From Streptomonospora alba (GTDB taxonomy: Bacteria; Actinomycetota; Actinomycetes; Streptosporangiales; Streptosporangiaceae): a stretch of DNA of 64,000 nt. Positions within the stretch are counted from its first letter, which is position 1. Each line of letters starts with the position of its first letter. Shown piece after piece: positions 1 through 64,000 of this stretch. Location of the stretch: positions 1 through 64,000 of the forward strand of contig NZ_JROO01000010.1 of NCBI RefSeq assembly GCF_000826685.1, in the 5' to 3' direction. The notes beneath the pieces are model-generated. The model saw nothing but the letters and a program-made list of their open reading frames with translations, was not told where the DNA came from and did no database searches. A program made the position numbers and the translations under genes.

Positions 1-57
1 AAAAAGCGCACGCTCGACGAAGCACCGGGGTCGGTGGATGAAGCCCCGGCCCGGTAA
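1..57 (+). CDS. 3' end of an unidentified gene (partial)
   Basis: Frame 1 is open from the left edge to a TAA at 55-57, giving an 18-residue acidic/basic tail (KKRTLDEAPGSVDEAPAR). It looks like the end of a coding region cut by the window edge, but it is too short to assign to a family. The low confidence reflects that any frame could be open over 18 codons in such GC-rich DNA. Confidence 0.3.
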   Translation, partial: KKRTLDEAPGSVDEAPAR

Positions 58-418
58 GCGCATTCAACCCCGTCGACGGGCGCCCGACCATAGGTAAAAG
101 GGAACCGTCGACCGCAGACCCCGGCCATCCGCTGTCCTCGCCGCCCTCGTCGGGCGGGTCACCGGCCGCCCTGGGAGCCGGTGACCGCAGCGGGAGGGCA
201 GGGCGCGGCTCTCGCTGGAGCGCGCGTCGTGCGCTCGGCGGCAAGCTGGCTCGCTCGCTGGGCGAGCTGCGCCCCATTGCCGCAGCCTGCTGGGGCGCCC
301 GGCCCCACGGGGCTCCCGACGGGTGCCTGGCCCCCCGCGGGGTGGCGGTCCGGCTTGAGGCGGGGCTCTCCCCACGTTCGCAGGGCCGGGCCCGGCGGGA
401 GCGCCCTCGCCGGGAGGA
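58..418. other. intergenic region with a hairpin
   Basis: No convincing gene is seen between the left-edge tail and the diacylglycerol kinase stop. A perfect 10-bp inverted repeat (GGTCACCGGC at 157-166, GCCGGTGACC at 177-186, 10-nt loop) could terminate transcription from either side. The rest is GC-rich sequence without a recognisable signal. Confidence 0.5.
157..186. terminator. stem-loop, candidate terminator
   Basis: Perfect 10-bp arms with a 10-nt loop and no T-run, as is common for actinobacterial terminators. It lies about 230 bp past the diacylglycerol kinase stop and 100 bp past the left-edge gene, so it could serve either. Confidence 0.4.
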
Positions 419-1363
419 CTAACCGCGCGCGGTCGCCGCCCCCTCCGGCACCAGGACCTCGACGGCACTCGGGACGGCCTCGGCGCGCAGCGGGAGCGGG
501 CCCGCCGGCTCGCCGTCGGCGTAGGCGCGCATGTCGGGTGTGTGCACCCGTACGGACTCGGCGTGGAAGGTGCGCACCAGGGGATGCGTGGTGTGGGTGC
601 CCCGGTAGATGCTCGGGAACGCCCGCAGCAGTCGGCCCGCCGTGCCCGGGCTCACCACGGTGACCGCGAGCCTGCCGTCGGCGGGGTCGGCGTGCGGGCA
701 GACCCGCATGCCGCCGCCGTAGCAGGAGGTGTTGCCGACGGCGACCAGCGCCGCCTCGAACTCCTCGGTGTGCCCGTCGGCCTCGACGGTGAACGGCAGC
801 GGCCGCAGCCGTCCCAGTTCCACCATGACCGCCGCGGCGTAGCGCATCCGACCGCGCGGCCGGCGCATGCGTTCCGTGCGCTCGACGACCAGCGAGTCGA
901 ACCCGCTGGTGAGAACAGTGCCGAACCACAGAGGGCGGTCGGCGCCCTGCGGCGTCGCGCAGCGGCCCAGGTCGATCCGGCGCCGCACGCCGCCCAGCAG
1001 GATGTCGGCGGCTGCGTCGGGGTTCTTGGCCGGTATGCCCAGGACGCGGGCGAAGTCGTTGCCGCTTCCGGTCGGCAGAACGGCCAGGGCGGTGGACGTG
1101 CCCGCCACCTCTTGCAGCGCGAGGTGGACCATGCCGTCGCCGCCGGCCACGGCCAGCACACCGGCGCCCGCGGCCACGCACTCGCGGACCCGCTGACGGG
1201 TCTCGGCGGCGTCGCGTCCGGCCACCACGTCGACCTCGACGCCGTGGGCCAGCAGGCGCCGCGCCGTCCGGCCCGCGATCTCGGCGCTCCGCCGGCCGCC
1301 CGCCGCGGGATTGGCCAGCAGCGTGATGGCGGCCGGGGACGTGCCTTCCCCGCGGGAGGTCAC
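419..1363 (-). CDS. diacylglycerol kinase-family lipid kinase
   Basis: A 314-aa protein with a DAGK catalytic domain: an N-terminal nucleotide-binding LLANPAAGG segment, the GGDG loop (here GGDGM, where Thr is the usual last residue), then LPTGSGNDFAR. This family phosphorylates diacylglycerol or related lipids at the membrane; the mycobacterial relative Rv2252 feeds phosphatidylinositol mannoside synthesis. I chose the GTG at 1361-1363 because it overlaps the TGA of the upstream flavoprotein gene as GTGA (1360-1363), indicating translational coupling; a longer reading frame upstream is out-of-frame noise inside that gene. It is the distal gene of a two-gene operon. The Thr-to-Met change in the glycine loop is unusual and may alter activity. 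Confidence 0.85.
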   Translation of the reverse strand: MTSRGEGTSPAAITLLANPAAGGRRSAEIAGRTARRLLAHGVEVDVVAGRDAAETRQRVRECVAAGAGVLAVAGGDGMVHLALQEVAGTSTALAVLPTGSGNDFARVLGIPAKNPDAAADILLGGVRRRIDLGRCATPQGADRPLWFGTVLTSGFDSLVVERTERMRRPRGRMRYAAAVMVELGRLRPLPFTVEADGHTEEFEAALVAVGNTSCYGGGMRVCPHADPADGRLAVTVVSPGTAGRLLRAFPSIYRGTHTTHPLVRTFHAESVRVHTPDMRAYADGEPAGPLPLRAEAVPSAVEVLVPEGAATARG

Positions 1364-2973
1364 GAGCGCTCCGGGAGCAGTTTGCCGGGGTTGAGCACGC
1401 CCGCCGGATCCAGGGTGTCCTTGACCGCGCGGAGCACCTCCACGCCCAGGGGACCCACTTCGTCCTGCATCCACGGCCGGTGCTCGGTGCCCACGGCGTG
1501 GTGGTGGGAGATCGTGGCCCCGCATGCGGCGATCGCGTCACTCGCCGCGCGCTTGGCCGTGCGCCAGCGTCCCAGGGGGTCCTCGCCGGTGGCCGCCGCG
1601 ACGGTGAAGTACAGCGACGCGCCCTCGGGGTAGACGTGTGAGACGTGGCAGAGCACCAGCGGCGCGGCGCCGTCGCGGGTCGTCAGGGCGCCGGTGAGAG
1701 CCTGGGTGACCGCATCGCGCAGGCCGTGCAGTCCCGACCACGTCGTTGCGGTCTCCAGGGTCTCGGCGAGCACCCCGGCGTCGAGCAGGGCGTCGCGCAG
1801 ATAGGGGGCGAGGTAGCGCCCGCTGCGCCAGTGGGCGACCGGGTCGGGGCCGAGGTCGCTGCCGCCGGCCCGGCGCAGCGCGGCGGCGCACAGTTCGCGC
1901 ACGGCGGCCACACGCTCGGCGCGGCCCTCGTGGGTGACCACCGCAAGGCAGCCGGGAGCGGCCTCCTCGCCGGCCAGGACCGCGTTGACCGACGTCTCCT
2001 GCTCGTCGGAGAGCCGGACGAGCGTCGGCCGCACGCCGTCCTGGGCCAGGGCGCGCAGGGCGGCGACACCCGTGGCGAAGTCGGGGAAGGTCCAGGCCTC
2101 GTCGTGCCGCTCCTCGGCAACGGGGTGCACCCGCAGCGTGACCTCGGTGATCACGCCGAAGACGCCCTCCGAACCGAGCAGCAGCCGGCGCAGCTCCGGC
2201 CCGGCGGCCGAGGACGGTGCGCGGCCCAGGTCCAGCGTGCCGCGCGGGGTCGCCGCCCGCAGCGACACCACCATGTCGTCGAAGCGCCCGTAGCCCGCCG
2301 AGGACTGGCCGCTGGAGCGGGTGGCCGCGTAGCCGCCGATGGTGGCGTACTCGTAGCTCTGGGGCTGGTGCCCGAGCGTGAGCCCGTGGGCGCCCAGCAG
2401 CTCCTCGGCTTCCGGAGTGCGCAGGCCCGCCTGCAAGGTCGCGGTGCGGGACGTGGCGTCCACGGCCACGAGCCGGTCCAGGCGCCGCAGGTCCAGCGCG
2501 ACGGCCGCGTCGCATCCGCCCCGCAGCGGCTCCACCCCGCCCACGACGCTGGTACCCCCGCCGAAGGGGACCACGGCCACCCGGTGCTCGGCGCACACGG
2601 CCAGCACCGCTGCCACCTCGTCGTGGTCGGCGGGCAGCACCACGGCGTCGGGTGCATCGGCCACGTCGCCGGTGCGGCGGCGCAGCAGGTCGGGCGTGCT
2701 CTTGCCGCCGGCGTGGCGGACGCGGGCGGCCGCTCGGGTGTCCACGTGGTCGTCGCCGACCGCCGTGGCCAGCGCGGCGCGGGCGGCCCGAGGCAGGCCG
2801 CCGGGCGGCAGGCGCAGCTCCGCCTCGGGGGTGCGCGGCAGTCCGGCGTCGGGTGCGATGCCCAGCACCTGCCCGATCAGCTCGCGCTGGGAACCGGTCA
2901 GGGAGGCGGCGTGCGCGGGGTCGCCCCAGGCGTCCCAGGACGCCTCCCCGACGCGGTGTGTGGGCTCGGTCAT
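1360..2973 (-). CDS. FAD-binding oxidase, alkyldihydroxyacetonephosphate synthase-like
   Basis: A 537-aa flavoprotein of the vanillyl-alcohol-oxidase/AGPS superfamily. The FAD-binding half carries the PP-loop PFGGGTSVVGG (about residues 136-146) and the ATIGGYAATRSSGQ segment with following GYGRFDDMV, both typical of alkylglycerone-phosphate synthase-like proteins; the C-terminal half is the substrate cap. In eukaryotes AGPS swaps an acyl for an alkyl group on acyl-DHAP to start ether lipids. Bacterial homologues, such as mycobacterial Rv2251, keep the fold but their reaction is not settled. It is the first gene of an operon with the lipid kinase and is transcribed away from a TetR gene whose start is only 17 bp off, so the promoter must overlap that gene or the transcript must be nearly leaderless. 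Confidence 0.85.
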   Translation of the reverse strand: MTEPTHRVGEASWDAWGDPAHAASLTGSQRELIGQVLGIAPDAGLPRTPEAELRLPPGGLPRAARAALATAVGDDHVDTRAAARVRHAGGKSTPDLLRRRTGDVADAPDAVVLPADHDEVAAVLAVCAEHRVAVVPFGGGTSVVGGVEPLRGGCDAAVALDLRRLDRLVAVDATSRTATLQAGLRTPEAEELLGAHGLTLGHQPQSYEYATIGGYAATRSSGQSSAGYGRFDDMVVSLRAATPRGTLDLGRAPSSAAGPELRRLLLGSEGVFGVITEVTLRVHPVAEERHDEAWTFPDFATGVAALRALAQDGVRPTLVRLSDEQETSVNAVLAGEEAAPGCLAVVTHEGRAERVAAVRELCAAALRRAGGSDLGPDPVAHWRSGRYLAPYLRDALLDAGVLAETLETATTWSGLHGLRDAVTQALTGALTTRDGAAPLVLCHVSHVYPEGASLYFTVAAATGEDPLGRWRTAKRAASDAIAACGATISHHHAVGTEHRPWMQDEVGPLGVEVLRAVKDTLDPAGVLNPGKLLPERS

Positions 2974-2990
2974 ACGTTACAGTTTTCCAT
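2974..2990. promoter_or_regulatory. 17-bp divergent gap between flavoprotein and TetR starts
   Basis: Only 17 bases separate the two ATG codons, and the sequence is AT-rich (TTACAGTTTTCC) relative to the surroundings. No Shine-Dalgarno sequence precedes either start. Short or leaderless transcripts from overlapping promoters, with the TetR protein controlling both, are the simplest reading. Confidence 0.4.
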
Positions 2991-3620
2991 ATGGTGTCAA
3001 TCAGTAATGAGGAGGAGGGGGAGGAGCCTCCCTCGGATCCGCTGGCGCAGAGCCTGCTCGACGCGGCCCGCGAGTCCATCGCGGTGTTCGGGCTGCGCCG
3101 GCTGACTCTCACCGACGTCGCCCGGCGCGCCGGCGTGAGCCGCCCGACCGTGTACCGGCGCTGGCGAGACATGGACACCCTCCTCGGCGACCTGCTGACA
3201 CGCGAGATGCGCGCGGTGGTGGCATCGGCCGCGCCCCGCGCCGCCGCGGAAGGGGGCGACGGGCGCAGCCGCCTGGTGGGCGGCGCCGCCTGCGTCCTGG
3301 CCGACCTGCGCGCGCACCCGCTGATGGCCCGCATCCTCGACACCGAACCCGAAGCGCTGGTCACCTACACCTTCCGCCGACTGGGCTCCAGCCAGCGCAA
3401 CGCCCTGGCCACGATCGAGGAGCAGATCCGCGCCGGCCAGGCCGACGGCTCCGTCCGCCCCGGCGATCCCGCCCAGCTCGCGCGGATGGTGCTGCTGGTG
3501 GTGCAGAGCGCGGCCCAGTCGTGGCGCCTGACCGAGGACGTCCTCCCGCTGGAGGGCCTCACCCGAGAGGTGAGCCGCATGCTCGACGGTTACCTGCAAC
3601 CGGGGGAGGGCGAGTCCTGA
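2991..3620 (+). CDS. TetR/AcrR-family regulator of the lipid/GlpD cluster
   Basis: A 209-aa protein with an N-terminal helix-turn-helix (TLTDVARRAGVSRPTVYRRW, about residues 37-56) and an all-helical ligand domain. It represses or activates its neighbours in response to an unknown, probably lipid-related, ligand. The first ATG at 2991 was chosen because it sits 17 bp from the divergent flavoprotein start and no ribosome site supports an upstream alternative. Gene order (DAG kinase, AGPS-like, TetR, GlpD) corresponds to mycobacterial Rv2252, Rv2251, Rv2250c and Rv2249c, which supports a shared regulon. Confidence 0.85.
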   Translation: MVSISNEEEGEEPPSDPLAQSLLDAARESIAVFGLRRLTLTDVARRAGVSRPTVYRRWRDMDTLLGDLLTREMRAVVASAAPRAAAEGGDGRSRLVGGAACVLADLRAHPLMARILDTEPEALVTYTFRRLGSSQRNALATIEEQIRAGQADGSVRPGDPAQLARMVLLVVQSAAQSWRLTEDVLPLEGLTREVSRMLDGYLQPGEGES

Positions 3621-3700
3621 TGGTTCCGACGGCACCGCCGATCCGCACGAAGAAGCCCGCGCCGGATCCGGCGCCCCTCCGCGAAGGCGGGCGGGCGTGA
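3620..3700 (+). CDS. 26-codon micro-ORF coupling TetR to GlpD
   Basis: ATG at 3620-3622 shares its A with the TetR stop (TGATG) and follows a GGGGGAGGG purine tract about 10 bp upstream. It runs 26 codons, and its TGA (3698-3700) overlaps the GTG of glpD as GTGA. The peptide is basic and proline-rich (MVPTAPPIRTKKPAPDPAPL then REGGRA). Coupling at both ends suggests it passes ribosomes from TetR to GlpD rather than encoding a functional protein. It may equally be chance; there is no independent evidence of translation. Confidence 0.35.
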   Translation: MVPTAPPIRTKKPAPDPAPLREGGRA

Positions 3701-5241
3701 CCCGCGCGAGCGCCGCGGGCGCCTCCCTCAACGCCGCGCGCCGCAGTCGCGACCTCGACCGCCTCGACCGCGATCCCGACGTCGACCTGCTGGTCGTGGG
3801 CGGCGGAGTCACGGGAGCCGGTATCGCCCTGGACGCGGCCTCGCGCGGGCTGTCGGTGGTGCTGGCCGAAAAGCACGACCTGGCCTTCGGCACCAGCCGG
3901 TGGAGCTCCAAGCTCGTACACGGCGGCCTGCGCTACCTCGCCACCGGCCAGGTCGGCATCGCCCGCGAGAGCGCCCGCGAGCGCCACGTCCTGCTCTCCC
4001 GCACCGCCCCGCACCTGGCGCGCAAGCTGGCCATGCTGCTGCCCCTGCACAGCGGGATCGGCCGCGCCCAGGCCGCCGTGACCCGCGCCGGGCTGCTGGC
4101 GGGCGACGCGCTGCGGATGTCGGCGGGCACCCCCGGTTCGCTGCTGCCCGCCTCCCGCGGCGTCTCACGCCGCGACACCCTCGCCCTCGCGCCGGGCCTG
4201 CGCCCCGAGGGCCTGCGCGGCGGGCAGCTGTCCTTCGACGGGCAGTTGGTCGACGACGCCCGCTTCGTCGTCGGCCTGGCGCGCACGGCCGCCGCCCACG
4301 GCGCCTGCGTGCTGACCCGCTGCGCCGCCGAAGAGCTGCACGGCGACCGCGCCCTGCTGCGCGATCGGATCACCGGCTCCGCACTGCAGCTGCGCCCGCG
4401 CGTGACCGTCAACGCCACGGGCGTGTGGGCCCAGGAACTGGTCCCGCAGGTGAAGCTGCTCCCCAGCCGGGGTACGCACCTGGTGCTCGACCAGAGCGCC
4501 TTCGGCGGGCTGCGCTCGGCGCTGACCGTCCCGGTGCCCGGCGACCCGAGCCGCTTCACGCTCGTGCTGCCCCAGCAGGACGGCCGTGTCTACGTCGGCC
4601 TTACCGACGAACCGCTCGACGGCCCCACCCCCGACGTGCCGACGGTGCCCGACCACGATGTCGACTTCCTGCTGGACGTCCTCGGCGGCGTGCTGGCCGA
4701 GCCGCCGGACCGGGGCGACGTGGCCGGCGCCTACGCCGGGCTGCGGCCGCTGCTGGACGCCGGAGAAGGGCGCAGCGCCGACGTCTCCCGCCGCCACGCG
4801 GTCCTGACGTCGCCGGAGGGTGTGGTGACGGTGGTCGGCGGGAAGCTGACCACCTACCGGCGCATGGCCGAGGACGCCGTGGACGTGGCCCTCGCGGGTG
4901 CGGGCCTGCGCGCGGGGCCGTGCCGCACGGGCTGGCTGCCGCTCGTGGGAGCGGACGCCCCGGAACGCCTGCGCCGCCTCGATGCGCCCGCGCGCCTGGT
5001 GTCCCGATACGGCACCGAGGCCCTCGCCGTGCTCGCCGAGGCCCGGGACCGCCCCGAGCTGCTGGAGCCCCTCGCCGCGGGGGTCACCGCCGCGGAGCTG
5101 CGCTGGGCCGTCCGCCACGAGGGCGCCCTGGACGAAGCCGACCTCTTGGAGCGCCGTACCCGTGCCGCCCTGGTCGAGGGGGATGCCGACAGCCTGAAGG
5201 AGGCCGCCCGCGACGCCCTGTCCCTGCGGGCGAGCGGGTGA
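3697..5241 (+). CDS. glpD: glycerol-3-phosphate dehydrogenase, FAD-dependent
   Basis: A 514-aa member of the GlpD/DadA flavoprotein family: N-terminal dinucleotide fold VVGGGVTGAGIALDAASRG (about residues 31-49), the FAD-contact segment FGTSRWSSKLVHGGLRYL (about 67-84) and a C-terminal VVGGKLTTYRRMAEDA helix. It oxidises sn-glycerol-3-phosphate to dihydroxyacetone phosphate and passes electrons to the quinone pool at the membrane. The GTG start at 3697 overlaps the micro-ORF stop; the ribosome-site-like GCGGGCGGGC is weak, consistent with coupled initiation. DHAP is the substrate precursor of the AGPS-type reaction encoded next door, so lipid backbone supply is a likely theme. Confidence 0.9.
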   Translation: MTRASAAGASLNAARRSRDLDRLDRDPDVDLLVVGGGVTGAGIALDAASRGLSVVLAEKHDLAFGTSRWSSKLVHGGLRYLATGQVGIARESARERHVLLSRTAPHLARKLAMLLPLHSGIGRAQAAVTRAGLLAGDALRMSAGTPGSLLPASRGVSRRDTLALAPGLRPEGLRGGQLSFDGQLVDDARFVVGLARTAAAHGACVLTRCAAEELHGDRALLRDRITGSALQLRPRVTVNATGVWAQELVPQVKLLPSRGTHLVLDQSAFGGLRSALTVPVPGDPSRFTLVLPQQDGRVYVGLTDEPLDGPTPDVPTVPDHDVDFLLDVLGGVLAEPPDRGDVAGAYAGLRPLLDAGEGRSADVSRRHAVLTSPEGVVTVVGGKLTTYRRMAEDAVDVALAGAGLRAGPCRTGWLPLVGADAPERLRRLDAPARLVSRYGTEALAVLAEARDRPELLEPLAAGVTAAELRWAVRHEGALDEADLLERRTRAALVEGDADSLKEAARDALSLRASG

Positions 5242-5299
5242 GGCGGCCGGTGTCCTGTTCGGCCGCCTCGGTCGCGAGCCGACGGTGCGGGCTTTCCCC

Positions 5300-5360
5300 G
5301 TTGATCTTGTACCTACGGTCACATGTGATCGCTCACAATGACCGTAGGTACAAGATCAAC
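5300..5360. repeat. palindromic element, copy 1 (22-bp arms)
   Basis: Perfect 22-bp inverted arms (5300-5321 and 5339-5360) separated by a 17-nt loop. The arm core GTTGATCTTGTACCTACGGT is identical to that of a second copy at 27916-27978. The loop holds its own small palindrome, TGTGA-TCGC-TCACA (5324-5337). It lies downstream of glpD and of the oppositely oriented aconitase-like gene, so it may act as a bidirectional terminator, but identical arms with different loops suggest a dispersed palindromic repeat family. Confidence 0.85.
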
Positions 5361-5446
5361 GCTGATGCGTAGAGCCGGGGCCGGCTGCGCGACCTCACCG
5401 TTCACAAAGAGGACCTAGGCGTAGGCCCGCGGTCGTCTCGCATTCC

Positions 5447-7405
5447 TCACTCCATTTCGCGGGCCAGCAGGGGGATCTGGCCGCCGGCGAGGACGGCTTC
5501 CACCTGCGCCGTCGAGAGCCGGTGCCGCAGCCGGTACTCCTCGCCCTTGGTCTCGTTGCGCACGGTCACCTCGCTGTGCGCGGGCAGGGTCCGGGTGAGG
5601 TCTTCGAGGACGAGCACGTCGCCCGCCTCGATGCTGTCGTAGTCGGCGGGGTCGGCGAACTCCAGCGCCAGCACGCCGAAGTTGGCGAGGTTCTGCCAGT
5701 GGATACGGGCGATCGACTTGGTGATCACCGCGCGCAGACCGAGGTAGCGCGGCGTGATGGCGGCGTGCTCGCGCGACGAACCCTGGCCGTAGTTCTCCGC
5801 TCCGACGACGAAGTGCCCCGGGCCGTCGGCGAGTTCCCGCGCCCGCCGCGGGTAGTCCTCGTCGATCCGGGTGAAGGTGAACTCGGCCAGCTTGGGCACG
5901 TTGGAGCGGAACGGCAGCGCCGCGGCGCCCGCAGGGGAGATCTCGTCGGTGGAGACGTCGTCGCCGACCTTGAGCAGGACCGGCGCCTCGATGCGGTCGG
6001 GCAGCGGAGGGAAGTCCGGCAGCGCCGAGATGTTGGGGCCCTTGACGAGCTCGACGTGCTTGGCCTCCTCCGCCGGCGGAGGAGCCACGAGCATCCGGGT
6101 GTTGACGCTGGAGCGCTCCGGCAGCTCCACCCTCGGATACGGCATGTCCAGCTTCTCGGCCAGGTCGCGCGGATCGGTGATGACCCCGGTGAGCGCGGAG
6201 GCCGCCGCCGTCTCCGGCGAGCACAGCCACACCGAGTCCTCCTTGGTGCCCGAGCGGCCGGGGAAGTTGCGCGGGAACGTGCGCAGCGAGTTGCTGCCCA
6301 CCGCCGGCGCCTGGCCCATGCCGATGCAGCCCATGCAGCCCGCCTGGTGGATGCGGGCTCCGGCGCCGATCAGGTCGAAGGTCGCGCCCATCTTCGTCAG
6401 GTCGGCGAAGATCTGGCGCGAGGAGGGGTTGACGTCGAAGCTGACCGCGCTGTTGGTCTGGCGCCCCTTGACCATCGCCGCCACGATGGCGAAGTCGCGC
6501 AGCCCCGGGTTGGCCGACGAGCCGACGACGACCTGGTTGACCTCCGCGCCGGCGGCCTCGCGCACCGGCACCACCTTGTCGGGCGCCGAAGGCATGGCGA
6601 TCAGCGGCTCGATCGACGACAGGTCGATCTCGTCGGTGACGTCGTACTCGGCGTCGGGGTCGGCGAGCACTTCGACGAAGTCGTCCTCGCGGTCCTCGGC
6701 GCGAAGGAAGTCGCGAACCGCCTCGTCCGCGGGGAAGACGGTCGTGGTGGCGCCCAGCTCGGCGCCCATGTTGGCGATGACGTGGCGGTCCATCGCGCTC
6801 AGCGTGTCGACACCCGGCCCGTGGTACTCGATGATGCGGTTCAGCCCGCCCTTGGTGCTGTGCCGCCGCAGCATCTCCAGGATGACGTCCTTGGCCGAGG
6901 TCCACTCCGGCAGTTCGCCGGTGAGCCGCACGCCCCAGATCTGCGGCGCGCGCACGCGCAGCGGGCGGCCGGCGATGGCCATGGCGACCTCCAGCCCGCC
7001 CACGCCCACGGCCAGCATGCCCAGCGATCCCGCGGCGCAGGTGTGGGAGTCGGAACCGACCATCGTCTTGCCGGGCACACCGAAACGCTGCATGTGGGTG
7101 GGGTGGGAGACGCCGTTGCCCGGCTTGGAGTACCACAGCCCGTAGCGCTGGGCCGCGGACTGCAGGAACTCGTGGTCCTCGGCGTTCTTCTCGTCTGCCT
7201 GAAGCAGGTTGTGGTCGACGTACTGCACGCTGACCTCGGCCCGCGTCCGGTCCAGCCCCAGAGCCTCCAGCTCCTGCATCACCAGGGTGCCGGTGGCGTC
7301 CTGGGTGAGCGTCTGGTCGACGCTCAGCGCGATCGGCTGCCCGGGCACCATCTCGCCTTCGACCAGGTGCGACTCGATCAGCTTGTGTGCGACTCCGCGT
7401 CCCAT
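5447..7405 (-). CDS. aconitase-family hydratase (monomeric, short)
   Basis: A 652-aa protein containing all three aconitase 4Fe-4S cysteines (Cys123 in SHTCAAG, Cys357 and Cys360 in CMGCIGM) and the C-terminal swivel domain with QGSSREHAA. It is far shorter than AcnA (about 900 aa) and resembles the 640-660-aa hydratases that act on citrate-like substrates in varied pathways. The ATG at 7405 is preceded by GGAAGGAGCGAG, a good ribosome site, so the longer upstream frame is not used. It lies at the downstream end of a catabolic cluster holding a CoA-transferase and a citryl-CoA-lyase-like gene, which suggests hydration of an aconitate-like intermediate rather than a housekeeping TCA role. Confidence 0.85.
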   Translation of the reverse strand: MGRGVAHKLIESHLVEGEMVPGQPIALSVDQTLTQDATGTLVMQELEALGLDRTRAEVSVQYVDHNLLQADEKNAEDHEFLQSAAQRYGLWYSKPGNGVSHPTHMQRFGVPGKTMVGSDSHTCAAGSLGMLAVGVGGLEVAMAIAGRPLRVRAPQIWGVRLTGELPEWTSAKDVILEMLRRHSTKGGLNRIIEYHGPGVDTLSAMDRHVIANMGAELGATTTVFPADEAVRDFLRAEDREDDFVEVLADPDAEYDVTDEIDLSSIEPLIAMPSAPDKVVPVREAAGAEVNQVVVGSSANPGLRDFAIVAAMVKGRQTNSAVSFDVNPSSRQIFADLTKMGATFDLIGAGARIHQAGCMGCIGMGQAPAVGSNSLRTFPRNFPGRSGTKEDSVWLCSPETAAASALTGVITDPRDLAEKLDMPYPRVELPERSSVNTRMLVAPPPAEEAKHVELVKGPNISALPDFPPLPDRIEAPVLLKVGDDVSTDEISPAGAAALPFRSNVPKLAEFTFTRIDEDYPRRARELADGPGHFVVGAENYGQGSSREHAAITPRYLGLRAVITKSIARIHWQNLANFGVLALEFADPADYDSIEAGDVLVLEDLTRTLPAHSEVTVRNETKGEEYRLRHRLSTAQVEAVLAGGQIPLLAREME

Positions 7406-7513
7406 CTCGCTCCTTCCCTCTTTCCGGTCGAGGCTGACCGCACAGGACCGCCGCAAACGAGTCTTGTCGCACAGAACCGGGAAGGGAAGGGGGCGCGGCG
7501 TCCGGGGCCGCAT

Positions 7514-7529
7514 CGGACATAAGGGTCCG
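7514..7529. promoter_or_regulatory. CGGAC-N6-GTCCG inverted repeat upstream of the aconitase-like gene
   Basis: CGGAC (7514-7518) and GTCCG (7525-7529) flank six bases about 110 bp upstream of the aconitase-like start. The half-sites equal those of the two CGGAC-N4-GTCCG sites at 11946 and 12135, but the spacer is two bases longer, so this is a weaker candidate for the same regulator. Confidence 0.3.
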
Positions 7530-7558
7530 CCGGCCGCCCGAGCGCGGGCCGGAGCGGC

Positions 7559-8371
7559 TCAGCCGCCTGCGCCGGGGGCGACGACCTCCATGGGATGGGC
7601 CTTCCACGCCTCCCAGTCGGCGCTGATCGCGCTGGCCGTGCCCAGCAGCAGCGGCAGGTGCCGATCCGTCAGCGTCGCCACGGGCGTCTCCGCGGCATGG
7701 GCGTTGACGTTGACCGCGGCCACCACCGCGCCCTGGCCGTCGCGGATCGGAGCCGCCACGGAGCGGATGCCCGGCGCCAGCTCCTCGTCGGTCAGCGCCC
7801 ATCCGCGCGCCCGCACCTTGCTGAGCACCGTGCCCAGTTCGTCGCGCTCGTGGCGGTGCGCCGGCTCGATGCCCGAGCGGGAGTGCTCCGTCAGCCGCCG
7901 GTCGAGCTCCTCGGCCGACAGCGCCGCAAGCAGCACCTTGCCCAGCGAGGTCGCCGGCGCCGGGAACCGGGTGCCGATGGTCACCGAGAGGGTGACGAGT
8001 TTGGGCACCGCCACCCGCGCCACGTAGACGATGTCGGAGCCGTCCAGCTGGGCGATCGAGCAGGACTCCCCGGTCTGCTTGACCAGCTCGCGCAGGTGCG
8101 GAACCGCGAGGTCCCACATGCTCTGCGAGCGGATGTAGGCCATGCCCAGGTCGAGCACGCGCGGGGTCAGCGAGAACTCGCCGTCGCTGCTGCGGACGTA
8201 GCCCAGCTGCTCCAAGGTGATCAGGATGCGCCGTACCGTGGGCCGTGCCAGTCCCGTGGCCGCTGCCAGCTCCGAGAGCGTCATCGCCGGCCGCCCGGGC
8301 TCGAAGCAGCGCAGGACGTCGAGTCCGCGCGCGAGCGCCTCGATGAACTCGGGGGTGCTGTCTCGACGCAT
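7559..8371 (-). CDS. IclR-family transcriptional regulator
   Basis: A 270-aa IclR protein: N-terminal winged helix (LSELAAATGLARPTVRRILITL, about residues 34-55) and a C-terminal effector-binding domain (GESCSIAQLDGSDIVYVARV; VAAPIRDGQGAVVAAVNVNA). It is close in layout to PcaR/PobR-type regulators of aromatic acid catabolism. The ATG at 8371 has GAAAGG upstream; an ATG 45 bp further upstream would add an Arg-rich tail. It sits between the hydratase and the DoxX/dioxygenase operon, all on the minus strand, and is the natural candidate to bind the CGGAC/GTCCG operators of this cluster. Confidence 0.88.
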   Translation of the reverse strand: MRRDSTPEFIEALARGLDVLRCFEPGRPAMTLSELAAATGLARPTVRRILITLEQLGYVRSSDGEFSLTPRVLDLGMAYIRSQSMWDLAVPHLRELVKQTGESCSIAQLDGSDIVYVARVAVPKLVTLSVTIGTRFPAPATSLGKVLLAALSAEELDRRLTEHSRSGIEPAHRHERDELGTVLSKVRARGWALTDEELAPGIRSVAAPIRDGQGAVVAAVNVNAHAAETPVATLTDRHLPLLLGTASAISADWEAWKAHPMEVVAPGAGG

Positions 8372-8477
8372 GCGCGACCTTTCGTTTCGATCCTCTCGCC
8401 CGGTTGCGGCGGCCACCGGTTCAGCGTAGCGCCCGGCGGCGCAGGAGCCGGTGGGCGAGGTGCGCCGTGCGCCGGGA

Positions 8478-8515
8478 CGAGGGGCGGCCCCGGAGCCGCC
8501 GGGGGCCGCCCCTCG
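8478..8515. terminator. strong stem-loop after the DoxX operon
   Basis: Perfect 14-bp arms (CGAGGGGCGGCCCC at 8478-8491 and its complement at 8502-8515) with a 10-nt loop, starting 5 bp after the DoxX stop. It closes the minus-strand operon that begins at 11911. Confidence 0.75.
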
Positions 8516-8519
8516 CCGT

Positions 8520-9026
8520 TCAGTCGGCGGCCTCGGTGCCGCGCAGTGCGCCGCGCCGCCGCAGCAGCACCGGCACCGCCGCCGCCAGGCCCAGCACGAC
8601 GGCGCCCGCCCCGGCCCAGAGCGGGGGAGCGGACTGCCCCAGCAGGGCGTCGAGGGAGTAGGCGCCGGGGCCGGTGAAGCCCAGCGCCGCAGCGATCAGG
8701 GCGTAGACCAGCGCGACCTCGTAGCCGCCGTGGTGGGCCCACAGCCCTTTTTCGGCGTTGGCGGAGGCCGCCACGGTCATCGTGCCGACGGCGATCGCCG
8801 TGCCCAGCGGCGTCAGCAGGCCCAGCAGGATCAGGACGGCCGCCACCGCCTCCGAGACCGAGGCCAGCACCACCATCGGGCGTGCGGGGCGGAAGCCCAG
8901 GCTGTGGAACATCGACGCGGTCCCCTCAAGGCTCGCGCCCCGGAACCAGCCCAGGCTCTTCTGCGCGGCATGCCCCATCAGCAGCGCCGCCAGCGCCAGG
9001 CGCAGCAGTAGTAGTCCGATGTCCAC
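8520..9026 (-). CDS. DoxX-family membrane protein
   Basis: A 168-aa protein with four hydrophobic segments and the DoxX-like start DIGLLLLRLALAALLMGHAAQKSLGWF. DoxX proteins are small integral membrane proteins, some linked to quinone- or thiol-dependent redox chemistry, and the molecular role here is unknown. The GTG start at 9024-9026 lies 6 bp after the dioxygenase stop, in the same operon. Its presence beside an oxygenase could reflect redox support for the pathway, but this is inference from position only. Confidence 0.8.
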   Translation of the reverse strand: MDIGLLLLRLALAALLMGHAAQKSLGWFRGASLEGTASMFHSLGFRPARPMVVLASVSEAVAAVLILLGLLTPLGTAIAVGTMTVAASANAEKGLWAHHGGYEVALVYALIAAALGFTGPGAYSLDALLGQSAPPLWAGAGAVVLGLAAAVPVLLRRRGALRGTEAAD

Positions 9027-9032
9027 GGCGGA

Positions 9033-9896
9033 TCACGTCCTCGGCTGCAGTACGAAGTCGAACTCGGCGGTGACGAAGGGGGTGTCGAAGGCGGTGCCGT
9101 CGGGGGCGGTGCCCGACTCGTGGCGTCGGAAGGGGACGATCAGCTCCTGCTTGGTGCCGAAGACGACGTCGGAGTCGAGGTACTGCGCACCCTCCTCGAA
9201 GATGTGGGTGATCAGCTTCTCGTAGCCGGGCTCGTCGATCAGGAAGTGGATATGGGCGGGCCGGAAGTGGCTGATCTCGGTGCGCTCGATCAGCTCGCCC
9301 ACGGGCCCGTCCATCGGGATGGTGTAGCCCTTGGGCACGACGCTGCGCAGGCAGTACGTGCCGTCCTGGCGCGTGCGGTACTTGGCCCGCAGCCGCGCCT
9401 CGTCGACCTCGGGCAGCTGGGCCTCGTAGACCCCGTCGGAGTCGGCCTGCCACACGTCCAGCACGGCGCCGCCGACCGGGTCGCCGCCGTCGTCGCGGAC
9501 GGTGCCGTGCACGAACAGCGGCGCGCCCTCGGCGCCCTCGGACATGTCGTGGCCGTAGGGGGCGGTGGGGGAGCCGTCGATGTAGAAGGGGCCCAGCACG
9601 GTGGCGGGGGTGGCGTCGGGGCCGAACCGGTTGTTCATCTGGACTACCAGCATGCTCAGCCCGAGCACGTCGGAGGCCAGGATGAACTCCTCGCGCTTGT
9701 CGTCGCTGATCCGCCCGGTCTCGGTGAGCCAGCGCATCGCCGCCATCCACTCGTCCTCGGTGAGGTGCACCTCGCGGGCGAAGGCGTGCAGGTGGCGCAC
9801 CAGCGCGGTCATCAGCTCGGCCAGCCTGGGCGACTCCGCGGTCGCCCAGCGCTGGACCGCCAGGTCGGTGATGTTGTCCTCAGTCGCGTAAGGCAT
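9033..9896 (-). CDS. intradiol ring-cleavage dioxygenase (hydroxyquinol 1,2-dioxygenase-like)
   Basis: A 287-aa intradiol dioxygenase with an N-terminal helical dimerisation domain (about residues 1-100) and a beta-sandwich catalytic domain. The Fe(III) ligands are visible with the family spacing: Tyr157 (GVYE), Tyr191 (PKGY), His215 and His217 (AHIH). The length and N-domain resemble hydroxyquinol and chlorocatechol 1,2-dioxygenases more than protocatechuate 3,4-dioxygenase. It cleaves an ortho-dihydroxylated ring between the hydroxyls to a muconate. The ATG at 9896 overlaps the preceding lyase gene by 17 bp. No maleylacetate reductase or muconate cycloisomerase is adjacent, so the downstream route must differ from the classic one. 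Confidence 0.9.
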   Translation of the reverse strand: MPYATEDNITDLAVQRWATAESPRLAELMTALVRHLHAFAREVHLTEDEWMAAMRWLTETGRISDDKREEFILASDVLGLSMLVVQMNNRFGPDATPATVLGPFYIDGSPTAPYGHDMSEGAEGAPLFVHGTVRDDGGDPVGGAVLDVWQADSDGVYEAQLPEVDEARLRAKYRTRQDGTYCLRSVVPKGYTIPMDGPVGELIERTEISHFRPAHIHFLIDEPGYEKLITHIFEEGAQYLDSDVVFGTKQELIVPFRRHESGTAPDGTAFDTPFVTAEFDFVLQPRT

Positions 9897-10737
9897 CGTC
9901 GTCTCCGTCCTCGGGTGCGGTGTAGGTGGCGTTGCGGTCGACGAGTAGGTAGGTGTCCATGGCCATCGGGCGCCGCCGCTCCTCGGCGAGCTGTCCCAGC
10001 AGCCCTCCCGCCCGCGCCAGCAGGGCGAAGCCGCGCAGCAGGTCGGGGGGCAGGTCCAGGTCGGCCAGCGCCGCACCGCACACGCCCGCGCCGTTGAGGA
10101 CCAGCCGGCGCCCCAGCACGCGCTCGTGCGTGCGGCCGATCGCCTCGAACAGGCGCAGGTGCGGGCCGGTGAGCCCTTCCTCCTCGGCGATGCGCAGCAG
10201 GGCGGGGGTGCGCGGGTCGCCCTGCTTGTGCACGGGGTGGCCCAGGCCGGGGATGATCCGCTTGGCGGTGCGTTCGCGGGTGACGACCTCCTCGGCCAGC
10301 GCGTCCCACTCGGCCTCGGTGGCGGGCTCGTCCTCGCGCTGGGCCAGGACGTCGGCCAGGAAGCGGCCGGTGTCCTCGGTGACGCCGAGGAACCGCGAAC
10401 CGCCCCCGAGCAGGCCCGCGGCCAGGGCGCCCTGCAGGGAGTCGGGCGCGCTGAGATAGGTGAGCCGGGCCGCGATGGCGGTAGGGGTGAAACCGTGGTC
10501 GGCCAGCGCCACCAGGCACGCCTCGAACAGGCGCACACGGCCGGGGGAGGGCCGCTTCTGCGTCACCATCCACAGCACGAGCTCGCCGAAGCCGACCTGT
10601 CCCATCAGGTCATCGGCCAGGTCGCGGCCCAGCAGCGAGATGGTGGATTCCGTCGAGGTGCCCAGCGAAGTGGGGAAACTCGGCCCACCGCCCCCCTCTC
10701 CGCCGGCGGTGCCGCTGCGGTCGCCGTTTTCAGCCAT
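9880..10737 (-). CDS. citrate synthase-fold citryl-CoA lyase-like protein
   Basis: A 285-aa protein with only the conserved citrate synthase core, including PGLGHPVHKQGDPRTPAL (catalytic His region, about residues 158-175). Full citrate synthases are about 370-440 aa; short homologues of this size are usually annotated citryl-CoA lyase and cleave a 3-hydroxy-3-carboxyacyl-CoA into acetyl-CoA and a 2-oxo acid. The gene overlaps the CoA-transferase stop by 8 bp and the dioxygenase start by 17 bp, so it is tightly coupled in the operon. The true substrate is unknown; the neighbouring CoA-transferase could supply the thioester. Confidence 0.82.
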   Translation of the reverse strand: MAENGDRSGTAGGEGGGGPSFPTSLGTSTESTISLLGRDLADDLMGQVGFGELVLWMVTQKRPSPGRVRLFEACLVALADHGFTPTAIAARLTYLSAPDSLQGALAAGLLGGGSRFLGVTEDTGRFLADVLAQREDEPATEAEWDALAEEVVTRERTAKRIIPGLGHPVHKQGDPRTPALLRIAEEEGLTGPHLRLFEAIGRTHERVLGRRLVLNGAGVCGAALADLDLPPDLLRGFALLARAGGLLGQLAEERRRPMAMDTYLLVDRNATYTAPEDGDDDALRD

Positions 10738-11911
10738 CGTCGCCCTCCTGGTCGTCGCGGTCGTCGTTCAGCCACGCGCGGATCTGCGCGGAGTGCTCGT
10801 CGAGCCGGGGCGGCGCGTGGTCGTAGCGCGTCCGGCTGCGCGAGAAGGTGATGGGGTTGCGGATGCCCGGAACGGCGTCGGCGCCGCTGCCCGCCTGCAC
10901 GACCGGATCCAGACCCAGGGAGTCGGCGAAGGCCACGCCCTCGTCGACGGTGTTGATCGGTGCGCAGGCCACGCCGCGGGCGAGGAGGAGGTCGAACCAC
11001 TGGGCCTTGGTGCGCGCGGCGAGCGCCTCGACCAGGTGGGGGCGCAGCGCGTCGCGGTTGGCGGTGCGGTCCTGGTTGTGGGCGAAGCGGGGGTCCTCGA
11101 CCAGGTCGGGGCGCCCCAGCGCCTCGCACAGGCGGGCGAACTGGCCGTCGTTTCCGGCGATGACGATGAGGTCGCCGTCGGCCGCCGGAAGCGGCTCGTA
11201 GGGGAACAGGCTCGGGTGGGCGTTGCCCATCCGGTGGGGCACGGTGTCGCCGGCCGCGTAGGCACCCGACTGGTTGACCAGCCCCGACAGCGCTGATGAG
11301 AGCAGGTTGACCTCGACGTGCTGGCCTTCGCCGGATTCGTTGCGCTCCTGGAGGGCGGCCAGGACGCCGATCGACGCGTGCAGTCCGGTGATCACGTCGA
11401 ACACCGAGATTCCGGCGCGGAAGGGCGGGCCGTCGGGGTCGCCGGTCAGACTCATCAGCCCCGAGATCGCCTGGACCATGAGGTCGTAGCCGGGGATGGA
11501 GGCGCCCTCGCCCGAGCCGAAACCGGAGATGGAGGCGTAGACGACGCCTGCGTTGGCCTCCCGGACCGTCTCGTAGTCCAGGCCGAAGCGCTTGAGGCCG
11601 CCGGGCTTGAAGTTCTCGATCACCACGTCGGCCCGCCGGGTCAGCTCTCGCGCCGCCTCCAGGTCCTCGGGATCGGACAGGTCCAGGCTCAGCGAACGCT
11701 TGTTCCTGTTCACCGACAGGAAGTAGGTCGCCTGGTCCCCGCGCGTCGGCGGCGACCAGGTCCGCGAGTCGTCGCCACCGGGGCCCTCGACCTTGACCAC
11801 CTCGGCGCCGAGGTCGGCCAGCAGCATCGTCGCGTAGGGGCCGGCAAGGATCCGCGAGAAGTCCGCGACCAGCAGGCCCGAGAGCGGGCCGCCCCCCGTG
11901 GGGTCGTTCAT
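10730..11911 (-). CDS. CaiB/BaiF (family III) CoA-transferase
   Basis: A 393-aa class III CoA-transferase: N-terminal LLVADFSRILAGPYATMLLADLGAEVVKVE, then NRNKRSLSLDL, and the catalytic aspartate in IPGYDLMVQAISGL. These enzymes move CoA between carboxylic acids through an aspartyl-CoA anhydride. The ATG at 11909-11911 is preceded by GAGGAAGG at good spacing. It heads a four-gene operon (CoA-transferase, lyase, dioxygenase, DoxX) and is divergent from an amidohydrolase. The operon order suggests it activates the acid that the lyase then cleaves. Confidence 0.9.
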   Translation of the reverse strand: MNDPTGGGPLSGLLVADFSRILAGPYATMLLADLGAEVVKVEGPGGDDSRTWSPPTRGDQATYFLSVNRNKRSLSLDLSDPEDLEAARELTRRADVVIENFKPGGLKRFGLDYETVREANAGVVYASISGFGSGEGASIPGYDLMVQAISGLMSLTGDPDGPPFRAGISVFDVITGLHASIGVLAALQERNESGEGQHVEVNLLSSALSGLVNQSGAYAAGDTVPHRMGNAHPSLFPYEPLPAADGDLIVIAGNDGQFARLCEALGRPDLVEDPRFAHNQDRTANRDALRPHLVEALAARTKAQWFDLLLARGVACAPINTVDEGVAFADSLGLDPVVQAGSGADAVPGIRNPITFSRSRTRYDHAPPRLDEHSAQIRAWLNDDRDDQEGDDG

Positions 11912-11943
11912 CAAGAGACCTTCCTCGTGACCTGTGTCCACTG

Positions 11944-11962
11944 TTCGGACTTGCGTCCGGAA
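11944..11962. promoter_or_regulatory. operator site 1 (CGGAC-N4-GTCCG), CoA-transferase side
   Basis: TTCGGACTTGCGTCCGGAA is a near-perfect 19-bp inverted repeat centred on CGGAC-TTGC-GTCCG (11946-11959), 35 bp upstream of the CoA-transferase start. A TTGACA (minus strand, 11995-11990) lies just beyond it. The same half-sites and spacing recur on the amidohydrolase side. Confidence 0.6.
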
Positions 11963-12133
11963 AACCAGGGTCGACCGGGAGGGGCGGCGTGTCAATACCC
12001 GGAGAGTCGTGCTGGAGCCGTTCTGTCGGCGCAGTGTCCGACGCGCCGTGGCGCGCGGACGCGAGGGGGAGGGGTCGGCCATTGACAACCGACCTCCCTC
12101 GGATCACTCTTGGGTGGATATCGTGATCGCCTG

Positions 12134-12149
12134 ACGGACGATTGTCCGT
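12134..12149. promoter_or_regulatory. operator site 2 (CGGAC-N4-GTCCG), amidohydrolase side
   Basis: ACGGAC-GATT-GTCCGT, perfect 6-bp arms, 22 bp upstream of the amidohydrolase ATG. A TTGACA at 12082-12087 could be the -35 element of that gene. The arms match site 1 exactly in their inner five bases with the same N4 spacer, implying one dimeric regulator for both directions. Confidence 0.6.
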
Positions 12150-12170
12150 TCCGCTGTACGGGAGCGCCAC

Positions 12171-13655
12171 ATGTCCGACCCCACCCCCCGCAACCCCGCG
12201 CCCGAACCCGGGCGCCCCCTCGTCTTCAGAAACGGCACCGTCCTGGTGATGGACGGAACCGGCAGGGTCCTGCCCGATTCCGACGTGCTGGTGGTCGGCG
12301 ACTGCATCGAGGCGGTCGGCCCCGGCCTCGACGCCCCCGAGTCCGCACAGGAGATCGACGCCTCGGGCGGCATCGTCATGCCCGGCATGATCGACACCCA
12401 CCGCCACATGTGGCAGACCGTCATGCGCGGCTACGGCGCCGACTGGACCCTCTCCCAGTACTTCGTCTGGTACTACCTGGACTGGGGCTCCCGGTTCCGG
12501 CCCCAGGACATCCACGCCGGAAACCTGCTCGGCGCCTGGGAGGCCCTGGACGCCGGAGTGACCACCACCGCCGACTGGTCGCACGGGCTCGTCACACCCG
12601 AGCACGCCGACGCCGCCCTCGACGCGCTGGAGTCGGTGCCGGGGCGCTGGGTGTTCGGCTACGGCAACATCCACGCGGGTCCCTGGGAATGGGCGGCCTC
12701 TCCGGAGTTCCGCGCGTTCTACGACCGGCGCATCCACGGCAAGCGCGGCGACCGGCTCGGCTTCCAGATCGCCTTCGACGTCACCGGCGACGCCTCCTTC
12801 CCCGAGCGCCCCGCCTTCGAGACCGCCCGGGAGCTGGGGGTCGAGGTCACCACGCACGCCGGCGTGTGGGGCGCCACCGGGGACAACGGCATCCGGCTCA
12901 TGCACGAGCACGGGTTCATGACCCCCGGGACCGTCTACGTGCACGCCGCCTCGCTGTCGGAGGACTCCTACCAGCGCATCGCCGCCAGCGGGGGCTCCGT
13001 CTCGGTCTCCACCGAGAGCGAGCAGAGCGCCGGGCAGGGGTACCCGCCCACCTGGCGGCTGCGGCGCCACGGCATCCCCGTCTCGCTGTCGATGGACACC
13101 GGCGTGTGGTGGAGTGCGGACCTGTTCAGCGCCATGCGGGCCACCCTGGGCGCCGACCGCTCGCGCGAGCACCTGGAGGCCCACTCGCGCAGCGAGACCG
13201 TCACCCACAGCCATCTGCGCGCCGAGCACGTCGTCGACTGGGCCACTCGCGGCGGCGCGCGCGCCCTCGGGCTGTCCCGGTCGGTGGGAAGCCTGGAGCC
13301 GGGCAAGAAGGCCGACGTCGTGCTGATCAAGAACGACGCCTCGCCCGCGATGTTCCCGATCCTCAACCCCTACGGCCACGTCGCGTTCCAGGCTCAGCGC
13401 GGCGACGTGCACACCGTCGTGGCCGACGGCCGGGTCGTCAAGCACGAGCACCGCCTGGTCGAGGCCGACCTGCAGGCGGCCCGCCGCGCCGCCGAGTCCA
13501 CCGTGGACTACCTGCGCGACGAGATGGGCGACGCCTGGAACGAGGGGATGAACCCCGACATTCCGCCCACGAAGATTCTGGACAACCCTTATACCTACAC
13601 GGAGTTCCGCGACTCCTCCACGCGTCGCAGCCAGGAGCCCGCGGGCGAGGCGTGA
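12171..13655 (+). CDS. amidohydrolase, TrzA/AtzB-type (metal-dependent aminohydrolase)
   Basis: A 494-aa amidohydrolase-superfamily protein. Metal-site residues are visible: DTHRHMWQT (the HxH motif, about residues 75-83), THAGVWG (third His), YVHAASLSEDSY (fourth His) and LSMDTGVWWSADLFSAM (the catalytic Asp). The layout matches chlorohydrolases and deaminases such as AtzB, TrzN and guanine deaminase, which hydrolyse C-N or C-Cl bonds on heterocycles. It has no signal peptide and so acts in the cytoplasm. It is transcribed away from the CoA-transferase/dioxygenase operon and shares its operator motif, so it probably prepares the ring substrate by deamination. The precise substrate cannot be read from sequence. 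Confidence 0.88.
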   Translation: MSDPTPRNPAPEPGRPLVFRNGTVLVMDGTGRVLPDSDVLVVGDCIEAVGPGLDAPESAQEIDASGGIVMPGMIDTHRHMWQTVMRGYGADWTLSQYFVWYYLDWGSRFRPQDIHAGNLLGAWEALDAGVTTTADWSHGLVTPEHADAALDALESVPGRWVFGYGNIHAGPWEWAASPEFRAFYDRRIHGKRGDRLGFQIAFDVTGDASFPERPAFETARELGVEVTTHAGVWGATGDNGIRLMHEHGFMTPGTVYVHAASLSEDSYQRIAASGGSVSVSTESEQSAGQGYPPTWRLRRHGIPVSLSMDTGVWWSADLFSAMRATLGADRSREHLEAHSRSETVTHSHLRAEHVVDWATRGGARALGLSRSVGSLEPGKKADVVLIKNDASPAMFPILNPYGHVAFQAQRGDVHTVVADGRVVKHEHRLVEADLQAARRAAESTVDYLRDEMGDAWNEGMNPDIPPTKILDNPYTYTEFRDSSTRRSQEPAGEA

Positions 13656-13668
13656 GCCGGTCCGCGTC

Positions 13669-13709
13669 GGTCCGCCGGGCGCCGTCCGTCCACGGCGTCC
13701 GGCGGGACC
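13669..13709. terminator. stem-loop after the amidohydrolase gene
   Basis: A long imperfect hairpin (about 17 bp, one bulge and one G-U pair) with a 6-nt loop, beginning 13 bp after the stop codon. It is GC-rich and without a T-run. Confidence 0.6.
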
Positions 13710-13933
13710 GGGACAGGGCGGTGGTGGGGGAGCGGTCTCCGCAGGGCGAAGCGCGCACGGCGCGGATCGCGGCGGCGTGCGGGCGAAGGGGGCGCCGCCG
13801 AAGGCCGGAGAGAGGGCCGCTGGGCGGCGGGCGCGCGGGCACGCTCGGCGTCTGCGGAGGGCCCGGCCCGGCGCGCGCTCCGCTACGCAACGGGGGTTGA
13901 CGGTCGCGCAACGCTACCTTACGCTCACTGGAA

Positions 13934-13956
13934 CATTACGAAGTGTGTTCGTAATG
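13934..13956. promoter_or_regulatory. perfect 9-bp-arm palindrome upstream of the arabinanase gene
   Basis: CATTACGAA-GTGTG-TTCGTAATG, perfect arms and a 5-bp centre, about 300 bp upstream of the GH43 start. Its AT content is much higher than its surroundings. It looks like a binding site for a dimeric regulator. No gene starts immediately next to it, so the regulated promoter is unclear. Confidence 0.5.
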
Positions 13957-14144
13957 GGTAGCCGATCACCGGCGTCCTCGTTCGAGGCGCCCCGTCGGCG
14001 GAGTCGCCTGAGTGGCGGCAGGCCGCCGCGCGAGGCCGAGTCGCGGTGCGTGATCCGCGCTGCGCTCCCCGTGGGCGGCGCCCTGGCCCGCTGCTGTGCC
14101 GTTCCCATCGAGACCGATTGCCGACGATCCGCTGCACCGCAAAT

Positions 14145-14158
14145 TGTTAGCGCTAACA
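14145..14158. promoter_or_regulatory. LacI-type operator of the arabinanase gene
   Basis: TGTTAGCGCTAACA is a perfect 14-bp palindrome with the central CG step typical of LacI-family operators in front of actinobacterial polysaccharide-degradation genes. It lies 100 bp upstream of the GH43 start. Repression relieved by arabino-oligosaccharides is the expected logic; the cognate repressor is not identified in this window. Confidence 0.65.
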
Positions 14159-14258
14159 TTCCTTCGCTCCGCAGCCGGAGACGGAGCCGCCGCGGCTCCC
14201 CGCGCCCGGAGCGTGAGCAGGGCCGGTCCCCCAACCACGAGCCCGAGGAGCACCCCCC

Positions 14259-15287
14259 ATGACCGCACACTCCCGAACCCCCTCGGCAGGACTCTCACGG
14301 CGGAGGCTGCTGGGCGCCGCGCTGGCGACCGGCGGCGTGGCCGCCGCGGCCGCCGCCGTCGGCACCCTCCGCCCTGAGGGTGCCGCAGCGGACCTGCGCG
14401 CCGCCGATTACCCGCTTCCCGGCCAGGTGACCGGGGACGTCCGGGTGCACGACCCTAGTTTCGTCAAGCGCCCCGGCGGCGGCTATCTCGTCGCCCACAC
14501 CGCCCCCGACATCGGCCTGAAGACCTCCGGCGACCGCACCGCCTTCAGCGACGCCGGGACGGTCTTCCCCGGCGGCGCGCCGTGGACCACCGAGTACACC
14601 GGCGGCGAGCGCAACCTGTGGGCGCCGCACCTGTCGTACCTCAACGGGCGGTACCACCTGTACTACTCGGCGTCCACCTTCGGCTCGAACCGGTCGGCGA
14701 TCTTCCTCGCGACCAGCACCAGCGGCGACTCCGGCAGCTGGACCAACGAGGGTGTGGTCGTCGAGTCGTGGACCTCGCAGGACTTCAACGCCATCGACCC
14801 CCACCTGTCCGTGGACGCCCAGGGCCGCTGGTGGCTGGCGTTCGGGTCCTACTGGTCGGGCATCAAGATGATCCGCATCGACCCGGCGACGGGCAAGCGG
14901 CTCGGCGACGCGTGGCACTCCCTCGCCGGACGCGGCGGGGACTCCATCGAGGCCCCGACCATCTTCCGCCACGGCGGCCGGTACTACCTGTTCGTCTCCT
15001 TCGGCGCGTGCTGCCAAGGTGCCGACAGCACCTACCGGGTCATGGTCGGGCGCTCCTCCGACATCGCCGGCCCCTACTACGACCGCAACGGCACCCCGAT
15101 GACCTCCGGCGGCGGCACCGAGGTCCTGGCCGGCCACGGCGGCATCCACGGCCCCGGCCACCAGGACGTCTTCGCCGACTCCGACAGCGACGTCCTCGCC
15201 TACCACTACTACGCCGACGACGGCACGGCCCTGCTGGGACTCAACCTGCTCGGCTGGGCCAGCGCCGACTGGCCCTACGTGCACTGA
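14259..15287 (+). CDS. secreted endo-1,5-alpha-L-arabinanase, GH43
   Basis: A 342-aa glycoside hydrolase family 43 protein with a Tat signal (SRRRLLG at about 13-19, then an Ala-rich hydrophobic stretch to about 45). Catalytic residues of the five-bladed propeller are present: Asp65 in VHDPSF (base), Asp180 in NAIDPHLSVD (pKa modulator), Glu231 in SIEAPTIFRH (acid) and His301 in GPGHQDVF. It cuts alpha-1,5-arabinan side chains of pectin outside the cell. Two operators lie upstream. It stands alone but fits the pectin system at 25-36 kb in this window (PL11 lyase, GH42, sugar ABC importer). Confidence 0.92.
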   Translation: MTAHSRTPSAGLSRRRLLGAALATGGVAAAAAAVGTLRPEGAAADLRAADYPLPGQVTGDVRVHDPSFVKRPGGGYLVAHTAPDIGLKTSGDRTAFSDAGTVFPGGAPWTTEYTGGERNLWAPHLSYLNGRYHLYYSASTFGSNRSAIFLATSTSGDSGSWTNEGVVVESWTSQDFNAIDPHLSVDAQGRWWLAFGSYWSGIKMIRIDPATGKRLGDAWHSLAGRGGDSIEAPTIFRHGGRYYLFVSFGACCQGADSTYRVMVGRSSDIAGPYYDRNGTPMTSGGGTEVLAGHGGIHGPGHQDVFADSDSDVLAYHYYADDGTALLGLNLLGWASADWPYVH

Positions 15288-15310
15288 GGCTGCGCGTAGG
15301 CCCCGGGCGG

Positions 15311-15370
15311 GCGGCCCCGGACCGGAGCGGAGGTGCGCACGCACCGTCCGTTCCTCCAGGCCGGGGCCGC
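15311..15370. terminator. long hairpin after the arabinanase gene
   Basis: Outer arms GCGGCCCCGG (15311-15320) and CCGGGGCCGC (15361-15370) enclose further imperfect pairing around GTGCG-CAC-GCACC. A second perfect hairpin with 10-bp arms follows at 15383-15405. Both are candidate terminators for the GH43 transcript. Confidence 0.55.
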
Positions 15371-15583
15371 TCCTCGCGGTCCGCTGCCGCGGCCGCCGCG
15401 GCAGCCGCCAGGGTTCCCCCGACTGCCCACCCTGCACTCAGCGGAGCCGATCACCGGTGAGCGACCTCTGCGGCCCCGCGGCTCCCGGCGCCGCTGCGGC
15501 CGCATCCGGTCACCGCCGCCGTACGTCGCGTGCCCGCGGCGGGGGTACACCTCGCCGCGGGCGGTCGAGCGGAGGGAGCCGGG

Positions 15584-16222
15584 GTGGCGACGGTGCTGGC
15601 GGGCGCGCACGTGGACCACGCCGTGCACATGTCCGGGCTGCCCGCGTGGCTGCGCGTCGGCGTCGCCCTGGTCCTGGCCGTGGTCGCCGTCGTCCACGCG
15701 CAGCACGGAGCGCAGATGGCGGGCCAGCGGCGGTGGTGGCACCTGGGGCACGCGGTCATGGCCGCCGGGATGGCGGCGATGTACCTGCTTCCGCGCATGC
15801 GCTACGAGGGCCTCCACCACGGCGGGCTCGTGCTGTTCGCGCTGCTGGCCGCGGGCACGGTCGTCGCGGCGGTGGGACTGCGCTCGCGCGAGGGGGCGCT
15901 GAACCCGATCTGGACGATGTCGGCACTGGACTACCTGGCCATGGTCTACATGCTCGCCGGCCCTGCGGTGCGCCCGGCGTGGCTCGGGTACGCCCTCGCC
16001 GCCTACTTCTCCTGCGCGGTCCTGGGCTGGGCCGCCCGCGCGTTCGACCGGCTGCCCGTGTTCGCCCGACCGGTGGCGGTCGGGGCCGGGCAGGCCGGAC
16101 CCGCGCTGCTGTCGGCGCCGCCGGACGGGGACTCCGGCGGCCGGAGCCGTTCCCGGATGTCGGTGGCGCTGACTCTGGCCGTGATGGCGGCGGCCATGGC
16201 CGCCATGCTCGTCGCGATGTAG
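15584..16222 (+). CDS. DUF5134-family multi-pass membrane protein
   Basis: A 212-aa protein with about six hydrophobic segments and conserved His positions near the start (GAHVDHAVHMSGLP, VHAQHGAQMAG, HLGHAVMAAGMAAMY), a pattern of actinobacterial DUF5134 proteins. The role is unknown; His/Met-rich membrane faces hint at a metal or haem link. GTG at 15584 was chosen because GGAGG lies 8 bp upstream; an upstream ATG at 15530 has no ribosome site. It is a single gene between the arabinanase and a CapA-like gene. Confidence 0.75.
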   Translation: MATVLAGAHVDHAVHMSGLPAWLRVGVALVLAVVAVVHAQHGAQMAGQRRWWHLGHAVMAAGMAAMYLLPRMRYEGLHHGGLVLFALLAAGTVVAAVGLRSREGALNPIWTMSALDYLAMVYMLAGPAVRPAWLGYALAAYFSCAVLGWAARAFDRLPVFARPVAVGAGQAGPALLSAPPDGDSGGRSRSRMSVALTLAVMAAAMAAMLVAM

Positions 16223-16305
16223 CTGACGCCCGAGCCGGGGCACGGGCACCCGGCGGCGGCCGCAGACCCCCGTGCGCTGCCGGCCTCGGCGGCTAGGCTG
16301 AGATC

Positions 16306-17436
16306 ATGGCCGCCCCGGTGACCGTGTTCCTGTGCGGGGACGTGATGCTCGGCCGCGGCGTCGACCGGATCCTGGCGCACCCCGGCGATCCCGAGTTGCG
16401 CGAGCCCTACATCCGCGACGCGCGCGAATACGTCCGGTTGGCCGAGGAGCGCAACGGCTCCGTCCCCGCGCCGGTGCACCCCGGCTATCCGTGGGGCGAG
16501 GCGCTGGAGGAGCTGGAGGCGGCCGCCCCAGACGCACGGGTGGTCAACGTCGAGACCGCGATCACTCGCAGCGGCGACTTCGCGCCCGGCAAGTCCGTGC
16601 ACTACCGCATGCATCCCGGCAACGTCGCCTGCCTGGGCGCCGCCCGTCCCGACGCCTGCGCCCTGGCCAACAACCACGTCCTCGACTTCGGCCGCGCGGG
16701 TCTCGCCGAGACCCTCGACGTGCTGGATGCCGCCGGGCTGCGCGCGGCGGGGGCGGGCCGCGACCTGCAGGAGGCGCGCCGCCCCGCGGCCGTGCCCCTG
16801 CCCGGCGGTCGGCGCCTACTGGTCTTCTCGTTCGGCATGGCCTCCAGCGGCATCCCGCGGGAGTGGGCGGCGGCAAGCGGCAGCCCCGGCATCGACCTCG
16901 CCGCCGGCACCGCGGCCGACACCGCCGCGCTCGCCGAGCGCATCGGCGCCGCCAAGCGCCCCGGCGACGTCGTCGCCGCCTCGGTCCATTGGGGGAGCAA
17001 CTGGGGCTATCGGGTCGAGCCCGAGCAGAGCGCCCTCGCCCGCGCGCTGATCGACGCCGGAGCCGACATCGTGCACGGGCACTCCTCCCACCACCCGCGA
17101 CCGATCGAGATCCACCGCGGACGCCTCGTGCTCTACGGCTGCGGCGACCTGGTCAACGACTACGAGGGCATCCCGTCCCTCAGTCACCGCCACCCGGAGG
17201 ACTACCGCGGCGACCTGCGGCTGCTGTACTTCGCCTCGGTCGAGCCCGGCACGGGCGCGCTCGCGGGCCTGCGGATGGTCCCCCTGCGGGCGCGGCGGAT
17301 GCGGCTGGAGCGCGCCGGGGCCGAGGACGCGCGGTGGCTTCAGGAGACGCTGGACCGCCTCAGCCGCGGGTTCGGTGTACGCGTGCGCTCCGAGCCCGGC
17401 GGTTCGATGACAGCGAGCCCGGCGGCGCGGGCGTGA
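16306..17436 (+). CDS. CapA-family metallophosphatase-fold protein
   Basis: A 376-aa protein with the CapA/PgsA pattern: LCGDVMLGRGVD (residues 9-20), NVETAITRSGDF, ALANNHVLDFGRAG, VHWGSNWG and HGHSSHHPRPIE, which provide the metal ligands of the metallophosphatase-like fold. CapA proteins are linked to poly-gamma-glutamate synthesis or export in Bacillus, but many actinobacterial copies stand alone and their substrate is unknown. No signal peptide or membrane anchor is evident, and no capB or capC is nearby, so a poly-glutamate role is not supported. The gene ends inside a terminator hairpin. Confidence 0.85.
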   Translation: MAAPVTVFLCGDVMLGRGVDRILAHPGDPELREPYIRDAREYVRLAEERNGSVPAPVHPGYPWGEALEELEAAAPDARVVNVETAITRSGDFAPGKSVHYRMHPGNVACLGAARPDACALANNHVLDFGRAGLAETLDVLDAAGLRAAGAGRDLQEARRPAAVPLPGGRRLLVFSFGMASSGIPREWAAASGSPGIDLAAGTAADTAALAERIGAAKRPGDVVAASVHWGSNWGYRVEPEQSALARALIDAGADIVHGHSSHHPRPIEIHRGRLVLYGCGDLVNDYEGIPSLSHRHPEDYRGDLRLLYFASVEPGTGALAGLRMVPLRARRMRLERAGAEDARWLQETLDRLSRGFGVRVRSEPGGSMTASPAARA

Positions 17437-17459
17437 ACTCGCCTGCGCCGCCGGGCTCG
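17414..17459. terminator. terminator overlapping the capA-like stop
   Basis: Perfect 15-bp arms (CGAGCCCGGCGGCGC at 17414-17428, complement at 17445-17459) with the CapA stop codon in the 16-nt loop. The stem thus uses the last codons of the gene. Confidence 0.7.
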
Positions 17460-17487
17460 ACCGGGGCCCGCCCAGCGGACACGGGGC

Positions 17488-17520
17488 GGCCCCTCCCGCT
17501 GGGAGGTGACGGGAGGGGCC
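17488..17520. terminator. second hairpin between convergent genes
   Basis: Perfect 11-bp arms (GGCCCCTCCCG at 17488-17498, complement at 17510-17520) with an 11-nt loop, 46 bp after the minus-strand symporter stop. It is a likely terminator for that gene or for both directions. Confidence 0.65.
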
Positions 17521-17565
17521 GGGATGGGGGAAGGTCCACTGTGTGGCCGCCGCCCCCGGGAGTGG

Positions 17566-19233
17566 CTACTCTCCGGTCGGGACGCGACGCGGAGCGGGGT
17601 AGCGGATGCTCTCCACCATCTCGGAGATGTGCCGGGCGGGAGGCGGGGTCAGCAGCGACACCACGACCGTGACCACGGCGTTGACCAGGGCGCCGACGGC
17701 GCCGATGCCCTCGGGGCTGACCCCCAGGATGTGGTCGTGCGCCGACAGCCCGAACACTTCGAGTGTGTAGAGCATGTAGGTGATGGTGAAGCCCAAGCCG
17801 ACGATCATGCCGACCGCGGCGCCGATCCCGTTACACCGCTTCCAGAAGATGCCCAGCACGATGGCCGGGAAGAAACTGGAGGCGGCCATACCGAAGGCGA
17901 ACGCCACCACCTGCGCCACGAAGGCCGGCGGGTTGATACCCGCGATCACCGCCACGAGGATGGCCGCCGCCATCGCGATCCGGCCGACCAGCAGCCGCTC
18001 CTGGTCGCCCGCGGTCCGGCGGACGTAGCGGAACCAGATGTCGTGCGACACCGAGGAGGAGATGACCAGCAGCAGGCCGGCCGCCGTGGACATCGCCGCG
18101 GCCATGCCGCCCGCGGCGACCAGACCGACGATCGGTGCGGGCAGTCCGGCGATCTCCGGCGAGGCCAGCACCAGGATGTCGTTGTTGACCGTGAGGTCCG
18201 CGCCGGCGGTCGGGTCGTTGCTGACCGAGTTCACCACGTCGGCGTTCTCGTTCACCGTCACCAGACCCGTGGCCGCCCAGTTGTCCACCCAGGCGGGCAG
18301 GTTGTCGGTGGCGGTCCCGTTCACCCCTTGGAGGAGATTGAGCTTGGTGAAGGCGCCCACGGCCGGAGCGGTGGTGTAAAGCAGGGCGATGAAGAACAGC
18401 GCCCAGAACGCCGAGTAGCGCGAGCCGCGCACCGTCTTTGTGGTGTAGAAGCGGATGATCACGTGCGGCAGACCCGCCGTGCCGATCATCAGCGCCATGG
18501 TCACCAGGAAGATGTCGACCATCGGCCGCGAGGTGAACGGGTCGGTGAAGACCTCCATGCCGAGTTCGGTCGACAGCGCGTTCAACTCGTTGAGGATCTG
18601 GCCGAAGGACACCTGGGGGATGGGGATGCCCGTCATCGTCTGGGCCACGGCGACGGCCGGGATCAGGTAGGCGATGATCAGCACCGTGTACTGGGCCACC
18701 TGGGTCCACGTGATGCTCTTCATGCCGCCCAGCACGGCGTAGACGAAGATGACCACCGCGGCGATCATCACGCCGTAGGTGATGTCGATGTTGAGGAACC
18801 GGCTGAACACGATGCCGCCGCCGTTCATCTGCCCCACCACGTAGGTGAAGGACACGATCACGGCCGCGACCGCGGCGATCGTTCGCACCAGTTCGGAGTA
18901 CCGGTCGCCGACGAACTCGGGAACCGTGTACTTGCCCCACTTGCGCAGGTAGGGCGCCAGCAGCAGGGCGAGCAGCACATAGCCGCCGGTCCAGCCCATG
19001 AGGTAGATGCTGCCGTCGTATCCCAGGAAGGCGATCAGGCCCGCCATCGAGATGAACGACGCCGCCGACATCCAGTCGGCACCGATCGCGGCGCCGTTGG
19101 CGATGGTCGGGATGCCGTGGCCGGCCACGTAGAAGCCTTCGGTCTCCTTGACGCGGCTGCGCCAGGCGATCGTCATGTAGATGCCGAAGGTCAGGACGAT
19201 GAAGATCGTCGTCCAGATCTGGATGTCACTCAT
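17566..19233 (-). CDS. sodium:solute symporter (VC_2705-type, SSS family)
   Basis: A 555-aa protein with about 13 membrane helices. Family marks include GADWMSAASFISMAGLIAFLGYDG (residues 51-74), the helix LGGMKSITWTQVAQY and ISSSVSHDIW, whose Ser residues form the Na+ site in SSS transporters. It belongs with the short-chain monocarboxylate/acetate symporters that are paired with a DUF4212 subunit. Its ATG overlaps the DUF4212 stop as ATGA (19230-19233), so the two are translated together. It is divergent from a second symporter system that carries a LytS/LytTR pair, which may control both. Confidence 0.9.
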   Translation of the reverse strand: MSDIQIWTTIFIVLTFGIYMTIAWRSRVKETEGFYVAGHGIPTIANGAAIGADWMSAASFISMAGLIAFLGYDGSIYLMGWTGGYVLLALLLAPYLRKWGKYTVPEFVGDRYSELVRTIAAVAAVIVSFTYVVGQMNGGGIVFSRFLNIDITYGVMIAAVVIFVYAVLGGMKSITWTQVAQYTVLIIAYLIPAVAVAQTMTGIPIPQVSFGQILNELNALSTELGMEVFTDPFTSRPMVDIFLVTMALMIGTAGLPHVIIRFYTTKTVRGSRYSAFWALFFIALLYTTAPAVGAFTKLNLLQGVNGTATDNLPAWVDNWAATGLVTVNENADVVNSVSNDPTAGADLTVNNDILVLASPEIAGLPAPIVGLVAAGGMAAAMSTAAGLLLVISSSVSHDIWFRYVRRTAGDQERLLVGRIAMAAAILVAVIAGINPPAFVAQVVAFAFGMAASSFFPAIVLGIFWKRCNGIGAAVGMIVGLGFTITYMLYTLEVFGLSAHDHILGVSPEGIGAVGALVNAVVTVVVSLLTPPPARHISEMVESIRYPAPRRVPTGE

Positions 19234-19568
19234 GACTCGCCCCCCTTCTCGGCAGTGCCGCCGGTGGGCTCGTCGTCGTACTCGTAGACGCCGAACTCCT
19301 TGTCAAGGCGGTCCATGTACAGGCAGTAGGCGAGAATCAGCAGCAGGAACACGTAGATCGATCCCTGCTGTGCGAACCAGAACCCCAGAGGGAATCCGGC
19401 GATGACGATCTGGTTCAACTGCTCGACGAAGAGGATGCCCGCGCCGAACGACACGGCGAACCAGATGATCAGCAGGACCACCATCAGCCGGAGGTTCTTC
19501 TTCCAGTACTCGCGCCTCCAGCCGTTGCCGCCCGGGGGAGGCGGACTATTGTCTTCCGTTTCAGCCAC
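19230..19568 (-). CDS. DUF4212 small symporter subunit
   Basis: A 112-aa protein with two hydrophobic segments (VVLLIIWFAVSFGAGILF and the PLGFWFAQQGSIYVFLLLILAYCLYM region) and the DUF4212 signature FPLGFWFAQQGS. It is the small partner of VC_2705-type symporters. The GTG at 19566-19568 has TAGGAGAAG upstream at good spacing; longer frames are unsupported. The first gene of a two-gene operon. Confidence 0.85.
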   Translation of the reverse strand: MAETEDNSPPPPGGNGWRREYWKKNLRLMVVLLIIWFAVSFGAGILFVEQLNQIVIAGFPLGFWFAQQGSIYVFLLLILAYCLYMDRLDKEFGVYEYDDEPTGGTAEKGGES

Positions 19569-19835
19569 GATCGCTTCTCCTAGTAACCGGGTAGGGACTA
19601 TCGATGGGCGGGCCCCGTACCGCTGGACTAGACACCAACGCACGTGTGGCATGGCGCACAAGTCCGATGGCGCCGAACGGCCGATCCGTCTTTCGAGCGG
19701 TCGCCTGGGCACCACGAATGGCCCAGATCACACTCGGGACCGTTCGCGAGCACCGGCCGACCGCTGGCGATACATGCCCGTCCTCCTGCCCTCGGCCCCC
19801 TCAACACGCAGGTCATCCGCGGATAGGATGCGGCC

Positions 19836-20261
19836 ATGTCAGCTTCCAACGGCTCCGCCGTCCCCGCCGCGCCCGCCGCGCGGCGCGGAATCCTCCACGC
19901 GGGCAGCCTCCGCATGATCGGCGGCGGCCTGCTGCTGATCATCGGCGCCTTTACGCCCTGGGTGTCCACTCCGCTGGGCAACCTGTCGGCCATCGCAGGT
20001 CCCGGGCTCTGGCTGCTGTGCGCCGGCGTCATCGCCGTCGCCGGCGCCCTGCTGCCCCACCGGCGCGTCGCCATCGCCCACGCGTTGGTCCCGGCCGCGG
20101 CCTGCGGGGCGATCGTGCTCTGGCAGCTCGGGACGATCGCGTACTACAGCGCGGAGACCGCGACCTGGGGCAAGATGCTGCCGGGCGCCGGCATGGTGAT
20201 CGTCGGCGGCGGGGTGGCGCTGCTCCTCACTGCGGCCCGCCGCATGTACAACGCGAGCTGA
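19836..20261 (+). CDS. small membrane protein of unknown function
   Basis: A 141-aa protein with four predicted membrane helices and a short polar N-terminus; I do not recognise the family. It starts 267 bp from the divergent DUF4212 gene and is followed after 3 bp by the DUF485-like subunit gene, so it probably heads the second symporter operon. An AGGA lies upstream of the ATG. It may be an accessory of the permease, on position only. Confidence 0.7.
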   Translation: MSASNGSAVPAAPAARRGILHAGSLRMIGGGLLLIIGAFTPWVSTPLGNLSAIAGPGLWLLCAGVIAVAGALLPHRRVAIAHALVPAAACGAIVLWQLGTIAYYSAETATWGKMLPGAGMVIVGGGVALLLTAARRMYNAS

Positions 20262-20264
20262 GCC

Positions 20265-20633
20265 GTGCGCGACCCGGTGCGCGCCGACGACGGGCGCGAG
20301 CCTTCGCTGGGCTCGGCCGACGAACACGACACCCCCGCCGAAGTCGACGCCGCGTTCCGCACGCTGCGGCGGGTCGCCATCGGCCACGTCGCGGTGTTCA
20401 CCTGCGTCATCATCGCGGTTCCCCTGCTGACCGCGGCACTGGGCTGGTGGTCCCAGGGACGGCTCTCCGGCGGCATGAGCCCCATGTTCGCCATGACGGC
20501 CTTCGGGCTCTACGCCTTCTTCTTCGTCATCTGCCTGGCGGCCGCCACCCTGTCCAACGCGGTCGAAGAGCGGATGCTGGGCGGACCGGCCCGTGAGGCC
20601 CACCACGACGAGGAGGGGACGCTCCCGCCGTGA
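20265..20633 (+). CDS. DUF485-like small subunit of the ActP-type permease
   Basis: A 122-aa protein with two membrane helices (HVAVFTCVIIAVPLLTAAL and MFAMTAFGLYAFFFVICLAA), the arrangement of YjcH/DUF485 proteins that accompany ActP acetate permeases. The N-terminal 40 residues are acidic and cytoplasmic. It starts with GTG 3 bp after the previous stop, and its TGA overlaps the permease ATG (TGATG). Confidence 0.75.
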   Translation: MRDPVRADDGREPSLGSADEHDTPAEVDAAFRTLRRVAIGHVAVFTCVIIAVPLLTAALGWWSQGRLSGGMSPMFAMTAFGLYAFFFVICLAAATLSNAVEERMLGGPAREAHHDEEGTLPP

Positions 20634-22318
20634 TGACGAGCATCCTGCTTCTCGTCGTCCTGCTCGCGGCCGTCGGGTCGGTTGCGATCCTGATCCGCCC
20701 GCAGCGTGCCTCCACCTTCGAGTTCTACCTCGCGGGGCGTCGGGTCGGCGTGGTCACCAACGCCTGCGCCATCTGCGGCGACTACTTCTCCGCCGCCTCC
20801 TTCCTCGGCGTGGCGGCGGCCGTCTACGCCTCCGGCCTCGACGGCATGTGGTACGCCACCGGTTTCGCAGCCGGCTTCGTCCCGGTGCTGCTGTTCATCG
20901 CCGCACCGCTGCGCCGCTTCGGTGAATTCTCCATCCCCGACTTCCTGGGCCGGCGGCTGGAGTCCAACAGCGTGCGGTTGACATCGGTGGCGATCGTGCA
21001 GCTGATCATCCTGGCCTACCTCGTGCCCCAGGCGGTGGCCAGCGGCATCATCTGGGAACTGTTCATCGGTCAGGGCGTGGGCGGCCTCTCGGCCTACGCC
21101 ACCGGCGTGCTCGTCTCCACCGCCGCGATCATGCTCATGGTCGCGCTGGGCGGCATGCGCGGCACCACCTGGACCCAGGCCGTGCAGTTCCTGATGCTGC
21201 TGGCCATCTTCGTGTGGCTGGCGATCATCGTGGTCGCCTCCGGCTTCAACTACCCCGACGCGCTGAGGGAACTGTCCTCGCGCCCGCTGGCCAACCCCGT
21301 GGAGTCCGGCGGCACCTGGCGGCTGGAGGAGGTCACCAACCGGCTGCACCCCGAGTCCCCGGCCTACTTCGGCGAGCCCGGCGGACAGTACAGCCAGCTC
21401 GGGCAGTTCGCGTTGATCCTCTCGCTGGCGCTGGGCACCGCCGGGCTGCCGCACATCATGAACCGCTACTTCACCAGCCCCACGGGCACGGCCGCGCGCA
21501 TGACCACCGTGTGGGTGGTGGGCCTGGCCGGGCTGTTCTACACCCTGGCGGTGCTGCTGGGCACCGCCGCCCGCTCCGTCATCCGCGACGTCTCAGCCGA
21601 ACTGCCCTGGCTGGCCGAGCTGACCACCGAAGGAGTACTGCGGGTACCCGAGTACGCGCTGCTGGTACTGGGCCAGGTCTTCGGCGGCCGTGCAGGGTTG
21701 GGGCTGATCGCGGTCGGCGCGCTGGTGGCGGTGCTCTCGACCATCGCCGGCCTGCTGCTGGCCTCGGCCGCATCGTGGGGCCACGACATCTACGAGCGCT
21801 ACATCAATCTCCACGCCACCCAGAACCAGGCGCTGTGGGCCGGCCGCGCCGCGGTGGCCGTCGTCGCCGCTCTCTCGGCAGGGCTGGCACTGGCCGTGCG
21901 CCCCGAGAGCCTCACCGGACAGTTTCCCTCTATCGTTGCGACCATGGTGACCTGGGCGTTCGCTCTCGCGGGATCGGCCCTGACCCCCGTGTTCATCCTC
22001 GCCATCTGGTGGCGGCGCACCACCGGAGCGGGCGCCGTGGCCGGTATGGTCACCGGTGCCGTGACAGCGGTGACCATGTGTGCCGCAGGAGTCCTCATGG
22101 GCGATACGCCCTACGCGGCGGTGCTGATGACCCCCACCGTCGTCTCCGCGCCGTGCGCGGCCGTGGCGACGGTGGCGGTGTCGCTGGCGAGCCGGCCGCC
22201 GCAGGACATGGACCGGATCTGGGTGCGCATGCACGGCACCGCGGCCGATCGCCGCGCCGTCAGGATCGCCCGCCTGACCGTGGCCGGTATCGGCAGGCGC
22301 AGCAGGGAGGGCCGATGA
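20633..22318 (+). CDS. cation acetate (monocarboxylate) symporter, ActP/MctC-like
   Basis: A 561-aa SSS-family permease with about 13 membrane helices: FEFYLAGRRVGVVTNACAICGDYFSAASFLG near the start, LGGMRGTTWTQAVQFLML in the middle and LGTAGLPHIMNRYFTSPT. It resembles ActP of E. coli and MctC of corynebacteria, which import acetate, propionate or pyruvate with Na+ or H+. ATG at 20633 overlaps the preceding stop; a GTG 3 bp upstream is possible. Its own TGA overlaps the kinase ATG (ATGA, 22315-22318), tying transporter and sensor production together. Confidence 0.9.
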   Translation: MTSILLLVVLLAAVGSVAILIRPQRASTFEFYLAGRRVGVVTNACAICGDYFSAASFLGVAAAVYASGLDGMWYATGFAAGFVPVLLFIAAPLRRFGEFSIPDFLGRRLESNSVRLTSVAIVQLIILAYLVPQAVASGIIWELFIGQGVGGLSAYATGVLVSTAAIMLMVALGGMRGTTWTQAVQFLMLLAIFVWLAIIVVASGFNYPDALRELSSRPLANPVESGGTWRLEEVTNRLHPESPAYFGEPGGQYSQLGQFALILSLALGTAGLPHIMNRYFTSPTGTAARMTTVWVVGLAGLFYTLAVLLGTAARSVIRDVSAELPWLAELTTEGVLRVPEYALLVLGQVFGGRAGLGLIAVGALVAVLSTIAGLLLASAASWGHDIYERYINLHATQNQALWAGRAAVAVVAALSAGLALAVRPESLTGQFPSIVATMVTWAFALAGSALTPVFILAIWWRRTTGAGAVAGMVTGAVTAVTMCAAGVLMGDTPYAAVLMTPTVVSAPCAAVATVAVSLASRPPQDMDRIWVRMHGTAADRRAVRIARLTVAGIGRRSREGR

Positions 22319-23604
22319 GCAACGGCAGCCTCCCGCTGGCCGGCGTCGTCCTGCTCGCATGGGGGGCGGTGTACCTGGTCACCCAGCTGATCACCGCACC
22401 TCCGCTGGGCACCGGCACCACGGTGCTCATCGGAGCCGGTCTGACCACCGCGCTGATCGTCGGCTACCCCTCGGCACTGCGCGGGCCGCGCAGCAAGCGC
22501 TCCGTGCAGCCGGCCTCCGCACGTGTCCAGCAGGGGCGCCACGGCACCACGATCGCCGCGGTGGGCCGGTCGATGCCGCTGCGCTCCGGGCTCACCGCCG
22601 AGAGCGCCCACCGCACCGCACAACTGCTGCAGCCCCTGCTCAGCGGCGCGGCGGTGGCGATCACCGACCGCGAGCACGTCCTGGCATTCGCCGGCCCCGG
22701 CGCCGACCACCACCGCTCCGGCGACGACGTGGTCGCGCCGACCGCTCGCGCGCTGAACCGCGGCAAGACCGTGCTCGTGCGGCGCCGCGGCGAGCTGCGC
22801 TGCCCGAACGGCGACTGCCCGCTGCGCACGGCCGTCATCGTGCCGCTGACCGACGGCAACCGCACCGTCGGCACGCTGCAGGTCTATCGCGGCGACGGTG
22901 CGCTGTCGCCGCAGGGCGTCGTGGAAGGGCTGGCCGGCATCCTGTCGCTGCACCTGGAGTTGGCCGAGCTCAACCGCCGCCAGCGGCTGGCCGTCGACGC
23001 CAAGCTCGACGCCCTGCGCGCCCAGATCAACCCGCACTTCCTGTTCAACACCCTCAACACCATCGCCTCCAAGGTGCACACCGACACCGAGGAGACGCGG
23101 CAGCTGCTGGTGCGCCTGTCCGACTTCTTCCGCTACGTGGTGCGACAAGAGGGCCACTTCGCCGAGTTCGGCCAGGAGTACTTCTTCGTGCGCACCTACG
23201 TCTCGCTGGAGCAGGCCCGCTACGGCGACCGGGTGCGGGTGCGCTACGACATCGACCCCCAGGTGCTCACCGCGCACGTGCCGGTGCTCATCATCCAGCC
23301 GCTGGTGGAGAACGCGATCAAGCACGGGCTGGCCGGCAAGGTCGAGGGCGGCACCGTGACGCTGAAAGCCCGGGTGGACCCGCTGACCCGCACCACCTCC
23401 ATCCGCGTCGCCGACGACGGCGCCGGAATCCCCGCCGACCTGCTGAAACGGATATCCGACGGCGAACGCGGCGAAGGCGACGGCCAAGGGCTGAGCAATA
23501 TCGCGGGGCGCTTGGCATCGCTGTACGGTGAGCGCTATCGTCTGGACATTCAGTCCACCGAGAACGGCGGCACTGTCGTGGATCTGCAGATACCCCTTGG
23601 ATGA
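22315..23604 (+). CDS. LytS-like sensor histidine kinase
   Basis: A 429-aa kinase: two N-terminal membrane helices (about residues 5-52), a GAF-like sensor region (about 95-215) with a Cys163-x4-Cys168 pair, then the His_kinase domain with phospho-acceptor His241 in RAQINPHFLFNTLN, and an HATPase domain (IIQPLVENAIKHG; VADDGAGIP). LytS and BtsS/YpdA kinases have five or more membrane helices and often sense pyruvate; this one has only two and a soluble sensor. It is coupled to the permease gene and followed by a LytTR regulator, so it likely senses the transported acid or the flux through the permease. Confidence 0.88.
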   Translation: MSNGSLPLAGVVLLAWGAVYLVTQLITAPPLGTGTTVLIGAGLTTALIVGYPSALRGPRSKRSVQPASARVQQGRHGTTIAAVGRSMPLRSGLTAESAHRTAQLLQPLLSGAAVAITDREHVLAFAGPGADHHRSGDDVVAPTARALNRGKTVLVRRRGELRCPNGDCPLRTAVIVPLTDGNRTVGTLQVYRGDGALSPQGVVEGLAGILSLHLELAELNRRQRLAVDAKLDALRAQINPHFLFNTLNTIASKVHTDTEETRQLLVRLSDFFRYVVRQEGHFAEFGQEYFFVRTYVSLEQARYGDRVRVRYDIDPQVLTAHVPVLIIQPLVENAIKHGLAGKVEGGTVTLKARVDPLTRTTSIRVADDGAGIPADLLKRISDGERGEGDGQGLSNIAGRLASLYGERYRLDIQSTENGGTVVDLQIPLG

Positions 23605-23608
23605 GCCT

Positions 23609-24358
23609 ATGCGCGCGCGTTGCCTCATCGTCGACGATGAGGCCCCGGCGCGGGCGGACCTCCGTTACCTTCTGTCGAGATTCGATCACGTCCAGGTCGT
23701 CGGCGAGGCGTCCAACTCCGAAGAAGCCCTGCTGCTGCTGGACTCCCTGGACTACGACCTGGTGCTGATGGACATCCGCATGCCCGGCGGCACCGGCCTG
23801 GACATCGCGCGCAAGCTGCGCGAGGCCGCCAACCCGCCGCGGATCATCTTCACCACGGCCTTCCCCGACTACGCTGTCGAGGCCTTCGACCTGGACGCGG
23901 CCGACTACCTGGTCAAACCCTTCGACGCCGACCGGCTCGCGCGGGCGCTGGACCGCGCCCTTGCCACGCGGGCCGAGGAGGCCGAGGTCCAACCCGTGCC
24001 CAAGCGCTCGGACGGCTCCGAGCCTCCGCACCGCATACCGGTGCACAAGGGCGACCGCACCGTGCTGCTCAACGAGTCCTCGATCATCTACGCGGGCGCG
24101 GCGCGCGGCTACTCCTACCTGCAGCTGTCCGACGAGCGGGTGCTGGTCAACTTCTCGCTCAACGAGCTGGAGCGCCGGCTGCGCGGCGCCCAGTTCTTCC
24201 GCGCGCACCGCTCCTACCTGGTCAATCTCGACTACGTCCGCGAGCTGGCGCCCGACTTCCGGGGCACGCTGATGCTGCTGATGGACGACCCCCGCAAGAG
24301 CCGGGTGGAGGTCTCCCGCCGCCAGGCCCGCGAACTGCGCCGCGTGCTGGGGCTGTAG
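23609..24358 (+). CDS. LytTR-family response regulator
   Basis: A 249-aa regulator: receiver domain with Asp9/Asp10 (IVDDEAPARADL), phospho-acceptor Asp55 (LVLMDIRMPGG) and the conserved Lys in YLVKPFDADR; a linker; then a LytTR DNA-binding domain (about residues 142-245, RAHRSYLVNLDYV). The ATG at 23609 is 5 bp after the kinase stop. It probably activates the permease operon and perhaps the divergent DUF4212/symporter operon in the 267-bp region between them. Confidence 0.9.
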   Translation: MRARCLIVDDEAPARADLRYLLSRFDHVQVVGEASNSEEALLLLDSLDYDLVLMDIRMPGGTGLDIARKLREAANPPRIIFTTAFPDYAVEAFDLDAADYLVKPFDADRLARALDRALATRAEEAEVQPVPKRSDGSEPPHRIPVHKGDRTVLLNESSIIYAGAARGYSYLQLSDERVLVNFSLNELERRLRGAQFFRAHRSYLVNLDYVRELAPDFRGTLMLLMDDPRKSRVEVSRRQARELRRVLGL

Positions 24359-24482
24359 GCGCCGGCCGCGGGCGCAGGGTGGAGGACGCCTTTCAGGAGA
24401 GCGGCGGTTCACCGGACCGGAACCGGCTCAGGCCTCTGCCGCCGCGTCGCCATGGAGCCGGTCGATCCGGGTACGGGAAGAC

Positions 24483-24506
24483 GGGCCGCGGCGGAAACCG
24501 CGGTCC
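24483..24506. terminator. candidate terminator after the response regulator
   Basis: GGGCCGCGG (24483-24491) pairs with CCGCGGTCC (24498-24506) with one G-U, around a 6-nt CGGAAA loop. It lies between two convergent genes. Confidence 0.45.
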
Positions 24507-24553
24507 CGCCTTCGAGCGTCTGCAGGCGTCCGACGGCGGCCGCCCCTCGTTGT

Positions 24554-25036
24554 TCACAGCAGGGCCAGCGTCCAGGCCAGGCAGGCCGCCGAGGCCGTCG
24601 ACAGCAGCGTCCGCACGGTATTCCAGCCGGTCCAGGGCTCTTCGAAACGGCGGCGCACCGCGGCCGGATCGGTTCCGCCCCCGGGCCCGGAACGGTCCAA
24701 TTCGTCGTTCATCCGAATGTTGAACAGGCGGGTTATCGCGGTCATCGCCAGATAGAGCACCAGCGCCGCGACGACCGGAATCAGGATTCCGCGCTCACCG
24801 CGGACGAGGGCCAACACCGCGGTCAGCGCCGTGGCCACGGGGGCGCCGAGGAATACGAGCAGGAACCAGCCGTTCAGGATCGCGACGTTGATTCGCTGCA
24901 TGACCTCGATGAACACCGGATCGGACACGCGGCGCAGAGCCGGCATGACCGCGCAGGAGAATACGAAGAAGAGTCCGGCGACCATGCCGGTCGCCACCGC
25001 CGCCACACTCAGCGACAGCAGAATCGCAAGTTCCAT
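24554..25036 (-). CDS. DUF1772 (anthrone-oxygenase-like) membrane protein
   Basis: A 160-aa protein with four membrane helices and the DUF1772 pattern GMVAGLFFVFSCAVMPALRRVSDPVFIEVMQRIN. Relatives are annotated anthrone oxygenase family, but most have no proven reaction. The ATG at 25034-25036 follows GAGGACGG. A longer upstream frame (to 25168) lacks a ribosome site and would add a hydrophilic tail. A single gene, with no obvious link to its neighbours. Confidence 0.8.
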   Translation of the reverse strand: MELAILLSLSVAAVATGMVAGLFFVFSCAVMPALRRVSDPVFIEVMQRINVAILNGWFLLVFLGAPVATALTAVLALVRGERGILIPVVAALVLYLAMTAITRLFNIRMNDELDRSGPGGGTDPAAVRRRFEEPWTGWNTVRTLLSTASAACLAWTLALL

Positions 25037-25445
25037 CGAACCGTCCTCGGTTTCGTCGGTTTCGGCGAGTCGAAAGGGATACCGCTGAGAATCCCACGGT
25101 GGCCCGACGACCGCCCTTCTGGAGGGCCCGAATGCGAGAGGCGTGTTCCTTCTCCGCTCGGTGTTCACGCCGCCGTGGTCTACAAGGGGGAGAGACCGGG
25201 CTCGGGCCCCGGTGGTGCCGCTCCCGAGCTGAAGCGGCCTCGGTCGACGGCTTCGTGCGCTGCGGAGAATGATTGCCCCCCTTGACGGAAACCGCTTTCC
25301 CCGTACATTTGTGCCTGTCGCGTTCGAGCGCGTGGTTCGGCGCGTACCCCGAGCCGTCGCGGTGCGTCGGTAGCCCCGGCCGCCGCGACGAGATCCCCCG
25401 ACCCCTCATCCCCCCATCCCGACGTTCGAGAACCGGGAGGCCTCC
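25037..25445. other. intergenic region carrying the PL11 promoter
   Basis: A divergent region of 409 bp. It holds the promoter and LacI-type operator of the rhamnogalacturonan lyase (25282-25309) in its right half. No gene was recognised in it. Confidence 0.6.
25282..25309 (+). promoter_or_regulatory. promoter with embedded LacI-type operator for the PL11 lyase
   Basis: TTGACG (25282-25287), 16-bp spacer, TACATT (25304-25309). The spacer contains GGAAA-CCGC-TTTCC (25287-25300), a perfect 5-bp-arm palindrome like LacI-family operators, placed where a bound repressor would block RNA polymerase. A 12-of-14 match occurs at 27940-27953. Confidence 0.6.
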
Positions 25446-27797
25446 GTGCAGGCTTTTAAATCGATTCACATCCCCCTGCGGCAGGCCCTGCGCGCCGCCG
25501 CGGCCGGTGCGTGCGCGGCGGCGCTCGCCTTCACCGGCGCCGGCGCTGTCCACGCCGACCCCTCGGCAGGCGGTCACGGCGGGCACGGCGGCCAGGGCTC
25601 CGGCGGCGTGCAGCTGGAGGACCTGGACCGCGGGCTGGTCGCCGTCTCCACCGGCGACGGCGTCTTCCTGAGCTGGCGGCTGCTGGGCCACGAGACCAAG
25701 GCCGCCACCCCCCACGGCCTGAAGGCGCCGGCCTTCCGCGTCTACCGCGACGGTCGCCGCGTCGCCACCGTCACCGACGGCACGAGCTACCTCGACACCG
25801 AGGGCTCGCCCGACGCGGAGTACCGCGTGGCCGCCGGCCGCGGGGGAGGAGGCGGCTCCTCGGCCGCGGTCTGGCCCGAGGGGCACTACGACCTGCCGTT
25901 GCGCAAGCCCGAGGGCGGCACCACCCCGACCGGCGAGGCCTACACCTACACCGCCAACGACATGAGCGTCGGCGACGTCACCGGCGACGGCCGCTACGAG
26001 TACGTCGTCCAGTGGGACCCGTCCAACTCCAAGGACGTCTCCCAGGTCGGCTACACCGGCAAGACCTACATCGACACCTACGCCCACGACGGCACCCTCC
26101 TGCACCGCATCGACCTGGGCGTCAATATCCGCTCCGGCGCCCACTACACCCAGTTCCTGGTCTACGACCTCGACGGCGACGGCCGTTCGGAGCTGATGTT
26201 CAAGACGGCCCCGGGCACCAGGACCGTCAGCTACGGCCCCGACGGCGAGGCGGTCTCCGAGCAGTACATCACCATCCCGCAGGAGGACGTCGAGGCGGGG
26301 CGCTCCCACAGCGACGACTACCGGATGAGCGCCGAGGACTACTACGACCACCTGGTCGGGATGTTCCAGGACTGGCACGAGCACCCCGAGGTCGAGGCGG
26401 GCAACTGGCCGGCCACCCTGGAGGAGGCCTTCGGGATCGAGCCCGCCTACGACTACCCGCTCTCCCGCGCCGACGCCGAGGAGCTGGCCGACTACTTCGT
26501 GGACACCTACGCACCCGGCCGCAGCGAGCGCAACTCGCTGCGCGAATTCGAGGGCTTCGTGCTCACCGGGCCGGAGTACCTGACGGTCTTCGACGGCGAG
26601 AGCGGATCCGAGCTGGACACCGTCGCCTATGAGCCTCCCAGGGGCGACGACGGCCTCATGTGGGGCGACTACGCGATGTCGCGCATCGAGCCGGGCAACC
26701 GCGTGGACCGGTTCCTCTCCGGGGTGGCCTACTTGGACGGCAGCACGCCCTCGGCGGTCTTCGCCCGCGGCTACTACACCCGCGCCACCCTGGCGGCCTA
26801 CCGCTTCGACGGCGACGAACTGCGCAAGCAGTGGCTGGTCGACAGCGGCCACGCGCCGATGTCCAACCCGTTCGACGACTCCCCGCACGGAGTCGAGGGC
26901 ACCGACCCCGAGTTCGGCACCCTGACCACTCAGGGCAACCACCAGATGAGCTCGGCCGACGTCGACGGCGACGGCAGGCAGGAGATCGTCTACGGCGCGG
27001 CCACCATCGACGACGACGGTTCGCTGCTGTACTCCTCCTACGCCCTCGGCCATCCCGACAGCGCCGTTCCGGGCGAGCGGGTGAAGCTGGGCCACGGCGA
27101 CGCCCTGCACGTCGGCGACTTCGACCCCGGGCGCGACGGCCTGGAGATCTGGGGCGTGCACGAGGGCGCGACCTCTGCTCCCTACGGCTTCGCGATGCGC
27201 GACGCCGCCACCGGCGAGGTCCTCTTCGGCGAGTACACCGGAGCCGACACCGGCCGCGGCATGGTCGGCGACATCGACCCCCGGACGCCGGGTCTGGAGG
27301 CCTGGTCGTCGATGCCTCCCGATCAGGAGGTCGACGCCGGACTGTGGAGCGCCGAGGGCGAGTTCCTCGGCCGCGACGGCGTGCCCGGCACCAATATGAG
27401 CATCCGCTGGGCAGCGGACGGCACCACCCAGATCGTCAACGGCACGCGGAACCCCACCGTCGACGACTACAGCGACGGGACCCTGCTCACCGCCGAGGGC
27501 ACCCGCACCAACAACGGCACCAAGGGCAACCCTTCGCTGGTCGCCGACGTCTTCGGCGACTGGCGCGAGGAGCTGTTGCTGCGGACCGAGGACTCCGAGG
27601 CGATCCGCATCCACACCCCGACCGAGCAGAGCGACCGCACGCTCTACACCCTCATGCACGACCCGCAGTACCGAGTGGGCATCGCCGGCCAGCAGACCGC
27701 CTACAACCAGCCGGCCTACCCCGGCTTCTACCTGGCGGCCGACACCGACTGGTCGCGGGTGCCCCTCCCGCGGGCGCACTACCCCGGCCGCGGCTAG
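25446..27797 (+). CDS. secreted rhamnogalacturonan lyase, PL11
   Basis: A 783-aa protein with a Sec-type signal (basic start, hydrophobic Ala/Leu stretch, cleavage near HADP at about 37-38), then a fibronectin-like N-domain and the eight-bladed propeller of polysaccharide lyase family 11. Repeated calcium-binding loops are visible: VTGDGRYEYVVQWD, YDLDGDGRSELMFKT, DVDGDGRQEIVYG and DVFGDWREELLLR. It cleaves the rhamnogalacturonan-I backbone of pectin by beta-elimination outside the cell, like YesW/YesX. GTG at 25446 is preceded by CGGGAGG. Its products would be taken up elsewhere; galactan side chains fit the GH42/ABC genes 3-8 kb on. Confidence 0.93.
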   Translation: MQAFKSIHIPLRQALRAAAAGACAAALAFTGAGAVHADPSAGGHGGHGGQGSGGVQLEDLDRGLVAVSTGDGVFLSWRLLGHETKAATPHGLKAPAFRVYRDGRRVATVTDGTSYLDTEGSPDAEYRVAAGRGGGGGSSAAVWPEGHYDLPLRKPEGGTTPTGEAYTYTANDMSVGDVTGDGRYEYVVQWDPSNSKDVSQVGYTGKTYIDTYAHDGTLLHRIDLGVNIRSGAHYTQFLVYDLDGDGRSELMFKTAPGTRTVSYGPDGEAVSEQYITIPQEDVEAGRSHSDDYRMSAEDYYDHLVGMFQDWHEHPEVEAGNWPATLEEAFGIEPAYDYPLSRADAEELADYFVDTYAPGRSERNSLREFEGFVLTGPEYLTVFDGESGSELDTVAYEPPRGDDGLMWGDYAMSRIEPGNRVDRFLSGVAYLDGSTPSAVFARGYYTRATLAAYRFDGDELRKQWLVDSGHAPMSNPFDDSPHGVEGTDPEFGTLTTQGNHQMSSADVDGDGRQEIVYGAATIDDDGSLLYSSYALGHPDSAVPGERVKLGHGDALHVGDFDPGRDGLEIWGVHEGATSAPYGFAMRDAATGEVLFGEYTGADTGRGMVGDIDPRTPGLEAWSSMPPDQEVDAGLWSAEGEFLGRDGVPGTNMSIRWAADGTTQIVNGTRNPTVDDYSDGTLLTAEGTRTNNGTKGNPSLVADVFGDWREELLLRTEDSEAIRIHTPTEQSDRTLYTLMHDPQYRVGIAGQQTAYNQPAYPGFYLAADTDWSRVPLPRAHYPGRG

Positions 27798-27833
27798 GGA
27801 CGCACCCCGGACCGGCCCAGAACCGGCCCAGCA

Positions 27834-27874
27834 GCGGTGCCCGTGTCCGCCTCAGCCCCGGACACGGGCACCGC
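27834..27874. terminator. strong terminator after the PL11 lyase gene
   Basis: Perfect 15-bp arms (GCGGTGCCCGTGTCC at 27834-27848, complement at 27860-27874) around an 11-nt loop, 36 bp after the stop codon. It is followed by a 13-bp direct repeat (GACCGGCACCGCG twice). Confidence 0.8.
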
Positions 27875-27915
27875 GACCGGCACCGCGAGCCCGACCGGCA
27901 CCGCGCCCGGGAGCG

Positions 27916-27978
27916 CGTTGATCTTGTACCTACGGTAAGTGAAAGCGATTTCCCGTCACCGTAGGTACAAGATCAACG
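27916..27978. repeat. palindromic element, copy 2 (21-bp arms)
   Basis: Perfect 21-bp inverted arms (27916-27936 and 27958-27978) around a 21-nt loop. The 20-bp arm core is identical to copy 1 at 5300-5360, but the loop is unrelated and contains TGAAAGCGATTTCC (27940-27953), the reverse complement of which resembles the PL11 operator. It lies between the convergent PL11 and PrpF-type genes, beyond the PL11 terminator. Confidence 0.85.
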
Positions 27979-28009
27979 GATTACCCGGCGGTCTCGTGAA
28001 GAGGGCTTC

Positions 28010-29095
28010 TCAGCGGGGGAAGACGGTCCCGTCGAACAGTTTGCGGGCGGTGCGGATGACGGCCGACCGGCCCACCTCGGGTGCCGGGCCGGAGCCGTCG
28101 ACCTCCACGTCGACGGCGAGCGTGCCGGAGGGGTGCTCGATCTCCACCGGCGCGCCCGGAGCGGGTGCGGCGAACAGTTCGGCGCCCACCGCGCCGTCGA
28201 GCATCAGCGCGGTCACCGCGGTCACGCCGCCCAGCACCCCGATCGAGGGGTGAGGGCGCACCGGGATGAACGTGCGGGTGCAGATCGCGCCGCCCTCGCG
28301 GGGTGCCGCCACCAGGGTGGTCTTGGGCACCGAGCTGTCCGTGACGTCGCCCAGGCCCATCAGTTCGCCGGCCCGCGTGCGCAGCGCGTCGACGCGTTCG
28401 GCCAGGGCGGTGTCGGCGGCCAGGTCGGCGACGGGTTCGTAGCCGGTGACTCCCAGATCGGCCGCTCGCACGACCACGACCGGCATTCCGTTGTCGATGC
28501 AGGTGACGGGGGTTCCGTCGATCTCGTCGCGCAGCCGTCCGGTGGGCAGCAGACTGCCGCACACCGACCCCTCGGTGTCCGCGAAGTCCAGGGAGACCGG
28601 CGCCGCGGCGCCCGGCACACCGGAGACGGCCGTCGTGCCGGAATAGTCGACGCGGCCGCCGGGGGTGGCGAAGGTCGAGACGGCGGCGCCGCCGGTGTTG
28701 ACCATGTGGACGCGTACCGAGGTGCGCTGGGGTCCGGCCGGCACCAGGCCGCGCTCGACGGCGAACTGGCCGACCCCGGCGAGGAGGTTCCCGCAGGTTT
28801 GCCGGTCGGAGACGGTCGGCTCGTCCACACCGAGCTGCAGGAACAGGTAGTCGATGTCGTGGTCGGCTCCGGCCGCGGCCGGAGCGACGATCGCGACCTT
28901 GCTGGTGACCGACTGGGCGCCGCCGATCCCGTCGATCTGGCGGGGGTCGGGCGTGCCCATGATCCGCAGGAGCAGGTCGTCGCGCCGCCGGGGATCTTCC
29001 GGCAGGTCTTCGGCGAGGAAGTAGGCGCCCTTGGAGGTGCCGCCGCGCATCAGCATGCAGCGGGTTCCGTCGTCGGCGGCCGCGGCTGTGCTCAC
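28010..29095 (-). CDS. PrpF/4-oxalomesaconate tautomerase (GalD)-family isomerase
   Basis: A 361-aa PrpF-family protein: CMLMRGGTSKGAYFLAEDLP at the start, IDGIGGAQSVTSKVAIV, and DRQTCGNLLAGVGQFAVE with the catalytic Cys. The second half holds a matching diaminopimelate-epimerase-like fold. Family members isomerise double bonds of tricarboxylates: aconitate in methylcitrate metabolism (PrpF) or 4-oxalomesaconate in gallate catabolism (GalD). No prpB/C/D is nearby, so the substrate is open. GTG at 29093-29095 was taken as the start. It may work with the aconitase-like gene at 5.4 kb, but they are 21 kb apart. Confidence 0.85.
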   Translation of the reverse strand: MSTAAAADDGTRCMLMRGGTSKGAYFLAEDLPEDPRRRDDLLLRIMGTPDPRQIDGIGGAQSVTSKVAIVAPAAAGADHDIDYLFLQLGVDEPTVSDRQTCGNLLAGVGQFAVERGLVPAGPQRTSVRVHMVNTGGAAVSTFATPGGRVDYSGTTAVSGVPGAAAPVSLDFADTEGSVCGSLLPTGRLRDEIDGTPVTCIDNGMPVVVVRAADLGVTGYEPVADLAADTALAERVDALRTRAGELMGLGDVTDSSVPKTTLVAAPREGGAICTRTFIPVRPHPSIGVLGGVTAVTALMLDGAVGAELFAAPAPGAPVEIEHPSGTLAVDVEVDGSGPAPEVGRSAVIRTARKLFDGTVFPR

Positions 29096-29202
29096 GATCG
29101 GCCCGCCTCGCCGCGAGCGGGTGGGGAAGGCGTGTGCGCCTGCGGCATCGGCTCCTCCTCGCGCGTCCGTGTGACGGATACAGCATGCCCAGAGTCCACA
29201 AC

Positions 29203-29214
29203 ATTGTCAACAAT
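29203..29214. promoter_or_regulatory. promoter/operator of the PrpF-type gene
   Basis: ATTGT-CA-ACAAT is a 12-bp inverted repeat of the kind bound by FadR-type GntR regulators. It overlaps a minus-strand TTGACA (29210-29205) that is followed 17 bp on by CATGCT, a possible -10. No GntR gene is seen in the window. Confidence 0.45.
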
Positions 29215-29348
29215 TTCGTTGACGGAAATGGTGTGATGGTCGGATGGCCCCGGCCGCGGGGGAGGGGTGCGCGCTCGACGGGCCGCTCCGGGCGCGGCGC
29301 ACCGGATGCGCGTCCTGCAGACCGCGGCCGGGGCCAGGCCGCGGCAGA

Positions 29349-30416
29349 TCAGGTTTCGGCGGAGTCGGTGCGGTCGGCACCGGGCGGCGGGGCGGTGCTG
29401 GAGCGTTCGACCAGCCACGTGGGCACCAGCGTGGTACCGGGCTCGGTGGACTCGCTGCGCAGCTGGCGCAGCACACCCTGCACCAGCATGCGGCCGACCT
29501 CGGCGAAGTCCTGGTGGACCGTGGTGAGCGGCGGCATGAAGGAGCCGGCCTCGGCGATGTCGTCGAAGCCGACGACGCTCACCTCCTCCGGTACCGCCCG
29601 GCCCATCTCGTGCAGGGCACGCAGCAGGCCCAGCGCCATCTGGTCGTTGGCGGCGAAGACCGCGGTGCAGCCGGACTCCTCGGCCAGCCGCAGCCCGGCA
29701 CGGTAGCCCGAATCGGCCGACCAGTCGCCCCGCAGCATCTCCGGCACCGGCCGCCCCGCGTCCTCCAGCGCGGCCCGCCAGGTGTCGGCGCGGCGCTGGG
29801 CGGCGAAGGACTCTTCGGGTCCGGCCAGGTGCCAGACCGTGCGGTGGCCCAGCTCCAGCAGGTGGTTCACGGCGGCGTACGAGCCGCCGGCCTGGTCGGT
29901 GTCGACGACGCTGTAGCGGTCGCCGGCGTTGGAGTCGGCCACCGCCACCTGCACCCCCGGCGGCAGCTCCACCGTCGCGGCGTCGAGCAGGTGCACCTCC
30001 ATGATCACGATGAAGGCGTCGACCGCCAGCTCGCCCAGCCGCGTGAAGGCGCCGCGCACTTCGTCGTGGGTGGGCGCGGCCACCGGCAGCAGGGTGGTGG
30101 CGTAGCCCTCGTGGGCGGCCGAGGAGGCGATGGCCTCCAGGGTGCGCACGTTGCCGGTGGTCGACAGCGTGAACAGCACGACGCCGATCGTGCGGAACTC
30201 GCCGCGCTTGAGGGCGCGGGCCGCGCTGTTGGGACGGTAGCCCAGTTCGCGCATCGCGGCCAGCACCTGCTGGCGAGTGGCCGCCACGACCCCGGGGTGG
30301 CCGTTGGAGACCCGCGAGACGGTCTGCGAGGAGACCCCCGCAAGCCGCGCGACATCGGCCATGGAGACGCGCTTCGCGCGCCGCCGCGACCGCTCTGCGG
30401 CCGCTCCTTCGTCCAT
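29349..30416 (-). CDS. LacI-family repressor of the galacto-oligosaccharide operon
   Basis: A 355-aa LacI regulator: N-terminal HTH (VSMADVARLAGVSSQTVSRVSNG, about residues 18-40), hinge (NSAARALKRGE) and a periplasmic-binding-protein-like sugar domain (FTLSTTGNVRTLEAIA; VFAANDQMALGLLRAL; VVGFDDIAEAG). The start at 30416 is favoured because GAGGAA lies 7-12 bp upstream; an ATG at 30449 would add 11 residues without a ribosome site. It is divergent from the sugar ABC/GH42 operon, with a perfect 16-bp operator between them, so it likely represses both itself and that operon until a galactoside binds. Confidence 0.9.
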   Translation of the reverse strand: MDEGAAAERSRRRAKRVSMADVARLAGVSSQTVSRVSNGHPGVVAATRQQVLAAMRELGYRPNSAARALKRGEFRTIGVVLFTLSTTGNVRTLEAIASSAAHEGYATTLLPVAAPTHDEVRGAFTRLGELAVDAFIVIMEVHLLDAATVELPPGVQVAVADSNAGDRYSVVDTDQAGGSYAAVNHLLELGHRTVWHLAGPEESFAAQRRADTWRAALEDAGRPVPEMLRGDWSADSGYRAGLRLAEESGCTAVFAANDQMALGLLRALHEMGRAVPEEVSVVGFDDIAEAGSFMPPLTTVHQDFAEVGRMLVQGVLRQLRSESTEPGTTLVPTWLVERSSTAPPPGADRTDSAET

Positions 30417-30457
30417 CTGCGGTTCCTCGATCCCTTGACCAGCTGCCATGAGGGAGT

Positions 30458-30492
30458 GTAAACATCTCGCAATGCGATGTTTACGTAAACAT
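30458..30492. promoter_or_regulatory. LacI operator between regulator and sugar operon
   Basis: ATGTTTACGTAAACAT (30477-30492) is a perfect 16-bp palindrome with a central CG. An additional half-site GTAAACAT sits at 30458-30465, so three half-sites lie within 35 bp. It is about 60 bp upstream of the regulator start and 80 bp upstream of the first ABC gene. Confidence 0.75.
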
Positions 30493-30571
30493 ACCGCGTT
30501 TCGTCCCCTGTCCGCAGCGTGGGTGTTCGCGTAGGCATCCCCGTCGCTGACCGCGAGCGAGGATGATCGAT

Positions 30572-31495
30572 ATGACCACGCCGGCCGCGCCCGCCACGGT
30601 GGCCGCCGCAGCCTCCCCCTGGCGGCTCAGATCGGGGCGCTCCTGGATGGGATGGGCCTTCATCGGCCCGTTCATGGCCGTGTTCGCCCTGGTCTTCCTG
30701 GCGCCCATCGCCTACTCCCTCTACCTCAGCCTGTTCCAGGACCGGCTGATCGGCGGCAACACCTTCGTCGGGATGGACAACTACGCCCAGGCACTGACCG
30801 ACACCCAGTTCTGGTCGGCGCTGTCGCGGGTCTCGCTGTTCCTGGCGATCCAGGTGCCGATCATGCTGTCCATCGCGCTGCTGGTCGCGCTGGCCATCGA
30901 CAGCGGGCGCCTCTACGGCCGCGACTTCTTCCGCATCTCGATCTTCCTGCCTTATGCGGTTCCCGCCGTGGTGGCCACCCTGATGTGGGGGTTCATCTAC
31001 GGCAACCGGTTCGGCCTGGTGGGCAACATCAACGACGGGCTGGGTCCCACGGTGCCCGACCTGCTCTCGCCCGACCTGGTGCTCGCCTCCATCGGCAACA
31101 TCGTCACCTGGGAGTTCGTCGGCTACAACATGCTGATCTTCTACTCGGCGCTGCGCGTGGTGCCGCACTCGCTCTACGAGGCGGCCCAGATCGACGGTGC
31201 CGGGCAGTTCCGCATCATCACCGCCATCAAACTGCCCGCGATCCGCGGCGCCCTCGTCATCGCGACGATCTTCTCCATCATCGGCAGCTTCCAGCTGTTC
31301 AACGAGCCCAGCATCCTGCAGAAGCTGGCGCCCAACGCGATCACCACCGACTTCACGCCCAACCTCTACACCTACTCCCTGGCGTTCTCCGGCCAGCAGC
31401 ACAACTACGCCGCCACCGTCGCCATCATCATGGGCCTGATCACGATGGTCATCGCCTACGCCGTCCAGCTGCGCGGCATGCGAAAGGACGTGTGA
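30572..31495 (+). CDS. sugar ABC transporter permease (MalF-type)
   Basis: A 307-aa permease with six membrane helices and the EAA loop near SLYEAAQIDGAGQFRIITAIKLP (about residues 205-227). It is one half of the membrane channel of a CUT1-type oligosaccharide importer. ATG at 30572 is preferred over 30563 because GAGGATGAT lies at proper spacing from it. The first gene of an operon with the second permease, the lipoprotein and GH42. No ATP-binding subunit is encoded here; CUT1 systems in actinobacteria often share an MsiK-like ATPase encoded elsewhere. Confidence 0.9.
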   Translation: MTTPAAPATVAAAASPWRLRSGRSWMGWAFIGPFMAVFALVFLAPIAYSLYLSLFQDRLIGGNTFVGMDNYAQALTDTQFWSALSRVSLFLAIQVPIMLSIALLVALAIDSGRLYGRDFFRISIFLPYAVPAVVATLMWGFIYGNRFGLVGNINDGLGPTVPDLLSPDLVLASIGNIVTWEFVGYNMLIFYSALRVVPHSLYEAAQIDGAGQFRIITAIKLPAIRGALVIATIFSIIGSFQLFNEPSILQKLAPNAITTDFTPNLYTYSLAFSGQQHNYAATVAIIMGLITMVIAYAVQLRGMRKDV

Positions 31496-31498
31496 GCG

Positions 31499-32455
31499 AT
31501 GAGCACCTCCGCCCCCGCCTCCTCCCGCCCCGGCGCATCCGGCGCGCGCTCCGCGGCGGTACGGCTGCGCACCCGGGGCCGCCCCCAGCAGCGCGGCGCG
31601 CAAAGCGGCATCACCCCTCGCCGCAGCGTCCTGCTCACGCTGCTGACCGGTCTCGTGCTGATCTACTCGCTGGTCCCGCTGCTCTGGCTGGCGATCAACG
31701 CCACGAAGACCCAGCAGGACCTGTTCAACTCCTTCGGGCTGTGGTTCAGCGGCGACTTCGCCCTGTTCGCCAACATCGCCGAAACCCTGACCTACGACGG
31801 CGGCATCTTCGGCCGCTGGCTTCTCAACACGGTGCTCTACGTCGTGCTCGGCGCCGGCGGGGCCACCCTGCTGGCCGTGCTGGGCGGCTACGCGCTGGCC
31901 AAGTTCGACTTCCCCGGCAGGCGCGCGATCTTCGCGATCGTCATCGGCGCGGTGGCCGTGCCCGGCACCGCGCTGGCCGTACCCACCTTCCTGATGTTCA
32001 GCGAGATGGGCCTGACCAACACCCCCTGGGCGGTGATCATCCCGTCGCTGATCTCGCCCTTCGGTCTCTACCTGATGTGGGTCTTCGCCGCTCAGGCGAT
32101 CCCCGACGACCTGCTGGAGGCCGCGCGCATCGACGGCTCGGGCGAGCTGCGCACGTTCGTGCGGATCGCCATGCCGCTGCTGGGACCGGGAACGGTCACC
32201 GTAGCCCTGTTCACCATGGTCGCGACCTGGAACAACTACTTCCTGCCGCTGATCATGCTGAAGAACCCCGACTGGTATCCGCTGACGCTGGGCCTCAACG
32301 CGTGGAACGAACAGGCGGCCACCGCCGGTGGCGAGGCCGTCTTCGACCTCGTCATCACCGGATCCCTGCTCAGCATCGTCCCGCTGATCATCGCGTTCCT
32401 GCTGCTGCAGCGCTTCTGGCAGTCGGGCATGGCCGCCGGCAGCGTCAAGGGCTGA
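31499..32455 (+). CDS. sugar ABC transporter permease (MalG-type)
   Basis: A 318-aa permease; a long polar N-terminus of about 40 residues precedes six membrane helices, and the EAA loop is in DDLLEAARIDGSGELRTFVRIAMP (about residues 203-226). It pairs with the MalF-type subunit whose stop is 3 bp upstream. Together they form the channel for the lipoprotein-delivered oligosaccharide. Confidence 0.9.
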   Translation: MSTSAPASSRPGASGARSAAVRLRTRGRPQQRGAQSGITPRRSVLLTLLTGLVLIYSLVPLLWLAINATKTQQDLFNSFGLWFSGDFALFANIAETLTYDGGIFGRWLLNTVLYVVLGAGGATLLAVLGGYALAKFDFPGRRAIFAIVIGAVAVPGTALAVPTFLMFSEMGLTNTPWAVIIPSLISPFGLYLMWVFAAQAIPDDLLEAARIDGSGELRTFVRIAMPLLGPGTVTVALFTMVATWNNYFLPLIMLKNPDWYPLTLGLNAWNEQAATAGGEAVFDLVITGSLLSIVPLIIAFLLLQRFWQSGMAAGSVKG

Positions 32456-32529
32456 TCGGGCGCCCCGCGCCCGGTGCCCCCGCCTTCCCCATCGCCGTAC
32501 CCACCACCCCCCGAAAGAAGTGAGAGACC

Positions 32530-33849
32530 ATGACCTCAACTGTGCGCCCCCCGCTGCGCGGACTCGGCACGGCCGCGGCCCTGCTGCTCGCCCTCACGGC
32601 CTGCGGCTCCGGCGGCGGCTCCTCGTCCGGCGACGTCGAGTCCGCCCTGGAGGAGGGCGGCAAGATCACCGTGTGGGCCTGGGAGCCCACGCTCGAACCG
32701 GTCGTCGAGGAGTTCGAGAAGAAGCACCCCAACGTCGAGGTCGATCTGGTCAACGCCGGAACCGGCCCCGACCAGTACTCGGCCCTGCAGAACGCCATCA
32801 AGGCCGGTTCGGGCATCCCCGACCTCGCCCAGCTCGAATACTTCGCGCTCAGCCAGTTCGCCGTGGCCGAGTCGGTGGCCGACCTTTCCTCCCTGGGTGC
32901 CGACGACCTCGACGGCACGTTCTCGACCGGCCCGTGGGGCTCGGTGAACATCGAAGGCGGCGTCTACGGGCTGCCGATGGACTCCGGCCCGATGGCGCTG
33001 TTCTACAACGCCGACCTCTTCGACGAGCACGGCATCGAGGTGCCCGAAACCTGGGACGCCTACGTCGAGGCGGCCGAAAAGCTGCAGAAGGCCGACTCCG
33101 AGGCCTACATCACCGCCGACACCGGCGAGGCCGGCCTGGCCACCAGCCTCATCTGGCAGGCCGGCGGCGAGCCCTACCGCGTCGACGGCACCGACGTGAC
33201 CGTCGACTTCACCGACGAGGGCTCCACTCGCTACGCCGAGACCTGGCAGCGGCTCCTTGAGGACGACCTGCTCGCTCCGACCAACTCCTGGACCGACGAG
33301 TGGTTCCAGGGCATGTCCGACGGCAGCATCGCCACCGTGATCGCCGGCGCCTGGATGCCCGCCAACCTCGAGTCCAGCGTGGCCGACGGCGCGGGTTCCT
33401 GGCGCGTCGCCCCGCTGCCCCAGTGGGAGCAGGGAGCCGCCGCCAGCGCCGAGAACGGCGGCAGCTCGCTGGCCGTCCCCGAGGCCGGGGAGAACAAGGA
33501 ACTCGCCTACGCCTTCGCCGAGTACGCGGCCGTCGGCGACGGGGTCGACACCCGCCTCGACAACGGCGCCTTCCCCGCCACCACCCGGCACCTGGAGTCC
33601 GAGGAGTTCCTCTCCCGCGAGTTCGACTACTTCGGCGGCCAGCAGGCCAACAAGGTCTTCGCCGACTCCGCTTCCAACGTCGTGGAGGGCTGGTCCTACC
33701 TGCCCTACCAGGTCTACGCCAACTCGGTGTTCAACGACACCGCAGGCAAGGCCTACGTCTCCGACACCACCCTGGCCGAAGGGCTGGCGGCTTGGCAGAA
33801 GGAGACGGTCCAGTACGGCAACCAGCAGGGCTTCACCGTCAACCAGTGA
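32530..33849 (+). CDS. sugar ABC transporter substrate-binding lipoprotein
   Basis: A 439-aa family-1 extracellular solute-binding protein. The signal peptide ends in a lipobox LTAC with Cys25 as the lipidation site, followed by a Gly/Ser linker. The mature domain shows ITVWAWEP, FEKKHPNVEVDLVNAG and YGLPMDSGPMALFYNADLF, typical of CUT1 sugar binders. It catches an oligosaccharide at the outer face of the membrane. Neighbouring GH42 suggests galacto-oligosaccharides from pectic galactan. Confidence 0.9.
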   Translation: MTSTVRPPLRGLGTAAALLLALTACGSGGGSSSGDVESALEEGGKITVWAWEPTLEPVVEEFEKKHPNVEVDLVNAGTGPDQYSALQNAIKAGSGIPDLAQLEYFALSQFAVAESVADLSSLGADDLDGTFSTGPWGSVNIEGGVYGLPMDSGPMALFYNADLFDEHGIEVPETWDAYVEAAEKLQKADSEAYITADTGEAGLATSLIWQAGGEPYRVDGTDVTVDFTDEGSTRYAETWQRLLEDDLLAPTNSWTDEWFQGMSDGSIATVIAGAWMPANLESSVADGAGSWRVAPLPQWEQGAAASAENGGSSLAVPEAGENKELAYAFAEYAAVGDGVDTRLDNGAFPATTRHLESEEFLSREFDYFGGQQANKVFADSASNVVEGWSYLPYQVYANSVFNDTAGKAYVSDTTLAEGLAAWQKETVQYGNQQGFTVNQ

Positions 33850-33891
33850 CCCGGCCCGCCCGCTTCGCATGAAAGGAAACCGCAGAGAACG

Positions 33892-35952
33892 ATGGCTGCT
33901 GCCCGACCCCACCGCTGGCTGCGCTGGCCCGAGAGCACCGCACCCCGCGGCTCCGGCCCCAGGCTGGCCTACGGCGCCGACTACAACCCCGAGCAGTGGC
34001 CGCGCGAGGTCTGGGACGAAGACGTCCGGCTGATGCGCGAAGCGGGCGTCAACATCGTCTCGCTGGGCATCTTCTCCTGGGCCCGCCTCCAGCCCGGACC
34101 CGACGAGTGGGACTTCGCGTGGCTCGACGAGGCCATGGACCTGCTGCACGCCAACGGCATCGCCGTGGACCTGGCCACGGCGACGGCCTCGCCGCCGCCG
34201 TGGCTGACCACGCTCCACCCGGAGATCCTGCCGGTCACCGCCACCGGCGAGACCGTCTGGCCCGGAGCCCGCCAGCACTGGCGACCCACCTCGCCGGTGT
34301 TCCGCTCCTACGCGCTGCGGCTGGCCGACGCCATGGCCCGCCGCTACGCCGACCACCCGGCGCTGGCGGCCTGGCACGTCTCCAACGAGCTGGGCTGCCA
34401 CAACATCTACGACTACTCCGACGACGCCGCCGCGGCCTTCCGCACGTGGCTGCGCGACCGCTACGGCACCGTCGAGCAGCTCAACGCGGCCTGGGGCACC
34501 GCGTTCTGGTCCCAGCACTACACCGCCTTCGACCAGGTGCTGCCGCCGCGGCTGGCCGCCTCCCACCCCAACCCCACCCAGCAGCTCGACTTCAAGCGCT
34601 TCTCCTCCGACGTGCTCAAGGGCTACCTGCGCGCCGAACGGGAGGTGCTGGAGGCCGCAGCACCCGGCATCCCCGTCACCAGCAACTTCATGGTGATGGG
34701 GGAGAGCCGGGGGATGAACTACGCCGACTGGGCGGGCGAGGTCGACTTCGTCTCCAACGACCACTACATGCGCCCCGGCGCCCAAGCGCTGGACGAACTG
34801 TCGTTCTCGGCCAACCTCACCGGCAACATCGCCGGCGGGCGCCCGTGGTTCCTGATGGAGCACTCCACCAGCGCCGTCAACTGGCAGCCGGTCAACCGCG
34901 CCAAGGCGCCGGGCGAGACGGCGCGCGACTCGCTTCTGCACGTGGCCCACGGCGCCGACGCGGTCTGCTTCTTCCAGTGGCGCCAGTCGGCCGCGGGCGC
35001 GGAGAAGTACCACTCGGCGATGGTGCCCCACGCCGGCCCCGACAGCGCGGTCTTCCGCTCTGTGGCCGAACTGGGCGCGCGCCTGGAACGGCTGGCGCCG
35101 CTGACGGGATCGCACCGCAAGCGCGCGCCGGTGGCGATCGTCTTCGACTGGGAGTCCTGGTGGGCCTGCGAACAGGATTCCCATCCCTCCTCGCTGCTGC
35201 GCTACCGCCAGGAGGCGCTGGACTGGTATTCGGCGCTGCTTTCGCGCGGCGTGCGCGCCGACGTGGTGCCGCTGGGCACCCCGCTGGAGGACTACAGGAT
35301 GGCGATCGCGCCGGTCCTGCACATGGTGACCGAGGAGCGGGCCAAGGAGCTGGTGCGCTACGCCGAAGGCGGCGGGCACCTGGTCGCGACCTACTTCTCC
35401 GGGGTGGTCGACGAGAACGACCACGCGTGGCTGGGGGGCTACCCCGGACCGCTGCGCGAGCTGATGGGCATCCGCATCGAGGAGTTCGCGCCGCTGCAGG
35501 CCGACGAGCAGGTACGGCTCGACGACGGCGGCGTCGGGACGCTGTGGAGCGACGACATCACCGTCACCGACCCCCGGGTCGAGGTTCTGGCCTCCTACGC
35601 CGAAGGGCCGCGCGCCGGGCAGGCGGCGATCACGCGCCGGCAGGCGGGGATGGGGTCTGCGGCCTACGTGTCGACGCGGCTCGGCGCCCAAGGGCTGGCG
35701 GGGGTGCTGTCCCGCCTGCTGGCGTCGGCCGGCGTCTCCGGAGAGCTGCCTCCGGGGCTGCGCGGCCGCGTGGAGCTGGCGGTGCGCGTCGGCGGCGGCG
35801 CGGAGTACTGGTTCGTCGTCAACCGCACCGCCGAACCGGTGGACATCGCCGGGCTGGGCGGTGAGCTGCTCGACCCCGCCGGCGCAGCGGGCGGAGGCAC
35901 CCGCGTCCTGCCCCCGCGCGGGGTCGCGGTTCTGCGCCACCCGGCGGGCTGA
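33892..35952 (+). CDS. beta-galactosidase, GH42
   Basis: A 686-aa GH42 enzyme: TIM barrel (about residues 25-400) with acid/base Glu166 in HVSNELG and nucleophile Glu323 in FLMEHSTSAVNWQ, then the trimerisation domain (about 410-620, IVFDWESWWACEQDS) and a small C-terminal beta domain. No signal peptide, so it acts inside the cell on imported galactosides. It is the last gene of the LacI-controlled operon, 42 bp after the binding protein, with AAAGGA upstream. GH42 enzymes commonly hydrolyse galactan-derived beta-1,4-galacto-oligosaccharides rather than lactose. Confidence 0.93.
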   Translation: MAAARPHRWLRWPESTAPRGSGPRLAYGADYNPEQWPREVWDEDVRLMREAGVNIVSLGIFSWARLQPGPDEWDFAWLDEAMDLLHANGIAVDLATATASPPPWLTTLHPEILPVTATGETVWPGARQHWRPTSPVFRSYALRLADAMARRYADHPALAAWHVSNELGCHNIYDYSDDAAAAFRTWLRDRYGTVEQLNAAWGTAFWSQHYTAFDQVLPPRLAASHPNPTQQLDFKRFSSDVLKGYLRAEREVLEAAAPGIPVTSNFMVMGESRGMNYADWAGEVDFVSNDHYMRPGAQALDELSFSANLTGNIAGGRPWFLMEHSTSAVNWQPVNRAKAPGETARDSLLHVAHGADAVCFFQWRQSAAGAEKYHSAMVPHAGPDSAVFRSVAELGARLERLAPLTGSHRKRAPVAIVFDWESWWACEQDSHPSSLLRYRQEALDWYSALLSRGVRADVVPLGTPLEDYRMAIAPVLHMVTEERAKELVRYAEGGGHLVATYFSGVVDENDHAWLGGYPGPLRELMGIRIEEFAPLQADEQVRLDDGGVGTLWSDDITVTDPRVEVLASYAEGPRAGQAAITRRQAGMGSAAYVSTRLGAQGLAGVLSRLLASAGVSGELPPGLRGRVELAVRVGGGAEYWFVVNRTAEPVDIAGLGGELLDPAGAAGGGTRVLPPRGVAVLRHPAG

Positions 35953-35963
35953 TCGGATGAGCG

Positions 35964-36000
35964 GGCCGGTCGGCTGATCGGACGGATCAGCCGACCGGCC
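35964..36000. terminator. 16-bp-stem terminator after the GH42 gene
   Basis: Perfect arms GGCCGGTCGGCTGATC (35964-35979) and complement (35985-36000) with a 5-nt loop, 11 bp after the stop codon. Confidence 0.85.
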
Positions 36001-36096
36001 GGACCGAGCCGGCCCCGGTCCGCTGTGCGGCCGGGGCCGGAGCAGTCATGCGGGCGGGCCGGAAGGCCCGAACCGGTGCGCCGGCGCCGAGGCCCG

Positions 36097-36147
36097 CGCG
36101 CACCGCCGCCTGCGGCGGCTCCGCGCCGCCGCAGGCGGCGGTGCGCG
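36097..36147. terminator. 22-bp-stem hairpin between convergent genes
   Basis: Perfect 22-bp arms (36097-36118 and 36126-36147) around the 7-nt loop CTCCGCG. It lies 22 bp after the stop of the minus-strand His-rich gene and is a probable terminator for it. The stem is unusually long and perfect. Confidence 0.8.
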
Positions 36148-36169
36148 GCGGGTCCACGGCTCGGCCGGC

Positions 36170-36853
36170 TCAGTGCTCGTGGTCGTGGCCCTCGTGGCCC
36201 TCGGGCACCTCCTCCTCGGGCGACTCGGCGTCCGGGCTCCCCGAAGGCTGCCCGCCCGAAGGCGTGGCGGCCGAGTCGGCCCCGCCGTCGCCGTTTCCAT
36301 GGTGGCCTTCGTCGGAGTGTCCGGAGTCGCCGTGGCCGCCCGATTCGGCGTGGCCGTGGTTGTCGGCCTCAGCGACCGCGACCGCGGTGGCGAACGTGGC
36401 GCCCAGCACCGCCACCGCCGCGACTCCCATGGCCACGGCGCCCGGCTCCGGCTCGGTCGTGCGCCACACCAGCGCGGCCGACACGGCCGCGAGGAGTACG
36501 ACCTCCAGGCCGGCGGCGACGAGGCCCGTGGTGCCCACCGCTTCGGGGACACCGGCGTGGGGGCCGAAGGGCATGCCCACCACGCGGCTGAGGCCCCACA
36601 GCGCGAGGGTGGCGACGTTGGCCGCCGCTCCGGCGCCGAGCAGCAGCGGTCCGCTCCAGCGCAGCACGGCGACGCCCCACAACGCTTGGAGCACTCCCAG
36701 CAGCGCGAAGAAGACGCCCGAGGCCGGCCACTCCTCGGCGTGGACGGGGGCCATGACGACGTGGATCTGGGCGGCGGCGAGCGAGGCCGCCGCGGCGATG
36801 TAGCGGGCGGTGTGACTGGCGAGCGGTTTCCGGGCGCGGCGGGCTCGGGTCAT
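36170..36853 (-). CDS. membrane protein with histidine-rich C-terminal tail
   Basis: A 227-aa protein with about five membrane helices (residues 15-165) and a long Gly/Ser/Asp/His tail beginning NHGHAESGGHGDSGHSDEG and ending GHEGHDHEH. Such tails bind Zn, Cu, Co or Ni. I do not recognise the family of the membrane part. ATG at 36853 follows CGGGAG; the longer open frame upstream runs through the next gene and is not real. It is downstream of a second His-rich membrane protein, so both may belong to a metal-handling pair. Confidence 0.75.
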   Translation of the reverse strand: MTRARRARKPLASHTARYIAAAASLAAAQIHVVMAPVHAEEWPASGVFFALLGVLQALWGVAVLRWSGPLLLGAGAAANVATLALWGLSRVVGMPFGPHAGVPEAVGTTGLVAAGLEVVLLAAVSAALVWRTTEPEPGAVAMGVAAVAVLGATFATAVAVAEADNHGHAESGGHGDSGHSDEGHHGNGDGGADSAATPSGGQPSGSPDAESPEEEVPEGHEGHDHEH

Positions 36854-36978
36854 GATGAACTCCCGGTCGTGTTCGGGGTATTGGACGGGTGGATCCGTCG
36901 CGGCGGGCCGCCGCGACGGTGATGCCGTGCCGCCGTGGCGCCGGTCCGCAGGGGACGGGCGCGGGCGGCGCAGGGCAT

Positions 36979-37521
36979 CTAGACCCGCAGTACCGAGAGT
37001 TCGGCCAGGCGCAGCCGGGTGCATCGCAGGCGCCTGCGCCGCCGTCGGCGTCCGTGTACCGCGATCGCTCGCGGCGGGGACGGCGCAAGGGCGCGGGGGC
37101 CTGCGGAGAGGAAGGCGGGCCAGCACACCAGCCAGAGCACGCCCGCCGTCGGGACCACGCTCATGCAGTCGGCGTGGGAGTGCGGCTCGGCATCGGCGAG
37201 CCGGACCGCGGCGCAGTCCTGCTCTTCGCCGTCCGAGTGGTCGGCGTGGCCGTGGGACGCGTGCTCGGCGGGGGCGCGGTGTCCCTCGTGCTCGGAGTGC
37301 TCGGAGTGCTCGGACGCGACGGTGAGCGAGTGGACTCCGTGGGAGCCGCCTCCGCCGTCGGCGTGGGCGGCCGCAGCGTGCTTCAGCGCGTGATCGGGGT
37401 GCCCGTGGGTGAGCGCCCCGCCTACCCCGTGGACGGCCACGACGGGAAAGAGCACCAGCAGCAGCACGAGAAGCGGCCACGACGACGCGGCCGCCTTGCG
37501 GGCGGGGGAGCTGAGCGGCAT
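36979..37521 (-). CDS. DUF6153-like His-rich membrane protein
   Basis: A 180-aa protein with an N-terminal membrane helix (WPLLVLLLVLFPVVAVHGV), a His/Glu-rich extracytoplasmic stretch (HGHPDHALKHAAAAHADG; SEHSEHSEHEGH; HASHGHADHSDG), a Cys pair (QDCAAV, ADCMSV) and a basic C-terminus. The layout recalls actinobacterial DUF6153 proteins of unknown function. ATG at 37521 is preceded by GAGGAAAG; a GTG 57 bp upstream is the alternative. It is cotranscribed with the His-tailed membrane protein 125 bp downstream. Confidence 0.65.
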   Translation of the reverse strand: MPLSSPARKAAASSWPLLVLLLVLFPVVAVHGVGGALTHGHPDHALKHAAAAHADGGGGSHGVHSLTVASEHSEHSEHEGHRAPAEHASHGHADHSDGEEQDCAAVRLADAEPHSHADCMSVVPTAGVLWLVCWPAFLSAGPRALAPSPPRAIAVHGRRRRRRRLRCTRLRLAELSVLRV

Positions 37522-37711
37522 CTTTCCTCGGTGCCTGGGGAGGCTGAGCAGGGCCCTCATCGCGCCGGTGCCGTGCACGGGGACCGGCCTGAGACACTAC
37601 CCGCTCGGCCCGCCGATGCCTAGATCAGGACATGTCCGCGCAAAACCGGCGGGACTCGCTCCTTCGGCGGAACGGGGCGAGGCGGGCGCGCGGAGGTCGA
37701 CGCGTGCGGCC

Positions 37712-38413
37712 TCAGCCGCTCGGCGGTGTGTCGGCGAGGCGGTCGAGGAACTCGCCGAGGAGGGCCCGCTCGCCCGGGGTGAACACGCCGTCCGTGCCGC
37801 CCAGTACCGCTTTCAGCCCGGCCGCGCGCTGGGCGCGGTCGCGTGCGCCGGAACTCTCGGCGCCGGTGATGGAGCCGACGGTCGCCTCGCGCAGCCGCCG
37901 GGACAGGTCGGGGTTGCGCTTCTCGGCGGGAGTGCCGATGAGGGTGAGGGCGGCCCCGACGCCCGCGGCGTGGACGACCTCCAGGCCCGTCTCGACGCTG
38001 ACCGCGAGCCTGCCGGCCTCGGCGATGCGCCCGATGAGCATGCGCAGCCGCTGCGCCGCCCGTTCCGCGGCGGCCGACTGCCGTCCGGGCACCGGCTGCC
38101 CGTACATCAGGAGGTAGTGGGCCGGATACTCGAGCGCGAACTCGATGTGCAGGTCCCAACCGGTGCGCAGGTCTTCCACCGGATCGTCGGTGAGCGCCTG
38201 GTCGTGCTTGCGCACCAGGTAGGCGTCGAACCCGTCGGCGGCCACGGCGTCCAGCAGCCCGCCCATGTCGGTGAACAGCCGGTAGATGGTCGGCGGCTGC
38301 ACCCCGGCCGCGGCGCTGACGGCACGCGTGGTCACCGCGTCGCGCCCCTGCGACTGCAGGAGCTCCGCCGCCGCTTCCACGATCCGCCGCCGTGTCTCGT
38401 CCCGCTCGCTCAC
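37712..38413 (-). CDS. TetR/AcrR-family regulator
   Basis: A 233-aa TetR protein with HTH VTTRAVSAAAGVQPPTIYRLF (about residues 27-47) and a C-terminal domain with the TetR_C-like segment AHYLLMYGQPVPG. The GTG at 38411-38413 is 8 bp from a 20-bp inverted repeat, implying autoregulation. No functional divergent gene remains: the neighbour is a frameshifted methyltransferase, so its former target may have decayed. Confidence 0.82.
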   Translation of the reverse strand: MSERDETRRRIVEAAAELLQSQGRDAVTTRAVSAAAGVQPPTIYRLFTDMGGLLDAVAADGFDAYLVRKHDQALTDDPVEDLRTGWDLHIEFALEYPAHYLLMYGQPVPGRQSAAAERAAQRLRMLIGRIAEAGRLAVSVETGLEVVHAAGVGAALTLIGTPAEKRNPDLSRRLREATVGSITGAESSGARDRAQRAAGLKAVLGGTDGVFTPGERALLGEFLDRLADTPPSG

Positions 38414-38421
38414 GAATCAAT

Positions 38422-38441
38422 GATATCACTCGATTGATATC
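38422..38441. promoter_or_regulatory. TetR operator
   Basis: GATATCA-CTCGAT-TGATATC, perfect 7-bp arms with a 6-bp centre, immediately upstream of the TetR start. It is AT-rich against the GC-rich background. A likely autoregulatory site. Confidence 0.65.
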
Positions 38442-38449
38442 TTTGATCG

Positions 38450-38948
38450 GGGTGCCTATGTCGTCGCAGCCGAGGGCGCGTCGCTCTGTCGGCGGCCGGT
38501 GGACGTTCCAGAACACCGCCGGCCTGCCGCCCGGCCGCAGGGCCTCGGCGGCCTTGCTCGCGCCCGCGACGGGGTCCACCCAGTGCCAGGTCTGCCCGGA
38601 GACCACGGTCGAAGGACCGGTCCCCGGGGGCCCAGGACTCGAATCGCGCGACCTCGACCCGGACGCCGTGGCGGCGCGCCCAAGCGGCCATGCGTTCGTC
38701 GGCCTCGACTCCGAGCACCCGGCACCCGGCCGCCTGGAACCGGCGCGCGACGATTCCGGTGCCGCAGTCGACGTCGACGACCTCGGTGCCCGGGGCGGCG
38801 CCGGCGATAGCCTCGACCACGGCCTCGGGATAGCGAGGTCGGGCGCGATCGTAGCGTCGGGGTCGGTGCCGAACGACTCCGCGATCTCGCGGACCTGCTG
38901 GGGCCGGCTTTCGGGCGGCTGCGCACCCTCCGGCGATAGGGTGGGCAT
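38450..38948 (-). pseudogene. frameshifted and truncated SAM-dependent methyltransferase
   Basis: Class I methyltransferase sequence is split over two frames: REIAESFGTDPDA (from an ATG at 38948), then after a shift near 38850 YDRARPRYPEAVVEAI, VVDVDCGTGIVARRFQAAGCRVLGVEAD and RFESWAPGDRSFD, then after a second shift near 38610 TVVSGQTWHWVDP, EALRPGGRPAVFWNV. The SAM motif is itself mutated (DVDCGTG where DVGCGTG is usual) and the C-terminal third is missing up to the TetR operator. It is a decayed gene between two TetR genes. Sequencing error alone would not explain the truncation. Confidence 0.75.
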
Positions 38949-38956
38949 GTGCCCAC
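38941..38956. promoter_or_regulatory. 16-bp palindrome over the methyltransferase start
   Basis: GTGGGCA-TG-TGCCCAC, perfect 7-bp arms, spanning the ATG of the decayed methyltransferase and 39 bp upstream of the plus-strand TetR start. It is a candidate operator for that TetR. Confidence 0.45.
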
Positions 38957-38994
38957 TCGGCAACGGCGGGACGACGACAGGGGAGGGACGGACG

Positions 38995-39600
38995 ATGCCG
39001 ACCGGGACGGCGATCCGCCACGTGCGCGAGCAGCTGTTCCGCGCCGCGGAGCGGATCCTGCTGCGGGAAGGGCCCAACGCGCTGACCAGCCGTGCCGTGA
39101 CCGACGAGGCGGGCTGCGCCAAAGGTGTCGTGCACCGGCACTTCGTCGACTTCGACTCCTTCCTCGCCGAACTCGTGCGGGACCGCATCACCCGGCTCGG
39201 CGACCGGTCCGCGGCCCTGCGCGCCGCCGCCGGGACCGGAACCGTCGCCGACAACCTCACCGGCGCTCTCACGGCCCTGTTCGATCCCGTCGCCGTGGCG
39301 ATCGTCGGCCTGGTCACCTCCCGGGACGGCCTGCGCGCCCGGCTCCGGCACACCACGCCCACCGGGGTCCCGCTGCTGACCGAGGCCGCGGCGATGCTTT
39401 CCGGCTACCTGGCCGCCGAGCGGGAACTGGGGCGGCTTGCGGCCGACGCCGACACCGACACCCTGGCAGCGACGCTGGTCGGAGCCGCGCACCTGCTCTT
39501 CGCCGACAGGGAGGGCGCCCCGCCGGACACCGCGGTCGTACACAGGACCGCGGACGCGGTCGTCTCCGGGGCGCTTCCCCGCGCGACGCCGGACGAGTGA
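38995..39600 (+). CDS. TetR/AcrR-family regulator
   Basis: A 201-aa TetR protein with HTH LTSRAVTDEAGCAKGVVHRHFVDFDSF (about residues 30-56). The ATG at 38995 has GGGGAGGG upstream; an ATG at 38947 within the palindrome would add 16 residues and lacks a ribosome site. It is divergent from the methyltransferase pseudogene, a common TetR/methyltransferase pairing, and upstream of an MFS transporter 240 bp on that it might control. Confidence 0.85.
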   Translation: MPTGTAIRHVREQLFRAAERILLREGPNALTSRAVTDEAGCAKGVVHRHFVDFDSFLAELVRDRITRLGDRSAALRAAAGTGTVADNLTGALTALFDPVAVAIVGLVTSRDGLRARLRHTTPTGVPLLTEAAAMLSGYLAAERELGRLAADADTDTLAATLVGAAHLLFADREGAPPDTAVVHRTADAVVSGALPRATPDE

Positions 39601-39808
39601 GGGCCGGGGCGCGGGCGAAGAGCGAGAGCTGCACGGATCCGCATTCCGCGCCCGCATCGGCGCCCATCGGGCCGCATTCCTGCACGCCTACGCCGCCGGG
39701 TGAGGGAGCGGGATGCGCCCCCGCCCGCCCCCGAGGGGCCTCAGCGCGCATGCACATCGCCAGGGTGCTCGCGGGCAGCGGTGCGCTCGGTCCGTAGGAT
39801 GACCGGAT

Positions 39809-39822
39809 CTACGGTGCCGTAG
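39809..39822. promoter_or_regulatory. 14-bp palindrome upstream of the MFS leader
   Basis: CTACGG-TG-CCGTAG, perfect 6-bp arms, ending 9 bp before the AGGAGG ribosome site of the leader micro-ORF. A possible operator or 5' leader hairpin. Confidence 0.4.
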
Positions 39823-39839
39823 CCGCCCAGGAGGAACCG

Positions 39840-39875
39840 ATGGCCGCCATACCACCGCGCCGGAACCGCACGTGA
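39840..39875 (+). CDS. 11-codon leader ORF coupled to the MFS gene
   Basis: ATG at 39840 lies behind a strong AGGAGG (spacing about 5) and encodes MAAIPPRRNRT. Its TGA overlaps the GTG of the MFS gene as GTGA (39872-39875). The MFS gene has no ribosome site of its own, so it is probably translated by coupling to this leader. Two adjacent Pro and three Arg codons could make it a translation-speed sensor, but that is speculative. Confidence 0.5.
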   Translation: MAAIPPRRNRT

Positions 39876-41074
39876 GCGCAGCGCCCGGCTCCGCCCCGCG
39901 GGACGGCTGGCTGTGGTGGCTTCTGGTCACCGTGGTCGCCACCCAGACCACGCTCAATCTCTCCCGGCCCCTCATCTCCTACCACTCCGTCGCGCTGGGC
40001 GCCGACGCCCTGCACATCGGGCTGATCACGGCGGCCTTCGCGCTGCTGCCGCTGCTCGTGGCCGTCCCGTTGGGCCGGCTGAGCGACCGGCTGCGGCGCA
40101 CGGCCTGGATCGTGGCCGCGGGCATCGTGCTGATGGCGCTGGCTCCGCTGCTGCTGGCCGCATCGCAACGGCTGACCACCGTCGCCGCGGGCAGCGCGGT
40201 CCTGGGGCTGGGCCACCTCACCTTCATGGTCGCCGCACAGCGCATGGTCGCCCAGCGCTCGGCCGAGAAGGCGCTGGACCGCAACTTCGGCCTGCTCACC
40301 GCCTCGGCCGCACTCGGTCAGCTCGTGGGGCCGCTGCTGTCCAGCCTCCTGCTCGCCGACGCCTCCTCCGGCCAGGGCCTGGGCGCGCAGACGCAGCAGG
40401 CGCTGCTCGTGGCGGGGCTGACCGCGGCGCTGGGCCTGCCGGCCGTCCTGGGCGTATGGTCGGCGACCCAGCCCAGATCCGAGCGCGGGGGCGCTGCGGC
40501 CCTGCCGGTCTCGGACCTGCTGCGCCGACCGGGAGTGCCCACGGGGCTGTTCACGAGTCTCGCACTGCTGGCGGCGGTGGACCTGTTGACCGCCTACCTG
40601 CCGCTCATCGCCGACCAGCGCGGCATCAGCCCCGCCGTCGTGGGCGCCCTGCTGGCCGCCCGGGCCGCGGCGTCGATCCTCTCGCGCCTGCTCGTCGACC
40701 GCCTCGTGCAGCGCTGGCAGCGCCACGTCCTCATCATGGGCAGCACCCTGGGGTCTGCCGCCGGGCTCAGCGCCGTGGCCCTGCCGATGTCGGGAACGGC
40801 CGCCATGGCCACCGCACTGGTCCTGGGCGGATTCCTGCTGGGGCTCGGCCAGCCGCTGACCATGACCATGGTCGTGCGGGCCGTGCCGCCCGACACGCGC
40901 GGAACCGCCCTGTCCCTGCGGCTGTGGGGCAACCGCCTCGGCCAGGTCGCGATCCCCGGCGCCGCGGCCCTCGTCGCCGGCAGCGCGGGCGCGGCCGGGG
41001 CGCTCTGGTTCGTCAGCGCCGTCCTCCTCGCGGCGACGGGAGCCGTCCGGGCCTCCGCCGCCCGGCACCGGTGA
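39872..41074 (+). CDS. MFS transporter
   Basis: A 400-aa major facilitator with 12 membrane helices; the loop 2-3 motif appears as GRLSDRLRRTAW (residues 69-80). Substrate unknown; the length and single-domain layout fit a drug or metabolite exporter. GTG at 39872 overlaps the leader-ORF stop. It lies downstream of a TetR gene on the same strand, a frequent exporter/regulator arrangement. Confidence 0.85.
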   Translation: MSAAPGSAPRDGWLWWLLVTVVATQTTLNLSRPLISYHSVALGADALHIGLITAAFALLPLLVAVPLGRLSDRLRRTAWIVAAGIVLMALAPLLLAASQRLTTVAAGSAVLGLGHLTFMVAAQRMVAQRSAEKALDRNFGLLTASAALGQLVGPLLSSLLLADASSGQGLGAQTQQALLVAGLTAALGLPAVLGVWSATQPRSERGGAAALPVSDLLRRPGVPTGLFTSLALLAAVDLLTAYLPLIADQRGISPAVVGALLAARAAASILSRLLVDRLVQRWQRHVLIMGSTLGSAAGLSAVALPMSGTAAMATALVLGGFLLGLGQPLTMTMVVRAVPPDTRGTALSLRLWGNRLGQVAIPGAAALVAGSAGAAGALWFVSAVLLAATGAVRASAARHR

Positions 41075-41382
41075 TCGGTGCGGTCCCCGCCGCGCGAGGC
41101 CGCCTCCGGGGGTGCCGGGAGCCCTTCCCCTGAGGGGATCGCGGCCGCCGCGCACGGGCTCGGCACCGGCCCCGGCGGTCCGGGGCGGCGGCGCGCGCCG
41201 CCCCACCGAGCGAATCCCCGGCGTCCGCGGGAGTACCCTGCTGACCGGTACCGGCGGCATCGCCGCCGGTTGGGACCGCGCGAGGGCCGCCGCGGCGTCC
41301 GCGCCGCAAGCGTCCCTGCGCGCCGGCCCACGCGCACCGGGTCCGCCCGCAAACCGTCGCCGCGTCTGTCAAGGGAGCGCAC
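41075..41382. other. 308-bp intergenic region
   Basis: Contains a perfect 9-bp-arm hairpin (ACCGGCGGC at 41250-41258, GCCGCCGGT at 41262-41270, 3-nt loop) and the AAGGGAG ribosome site of the next gene. Nothing else was recognised. Confidence 0.5.
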
Positions 41383-42138
41383 ATGGCCACCGTGTACGGC
41401 ACCGCCGTGGACATCACCACCGAGGACGGCACCGCCGACGCCTACCTCGCCTATCCCGACGACGGCGATGCCCATCCCGGCGTCCTGATGTACATGGACG
41501 CCTTCGGCGTGCGGCCCCAGCTGGAGAAGATGGCCTCCCGCCTGGCCGAAGCCGGCTACACCGTGCTGGTCCCCAACGTCTTCTACCGCCACGGCCGTTC
41601 TCCGGTGGTGGAACTTCCGGAGTTCATCGACCCCGGCCGGCGTCCGGAGATCTTCGAGAAGCTCGGGCCGATCATGCAGTCGCTGACACCCGACCAGGCG
41701 ATGCGCGACGCGGACGCCTACCTGCGCCGCCTCACCGGCCTCGACCAGACCGCCGACGGGCCGGTCGGCGTCACCGGCTACTGCATGGGCGCGGTCCTGG
41801 CGCTGCGCACCGCCGGCACCCACCCCGACCGCGTCGCCGCCATGGCCGGCTTCCACGGCGGCAACCTGGCCCCCGACGCCGCCGACAGCCCGCACCTGCT
41901 CGCCGACCGCATCAGCGCCGAGGTGTACTTCGGCCACGCCGACGAGGACCCGGCCCTGCCTCCCGAGCAGATCGAGCGCCTCGACCAGGCCCTGAACACG
42001 GCAGGCGTGCGCTACACCGCCGAGGTCTACCCGGGTGCGCGCCACGGCTACACCCAGGCCGACACCGCCAGCCACGACCCCGAGGCCACCGAGCGCCACT
42101 GGAGGGCGCTGCTGGACCTGCTCGACCGCAACCTCTGA
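41383..42138 (+). CDS. dienelactone hydrolase-family protein
   Basis: A 251-aa alpha/beta hydrolase of the DLH family: nucleophile Cys134 in TGYCMGAV, acid Asp187 or Asp189 in FGHADED and His221 in ARHGYT. DLH opens dienelactone to maleylacetate in chlorocatechol breakdown; many homologues act on other esters or lactones. ATG at 41383 is preceded by AAGGGAG. A single gene. Chlorocatechol genes are not adjacent, so the lactone substrate is uncertain. Confidence 0.88.
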   Translation: MATVYGTAVDITTEDGTADAYLAYPDDGDAHPGVLMYMDAFGVRPQLEKMASRLAEAGYTVLVPNVFYRHGRSPVVELPEFIDPGRRPEIFEKLGPIMQSLTPDQAMRDADAYLRRLTGLDQTADGPVGVTGYCMGAVLALRTAGTHPDRVAAMAGFHGGNLAPDAADSPHLLADRISAEVYFGHADEDPALPPEQIERLDQALNTAGVRYTAEVYPGARHGYTQADTASHDPEATERHWRALLDLLDRNL

Positions 42139-42149
42139 CACCCCCGCCA

Positions 42150-42175
42150 CCGGCCGCCGCCCGCGCGGCGGCCGG
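42150..42175. terminator. terminator between convergent DLH and M20 genes
   Basis: Perfect 11-bp arms (CCGGCCGCCGC at 42150-42160, complement at 42165-42175), 4-nt loop, 11 bp after the DLH stop. Confidence 0.75.
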
Positions 42176-42291
42176 ATGCGCGGCTGAAGGCCGGTCCAGA
42201 CCGTGGTGGGCCTGTCTCGGAGACCGGCCTCGGTGCCGGGCCGGCTCCGAGGGCACGCGCGAACGTGCCCATCCGCCGAGCACGCCTCCGG

Positions 42292-43530
42292 CTAGGTGGC
42301 GGACCGGCTCACTCGCGACATGATCGCGGCGTAGGCCGCTGTCACCCCCGTGGTCAGGGTCGGTTCCAGGACCGGGCCGAACTGCGGCGAGTGGTTGGCG
42401 GGCACCGGTTCACCCGAGTCGACGACCTCGTCGGGCATGCCGCCGAAGAACCAGTAGACGCCGGGCACGCCGATCGCGCCCGGAAGCACCCCGAAATCCT
42501 CGCTGCCCATCTTCGCCGGCCGGTCCACGACACGGTCGGCATCGAGGGCGTCCCGCAGCACGGCGGTGAGCGCCGCGGTCTCCTCAGGGGCGTTGACCAG
42601 CAGCGGAAAGGTGTAGAGCTCGGTGATCTCGGGACGCGGCGCCCCCGAGGCCGCGGCCTCGCCGTCGAAGACCCGGCGCAGCGCCGCCAGAAGCCGATCG
42701 CGCACGTCGGCGTCCAGGTTGCGCACGTTGATCGTGAACTCGGCCCTGTCGGGGATGATGTTCTCCTTGACGCCGGCGTGGAAGCTGCCCACGGTCACCA
42801 CCGCCGCCTGCTGAGCGGGCACTTCGCGGGAGACGACGCTTTGGATGCGCACGACCATGTGCGCCGCCAGCACGACCGGGTCGATGGTGACCTCGGGCCG
42901 GGACCCGTGTCCGCCCCGCCCGTGCACCGTCACCTTCCAGGAGTCGGCCATGGACATGGCCGCCCCGCTGCTGATCTCCACGGTTCCGGCGCGGCCGGGC
43001 CAGACGTGCTGGCCGTAGACGACCTCCGGTCGCGGGGCGCGGTCCCACAGGCCGTCGTCGACCATGGCGCGGGCCCCTTCCGCGATCTCCTCGCCCGGCT
43101 GGAACACGAACACCACGGTGCCCGCCCAGGAGTCGGCGGATTCGGCCAGCAGTGTGGCCGCTCCGATCGCGCAGGTGATGTGGGTGTCGTGGCCGCAGGC
43201 GTGCATGGTCGGCACCTCGGTGCCGTCGCGCAGGGTGCCGCGAGCGGCGGAGGCGTAGTCGAGCCCGGTCTCCTCGGCCACCGGAAGCCCGTCGATGTCC
43301 GCGCGGAAGCCGACCACCGGTCCGTCGCCGTTCTCCAGGACCGCGACCACGCCGGTGCCGCCGCAGGTGAAGGTGGTGAATCCCAGGTCGCTCATGCGTC
43401 GGGCGATCAGCTCGGCGGTGCGGTGCTCCTGCATGGACAGCTCAGGATTGCGGTGCAGGTCCTTGTACAGCTCGTGCAGCTGTTCGCGGAGACGGGGCGT
43501 GATGGCCGGTGCGGTGCTGTCGGCGGTCAT
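42292..43530 (-). CDS. M20-family amidohydrolase (hippurate hydrolase/IAA-amino acid hydrolase type)
   Basis: A 412-aa metallopeptidase-fold amidohydrolase. Metal ligands are visible in HACGHDTH (residues about 115-122), QPGEEIAEGA (catalytic Glu) and GSRPEVTIDP in the lid; the C-terminal KMGSEDFG motif is intact. Family members remove acyl groups from amino acids or hydrolyse benzoyl/indoleacetyl amides. ATG at 43530 follows GGAAGG. It is cytoplasmic, with no signal peptide. It may start an operon alone; the next upstream gene on the strand is 313 bp away. Confidence 0.9.
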   Translation of the reverse strand: MTADSTAPAITPRLREQLHELYKDLHRNPELSMQEHRTAELIARRMSDLGFTTFTCGGTGVVAVLENGDGPVVGFRADIDGLPVAEETGLDYASAARGTLRDGTEVPTMHACGHDTHITCAIGAATLLAESADSWAGTVVFVFQPGEEIAEGARAMVDDGLWDRAPRPEVVYGQHVWPGRAGTVEISSGAAMSMADSWKVTVHGRGGHGSRPEVTIDPVVLAAHMVVRIQSVVSREVPAQQAAVVTVGSFHAGVKENIIPDRAEFTINVRNLDADVRDRLLAALRRVFDGEAAASGAPRPEITELYTFPLLVNAPEETAALTAVLRDALDADRVVDRPAKMGSEDFGVLPGAIGVPGVYWFFGGMPDEVVDSGEPVPANHSPQFGPVLEPTLTTGVTAAYAAIMSRVSRSAT

Positions 43531-43843
43531 GCGGGCTTCCTTCCCGATGGGCGGTGCGGTGTGCGCGGCCGTCGAAGGCCCACTCCGCGCACGCGGGCGG
43601 CGCCTGCCCGGCACGGCGGCCGCGCAGGAACCTGAGCTGGGCGAGGGCCGCGACCTCCGCCGGGGGAGGGGCCGGTGGCCGCGACGGCTCCCGCTTGCGA
43701 GGATTCCTACCAGGTCGCGGGGGCGAAGCCGAGCTCGGGGGCCGACCGCGCCGACCGGTGGAGGCCGCCTGCGAGCGGCCGCTGCGGCCCTGGAGCCGGG
43801 ACCGCGGTGTCGGTCCGCGTCGGCGGGTGGCCCATCGGCCCGC
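43531..43843. other. 313-bp gap without a recognised gene
   Basis: GC-rich sequence between the M20 start and the DUF3237 stop. Open frames here lack ribosome sites and family resemblance. It must hold the M20 promoter, but I saw no clear -35/-10 pair. Confidence 0.4.
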
Positions 43844-44287
43844 TCAGTGGACGAGGACCTGGTGCACCTCCACGGCGACCGGGCCGCCCGGAGCCGTCGG
43901 AAGGCACAGCCGACCCACGAAGAAGGCCGTGTTGAGCCAGGTCGGGCCCCCTTGGGGGGCCTCGAAGACCGGGTGTGTCGGGCAGGCTCGATCGGCGGCG
44001 CCTTCGGGCGGTCCGGCGGGGTCCGCGAGGCCCTCGTTGATGACGGTGACCACGGCCCCCTCGGAGGAGCGGATCTCGTAGCGCGCCCAGACGTGCACGG
44101 CGCCGTCCGCGCGCACAAGGTTCCAATCGGCGCCGCCGGGAAGGACCTCGCCGCTGAGCGCGGGTCCGTCGACGGTGCCGCCGGCGATCGGGACGACGCG
44201 GCGGAACCCCGCATAGGTCGTGCCCACCTCGCGCGGTTCCCCGAGGTCGACGGTGATGGTGAAGGCGTACTCCAGCGTGAGCGGCAT
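43844..44287 (-). CDS. DUF3237-family protein
   Basis: A 147-aa beta-barrel-type protein matching the DUF3237 pattern (LEYAFTITVDLGEPREVGTT at the start; GADWNLVRADGAVHVWARYEI; LNTAFFVGRLCLP). The family is widespread in bacteria and fungi beside catabolic genes, with no defined reaction. It is 99 bp downstream of the nitronate-monooxygenase-like gene on the same strand and may be in its operon. Confidence 0.8.
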   Translation of the reverse strand: MPLTLEYAFTITVDLGEPREVGTTYAGFRRVVPIAGGTVDGPALSGEVLPGGADWNLVRADGAVHVWARYEIRSSEGAVVTVINEGLADPAGPPEGAADRACPTHPVFEAPQGGPTWLNTAFFVGRLCLPTAPGGPVAVEVHQVLVH

Positions 44288-44386
44288 GGCACTCCGTCCT
44301 GGTCGGGCCGCGGTCTGCCGGCGGGCGCAGGGAACTCGCGGGGCGGCGGACAGAACGCGGGCGAAGCGGCTCTGCCCGCCGGCGGT

Positions 44387-45514
44387 TCACTCCCCGGCGG
44401 CGTCGGTGAGGCGCTGGGTCGCCTCGGCGAAGTCCTCGGCCATCTCGTAGACGACGTCCTTCGCCGGGCGCACGCGGTTCATCAGGCCGACACCCTGGCC
44501 GACCCAGTAGGTCGCGAGCTCCCGCGCCCCGGTGTCGCCCTTCTCGGCGAGGCTGTCCACGTGGCGCAGCGCGGGCTCGCTGACGATGGACTGCAGTGGC
44601 ATGGGCAGGGCCTCAGGACTGTCGGGGCCGTCCCACGCCTGCGTCCAGGCCGACGCGAGCTGGCGGGAAGGCTTGCCGGTGCGCCCCCGGGAGCGGACCG
44701 TGTCGCGCGAGGAGGCCGCGACCATCTTCTCCACCGTGTAGGGCGCGGTCTCCGCTTCCTCGGTGGTCAGCCACACCGACCCGGTCCAGGCGCCGTCCGC
44801 GCCGAGCGCGATCGCCGCCGCCATCTGCCGCCCTGTGACGATGCCGCCCGCGGCCAGGACGGGCACCTCGCGCACCGGCTTGATCGCCTCGACCACCTCG
44901 GGGACCAGCACCATGGTCGTGACCTCGCCGCAGTGGCCGCCCGCTTCGGTGCCCTGGGCGACGAGGACGTCCACACCCGCCTCGACCTGTTTGAGGGCGT
45001 GCTCCGCGGCCCCGACGAGGGCGGCCACGGGCACGCCTTCGGCGCGGGCCCGGTCGATCATGTACTGCGGGGGCACTCCCAGCGCGTTGGCGACGAGCTT
45101 CACCGGGTGGCGGAAGACGACGTCGAGGAGGCGCTCGCCGACCTCGTGGTCGAACCCGATTTCCAGGCCCGGCCAGTCGGCGCTGCCTGCGGGGTCGACG
45201 CCGTGCTCGTGGAGCAGGCGCCGCACGAACGCGCGGTGCTCCCCGGGTATCCGCGCGGCGAGGTCTTCGCTGCTCAGGCCCTGGCCGCGACCCTCGTACC
45301 TCTCCGGAACGATGATGTCGGCGCCGTAGGGCCTGCCGCCGACCTGTTCGTCGATCCAGGAGAGTTCGCGCTCCAACTGCTCGGGGGTGTGCGAGGAGGC
45401 GCCGAGGACGCCGAACCCGCCGGCGTTGGTGACCGCGGCGACGACGTCCCGGCAGTGGCTGAAGGCGAGCAGCGGCAGCTCGATGCCGAGCATGTCGCAG
45501 ATGGCGGTTCGCAC
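44387..45514 (-). CDS. nitronate monooxygenase-like FMN oxidoreductase
   Basis: A 375-aa TIM-barrel flavoprotein of the NMO/2-nitropropane dioxygenase family: ELPLLAFSHCRDVVAAVTNAGGFGVLG at the start, VAQGTEAGGHCGEV (the FMN-phosphate/His motif) and AAGGIVTGRQMAAAIALGADG. NMOs oxidise alkyl nitronates; close homologues instead reduce enoyl-CoA or act in other pathways. GTG at 45512-45514 has GGGGAAGG upstream. Its promoter holds the same CGGATTCCG motif as the thiolase-like gene on the other side of the TetR, which suggests a joint regulon in acyl-CoA or nitro compound metabolism. Confidence 0.85.
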   Translation of the reverse strand: MRTAICDMLGIELPLLAFSHCRDVVAAVTNAGGFGVLGASSHTPEQLERELSWIDEQVGGRPYGADIIVPERYEGRGQGLSSEDLAARIPGEHRAFVRRLLHEHGVDPAGSADWPGLEIGFDHEVGERLLDVVFRHPVKLVANALGVPPQYMIDRARAEGVPVAALVGAAEHALKQVEAGVDVLVAQGTEAGGHCGEVTTMVLVPEVVEAIKPVREVPVLAAGGIVTGRQMAAAIALGADGAWTGSVWLTTEEAETAPYTVEKMVAASSRDTVRSRGRTGKPSRQLASAWTQAWDGPDSPEALPMPLQSIVSEPALRHVDSLAEKGDTGARELATYWVGQGVGLMNRVRPAKDVVYEMAEDFAEATQRLTDAAGE

Positions 45515-45571
45515 TGACGAATCCTTCCCCGCGGGACCCCCGGCTTCCGTCGGAGCGCCGGTCCGCAGCAC

Positions 45572-45597
45572 GCTAATCCAGACGGATTCCGTTTAGC
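45572..45597. promoter_or_regulatory. operator A with ACGGATTCCGT core
   Basis: The perfect 11-bp palindrome ACGGA-T-TCCGT (45582-45592) lies 68 bp upstream of the nitronate-monooxygenase-like start, with flanking GCTAA and TTAGC. The nine-base core CGGATTCCG recurs in operator B. Confidence 0.55.
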
Positions 45598-45647
45598 AAT
45601 TGGTCCGCCGGGATTCCTCCGGTCGGACCGCGGGCCCGATGCCCTGT

Positions 45648-46265
45648 TCAGACGGCACCGCCGCGGGTGAGTACCGAGGTCAGGACGAAGTCGACGAAGC
45701 GCTCGGCGTATTCGGCCGCCGGCGGCGCCGCGTCGCGCACCGCCCGCGGCGCCAGGCGCGTCGTCAGCACGTGGTTCATCGCCCCGCCGCACAACGCGTC
45801 CAGCAGGTAGGTGACCGACGTGTCCTCGGGCAGCTCACCGCGGCGGATGCCCCGCCGGACGATGGCGCGCGCCGCCATGACCTGGTCCTGGGCTATGCGG
45901 GTGTACCGCTCGGCGAGTTCGGGCATGGCCGCGGCCTCCATGGCCAGGCGCATCGCGGCCCGGCCGTGCTCGCCGCCGTAGAGCTCGGTCATCTGCAGCA
46001 CGAGCCGTGCCAGGTCGCCGCGCACCGATCCGGTGTCCACGTCGGTGATCGCCCCCAGGCGCGACGTCAGCGCCTCCGCGAGCAGCTCCTCCTTGCCGTT
46101 CCACCGCAGGTAGGCCGACGCCTTGCCGACACCGGCGCGCCGGCAGACGGCCTCGATGGTGAACGAGGACCAGCCCTGCTCCCCGAAGAGGTCCACCGCC
46201 GCATCGGCCAGCTTGCGGTCGACGTCGGGGTCGCGGGGGCGTCCTGAGGGCCGTGCGCTAGCCAT
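45648..46265 (-). CDS. TetR/AcrR-family regulator of the NMO/thiolase-like genes
   Basis: A 205-aa TetR protein: HTH FTIEAVCRRAGVGKASAYLRWNGKEELL (about residues 35-62) and a C-terminal ligand domain. ATG at 46265 was chosen because GGAGGAT lies about 9 bp upstream, while an ATG 9 bp further upstream sits directly on that site. It lies between two genes whose promoters share CGGATTCCG, so it is the likely binder. An acyl-CoA or fatty-acid ligand would fit the neighbours, as inference. Confidence 0.88.
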   Translation of the reverse strand: MASARPSGRPRDPDVDRKLADAAVDLFGEQGWSSFTIEAVCRRAGVGKASAYLRWNGKEELLAEALTSRLGAITDVDTGSVRGDLARLVLQMTELYGGEHGRAAMRLAMEAAAMPELAERYTRIAQDQVMAARAIVRRGIRRGELPEDTSVTYLLDALCGGAMNHVLTTRLAPRAVRDAAPPAAEYAERFVDFVLTSVLTRGGAV

Positions 46266-46350
46266 GCCGCACATCCTCCTACATCGTCGCCCGTACCGTG
46301 ATCGGTCGCGGGGCGGTGCCGAACGGGTGCCCTCTGGATTAGGCTGCCGG

Positions 46351-46377
46351 GATTACAGGCGGATTCCGTCCGTAATC
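46351..46377. promoter_or_regulatory. operator B, 27-bp near-perfect palindrome
   Basis: From GATTACAGGCGGA to TCCGTCCGTAATC around a central T, 27 bp with two mismatched pairs, midway between the TetR start and the thiolase-like start. The core CGGATTCCG equals that of operator A. Confidence 0.7.
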
Positions 46378-46423
46378 ACGTCCGGCAAGCGCCGAGGCGG
46401 ACCCGTCCCCGGGGAGAACGACA

Positions 46424-48031
46424 GTGCCGATGAACGACCTCGACCCCGCCACCCCCGTGATCGTCGGCGTCGGTCAGGCGTCCGAGCGCATCGGCGATCC
46501 CGGTTACCAGGGGCTTTCCCCCGTGGGACTGGCCGCGGCGGCCGCCCGGCGGGCGCTGGAGGACACCGGCGCCGATCCCGCGGCCGCCGCAGCCGCCGTG
46601 GACACGGCCGCCGGCATCCGCCAGTTCGAGATCTCCTTTCCCGGCGCCGAGGCTCCGCTGGGCAGATCCGACAACTACCCCCGCTCGGTCGCCGCCCGAA
46701 TCGGCGCCGACCCGCAACGCGCCATCCTGGAGGTCGTCGGCGGGCAGGGGCCCCAGCACCTGGTCAACGAGTTGGCCGCGGACATCGCCCGGGGCGGCTG
46801 CCGGGCGGCCCTGGCGTTCGGTTCCGAGGCCGTCTCCACCGTGCAGGCCATGGCGCAATCCCCGGACCCGCCCGACTTCTCCGAAAGGGTCGGCGGAAGC
46901 CTCGACGACCGGGGGCTGGGACTCGACGGCCTGATATCGCACCGCCAGGCGACCCACGGAATCACCGATGCGCCCGGCCAGTACGCCTTGTTCGAGAACG
47001 CGCGCCGGGCCCGGCTCGGCCGGACGCGCGAGGACTACGCGGCGGGCATGGGCGCGCTGTTCGCCCCCTTCACCCGCATCGCGGCGGCCAACCCGCACGC
47101 CGCCGCCCCCGTCGAGCGCAGCGCCGCGGAGTTGGTCGCACCGACGGAGCGCAACCGCCCCATCGCCGACCCCTACACCCGCTACGTCGTGGCCCGCGAC
47201 AAGGTCAACCAGGGTGCGGCGGTACTGGTCGCATCCGTGGCGGCGGCGCGGGAACTGGGTGTGCCCAAGGAACGGTGGGTGTTCCTTCACGGCCACGCCG
47301 ACCTGCGCGAACGCGACCTCATGCAGCGCGCGGACCTCTCCCGAAGCCCGGCGGCGGTGATGGCCGCCGAGCACGCCCTGGAGGTGGCCGGCATCGGCGC
47401 GGCGGACCTGTCGGCCCTCGACCTCTACAGCTGCTTCCCGATCGCGGTCACCAACGTCGCCGACGCGCTCGGCCTCGCCGCCGACGACCCCCGCGGACTC
47501 ACCCTCGCCGGCGGGCTGCCGTTCTTCGGCGGCGCCGGCAACAACTACGCCATGCACGCCGTAGCCGAGGCGGTGCACAGCGCCCGCGCCGTCCCCGGCG
47601 GCTACTGTTTCGTCGGCGCCAACGGCGGGTTCCTGAGCAAGTACTCCGCGGGGGTCTACTCCACCGCGCCGACGGGATGGCGGACCGACCGCAGCGCCGA
47701 ACTGCAGCGCGAGATCGACTCCTGGGAGGCGCCCGAGGAGGCCGCCGAGCCCGAGGGCTGGGCGCGGGTGGAGACCTACACGGTCAAGCACGGCCGCGGC
47801 GGCGAGCGCACCGGCGTGGTCGTCGGCCGGCTGGAGGCCGACGGGCGCCGGTTCCCGGCGGTGACCGAGGGGGACGACGAGGTCCTGGGGCTGCTGTCGG
47901 AGGGCGAACCCGTCGGCGCGCGCGTCTACGTGCGCACCTCCGATTCCGGCAGCCGGGTGACCACCACCCCCGCCCGGATGGCAGGACCCCATTCGGCGCC
48001 CCACGCGTCGCCGCACGACGCCCGGGGGTGA
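46424..48031 (+). CDS. thiolase-superfamily acetyl-CoA acetyltransferase-like protein
   Basis: A 535-aa protein with the layout of non-canonical acetyl-CoA acetyltransferases: thiolase N-half (TPVIVGVGQASER), thiolase C-half (DLYSCFPIAVTNVADALG; GGLPFFGGAGNNYAMHA) and an OB-fold-like C-terminal domain (about 430-510). The N-terminal nucleophilic Cys of biosynthetic thiolases is not seen at the equivalent place; VGGQGPQHLVNELA stands there. So condensation or thiolysis by the normal mechanism is doubtful. GTG at 46424 is 7 bp after GGGGAG; ATG at 46430 is an alternative. It is divergent from the TetR with a strong operator between. Confidence 0.82.
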   Translation: MPMNDLDPATPVIVGVGQASERIGDPGYQGLSPVGLAAAAARRALEDTGADPAAAAAAVDTAAGIRQFEISFPGAEAPLGRSDNYPRSVAARIGADPQRAILEVVGGQGPQHLVNELAADIARGGCRAALAFGSEAVSTVQAMAQSPDPPDFSERVGGSLDDRGLGLDGLISHRQATHGITDAPGQYALFENARRARLGRTREDYAAGMGALFAPFTRIAAANPHAAAPVERSAAELVAPTERNRPIADPYTRYVVARDKVNQGAAVLVASVAAARELGVPKERWVFLHGHADLRERDLMQRADLSRSPAAVMAAEHALEVAGIGAADLSALDLYSCFPIAVTNVADALGLAADDPRGLTLAGGLPFFGGAGNNYAMHAVAEAVHSARAVPGGYCFVGANGGFLSKYSAGVYSTAPTGWRTDRSAELQREIDSWEAPEEAAEPEGWARVETYTVKHGRGGERTGVVVGRLEADGRRFPAVTEGDDEVLGLLSEGEPVGARVYVRTSDSGSRVTTTPARMAGPHSAPHASPHDARG

Positions 48032-48116
48032 CGTCGCATCCCGCACCGTGCGGTGGGGGCTGATCGGCGGCGGCCCCGACCGCGCGCGTGCGGCCGCCGG
48101 CCGGCCCGCGCCGCGG

Positions 48117-49370
48117 CTAACGGCCGGTGGCGGACCGGGTCGAGGACACCCACACGACCGCGGCCCAGAAGAGCGCCGCGACACCGGCGAGTACCCCCGC
48201 GACCGCCGGATACCCGGTGGCGGTCGCCATCCAGGCGGCGCCGACCGGCCCCGCGAGGCCCACCACGCCCCATCCGCTGAAGACCGCCCCGTAGGCGGTT
48301 CCGAACCGGTCCGCGGGCACGGTGTCGGCGACCGCCATCGGCGTGAGGACGGAGACGGCTCCGTACTGGGCGCCCAGAACCAGCAGCGCCGCCAGAGCGC
48401 CGGCGGGCCGGGCGACGAGGACCAGCGTCAGGCACGCGCCGACCAGGGCGGCGGCGGTGGCGTGCAGAGCCGGTACGTGGCCGATCCGATCGGCGACGGG
48501 CCCTGCTGCCAGTCGGCCGAGGAAGTTGCCCGCGTTGAGCAGCACCACCGCCGCGATCGCCGACTCCGGCGTCCGAGCGAAGTCCCCGGCATGGCCGAAG
48601 GCGACCAGCGCAGGCGCGCTGCCCAGCCAGAACATCGTCCATGAGGCGAGAATCGGCCGGCTGTACGGGCGGAGCGCCGCCAGGCCCGTCGCGGCCGGTT
48701 CAGTCGACGACGCCTCTGCCGGTGCCGGTTCCGCCGACAACGAGCGTGCCGAGGCGACCGTGTCCGGAAGCAGGGCACTCGCGCACACGACCAGGCCGCC
48801 GAGCAGGACCGCCAGCACGGCGAACATCCCCGCCCGCCCCACGACGCCCAGCAGGACGTCGACGACCGGGGCCAGCACCACGGCCCCCGCCGCATAGGCG
48901 CTGACCACCACCGCCACCGCGCTGCCGCGCTTGGTCGCCGCGGTTCCGGCCACCCGGACCGCGGTGGCATAGCCCAGGCCCGTCGCGCCGCCCAGCACGA
49001 CGCCGAAGCCGAGCACGAGGACCGGCAGCGATTCCGCCGACGCGGTGGCGGCGAGCCCCAGGACGACCCCGCCGCCCACGACAAGGGCGAGCCGCCGCGG
49101 CGCCACGGCGTCGGCGAGCCGCCCGCCGACGAGGACGCCGGCCGTGAAGGCCGCCAGGCCGACGGCGTAGGCCAGGCTTGAGGACGGAGACGAAACCTGC
49201 AGTTCCGAGGACAGCACGCCGCTGAAGGCGTCCCAGAGGAACAACGGGCTGACCGCGAAATCCAACAGAGCCGCCCCGGTCAGTGCACGCCACGCCGGGC
49301 TCACCACGTCCCACAACCCATCCGTCGAATTCCGGCTCGCCGTGATCCGCGTCAGGCTACGCGAGCCCAC
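48117..49370 (-). CDS. MFS transporter (OxlT-like)
   Basis: A 417-aa major facilitator with 12 membrane helices and a long central loop (SAEPAPAEASSTEPAATG). The VSPAWRALTGAALLDFAVSPLFLWDAFSGVL start and GWGVVGLAGPVGAAWM resemble the oxalate/formate antiporter-like subfamily. The GTG at 49370 gives the longest frame but has no clear ribosome site; an internal GTG near 49305 is possible. It converges on the thiolase-like gene, with only 85 bp between stops, and could carry the substrate of that set. Confidence 0.78.
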   Translation of the reverse strand: MGSRSLTRITASRNSTDGLWDVVSPAWRALTGAALLDFAVSPLFLWDAFSGVLSSELQVSSPSSSLAYAVGLAAFTAGVLVGGRLADAVAPRRLALVVGGGVVLGLAATASAESLPVLVLGFGVVLGGATGLGYATAVRVAGTAATKRGSAVAVVVSAYAAGAVVLAPVVDVLLGVVGRAGMFAVLAVLLGGLVVCASALLPDTVASARSLSAEPAPAEASSTEPAATGLAALRPYSRPILASWTMFWLGSAPALVAFGHAGDFARTPESAIAAVVLLNAGNFLGRLAAGPVADRIGHVPALHATAAALVGACLTLVLVARPAGALAALLVLGAQYGAVSVLTPMAVADTVPADRFGTAYGAVFSGWGVVGLAGPVGAAWMATATGYPAVAGVLAGVAALFWAAVVWVSSTRSATGR

Positions 49371-49642
49371 CCGCAGCGGAGGAACCGCCCGGGCGGCCTG
49401 GGCGAGCCGCGCGGATGCCCGCTCTATCTGCCGGGGCCTGTCGGCGCCGGAAGTACGGTCCCTGCACCGAACACCGAAGTCAGCGGCAAACCGCCTGTGC
49501 CCTGCCCGCCGACTTCGAACCCGAACACGTCCTCGTCAACGGCGAGGCCCTGTTCGCCGACGGGGCGCGGGTGGACGTCGAGAAGTGACCGCGCCGCCGC
49601 GATGAGCGTGCTCCGACCGAGACATGTCCCAGGCCCGCTCGT

Positions 49643-50290
49643 CTACTCGGGCGACGGCGTCGCGGGCGCGGTCCCGGCTCCGTCGTCAGGTGCGGTGAAG
49701 ATGCGGTCGAGTACACGATCGAGGGCGGCCGAGGCGTCGTCGGGGGCGAGGTGGCCGAGCAGTACGCGCTGCCCGCAGCCGTCCGCGAAACACAGCAACA
49801 GCGTCGTCTCGGTCTCCGGGTCGACTGCCGGGCGCACCTCACCACGCTCCTTGGCACCCCGGATCTCCTCGGTCACGAACCGCCGCAGCTCGGCATCGCT
49901 GGTCCGCAGCCCAGCTGCGATGTCGGGCCGCTGGAGCGAGCGCAACGAGAAGGCGAGCAGCACCTGGTACTCGGCGAGGCGCTGTTCGTCGGCGGGCACG
50001 GTCAGGTCGCCCAGAACCTGGCGAAGCAGCGAGCGACTGGTAGCCGGCGGTCCCACGGTGTCGACGCGTTCGGCCATCCGCTGCTGTGCGCTGAAGATCA
50101 TGTGCTCCATGGCGAAATGCTCCAGCTGTTCCCTGGTCGAGAAGTAGTGCTGCACCAGGCCGACGGAGATTCCGGCCTCCGCCGCGACCTTCCGGATGCT
50201 CGCGCCCTCGATGCCGTATTTGCGGATGGCCTCCCACATGGCCTGGGCGACCTGCCGACGCCGCAGGTCATGATCGACCACCTTCGGCAT
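49643..50290 (-). CDS. TetR-family regulator of the ABC exporter
   Basis: A 215-aa TetR protein with HTH ASIRKVAAEAGISVGLVQHYFSTREQL (about residues 31-57; BetI-like GISVGLVQHYF) and a C-terminal domain of the TetR_C_6 kind. The ATG at 50290 follows AAGGAGGCGTG. It is divergent from an ABC-transporter gene 66 bp away and very likely represses it. Confidence 0.88.
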   Translation of the reverse strand: MPKVVDHDLRRRQVAQAMWEAIRKYGIEGASIRKVAAEAGISVGLVQHYFSTREQLEHFAMEHMIFSAQQRMAERVDTVGPPATSRSLLRQVLGDLTVPADEQRLAEYQVLLAFSLRSLQRPDIAAGLRTSDAELRRFVTEEIRGAKERGEVRPAVDPETETTLLLCFADGCGQRVLLGHLAPDDASAALDRVLDRIFTAPDDGAGTAPATPSPE

Positions 50291-50321
50291 CACGCCTCCT
50301 TATTTTTACAATACGAACGAC

Positions 50322-50357
50322 TTGCAAAGTGCCCGCTGGCATCGCAGTATATATGTA
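50322..50357 (+). promoter_or_regulatory. promoter giving a possibly leaderless ABC transcript
   Basis: TTGCAA (50322-50327), 17-bp spacer, CAGTAT (50345-50350), then the ATG at 50357, where transcription would be expected to start. No ribosome site lies upstream. The palindromic TTGCAA is part of ACTT-GCA-AAGT, a possible TetR half-site. Confidence 0.5.
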
Positions 50358-51142
50358 TGGCGAAAACAGGGCAGGTCGGCAGGGACGGGGCCGGACTCCG
50401 CTTTCGCGGCGTCGTCAAGAGCTTCGGGGGGCAGACCGCACTCGCTGGCGCCTCGTTCGAGTGCCCCGCCGGTGTCGTCACCGCCCTGATCGGACCCAAC
50501 GGCGCCGGCAAATCCACGCTGTTTCGAGCGGCCGCCGGATCGGTCGACCTCGACGCCGGCGAGATCACGGTACGCGGCCATCCGGCGGGAACGCGGGAAG
50601 CGCAGCGGCGACTCTCGCTCATGCCCGAGCAGCCGGACCTCTACCCGGGTGTGTCCGTCTGGGAGCACGTCGTCTTCATAGCGCTGCTCTACAGGCTGTC
50701 CCAATGGCGCGAGCGGGCGGTCGAACTGCTTGAGCGATTCGGCCTCGCGGGTCGGCGGGATGCCCTGGCCCACGAGCTCTCCCAGGGGATGCGCAGGAGG
50801 CTGGCGCTGGTCATGGCGCTGGTGCGAGGTGCCGACGTGCTGCTGCTGGACGAGCCGTTCAACGGCTTGGACCCGCGCAGCGCGGCCGAACTGCGCTTGC
50901 TGGTCGGTGAGCTCGTGCAGGACGGGGCGAGCGTGCTCGTGGCGACCCACGTACTGGGAGACGTCGATCGCCTCGCGAAACGCACGATCGTGTTGCAAGA
51001 CGGCGATGTCATCGCCCACGGCACTCTCGCGGAGTTACGCGCGAGCGCCGGAGTGGGCGGGGAAGCGGATCTGGAGAGCACGTATCTCGCGTTGACGAGC
51101 GGGGTCCCGAACCCGCATCCGGCGGCTGCGCGGCCGCGGTGA
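50357..51142 (+). CDS. ABC transporter ATP-binding protein
   Basis: A 261-aa ATPase: Walker A IGPNGAGKST (about residues 45-54), signature LSQGMRRRLALV, Walker B VLLLDEPFNGLDP and switch His in VATHVLGDVD. It powers export by the adjacent membrane protein. The GTGA overlap at 51139-51142 couples the two. The long frame upstream of 50357 runs through the TetR gene and is not used. The lack of a ribosome site suggests a leaderless start. Confidence 0.9.
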   Translation: MAKTGQVGRDGAGLRFRGVVKSFGGQTALAGASFECPAGVVTALIGPNGAGKSTLFRAAAGSVDLDAGEITVRGHPAGTREAQRRLSLMPEQPDLYPGVSVWEHVVFIALLYRLSQWRERAVELLERFGLAGRRDALAHELSQGMRRRLALVMALVRGADVLLLDEPFNGLDPRSAAELRLLVGELVQDGASVLVATHVLGDVDRLAKRTIVLQDGDVIAHGTLAELRASAGVGGEADLESTYLALTSGVPNPHPAAARPR

Positions 51143-52608
51143 CACCGGTCTCTCCCGCCTTCGCGCGGGCGTATCTGGGAACCCGCCGTTGGCGGCGCCG
51201 CGTCCTGCACCTGCGGCGGCGCCCCTGGGCACTGCTCGCTTTGCTGCTGGCTCTGGGATCCAGCGCCACGGCGCAGTACTTCCTGCTGCGCGGCACTGCC
51301 GGGACTTCCCTCCCGCCGGCGGTCGTCGACTCCGTCGCGTTGCTGGCGCCCTTCCTCCTGCCGGTCGCGGGCTTCGCGGCCACCTTCCGCTCGCCCCTTC
51401 GGCTGGCGAGCCCCGACGTGTCGTGGCTGCTCACCGCGCCGGGGGGTCGCCGGGTTCTACTCGCCCGGTACCTGTTCGGCTTCCCGTCGCTGCTGGCGGT
51501 CCTCGGTGGGGCAGGCGCGGCGGCATCGCGCATGCTGACCTCCGAGGCAGTCGCGCCGGCATGGAAACTCGCCGTCGTCTTGGGGGCCGCCGCCATCATG
51601 CTGCGGCTGGCGGCCCTGCTGTGCCACCTGCTTGCGCTCCGGGCACGCCGCGTCGCCCGCGCGGTCTCCTTCGCCGCGGCCGGTGTGCTGCTGCTCACGG
51701 CGTTCGGCGGAGAGCCCGTCGCCGGTCTGCGAGGCGAGCCGCTGATCCGGCGCTGGGCGCTGGTGGCGACCGACCCGCAAGCCGTGGCCGCGTCCTGGGT
51801 GCTCATCCCGGCCTTGACCGCGGGGGCACTGGGTTGCCTCACGCTGTACGTGGCGCGCGGCTACGTCGAAGCCGCCGACGATCGGGCGCGGCAGAACGCC
51901 GAGCTTCGGGAGACCATGCGCCGAGACTCCACGGGGATGGAATCGGGGACGCAATGGTTCCACAGCGGCTTCGCCTCCTTGCCCGGCCCCGACCGGTGGA
52001 CCGGTGAGGCGGCGCTGCTGTTTCGCGGCCTCGCCCAGCAGCGCCGCATGCTGTTCGCCGTGGGCCTCGAGTTCATCGTGGAGTTCCTCGCCACGATCGC
52101 CCTGCTGGCGCTCGCCCACCACCTGGCCTGGATCCCGCTGGCCTTCGTACTCACGGCCGCGATCGCGACCAGCCCGTTCACCGGAATCGCGATGGAACTC
52201 GGCCATAACCACGCCTGGGTCGCGCCGCTGCGGCCGTTGCGAGCGCTGCTTGCCGCCACCGCCGTACCTGCTGTGACCATCGCACTCTCCGCGGAGCTGC
52301 TGTGGCTGACCCTCGGCATCGGCGGTGTGCTCACCGCGGGTGTCTGGCTGGCCGGGGCGGCGGTGCTCCCGCTCGTCGTCGTCGTCATCCTGCTGGGCGG
52401 CGCGCTCGGTCTCGCACTCGGTGGGGCGGGCCTCCTGCGGATTCCACTCGCGTTCGGCTTCGCGGCCGCGGGAGTCGCCCCGCTCGGCGCTCTGCTCGTC
52501 ATGCCGGGGCCGCTCGGCCTCGCGGGCGCTGCTTCGCTGCTGCTCGGTCTCGGTGCCGTCGCCGCATCCGTCGCACGTCGGAGACTGTGGCCGGGCCGCC
52601 TGGCGTGA
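51139..52608 (+). CDS. ABC exporter permease
   Basis: A 489-aa membrane protein with about ten hydrophobic segments in two halves split by a polar stretch (ARGYVEAADDRARQNAELRETMRRDSTGM, about residues 238-266, written here as the region's content). The basic N-terminus (YLGTRRWRRRVLHLRRRP) is typical of ABC-2-like or putative ABC exporter subunits in actinobacteria. Substrate unknown; the TetR partner suggests a toxic compound, antibiotic or lipid. GTG overlaps the ATPase stop. Confidence 0.8.
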   Translation: MTPVSPAFARAYLGTRRWRRRVLHLRRRPWALLALLLALGSSATAQYFLLRGTAGTSLPPAVVDSVALLAPFLLPVAGFAATFRSPLRLASPDVSWLLTAPGGRRVLLARYLFGFPSLLAVLGGAGAAASRMLTSEAVAPAWKLAVVLGAAAIMLRLAALLCHLLALRARRVARAVSFAAAGVLLLTAFGGEPVAGLRGEPLIRRWALVATDPQAVAASWVLIPALTAGALGCLTLYVARGYVEAADDRARQNAELRETMRRDSTGMESGTQWFHSGFASLPGPDRWTGEAALLFRGLAQQRRMLFAVGLEFIVEFLATIALLALAHHLAWIPLAFVLTAAIATSPFTGIAMELGHNHAWVAPLRPLRALLAATAVPAVTIALSAELLWLTLGIGGVLTAGVWLAGAAVLPLVVVVILLGGALGLALGGAGLLRIPLAFGFAAAGVAPLGALLVMPGPLGLAGAASLLLGLGAVAASVARRRLWPGRLA

Positions 52609-52676
52609 GCGGGTGTTCATCGCGGCGCCGCGTCCCACCCCGCCGCCGGTCGGTGCGGTGGGAGGCGGCGCCGGGG

Positions 52677-53279
52677 TCAATCCACCGTCGCCGAGCCGGG
52701 CAGCGTGTACCAGGTGCGGTCCTGGTACACCAGGGGGAACCGTGACTCGTCTCCCGTGCGGACGTGCAGGACGGCGGCGACGATCAGGGTGGAGCCGCCC
52801 GCGGGGACGCGTTCGGCGATCCGGGCGCGCAGCCACACGTCCGCGTCGCACAGCAGCGGCTCCCCGGTGGGCAGGCGGCGCCATGCGGCGGTGTCGGCGA
52901 ACCTGTCGATCCCGCTGGTGGCGAAGCGCCGCGCCGCCTCCACCTGCCCGGCGGCGAGCAGGTGGACGACCACGGTCTCGGCGGCGGTGATCCGGGGCGT
53001 GGTCGAGGACCGGCCCGAGAGCGAGAACGCCAGCAGCGGCGGTTCCGCCGACACCGGTATCACCGAGGTCGCGGTCAACCCCACCGGGCCCTCGCCGTCG
53101 TCGGCGGTGACGACCGCGACGCCCGCGGGATGGTGCCGGAACGCGGCTTTGAATCCTTCCGGGCACGCGGGGTCGCGGACGCGGCCGCCGGGGGAGGGGG
53201 CGGGCGCCGCCGTGGCGCCTGCTCGGGTGTTGTCGGAGTGCATGTCCTGATCTGCCGCTTCGGCGTCGCAGTAGGGCAT
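52677..53279 (-). CDS. flavin reductase, partner of a two-component monooxygenase
   Basis: A 200-aa flavin reductase-like FMN-binding protein: FKAAFRHHPAGVAVVTADDG, PVGLTATSVIPVSAEPPLLAFSLS and RFATSGIDRFADTA. It reduces FMN or FAD with NAD(P)H and hands it to an oxygenase (HsaB, HpaC or NphA2-like). It starts 6 bp after the oxygenase stop and is the last gene of a three-gene operon. The ATG at 53279 is uncertain; an ATG at 53243 would remove a 12-residue extension. Confidence 0.88.
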   Translation of the reverse strand: MPYCDAEAADQDMHSDNTRAGATAAPAPSPGGRVRDPACPEGFKAAFRHHPAGVAVVTADDGEGPVGLTATSVIPVSAEPPLLAFSLSGRSSTTPRITAAETVVVHLLAAGQVEAARRFATSGIDRFADTAAWRRLPTGEPLLCDADVWLRARIAERVPAGGSTLIVAAVLHVRTGDESRFPLVYQDRTWYTLPGSATVD

Positions 53280-53285
53280 GGCCGC

Positions 53286-54488
53286 CTATTCGCCCGGTTC
53301 CTGCAGGGTCAGGAAAACCCATCGGCCTTCCGGGGCCATGCCGGCCAGCCATTTGCCGCAGCTCTGCAGCACGACAGGGCCCGACGTGATGTGCTGGGTC
53401 CCGGTGTTGAGGTCGCGGAAGAAGCGCTGCAGCGGACCGCGCCGGATGAGCGCCGTCGCCGCCCACCTCTGCACGGTCTGGCCGACGGCGTGCACCGACC
53501 ATGTGGTGTGGTTCAGCATCAACCGGGTCAGGGTCTCCTGCTCGGTGGTGAGCAGGTCGCCGCGGTCCAGCGTCGCCTCGTTGGCGGCCCAGATCTCCAT
53601 GGCCCAGGCGCGCGCCGCGCGCAGCCGGGCTTCGGCTTCGGCGTACTCGGCGCGGAACCGGTCGGTGTCCACAGCGGCGCCGGGAGATCCCGACTTCGCG
53701 GCGGCGTAGGCCTTGAGCTCGTCGAGCAGCCGGCGCCCGACACCCAGAGCCCAGCCGGTGTGGCAGACGCCCGACATGTTCGCCAGTCCCATCCGGTAGA
53801 TCGCGCCGCCGTGGTGGGTGGTGGTCGTGGCCGCCTCGTGGACGCGGGTTTCCGGCACGAACACGTCGTCGAGGGTGTAGTCGATGCTGTGCGTGCCCGA
53901 CAGCCCCATGACGTCCCAGTTGTCGATCAGAGTCGCCTGCTCCTTGGGCAGGGTGAAGACCAGGACCCGGCCCGTCTCCTCGCACAGCGCCGCGGTGTGG
54001 ATGTGGGTGGCCACGTTGACGCCGGAGGCGAACTGCCAGCGGCCGCTCACGCGGTACCCGCCCTCCGTGCGCACGGCGGTGCCCGGCTTGGTTCCCTGCC
54101 CCGCCATGATGGCGTGGCGCCCGCCGGGGACGTCGGGGTACAGCTCGGCGACGGCCTCGGGGCCGAGGTAGGCGGCCGTGGTGCCGGCCACCATCTGCAG
54201 CGCCATGTAGCTCCAGCCGGCGGAGGCGTCGGCGTAGGCGATGCGCGCGATGGTGTCGACGACCTGGCGGGGCGAGAACTCGTAGCCGCCCAGCTCTGCG
54301 GGGATGCCCACCTTGAGTGCGCCGGTGGACAGCAGCGCCCCGACGGCCTCGTCGGTGAGGCGGCCCAGCCGCTCGCCTTCGTCGGCGGTGCCGTCGAGGA
54401 CGGGGTGGATCTCCTCCAAGCGCCCCATCAGCGGCTCGTACTCGTCGCTTACGTGGATACCCCGCTTCGGGGCGAGGGCGGTGGTCAT
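53286..54488 (-). CDS. flavin-dependent monooxygenase, acyl-CoA dehydrogenase fold
   Basis: A 400-aa protein of the acyl-CoA dehydrogenase superfamily with the C-terminal type-2 domain (HsaA/DszC group): GVNVATHIHTAALCEETG, TLIDNWDVMGLSGTHSIDYTL and VFVPETRVHEA. These proteins use reduced flavin and O2 to hydroxylate phenols or other aromatics, not to dehydrogenate acyl-CoA. With the flavin reductase 6 bp downstream it forms a two-component monooxygenase. The alpha/beta hydrolase is upstream in the same operon, controlled by a divergent AraC protein. Confidence 0.88.
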   Translation of the reverse strand: MTTALAPKRGIHVSDEYEPLMGRLEEIHPVLDGTADEGERLGRLTDEAVGALLSTGALKVGIPAELGGYEFSPRQVVDTIARIAYADASAGWSYMALQMVAGTTAAYLGPEAVAELYPDVPGGRHAIMAGQGTKPGTAVRTEGGYRVSGRWQFASGVNVATHIHTAALCEETGRVLVFTLPKEQATLIDNWDVMGLSGTHSIDYTLDDVFVPETRVHEAATTTTHHGGAIYRMGLANMSGVCHTGWALGVGRRLLDELKAYAAAKSGSPGAAVDTDRFRAEYAEAEARLRAARAWAMEIWAANEATLDRGDLLTTEQETLTRLMLNHTTWSVHAVGQTVQRWAATALIRRGPLQRFFRDLNTGTQHITSGPVVLQSCGKWLAGMAPEGRWVFLTLQEPGE

Positions 54489-54494
54489 GGCGGA

Positions 54495-55511
54495 TCAGCT
54501 CCTGGTCGGCGCGTGCTCGCGGGCGGTGATCCAGTCGAGGACGGGAGTGATCGTGCGGTCGGAGTTGGCTTCGAGAGTGAGGCCGTGGCCGTTGCCGGTG
54601 ATGCCGTGCTCGGGCAGGTGGAGCTGTTCGGCGCGGGCTCCGGCGGCGGCGAGGAACGACACGACCTCGGGGGCGAAGTCGGCGAAGTCCGAGGCGCCGC
54701 CGGTCACCACGGCGACCGGCACATCGGCCAGTGCGGGGATGCGCAGCCTCGCCGGGTCGGCGGCGCGCGCCTGCGCGGGTTCGGGGATCGGCGGATCGTA
54801 GGTGACCGGTGCGGCGGTCAGCCCCCAGGAGAGCGTGCCCATGCCGGGGATCTCGGCGAAGGCGGGGCCGATCGGCTCCACCGCCGCGATCGCCACTACG
54901 CGGCCGGGACGCGCGTCGGCGGCCAGCCAGCCCACGGGGCCTCCGGCCGAGTGGGTCACCACGACGGCAGGACCGGTGATGTCGAGCAGGCGGCCGAGCC
55001 GTTCGGCGTCCAGGCGCTGGGACTCGGCGAAGTCGGCGGGGAGCGGCCCCATCGGCGCCACCAGCTGGTCGACGAGCACCGAGTCGACACCGCCGTAGCT
55101 CCACTGCGTCTGTTGTGCGGCGGCGGTGTCGGGGAAGAAGATGCCCTGGGCCGCCTCGTAGGGGAACTGGGCTGCCATGGGGCCGATGACGTCGGGGTGG
55201 TAGGGGGAGCGGCCGTGGCCGCACCGGTCGACGATGTAGACGGCGAAGCCGGCGTCGACGAAGCGGGCGGCCCAGCCGGGGCGGCCGTCGGGGGTGCCCG
55301 TCCAGTCGGTCCCCTGGCCTCCGCCGCCGTGGACGAGGATGAGCGGGTCGGGGCGGGCGCCGTGGGCGGGAGCCTCCCAGTAGACGAACATGGGCGCGCG
55401 CTGGCAGGTTCCGTGGGCGGTGCGGACGCGGTCTCCGGGGATCCAGAACTGCCCGCGGCGCACCGCGGGTCGGGGGGCGGCCGCTATGTGGGGTGCACTC
55501 GGCGAGGTCAT
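54495..55511 (-). CDS. alpha/beta hydrolase
   Basis: A 338-aa hydrolase: oxyanion region ILVHGGGGQGTDWTGTP, nucleophile Ser in VVTHSAGGPVGWLA (about residue 190) and a C-terminal His in NGHGLTLEANSD. Resembles secreted-type esterases and lactonases, but no signal peptide is seen from the ATG at 55511, which follows GGGGGA. The first gene of the monooxygenase operon, so it probably hydrolyses an ester or lactone before or after ring hydroxylation. Confidence 0.85.
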   Translation of the reverse strand: MTSPSAPHIAAAPRPAVRRGQFWIPGDRVRTAHGTCQRAPMFVYWEAPAHGARPDPLILVHGGGGQGTDWTGTPDGRPGWAARFVDAGFAVYIVDRCGHGRSPYHPDVIGPMAAQFPYEAAQGIFFPDTAAAQQTQWSYGGVDSVLVDQLVAPMGPLPADFAESQRLDAERLGRLLDITGPAVVVTHSAGGPVGWLAADARPGRVVAIAAVEPIGPAFAEIPGMGTLSWGLTAAPVTYDPPIPEPAQARAADPARLRIPALADVPVAVVTGGASDFADFAPEVVSFLAAAGARAEQLHLPEHGITGNGHGLTLEANSDRTITPVLDWITAREHAPTRS

Positions 55512-55638
55512 GGTTCCCCCTGGTGGTCCGGTGAACGGGGCCGACGGGGCTGCGCCGCGGTGCGCCATGCGCGTTTCCGCGGGGTGAGATCCACCGTAGG
55601 CCGCCTTCTCCGGTGCCGATAGGAAATGCGTGCACCCC

Positions 55639-55690
55639 GATGTCGGATGCGCGCAGAATCCATTTGACTCGCACCGTGATGTCCAATGCG
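55639..55690. promoter_or_regulatory. direct repeats, candidate AraC-type sites
   Basis: GATGTCGGATGCG (55639-55651) and GATGTCCAATGCG (55678-55690) match at 11 of 13 bases, 39 bp apart. Direct repeats upstream of a target operon are the usual layout for AraC activators. They lie about 130-180 bp upstream of the hydrolase start. Confidence 0.5.
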
Positions 55691-55811
55691 GGGCCGATGG
55701 TGTTCGGGTGGCCGAAGTCGCGGAATGGGCGCACGGGGCCGAAGCGCCGCCCTGGATTCCGCCCGTGCGTTTCGCGCCTCTCGGCGGGGTCCTCCTGCCG
55801 TGTTGTTGTTA

Positions 55812-55823
55812 TGATGCGCATCA
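55812..55823. promoter_or_regulatory. 12-bp palindrome upstream of the AraC gene
   Basis: TGATGCGCATCA, perfect, 71 bp upstream of the AraC GTG start. It shares GATGCG with the direct repeats at 55639-55690, so it may be an autoregulatory site. Confidence 0.4.
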
Positions 55824-55894
55824 CATCGACCCGGAGGCGCCGACACCTCCGGCAGGCTCCGCGGCAGGTCCGAACGGTACGGGAGACGAGGACG

Positions 55895-56884
55895 GTGGCG
55901 CTGATAGACGGACTCGAGTCCTCCGGGCTCATCGCCGACGACCTGCCCCCGCCCGTCGCGTTCGGTTCGTGGAAGGACGCGGTCGCCCGCAGCGTGCTGC
56001 AATTCGAATTCGATTGCGACCGGCCGGGAAGGTTCTCGGGCGCGCTCAGCGACCGGTCGCTGGCCGGTGTCGGATTCATCGACATGGAATGCGGGCGGCA
56101 CGCCGCCTACCGCGGGCCGGAATCGATTTCCGCCGGCGACACCGGTTACTACATTCTCACCCTTCAGCTCGCCGGACGCTTAGAGCTCACCCAGCACGAC
56201 CGCACGGCCGTACTCGCCCCGGGCTCCTTCGCGCTCTACGACTCGGCGCAGCCCACCAGGGTTGTATCCAGCGACGACTACAAGTCGACGTGCATCAAGT
56301 TCCCCTATGAGCGCATCGGCGTCGGTCAGGACGCGCTGTCGGAGATCACGGCGACGGCGTTCGAATGCCGCGCGGGGCTGCCCTCGGCGGCGTGGGCGAC
56401 GGTGCTGGGCCTCAACCGCGGACTGGAGTCCCTGGGCCCGAGCGGCCCGCTGGCCGTGCGCGGCATGATGGAGCTGGTGACCACCATGCTCGGCAACGAA
56501 CTGGGGCGGCCGCCGCCTGCCGTCGACCACCGCGCGGAGCTGCGTGCACGGATCAGCGAGTACATCGACGCCCACCTGAGCGATCCGCGGCTGAGCCCCC
56601 GGGTGATCGCCGCGGCGCACTACATCTCCGCGCGCAACCTGCACCAGCTCTTCGAAGAATCCGAGCACACGGTGGCCGGGTGCATCCGCGCCCGGCGGGT
56701 CGAGCGGTGCGGCCGCGATCTCGCCGACCCGCGCCAGGCCGAGGTGCCGGCGTCGGCCATCGCCCTCCGCTGGGGGTTCGCCGACGCCTCCCACTTCGGC
56801 CAGGTGTTCAAGCGCCACACCGGCCAGACCCCCGCCGAGTTCCGCCGCGCCGCCTACCGCAGCCGCCGGTTCGCGCCGGAGTGA
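55895..56884 (+). CDS. AraC-family activator (AraC_binding_2 type)
   Basis: A 329-aa regulator: N-terminal cupin-like ligand domain (about residues 30-190, GDTGYYILTLQLAGRLELTQ) and a C-terminal double HTH (LSPRVIAAAHYISARNLHQLFEE; ASAIALRWGFADASHFGQVFKRHTGQTPAEFR). The same architecture is found in NphR, which activates a two-component nitrophenol hydroxylase, matching the divergent monooxygenase operon here. GTG at 55895 has GGGAG upstream. The longer upstream frame is unlikely. Confidence 0.9.
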   Translation: MALIDGLESSGLIADDLPPPVAFGSWKDAVARSVLQFEFDCDRPGRFSGALSDRSLAGVGFIDMECGRHAAYRGPESISAGDTGYYILTLQLAGRLELTQHDRTAVLAPGSFALYDSAQPTRVVSSDDYKSTCIKFPYERIGVGQDALSEITATAFECRAGLPSAAWATVLGLNRGLESLGPSGPLAVRGMMELVTTMLGNELGRPPPAVDHRAELRARISEYIDAHLSDPRLSPRVIAAAHYISARNLHQLFEESEHTVAGCIRARRVERCGRDLADPRQAEVPASAIALRWGFADASHFGQVFKRHTGQTPAEFRRAAYRSRRFAPE

Positions 56885-56928
56885 CCGCACGCACGGCGAC
56901 CGCACCGGCGTCGGCGCCCGCCGGCGAG

Positions 56929-56952
56929 GGCGCCTGCACCCGTGCGGGCGCC
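56929..56952. terminator. terminator between convergent AraC and MetE-like genes
   Basis: GGCGCCTGCAC pairs with GTGCGGGCGCC (one T-G) around CC, 45 bp after the AraC stop and 21 bp after the MetE-like stop. Confidence 0.6.
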
Positions 56953-56972
56953 GGGCCCCGCGGCCCCGCGGT

Positions 56973-57992
56973 TCAGTGGCGCCGGCGCAGTTCGGCCGCG
57001 GCCGCGGTCAGAGAGCGGAGCTTGCCCAGCGCCGACGCGCGCGGCAGGTACTTCATGCCGCAGTCCGGTGCGAGCACGATCCGCTCCGGCTCCACGTACT
57101 CCAGAGCCCGTTCGGCGCGTTCGACCACCGTCTGCGGGGTCTCCACAGCCGGATCGGACAGGTCGAGCACGCCCAAGACGACGGTCTTGCCCGGCAGCCG
57201 CTGCAGAACGGCGCAGTCCAGGGCCGCCTGCGCGGTCTCGATCGAGACCTGGTCCACCGGGCAGTCGGCCAGCTCCGGCAGGAAGGAGTAGGCCTCCGGA
57301 CGCTCGTGGATGATCGCCGCGTAACCGAAGCAGATGTGCACCGCCGTCGTGCCCGGTGCACCGTGCAGCGCCCGCGTGAGCACCTCGATCCCGTACTCCT
57401 TGGCCGCCTCCGCCCGCGCCTGCAGGTAGGGCTCGTCCAGCTGCACGATGTCGGCGCCCGCGGCGAAGGCCTCGTGCACCTCCTCGTTGACCGCGGCGGC
57501 GTAGCCCATCGCCATGGCGCGGGTATCGGGGTAGTGGTCGTTCTGCGCCTGCTGGGACATCGTGAACGGGCCCGGGACGGTCACCTTGACCCTCCTGTCG
57601 GTCAGGCCGCGAAGCGCGGCCGCATCCTGGGCGGTGACGCCGGAGCTGCGCCGGATGGCCCCCGCGACACGGGGGACCGGGTTGGGTTCGCCGCTGCGGT
57701 CCAGAGCCGTACCGGGGTTGTCGATGTCCACGCCCTGCAGCACCGTCGCGAAGTGGTTGGAGTAGCTTTCGCGCCGCACCTCGCCGTCGGTGACGATGTC
57801 CAGTCCCGCCTCGTGCTGGTCGTGCACCGCGAGCACCGTCGCGTCCTGGAAGGCCTCCTCACGCAGCTCCTCGGCGACGCGCCACAGCTCGCGCGCCCGT
57901 ACCCGCGGAGGCAGGCGCCCTTTCAGCCTGTCCCTGTCGATCAGCCAGTTCGGCTGCGGATAGCTTCCGACCAGCGAGGTGGGAAAAAGCAC
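56973..57992 (-). CDS. core-MetE-like methyltransferase
   Basis: A 339-aa protein equal to only the C-terminal barrel of cobalamin-independent methionine synthase. Zn ligands appear intact: His and Cys in AVHICFGYAA, Glu in SIETAQ and Cys in APDCGMKYLP. The N-terminal half of full MetE (about 750 aa) is absent, so it cannot bind folate in the normal way. GTG at 57992 is 7 bp after AAGGAG; the longer frame to 58019 lacks this. Relatives called core-MetE may use other methyl donors, and epoxyalkane:CoM transferases share the fold. The context of aromatic catabolism suggests a substrate methyl- or thiol-transfer role. Function open. Confidence 0.82.
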   Translation of the reverse strand: MLFPTSLVGSYPQPNWLIDRDRLKGRLPPRVRARELWRVAEELREEAFQDATVLAVHDQHEAGLDIVTDGEVRRESYSNHFATVLQGVDIDNPGTALDRSGEPNPVPRVAGAIRRSSGVTAQDAAALRGLTDRRVKVTVPGPFTMSQQAQNDHYPDTRAMAMGYAAAVNEEVHEAFAAGADIVQLDEPYLQARAEAAKEYGIEVLTRALHGAPGTTAVHICFGYAAIIHERPEAYSFLPELADCPVDQVSIETAQAALDCAVLQRLPGKTVVLGVLDLSDPAVETPQTVVERAERALEYVEPERIVLAPDCGMKYLPRASALGKLRSLTAAAAELRRRH

Positions 57993-58116
57993 GGCGCTCT
58001 CCTTCGTCGACGGCTGCACAGCCCCGGCCGTGCGCCCAAGGCAGGCGCGTGCCCCCGCAACCGGGCACCTGCGAGCCTAGGCAGCCCCGCCGCACGCCAC
58101 AACGGTTGGCGGTGGG

Positions 58117-58761
58117 TCACCGCGGCGGTCGGGCGATCCGGCGCAGGAAGGTCCGGATGCGGTCGACGGCGTCGTCGTTGACGCGGTGCTCGGTGTCGTC
58201 GTAGACGTCGCAGGCCACGTGGGCACCCAGCCGGGACAGGCCCGAGGCCGTGGCGTGCACCCGGTGCAGGGGGACCCACGGGTCCTTCTCGGCCGAGGCC
58301 ATGAGTACCGGAAGTCCCACCAGGCCGGCGCCGCCGCCGTCCCACTCGCGCTCGTGCGGCCCCGTGTAGCCGCCGGTGTGCAGGATCGCTCCGGCCAGGG
58401 CGGGGCGTCGCGTGAGCAGGTATTCGGCGAGCAGGCAGGCCCCCTGGGAGAAGCCCAGAGCCACGAGGGGCGCCTGGGCGGCCGACAGTTCGGCCGTGTG
58501 CGCCTCGACGGTCTCCAGCGCTTGGCCCAGGCGCGGCTCGTTCTCGCGGGCGGGCTGCATGAACCCGCCGGGGTACCAGGTGTGGTCCGCGGCGTTGGGC
58601 AGCACCCACGCGGCGCCGTCCAGGCCGACGCGCCGGGCGAGGTCGCGCATGTACTCCGCGGACTGCCCGCGCCCGTGGGCCGCGTAGACGATCACACCGG
58701 CCTCGTCGACGGGGGCGCCGTGGTGGGACCGCGGAACCGCCAGATGCGGGTTGTCGCTCAT
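58117..58761 (-). CDS. alpha/beta hydrolase, MhqD/carboxylesterase-like
   Basis: A 214-aa phospholipase/carboxylesterase-family hydrolase: GVIVYAAHGRGQSAEYM, nucleophile Ser in LGFSQGACLLAEYL (about residue 104), Asp in ASAEKDPWVP and His in DTEHRVND. In Bacillus, mhqD lies with the hydroquinone dioxygenase genes mhqE and mhqO, as here, where the dioxygenase is 110 bp upstream on the same strand. It may hydrolyse a ring-fission acyl or lactone product. ATG at 58761 follows AAAGG. Confidence 0.85.
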   Translation of the reverse strand: MSDNPHLAVPRSHHGAPVDEAGVIVYAAHGRGQSAEYMRDLARRVGLDGAAWVLPNAADHTWYPGGFMQPARENEPRLGQALETVEAHTAELSAAQAPLVALGFSQGACLLAEYLLTRRPALAGAILHTGGYTGPHEREWDGGGAGLVGLPVLMASAEKDPWVPLHRVHATASGLSRLGAHVACDVYDDTEHRVNDDAVDRIRTFLRRIARPPR

Positions 58762-58871
58762 CGGCTGCCTTTCTGCGCGACGGTCGGGCCCCGGCCGCCG
58801 CGGCTCGGCGGCTCGGCGGCCGGGGCCCGCTCAGGCCGCGGAACGCGGTGGTCGTTGCGGGGCGGGTGCGG

Positions 58872-59831
58872 CTAATCGTCGGTGGTGACGGTTTCCAGCC
58901 GGGCGAGGATGGAGTCGCGCTCGGACTCGAACTGCGGAGGCAGCATGAAGTTCCTGCCCAGCTCCTCCGGGGACTCGTCGCAGTCCCAGCCGCCGTCCTG
59001 GTGGGTGACGGCCAGTTCGAACAGGGCGCCTCCCGGCGTGCGCACGTAGTGCGACTTGAAGTAGGTGCGGTCCTTGAGTTCGGAGATGTCGGTGTATCCG
59101 GCACCCTCGATGTCGAACTTGACCGCTTCCTGGTTGTCCAGGGTGTCCAGGTTCCAGGCGAAGTGGTGGTAGGTGCCCGCACCGAAGTACCAGGTCCCCT
59201 GATCGTCGGAGCGGTTGCCGGTCAGCTCGACGTAGTTGCCGAAGCCGTCCGAGCCCAGTTGCAGGCGTGCCCGATCGCCCTCCTCCTCGACCTTCTCGGC
59301 GGCGAAGAAGGCGTCGTTGGCGAACTCCACGAGCCGGTCCTGGTCGAAGACGTGCATGCCCACCCCGTGGATGCCGTGGACGGCGTGCTCGGGCGGCACC
59401 CCGTGGCCGGGGTGGCCCACGCGGGGGTCGCCCTCGGTGCCGACGAGGACGTACTCGATGCCCGAAGGGTGGCGCAGTTCGAGGCGCCGCTGCCCGAACG
59501 CCTCGGCGTGGGCGGCATCGACGCCGTACCGGGCCATGCGCCGGGACCAGAAGTCGAGGGAGGTGGCGGGTACCGACAGCAGCACCTCGCGGGCCTGGTT
59601 GGTGCCGCGCTTGCCGTAGACCCCGGCCTGGGCCCAGGGGAAGCACGTGATGACGGAGGAGGGATCGCCGTCGGCGTTGGAGTAGTAGAAGTGGTAGATC
59701 GGCATGGCGCCGTCGTAGAGGACGGTCTTTTTGATGAAGCGCATGCCCAGCGCCTTGGTGTGGAAGTCGACGTCGGCCTGGGCGCCTCCCACGGACAGGG
59801 TCACGTGGTGTGAGCCGAGCAGGTAGGTCAT
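58872..59831 (-). CDS. VOC-family ring-cleaving dioxygenase (MhqO/LinE-like, hydroquinone type)
   Basis: A 319-aa protein with paired glyoxalase/VOC modules: LGSHHVTLSVGGAQADVDFHTKALG (first metal His) and GIHGVGMHVFDQ, then GAGTYHHFAWNLD (His) and TPGGALFELAVTHQDGGWDCDE (Glu). These are the Fe(II)-site residues of type I ring-cleaving dioxygenases that act on hydroquinones rather than catechols. ATG at 59831 follows GAAGGAG. The first gene of a likely operon with the MhqD-like hydrolase and possibly the MetE-like gene. Protection from or growth on quinols is the expected role. Confidence 0.9.
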   Translation of the reverse strand: MTYLLGSHHVTLSVGGAQADVDFHTKALGMRFIKKTVLYDGAMPIYHFYYSNADGDPSSVITCFPWAQAGVYGKRGTNQAREVLLSVPATSLDFWSRRMARYGVDAAHAEAFGQRRLELRHPSGIEYVLVGTEGDPRVGHPGHGVPPEHAVHGIHGVGMHVFDQDRLVEFANDAFFAAEKVEEEGDRARLQLGSDGFGNYVELTGNRSDDQGTWYFGAGTYHHFAWNLDTLDNQEAVKFDIEGAGYTDISELKDRTYFKSHYVRTPGGALFELAVTHQDGGWDCDESPEELGRNFMLPPQFESERDSILARLETVTTDD

Positions 59832-60337
59832 GGCTGTGCTCCTTCGTCGGTGCGCCGTCCGAGAGGCGGGGGCGGAAGTGGTGCGGAGGCCCGACAGCGG
59901 CGTCCCTGCGCCGAGGAACGCCTCATGGGATCGTCGTACAGGACGGCGGCCGAGGGAAGGGGTGCAGCCCCGCAGCGGCCGGGTTTCGCCGTTCGGCCGC
60001 CCTGCCGGCCCCGCCGGAGCGTTCGCCGCGGCGGCCGGGACGGCACGGTGCCCGCAGCGCCGGGACCCGCCGGCCGTCACCTGCCGTCGTAGGCGGCGCC
60101 GGCGATGGCGCGGAGAAGGTCGGGTAGCGTGCGACGACCTCGTCCTGCGACAGCCCGCCCGTGGGCGTGGACCGGTTCGCCGCAGCCACCCGCATCGTGG
60201 TGACCGCCCGGCCGGTGTCCACCGCGTGTCGGCCCGGCCGGTGTGCTCCAGCAGCGCCCGTGCGGGACCGGACGGGGAGCGTGACAGCGACGCGGCGGCC
60301 GGGGGAGCGGCGCCGTTACCGCCCCCGGCACCGACCG
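59832..60337. other. 506-bp region with a decayed gene
   Basis: No intact gene is seen. The right-centre part holds the DUF433-like remnant listed separately; the left part holds the dioxygenase promoter, without an obvious -35/-10 pair. Confidence 0.5.
60077..60222 (-). pseudogene. DUF433 (antitoxin-like) remnant with a frameshift
   Basis: One frame reads RVAAANRSTPTGGLSQDEVVARYP, then after a shift near 60124 the adjacent frame reads DLLRAIAGAAYDGR and stops (60077-60079). GLSQDEVVARYPDL followed by an AxxxAAYDG helix matches the C-terminus of DUF433 proteins, small HTH antitoxins of the VapB45 type. The N-terminal part is not recognisable. No toxin gene is beside it. Confidence 0.4.
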
Positions 60338-61509
60338 CTAGCACCGGTCCAGGACGTCTTCGATCTCGTCGGCCGCGGACTGCGCTCCGCCCGCCGCGTC
60401 CATGCGCTCGCGCATCCCCTCGATGCGCTCGTGCACCCGCGGGTCCGCGACGACCTCGTCCACCGCGTCCCACAGCGCCTCGGGGGTCGTGCCGCCCGGA
60501 TCGATGCGCAGGCCCAGCCCCAGCTCGACGAGACGGTCGGCGTTGGCGCGCTGCTCGGCCATCTGCGGCAGGGCGACCATGGGCACGCGGTGGTACAGCC
60601 CTTCCATCGTGCCGCCCATCCCGGCATGGGTGACGAACGCGTGCGCGTGGCGCAGCACCGCCAGCTGCGGTACCTGCGAGTGCACCTCGACGTTGTGCGG
60701 GACGGCGCCGAGTTCGTCGGGGTCGACGTCGCCGACCGCCATCACGACGTGCCAGGGGCGGTCGGCGGCGGAATCAACGAGCATCCGGTAGAAGTCGGGC
60801 CGGTCGTTGTACGCGGTGCCCAGGGAAACCAGCAGCACCGGCGTCCCGTCGCCGGGCGGAGTCCACTCAGCTTGGAACGCGCGGTCGGTCAGCGCCGGCC
60901 CCACGAAGGCGTAGCCGTCGGTGAAGGTCTCCCCGGCGGGCTGGAAGCACCGCGGAATCGTCACGATCCTCCGAGCCGCGGAGGCGCCTTGGAAGAACCC
61001 GCCGACGTCGGTGATCCCCTCGCTGCGCAGATACCGCGCCACCCGCAGCATCGTGGCCAGGAAGCACGGGCTCAGCGGATTGATCTTCGCGTAGCGGTTC
61101 ATGGACCAGTGCCGGTTGCTCACGAAGTTCGGCCATGTCTCCACCGCCGGCACCCGCCACCGGTGCGCGAGGATCCGGCCCCACCACGCGAGCGTGCCGT
61201 CGTGCACCACCAGGTCGGGTGGCCGGGCCTCGGCGAGCGCGGGCACGAGCGCCTTCGTCTCCTCCAGGAGCAGCCCCATCCCCCGGATCAGTTCCCTGCC
61301 GTGCATCTGCGGCACGGGGCCGCTGCCCATCGCCTCCATGTGGAGACCACCGGCACGAAGTCCGCGCCCGTCTCGGCGACGCCGTCGGCGAACCGCCGCG
61401 GCGCGTAGTACGTCACCGTGTGCCCTCGGCGCACCAGCTCCGCGACGATGCCGAGCGTAGGGTTGACATGCCCGGCGCCGAGCGGGCCGTAGAAGGAGAT
61501 CGCCGCCAC
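60338..61509 (-). pseudogene. MGT-family glycosyltransferase with one frameshift
   Basis: The N-terminal part (GTG at 61509: [31 protein letters not shown] to FVPVVS) and the rest ([10 protein letters not shown] onward, to the stop at 60338) are in different frames, broken near 61340. The C-terminal donor site is intact: FVTHAGMGGTMEGLYHRVPM and ALPQMAEQRANADR, typical of macrolide glycosyltransferases such as OleD. The joined protein would be about 390 aa, full length. A single-base indel or sequencing error separates it from a working gene. Such enzymes glycosylate macrolides and phenols, often for self-protection. Confidence 0.75.
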
Positions 61510-61694
61510 AGGGGCGATGCTATCGCCCGAGTCATCGCCCGGGAGCTGGAGCCGTTGCGCGCCAGGGGGCGGGCGGCCTGGTCGGCCGCCTGCCCGGCTG
61601 CGCCGCTTCCAGCGATCGCCCTGCCCGTCCCGACGTCACCGCGCCCCCGCCTCCTCCCGGATGCCGGGGGAGAGCGGGGGCGGCGAACCTGGGG

Positions 61695-62612
61695 TCAGCG
61701 GAAGCGGAATCCGGTGGTCAGTCCGGCTTCGGCGGCCCACTCTCCGGCGGGGAGTTTGTTTCCGCCGGTGTGCTGAACCCGCCCGACGCGGAGCACACCG
61801 CCGTTGAGCCGGATCGAAAAGCCCTCGTCGTCGACGTCGAGAACCTGCCCGGGCATGCCGGGGCGCTGTTCGGGGGCGAGACGGCAGTCGAAGAACCGCA
61901 GTTTCTCCCCGTTGAGGAGGGTCCACGCGCCCGGCCGGGGGTCGCAGCCCCGGATCAGGTCGTAGACCACCCGCGCGGGACGGTGCCAGTGGATCTCGAC
62001 GTGCTCGTCGCGGCATCCGGGCTCGAACGTCGCCTCAGCGTGGTCCTGCTCGGTGCGCGGCGCGTCTCCCGCCGCCACCAGTGACACCGCCTCGGACATG
62101 GCCTCCACACCAAGGGGGAAGAGGCGGTCGAAGTAGAGGCTGCCCACGGTGTCGTCGGGGCCGATCGCGCACCGCTTCTGCAGCAGGATCGGGCCGGTGT
62201 CGATTCCCCGGTCCGGCCAGAAGACGCTCAGCCCGATCTCGTCGTCCCCGTTGATGAGCGCCCAGTTGATCGCCGACATGCCGCGATGCAGCGGAAGCAG
62301 ACTGGGGTGGTACTGCGCCGTGCCGTACTCGGGCACCGCGAACACCTCGTCCGGAAGGAACTGGGTCACGAACGCCATGAGGCAGAAGTCGGGCTCGATC
62401 TCCTTCCACTTGACGAGGCCGCCGGGCTCTTTCAGCTCAGCGGTCGACACCCGCGGGATGCCGTCGGCTTCACTCGCCGCCCAGAGCGGGTCCTGCCGCC
62501 CGCCATCGGTGGGCTCCGGTGCCGCGATACCGGCAACGGTCACGCCATCGTCCTGCAACCGCCGGAGCACCGCTTCTCCGAAGGCCGCCTGCCCGATAAT
62601 GGCAACACGCAT
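61695..62612 (-). CDS. formyltransferase (methionyl-tRNA formyltransferase-like)
   Basis: A 305-aa protein of the Fmt/formyl-THF hydrolase family: Rossmann start VAIIGQAAFGEAVLRRL, the YHPSLLPLHRGMSAINWALINGD segment with the SLLP motif and catalytic His, VFWPDRGIDTGPILLQK with Asp, and a C-terminal Fmt_C-like domain. The overall likeness is closer to the formyl-transfer domain of 10-formyl-THF dehydrogenases and natural-product formyltransferases than to housekeeping Fmt, which is normally beside def or rsmB. Neighbours are accessory, so modification of a metabolite is plausible. ATG at 62612 follows GGGAGTGAT. Confidence 0.82.
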   Translation of the reverse strand: MRVAIIGQAAFGEAVLRRLQDDGVTVAGIAAPEPTDGGRQDPLWAASEADGIPRVSTAELKEPGGLVKWKEIEPDFCLMAFVTQFLPDEVFAVPEYGTAQYHPSLLPLHRGMSAINWALINGDDEIGLSVFWPDRGIDTGPILLQKRCAIGPDDTVGSLYFDRLFPLGVEAMSEAVSLVAAGDAPRTEQDHAEATFEPGCRDEHVEIHWHRPARVVYDLIRGCDPRPGAWTLLNGEKLRFFDCRLAPEQRPGMPGQVLDVDDEGFSIRLNGGVLRVGRVQHTGGNKLPAGEWAAEAGLTTGFRFR

Positions 62613-62820
62613 ATATCACTCCCGGCTGACATGTCCGTGGATCACCCCGTCTGAGCCTTTCGGCAAGGTATCGGATGGGTTCGGGCGAGCCACGACTGCC
62701 TGGGGGAAGGGCTGTCTCACTCAGGAGCCTGTTCGGTGTTTCCGCTCGCCGGCGCCGAGCGTGCGGCTCCGGTGCGGCAGCCGTGCACGGCACCGCTCGG
62801 CTTCGCCGGATCCGGCTTCG

Positions 62821-63426
62821 CTAGTGCGGCCCGCCTCCGTGGAGGAGCTGCTCGAAGGGGACCGGATCGGTGAACGAGTCCGACTCCGTATGGGGCCGGG
62901 CCGGGCGTCCTCGCACGGCTGCCGCGAGTTCGCCCGCCGCGCGGGCGATGCGCCGGTTGAGGTCGGTGTCGCCGCCCCAGTCGGCGCTGGCGGCGAAGAC
63001 GGCGGTGGGTACCGCCTGTGCGCGCAGGTAGGCCAGCAGCGGGCGCAGCGCGTGCTCGAGCACCAGCGAGTGCCGTTCGGTGCCGCCGGTCGCGCCGAGC
63101 AGCACCGGCTTGTCCCGCATCGACTCGGGATCGACGACGTCCATGAAGGACTTGAACAGGCCGCTGTAGGAGGCGCTGAACGTCGGGCTCACCAGGATGA
63201 GCCCGGCTGCGGCGTCGAGCCGGTCCAGCACCTGCTGCAGGCGCCGGTCGGCGAAACCGGTGAGCAGGTGATCGGTGATGTCGTGGGCGTAGTCGCGCAG
63301 CTCGACCACCTCGATCGCGGCCTCGCCGCCGAGCTCGCCGCGGGTGGCCGTGGCCAGCCGGTCGGCCAGCAGGCGGGTGCTGGAGGGCTGTGACAGTCCC
63401 GCGGAGATCGCGAGGATGTCGGTCAT
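62821..63426 (-). CDS. NAD(P)H-dependent FMN reductase (LLM partner)
   Basis: A 201-aa flavodoxin-fold FMN reductase: ILAISAGLSQPSSTRLLADRL at the start, GLILVSPTFSASYSGLFKSFMDV and VLLGATGGTERHSLVLEHAL. It matches the reductases that are paired with CE1758-type LLM oxidoreductases. Its ATG overlaps the LLM stop as ATGA (63423-63426). It supplies FMNH2 to its partner. Confidence 0.88.
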   Translation of the reverse strand: MTDILAISAGLSQPSSTRLLADRLATATRGELGGEAAIEVVELRDYAHDITDHLLTGFADRRLQQVLDRLDAAAGLILVSPTFSASYSGLFKSFMDVVDPESMRDKPVLLGATGGTERHSLVLEHALRPLLAYLRAQAVPTAVFAASADWGGDTDLNRRIARAAGELAAAVRGRPARPHTESDSFTDPVPFEQLLHGGGPH

Positions 63427-64000
63427 TGCGGGCTCCCCTCGGTGCCGTGTCGCTGTGCCTGGACCAGGGACTCGTGGGTGGGTGCGTCGGGGACGTGGGC
63501 GGGGCGGGCCGCGTCGAACTCCTTGCGCAGCACGGGGACGACCTCCTCGCCGAGCAGGTCGAGCTGTTCCAGCACGGTCTTCAGCGGCAGGCCGGCGTGG
63601 TCGATCAGGAACAGCTGGCGCTGGTAGTCGCCGACGTAGTCGCGGAACCCCAGTGTCCTGTCGACGACCTCGGCCGGACTTCCCACGGTCAGCGGGGTCT
63701 GCTCGGAGAACTGCTCCAGTGACGGGCCTCCGCCGTAGACCGGGGCGTCGTTGAAGTAGGGCCGGAACTCCTCGACCGCGTCCTGGGAGTTGCGGCGCAT
63801 GAACACCTGCCCGCCCAGGCCGACGATGGCCTGATCGGCCCCGCCGTGGCCGTAGTGCTCGAAGCGTCGGCGGTAGAGATCGACCATCCGCTTGGTGTGC
63901 TCGGGCGGCCAGAAGATGTGGTTGTGGAAGAAGCCGTCGCCGTAGTAGGCGGCCTGCTCGGCGATCTCGGGGCTGCGGATGGAACCGTGCCACACGAACG
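63423..64000 (-). CDS. LLM-class FMN-dependent oxidoreductase (partial, CE1758-type)
   Basis: The C-terminal 191 residues of a luciferase-like monooxygenase: FVWHGSIRSPEIAEQAAYYGDGFFHNHIF, HTKRMVDLYRRRFEHYGHG and TVGSPAEVVDRTLGFRDYVGDYQRQLFLIDHAGLP. The gene runs off the right edge. Proteins of this group use FMNH2 and O2 on unknown substrates with the FMN reductase encoded next to them. The end is coupled to the reductase by ATGA. Confidence 0.88.
   Translation of the reverse strand, partial: FVWHGSIRSPEIAEQAAYYGDGFFHNHIFWPPEHTKRMVDLYRRRFEHYGHGGADQAIVGLGGQVFMRRNSQDAVEEFRPYFNDAPVYGGGPSLEQFSEQTPLTVGSPAEVVDRTLGFRDYVGDYQRQLFLIDHAGLPLKTVLEQLDLLGEEVVPVLRKEFDAARPAHVPDAPTHESLVQAQRHGTEGSPQ

Follow-up and report, generated by a model that had tools for sequence, protein, structure and literature searches.

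The window analysed here is the whole stretch from position 1 to 64,000 (64,000 bp, forward strand) of contig NZ_JROO01000010.1 of the actinobacterium Streptomonospora alba, and it contains two copies, each 63 bp long and of the form CGTTGATC...GATCAACG, of a dispersed palindrome family that we call PAL. Copy 1 (5299–5361) lies between a forward gene (3697–5241) and a reverse-strand gene (5447–7405, its start as placed by our own gene caller), 59 and 87 bp from their ends; copy 2 (27916–27978) lies between a forward gene (25446–27797) and a reverse-strand gene (28010–29095), at distances of 120 and 33 bp. Both copies are located between convergent gene ends, as a preliminary description made from the letters of this DNA had it. 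The orthologue, in Streptomonospora sp. PA3, of the gene ending before copy 1 likewise has a PAL past its 3' end, and a homologue of the gene ending before copy 2 also adjoins a PAL in a genome titled Glycomyces fuscus. Copy 1 belongs to a recent subfamily, A, and has uninterrupted 22-bp inverted arms around a 17-nt loop with its own 5-bp stem (TGTGA-TCGC-TCACA), and copy 2, of an older and diverged subfamily, B, has uninterrupted 20-bp arms around a 21-nt loop with GAAA-GCGA-TTTC. The perfect arms, the two loop sizes and the small palindrome in each loop had all been noted before and are confirmed here, and both small palindromes fold as a second stem. The left flank of copy 1 (5286–5298, + strand) resembles those of other subfamily A copies (GGGCTTTCCCC type), and its right flank (5362–5379, + strand) is common to them (CGCTGATGCGTAGAGCCGGG, from 5360). 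A separate GC-rich hairpin upstream of copy 2 (27831–27877, or 2914–2960 of locus L050) is outside the element and appears terminator-like. Folded as DNA, the + strands of copies 1 and 2 give −29.7 and −23.1 kcal/mol (z −12.7 and −10.3), and none of 200 shuffles is as low. A 16-mer arm core (up to three mismatches) has four matches in the window, against a mean of 0.11 in dinucleotide shuffles. No Rfam family at gathering thresholds and no tRNA were found in the window.

Far from being confined to the two window copies, a case for which the preliminary description had allowed, PAL is present in at least 50 copies in the S. alba genome (G000; 5.9 Mb, 110 contigs, 97.5% complete, in the same genus group as Streptomonospora sp. 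PA3). An 18-mer arm with up to two mismatches has 58 forward and 59 reverse matches there, and its reversed control has none. Full elements, defined as exact 12-mer arms with 30–40 bases between them, number 50, all of 59 bp and running from TTGATC to GATCAA; allowing 15–60 bases in the fetched loci returned the same 50, and a 9-bp outer core finds 56 elements. We collected 55 full copies from 54 loci of this genome, leaving out the deleted or split remnants at L093, L098 and L099. They form two groups: group A, with 33 near-identical copies that share flanks and include window copy 1, is recently amplified, and group B comprises 22 diverged copies, including window copy 2.

The arms are near-constant across PAL copies and the inner stem is variable. 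Conserved arms had been reported from the window, and this part of the claim stands; the loops, held to be unrelated and free, turn out to be mostly paired, and a CG at columns 29–30, in one of two orientations, is found in 93 of 94 copies from S. alba (54 of 55) and genomes G004, G005 (Streptomonospora sp. PA3) and G066. Because this CG is nearly universal, the loops look like diverged forms of one inner stem. Among 78 unique oriented sequences, pairing follows the register i+j=60 in columns 1–21 (fractions 0.55 to 1.0) and i+j=59 in columns 24–27 (0.77 to 0.87), and this shift of register means that one strand of PAL has one extra base. Nocardiopsis copies, judged by eye, have 3- or 4-base loops without the extra base. 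In a set of 61 sequences, for which group A was thinned, one copy without CG was left out and relatedness was not controlled, each of the three stem parts has a higher paired fraction than any of 500 shuffles (0.95, 0.78 and 0.72 versus maxima of 0.89, 0.70 and 0.59), which is not the case for double changes and pair types. The loop has the same orientation as the flanks in 13 S. alba copies and the opposite one in 16; the corresponding numbers for N. alborubida plus the Glycomyces-titled genome are 10 and 16, with four undecided. Bulge or flank orientation shows no clear bias relative to gene direction (11 against 9, and 4 against 8). Integron attC sites have outer boxes RYYYAAC ... GTTRRRY. 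PAL differs from them in that it starts with GTTGATC and ends with GATCAAC in S. alba, and its outer two bases vary between genomes.

Arm sequence varies by species, and the exact arms are found in only one of six genomes of the genus, that of S. alba. The 9-bp outer core is present in seven of 150 family genomes, with 56 elements in S. alba, 28 in G004, 26 in G095 (N. algeriensis), 20 in G005, six in G066 and one each in G001 and G231, and its reversed control gives none over the same 150. An arm search matched five of 341 family genomes, the single matches in G016 and G188 being lone arms. In a scan of named genomes, the carriers include at least Nocardiopsis alborubida, N. halotolerans, N. 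sinuspersici, N. algeriensis, Nocardiopsis sp. TSRI0078, 'Candidatus N. merdipullorum', Streptomonospora nanhaiensis, Streptomonospora sp. PA3 and the record titled Glycomyces fuscus. Among the named-genome matches listed there is a single 72-bp match in Streptomyces sp. JJ36, and those listed from other phyla look unrelated by eye, as do 14 palindrome-type stretches on viral contigs. N. alborubida has, besides the main one, a second, gene-matching PAL subfamily, GATCTTGCTNCCAG. Its 20-base pattern, with up to three mismatches, has 13 matches in N. alborubida and seven in G096, none of them reversed; the other nine genomes gave one match in G005 and one reversed-control match each in G000 and G001.

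PAL sites differ between related genomes. Eight S. alba loci could be aligned on both flanks to 0.8 Mb of Streptomonospora sp. PA3 sequence. At seven of them PA3 has no PAL, and at the eighth, that of window copy 1, its PAL lies beyond the same gene in a gap about 4 kbp longer. PALs are kept between the same genes in S. alba and G004 at three places (L054/L146, L057/L140 and L072/L141), which were drawn from loci chosen for having PALs and so are no measure of retention. At each of them, the copy has the arm of its own genome (GTAC... versus GTAG...), both sides being changed, and the pair at columns 12–48 reads C-G in one of the two genomes and G-C in the second. Some PALs have thus persisted and become homogenised, or stayed functional as their partner changed, or else the same place received an insertion twice.

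The position of PALs relative to gene ends, for which a check had been proposed, is skewed towards convergent genes. By our own simple gene caller, 27 of 54 S. alba copies are in convergent gaps, 20 in co-directional and seven in divergent ones, versus 28, 82 and 39, respectively, for the 149 remaining gaps of 60 bp or more in these loci; over all sampled genomes, S. alba included, the numbers are 70, 75 and 11 of 156. At five copies (L051:3695, L057, L059, L070 and L077), the neighbouring gene ends in the first bases of PAL, at a distance of −4. There the TTGA of PAL supplies or overlaps the stop codon of the neighbour.

Such positions, the strong hairpins and the three orthologous sites shared with G004 are what would be expected if PALs were selected 3'-end signals (bidirectional terminators or mRNA-stabilising hairpins), with the linked nuclease gene described below a mere passenger. 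However, no T-run was seen by eye 3' of the hairpin at the two window copies or at the S. alba copies listed, so that PAL has the hairpin of an intrinsic terminator without its T-run. The seven of eight alignable sites without PAL in Streptomonospora sp. PA3 and the recent amplification of 33 near-identical copies also speak against this explanation, which moreover leaves similar PALs on both sides of one gene family unexplained, and we regard it as unlikely.

Subfamily A PALs are often part of mosaic units that begin or end at CTAG (L053, L073, L090, L094, L068, L052, L055 and others), a tetranucleotide that is rare (119 sites in 397 kbp) and that at unit ends is in several cases a TAG stop codon. 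One such unit end, as a 34-base pattern with up to three mismatches, has three matches in the S. alba genome. PALs might be bystanders inside MITE-like repeats of an ordinary insertion sequence (IS), for example a CTAG-targeting one. In keeping with this, CTAG marks the start of one unit end in eight places, one unit site is empty in Streptomonospora sp. PA3, and 19 of 33 A copies have a CTAG no more than 130 bp away. The same is true of only five of 22 B copies, however, the flanks of PALs in other genomes look different by eye, and no transposase for such units was identified in the stretches examined. We consider this explanation very unlikely, and the least probable of those discussed here. 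No empty target sites for A flanks were found in the S. alba loci and the window. Subfamily A may nevertheless have been spread by another enzyme, or by a second route, inside CTAG-bounded units.

Insertion sequences also enter PALs themselves. At L094 (G000:C22), an IS110-family element at 3058–4376 (PF01548, PF02371, NF033542) splits the right arm of a PAL, in the order ...TACAAGATC, IS, TCAACGGGG... Its upstream non-coding part contains TTACAAGATC (3130–3139) and CGTTGA (3156–3161), both matching the PAL arm, and these two stretches read as the left and right target guides of a bridge RNA should, which suggests a bridge-RNA-like guide. Target-guide rules for IS110 elements, and IS621-type elements aimed at REP sequences by their bridge RNA, are described in PMC11208160. 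The L094 element resembles IS621-type IS110 elements in sitting in a PAL arm with matching guide stretches, and it uses PAL as a target rather than being the enzyme of PAL. In G066, a similar IS end terminates four of six palindromes, at the edges of contigs. An IS at L099 (1822–3059) splits the palindrome centre, and the same is seen at one end at L098, near 3032; we take this IS to be IS30-like by its transposase.

Many dispersed extragenic palindromes that form hairpins recall the REP and REPIN sequences. According to the respective reports, RAYT genes are always flanked by two inverted REPs with which they coevolve, the palindromes being kept by complementary mutations (PMC2817692), REPINs are REP doublets forming hairpins (PMC3116915), REPs attract insertion sequences (PMC1525189), as PALs do too, and the REP end tag is of GTAG or CGTC type (PMC3733652); none of the actinobacterial names looked for was found in the available text of the last. 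PAL has no GTAG or CGTC end tag: S. alba feet are mostly CG-TTGATC, and GTAG is found only inside the arm. It differs, furthermore, in its arms of about 20 bp in a 59-bp element. A linked REP-type Y1 transposase, which the preliminary description had proposed to look for, was not borne out. PF01797 matches in three of ten genomes (G001, G004 and G067) and in none of G000, G005, G066, G095 and G231, that is, it is absent from five of seven PAL-bearing genomes, and Y1 (RAYT) is rejected as the general partner of PAL. With their Y1 genes, G001 and G004 may have a Y1 route. Since the PAL system fails the defining Y1 test, we do not file it as REP-RAYT.

A search for genes common to PAL neighbourhoods led instead to one protein, of about 320 residues; no classical transposase was recognised among the 25 shared-neighbour clusters listed. 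The protein is low-copy (zero to six matches per genome at E 0.001). Its six best homologues in 21 genomes are in G004, S. alba, G066, N. alborubida, the Glycomyces-titled genome and S. nanhaiensis, and each of the six has a PAL no more than about 160 bp from one or both ends of the gene. PALs are present on both sides in the first four of these genomes, the second one in S. alba being 858 bp away. The S. alba unit (C32:82547–84571) reads PAL, gene, PAL, with the second PAL about 0.86 kbp beyond the gene start, and a typical unit is about 1.2 kbp long. The neighbouring genes differ among the first units (L329–L332); the loci of the Glycomyces-titled genome and S. nanhaiensis are syntenic. DNA homology between the G004 and S. 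alba units (L329/L330) starts at a PAL edge, and that between the G004 and G066 units (L329/L331) ends 3 bp beyond a PAL edge, whereas at the opposite end it reaches none in either pair. One end each in two unit pairs thus coincides with the repeat, as in an IS.

We extended the survey to 40 genomes of the N. algeriensis group, 19 of which have a homologue at 1e-50. The 31 loci considered below are 28 of the 29 survey loci plus L329–L331, the one left out (L351) being a fragment with no adjoining palindrome. PALs are found on both sides of the gene at 12 loci, on one side at five and on neither (GATCTTG type) at 14; for the 25 loci outside the discovery set, which include L384 and L385, seen earlier without PALs, the numbers are eight, three and 14. 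The PAL-less homologues are chiefly more distant, yet those at L389 (69%), L393 (66%), and L381 and L383 (64%) match the closeness of some homologues that do have PALs. Streptomonospora sp. PA3 and N. algeriensis carry PALs and have homologues without adjoining PALs, so that mobilisation there would need another source or a unit since lost. With only seven PALs found by the same scan in 800 kbp of Streptomonospora sp. PA3, a density that may not fit other genomes, flanking of the gene by chance is very unlikely. The PAL-gene-PAL unit is well supported, and the linkage of the PAL family with the gene is solid: it extends to at least five neighbourhoods in three genus groups.

The two PALs of one unit resemble each other. 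Identity within units averages 0.914 (with one low value, 0.61), versus 0.647 between units, where one of 132 values reaches 0.914. Arm distance tracks protein distance (Mantel r 0.425, 0 of 9999 permutations, n = 17). This correlation reflects co-inheritance and not binding, and shared ancestry alone could give it. Among 12 units the PAL pair is direct in seven, inverted in four and undecided in one, unlike the RAYT genes with their inverted REPs throughout, and inspection by eye of the 24 bp outside these units shows no evident target-site duplication. Of 119 viral-contig stretches matching the patterns of the protein, none encodes a relative. The preliminary description had likened the window palindromes to mobile palindromic repeats, and the high copy number, the PA3 gaps without PAL, the recent near-identical copies and the PAL-flanked gene all uphold that comparison.

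The N-terminal 200 residues of the protein match profiles of AbiEi, the antitoxin of type IV toxin-antitoxin systems (residues 20–200, E down to 7.7e-21). With E values up to 10 allowed, Pfam AbiEi_4 is found in 13 of 13 homologues (best 7e-12), the members shown being below the curated cut-off. The protein differs from AbiEi antitoxins in having a C-terminal nuclease-like domain. The invariant residues of its C-terminal third (E, D, ExD, H and DR.RQN) make up what we take to be a DUF559/Vsr-like nuclease pattern; the Pfam DUF559 profile does not score on the protein, and no NCBIfam model matched it. REase_MTES_1575 (PF18741) matches six of 13 homologues weakly (best E 0.026) and has no match in the S. 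alba genome at E 0.001. An AlphaFold model from two sequences has a pLDDT of 36, and the best matches to solved structures are weak (E 0.27 and 0.65). Judged by the motif and the weak profile matches, the C-terminal domain may be PD-(D/E)XK-like. No published link between AbiEi/DUF559 proteins and dispersed palindromes was found in a search of the top-ranked, mostly non-subscription literature.

Taken together, PALs are probably REPIN-like non-autonomous palindromes served by this AbiEi-nuclease protein, whose own gene is PAL-bounded. The window copies would then be non-autonomous PALs, and the autonomous form would be the PAL-gene-PAL unit. The AbiEi winged-helix part would bind the PAL arms, as AbiEi antitoxins are reported to bind inverted repeats (PMC7319586), and the PD-(D/E)XK-like C-terminus would nick or cut at the extruded or single-stranded hairpin, after which PAL (in trans) or the whole unit (in cis) would be copied to gene-end sites. 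Cutting and repair from sister copies might keep the arms of one genome alike, flipping of the loop relative to the flanks would be expected of a long hairpin that extrudes, and a solo PAL, like a solo LTR, could be what is left when the two PALs of a unit recombine. This sequence of binding, cutting and copying is the simplest reading because of the anatomy of the unit, the co-inheritance and the turnover of sites, and from comparisons of sequence we strongly infer a role of the AbiEi/nuclease-like enzyme in moving PALs.

A nuclease could also act in the manner of a homing enzyme, cutting PALs so that repair brings its gene into PAL sites, with some other process spreading the PALs themselves. 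Entire PALs flanking the gene and arms that are alike within a genome, as repeated cutting and repair would give, are both consistent with this. A classical homing gene, however, interrupts its site and leaves half-sites, whereas here both PALs are whole, and the arrival of solo PALs at new sites would have no explanation; we therefore give this alternative little weight, about as little as the 3'-end signal. Within the favoured reading, that of palindromes served by the AbiEi-nuclease protein, a bolder proposal is that the system represents a new class of transposable element, in which an AbiEi-PD-(D/E)XK transposase acts on extruded hairpins and PALs are both its ends and its non-autonomous progeny. 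We put the chances of this at slightly less than even.

PAL resembles the REPIN-RAYT arrangement in that a gene is flanked by two covarying repeats, here at 12 of 31 loci, and departs from it in that the partner belongs to another enzyme family, with an AbiEi part and a nuclease-like domain in place of a Y1 HUH transposase. Those REP systems found with a described partner enzyme use the Y1 HUH type. A palindrome family whose partner is an unrelated nuclease-like protein would point to more than one origin of this lifestyle; if true, the REPIN-RAYT arrangement would have been invented independently, and the orphan AbiEi-nuclease proteins of actinobacteria would gain a role. The 17 natural loci would then provide a matched enzyme-substrate series that opens specificity to direct testing.

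Several other repeats and records were encountered. At L101, L266, L277 and L311 of N. algeriensis, the palindromes are longer (82 bp, feet included) and are arrayed in tandem, 217–246 bp apart. Among the matches listed, Streptomonospora sp. PA3 has a second abundant palindrome family, of 88 bp (GCCGCCGAGCGCACG...CGTGCGCTCGGCGGC; L161–L200 and L148), and a 60–66-bp palindrome family around GTCGAGGGTGTCCGTG. Long arrays that are CRISPR-type by eye, with the repeat ...TCCCCGCGTGCGCGGGGA, are present on G005:C20 (L173 and L174). G343 and G342 (L238, L243, L259 and others), whose records are titled Glycomyces fuscus TRM 49117 and Streptomonospora nanhaiensis 12A09, share their gene places with G103 and G130. 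The latter two are assigned to the genus of N. algeriensis, a grouping with which the record names Glycomyces fuscus and Streptomonospora nanhaiensis disagree. Finally, paralogues of the nuclease gene occur near other palindromes (GCGGGGATTTCACCGG...) at L350 (2639–2697, G000:C18) and L348 (G004:C2), and L389 and L390 are near yet other ones; these four loci are possible further enzyme-palindrome pairs.
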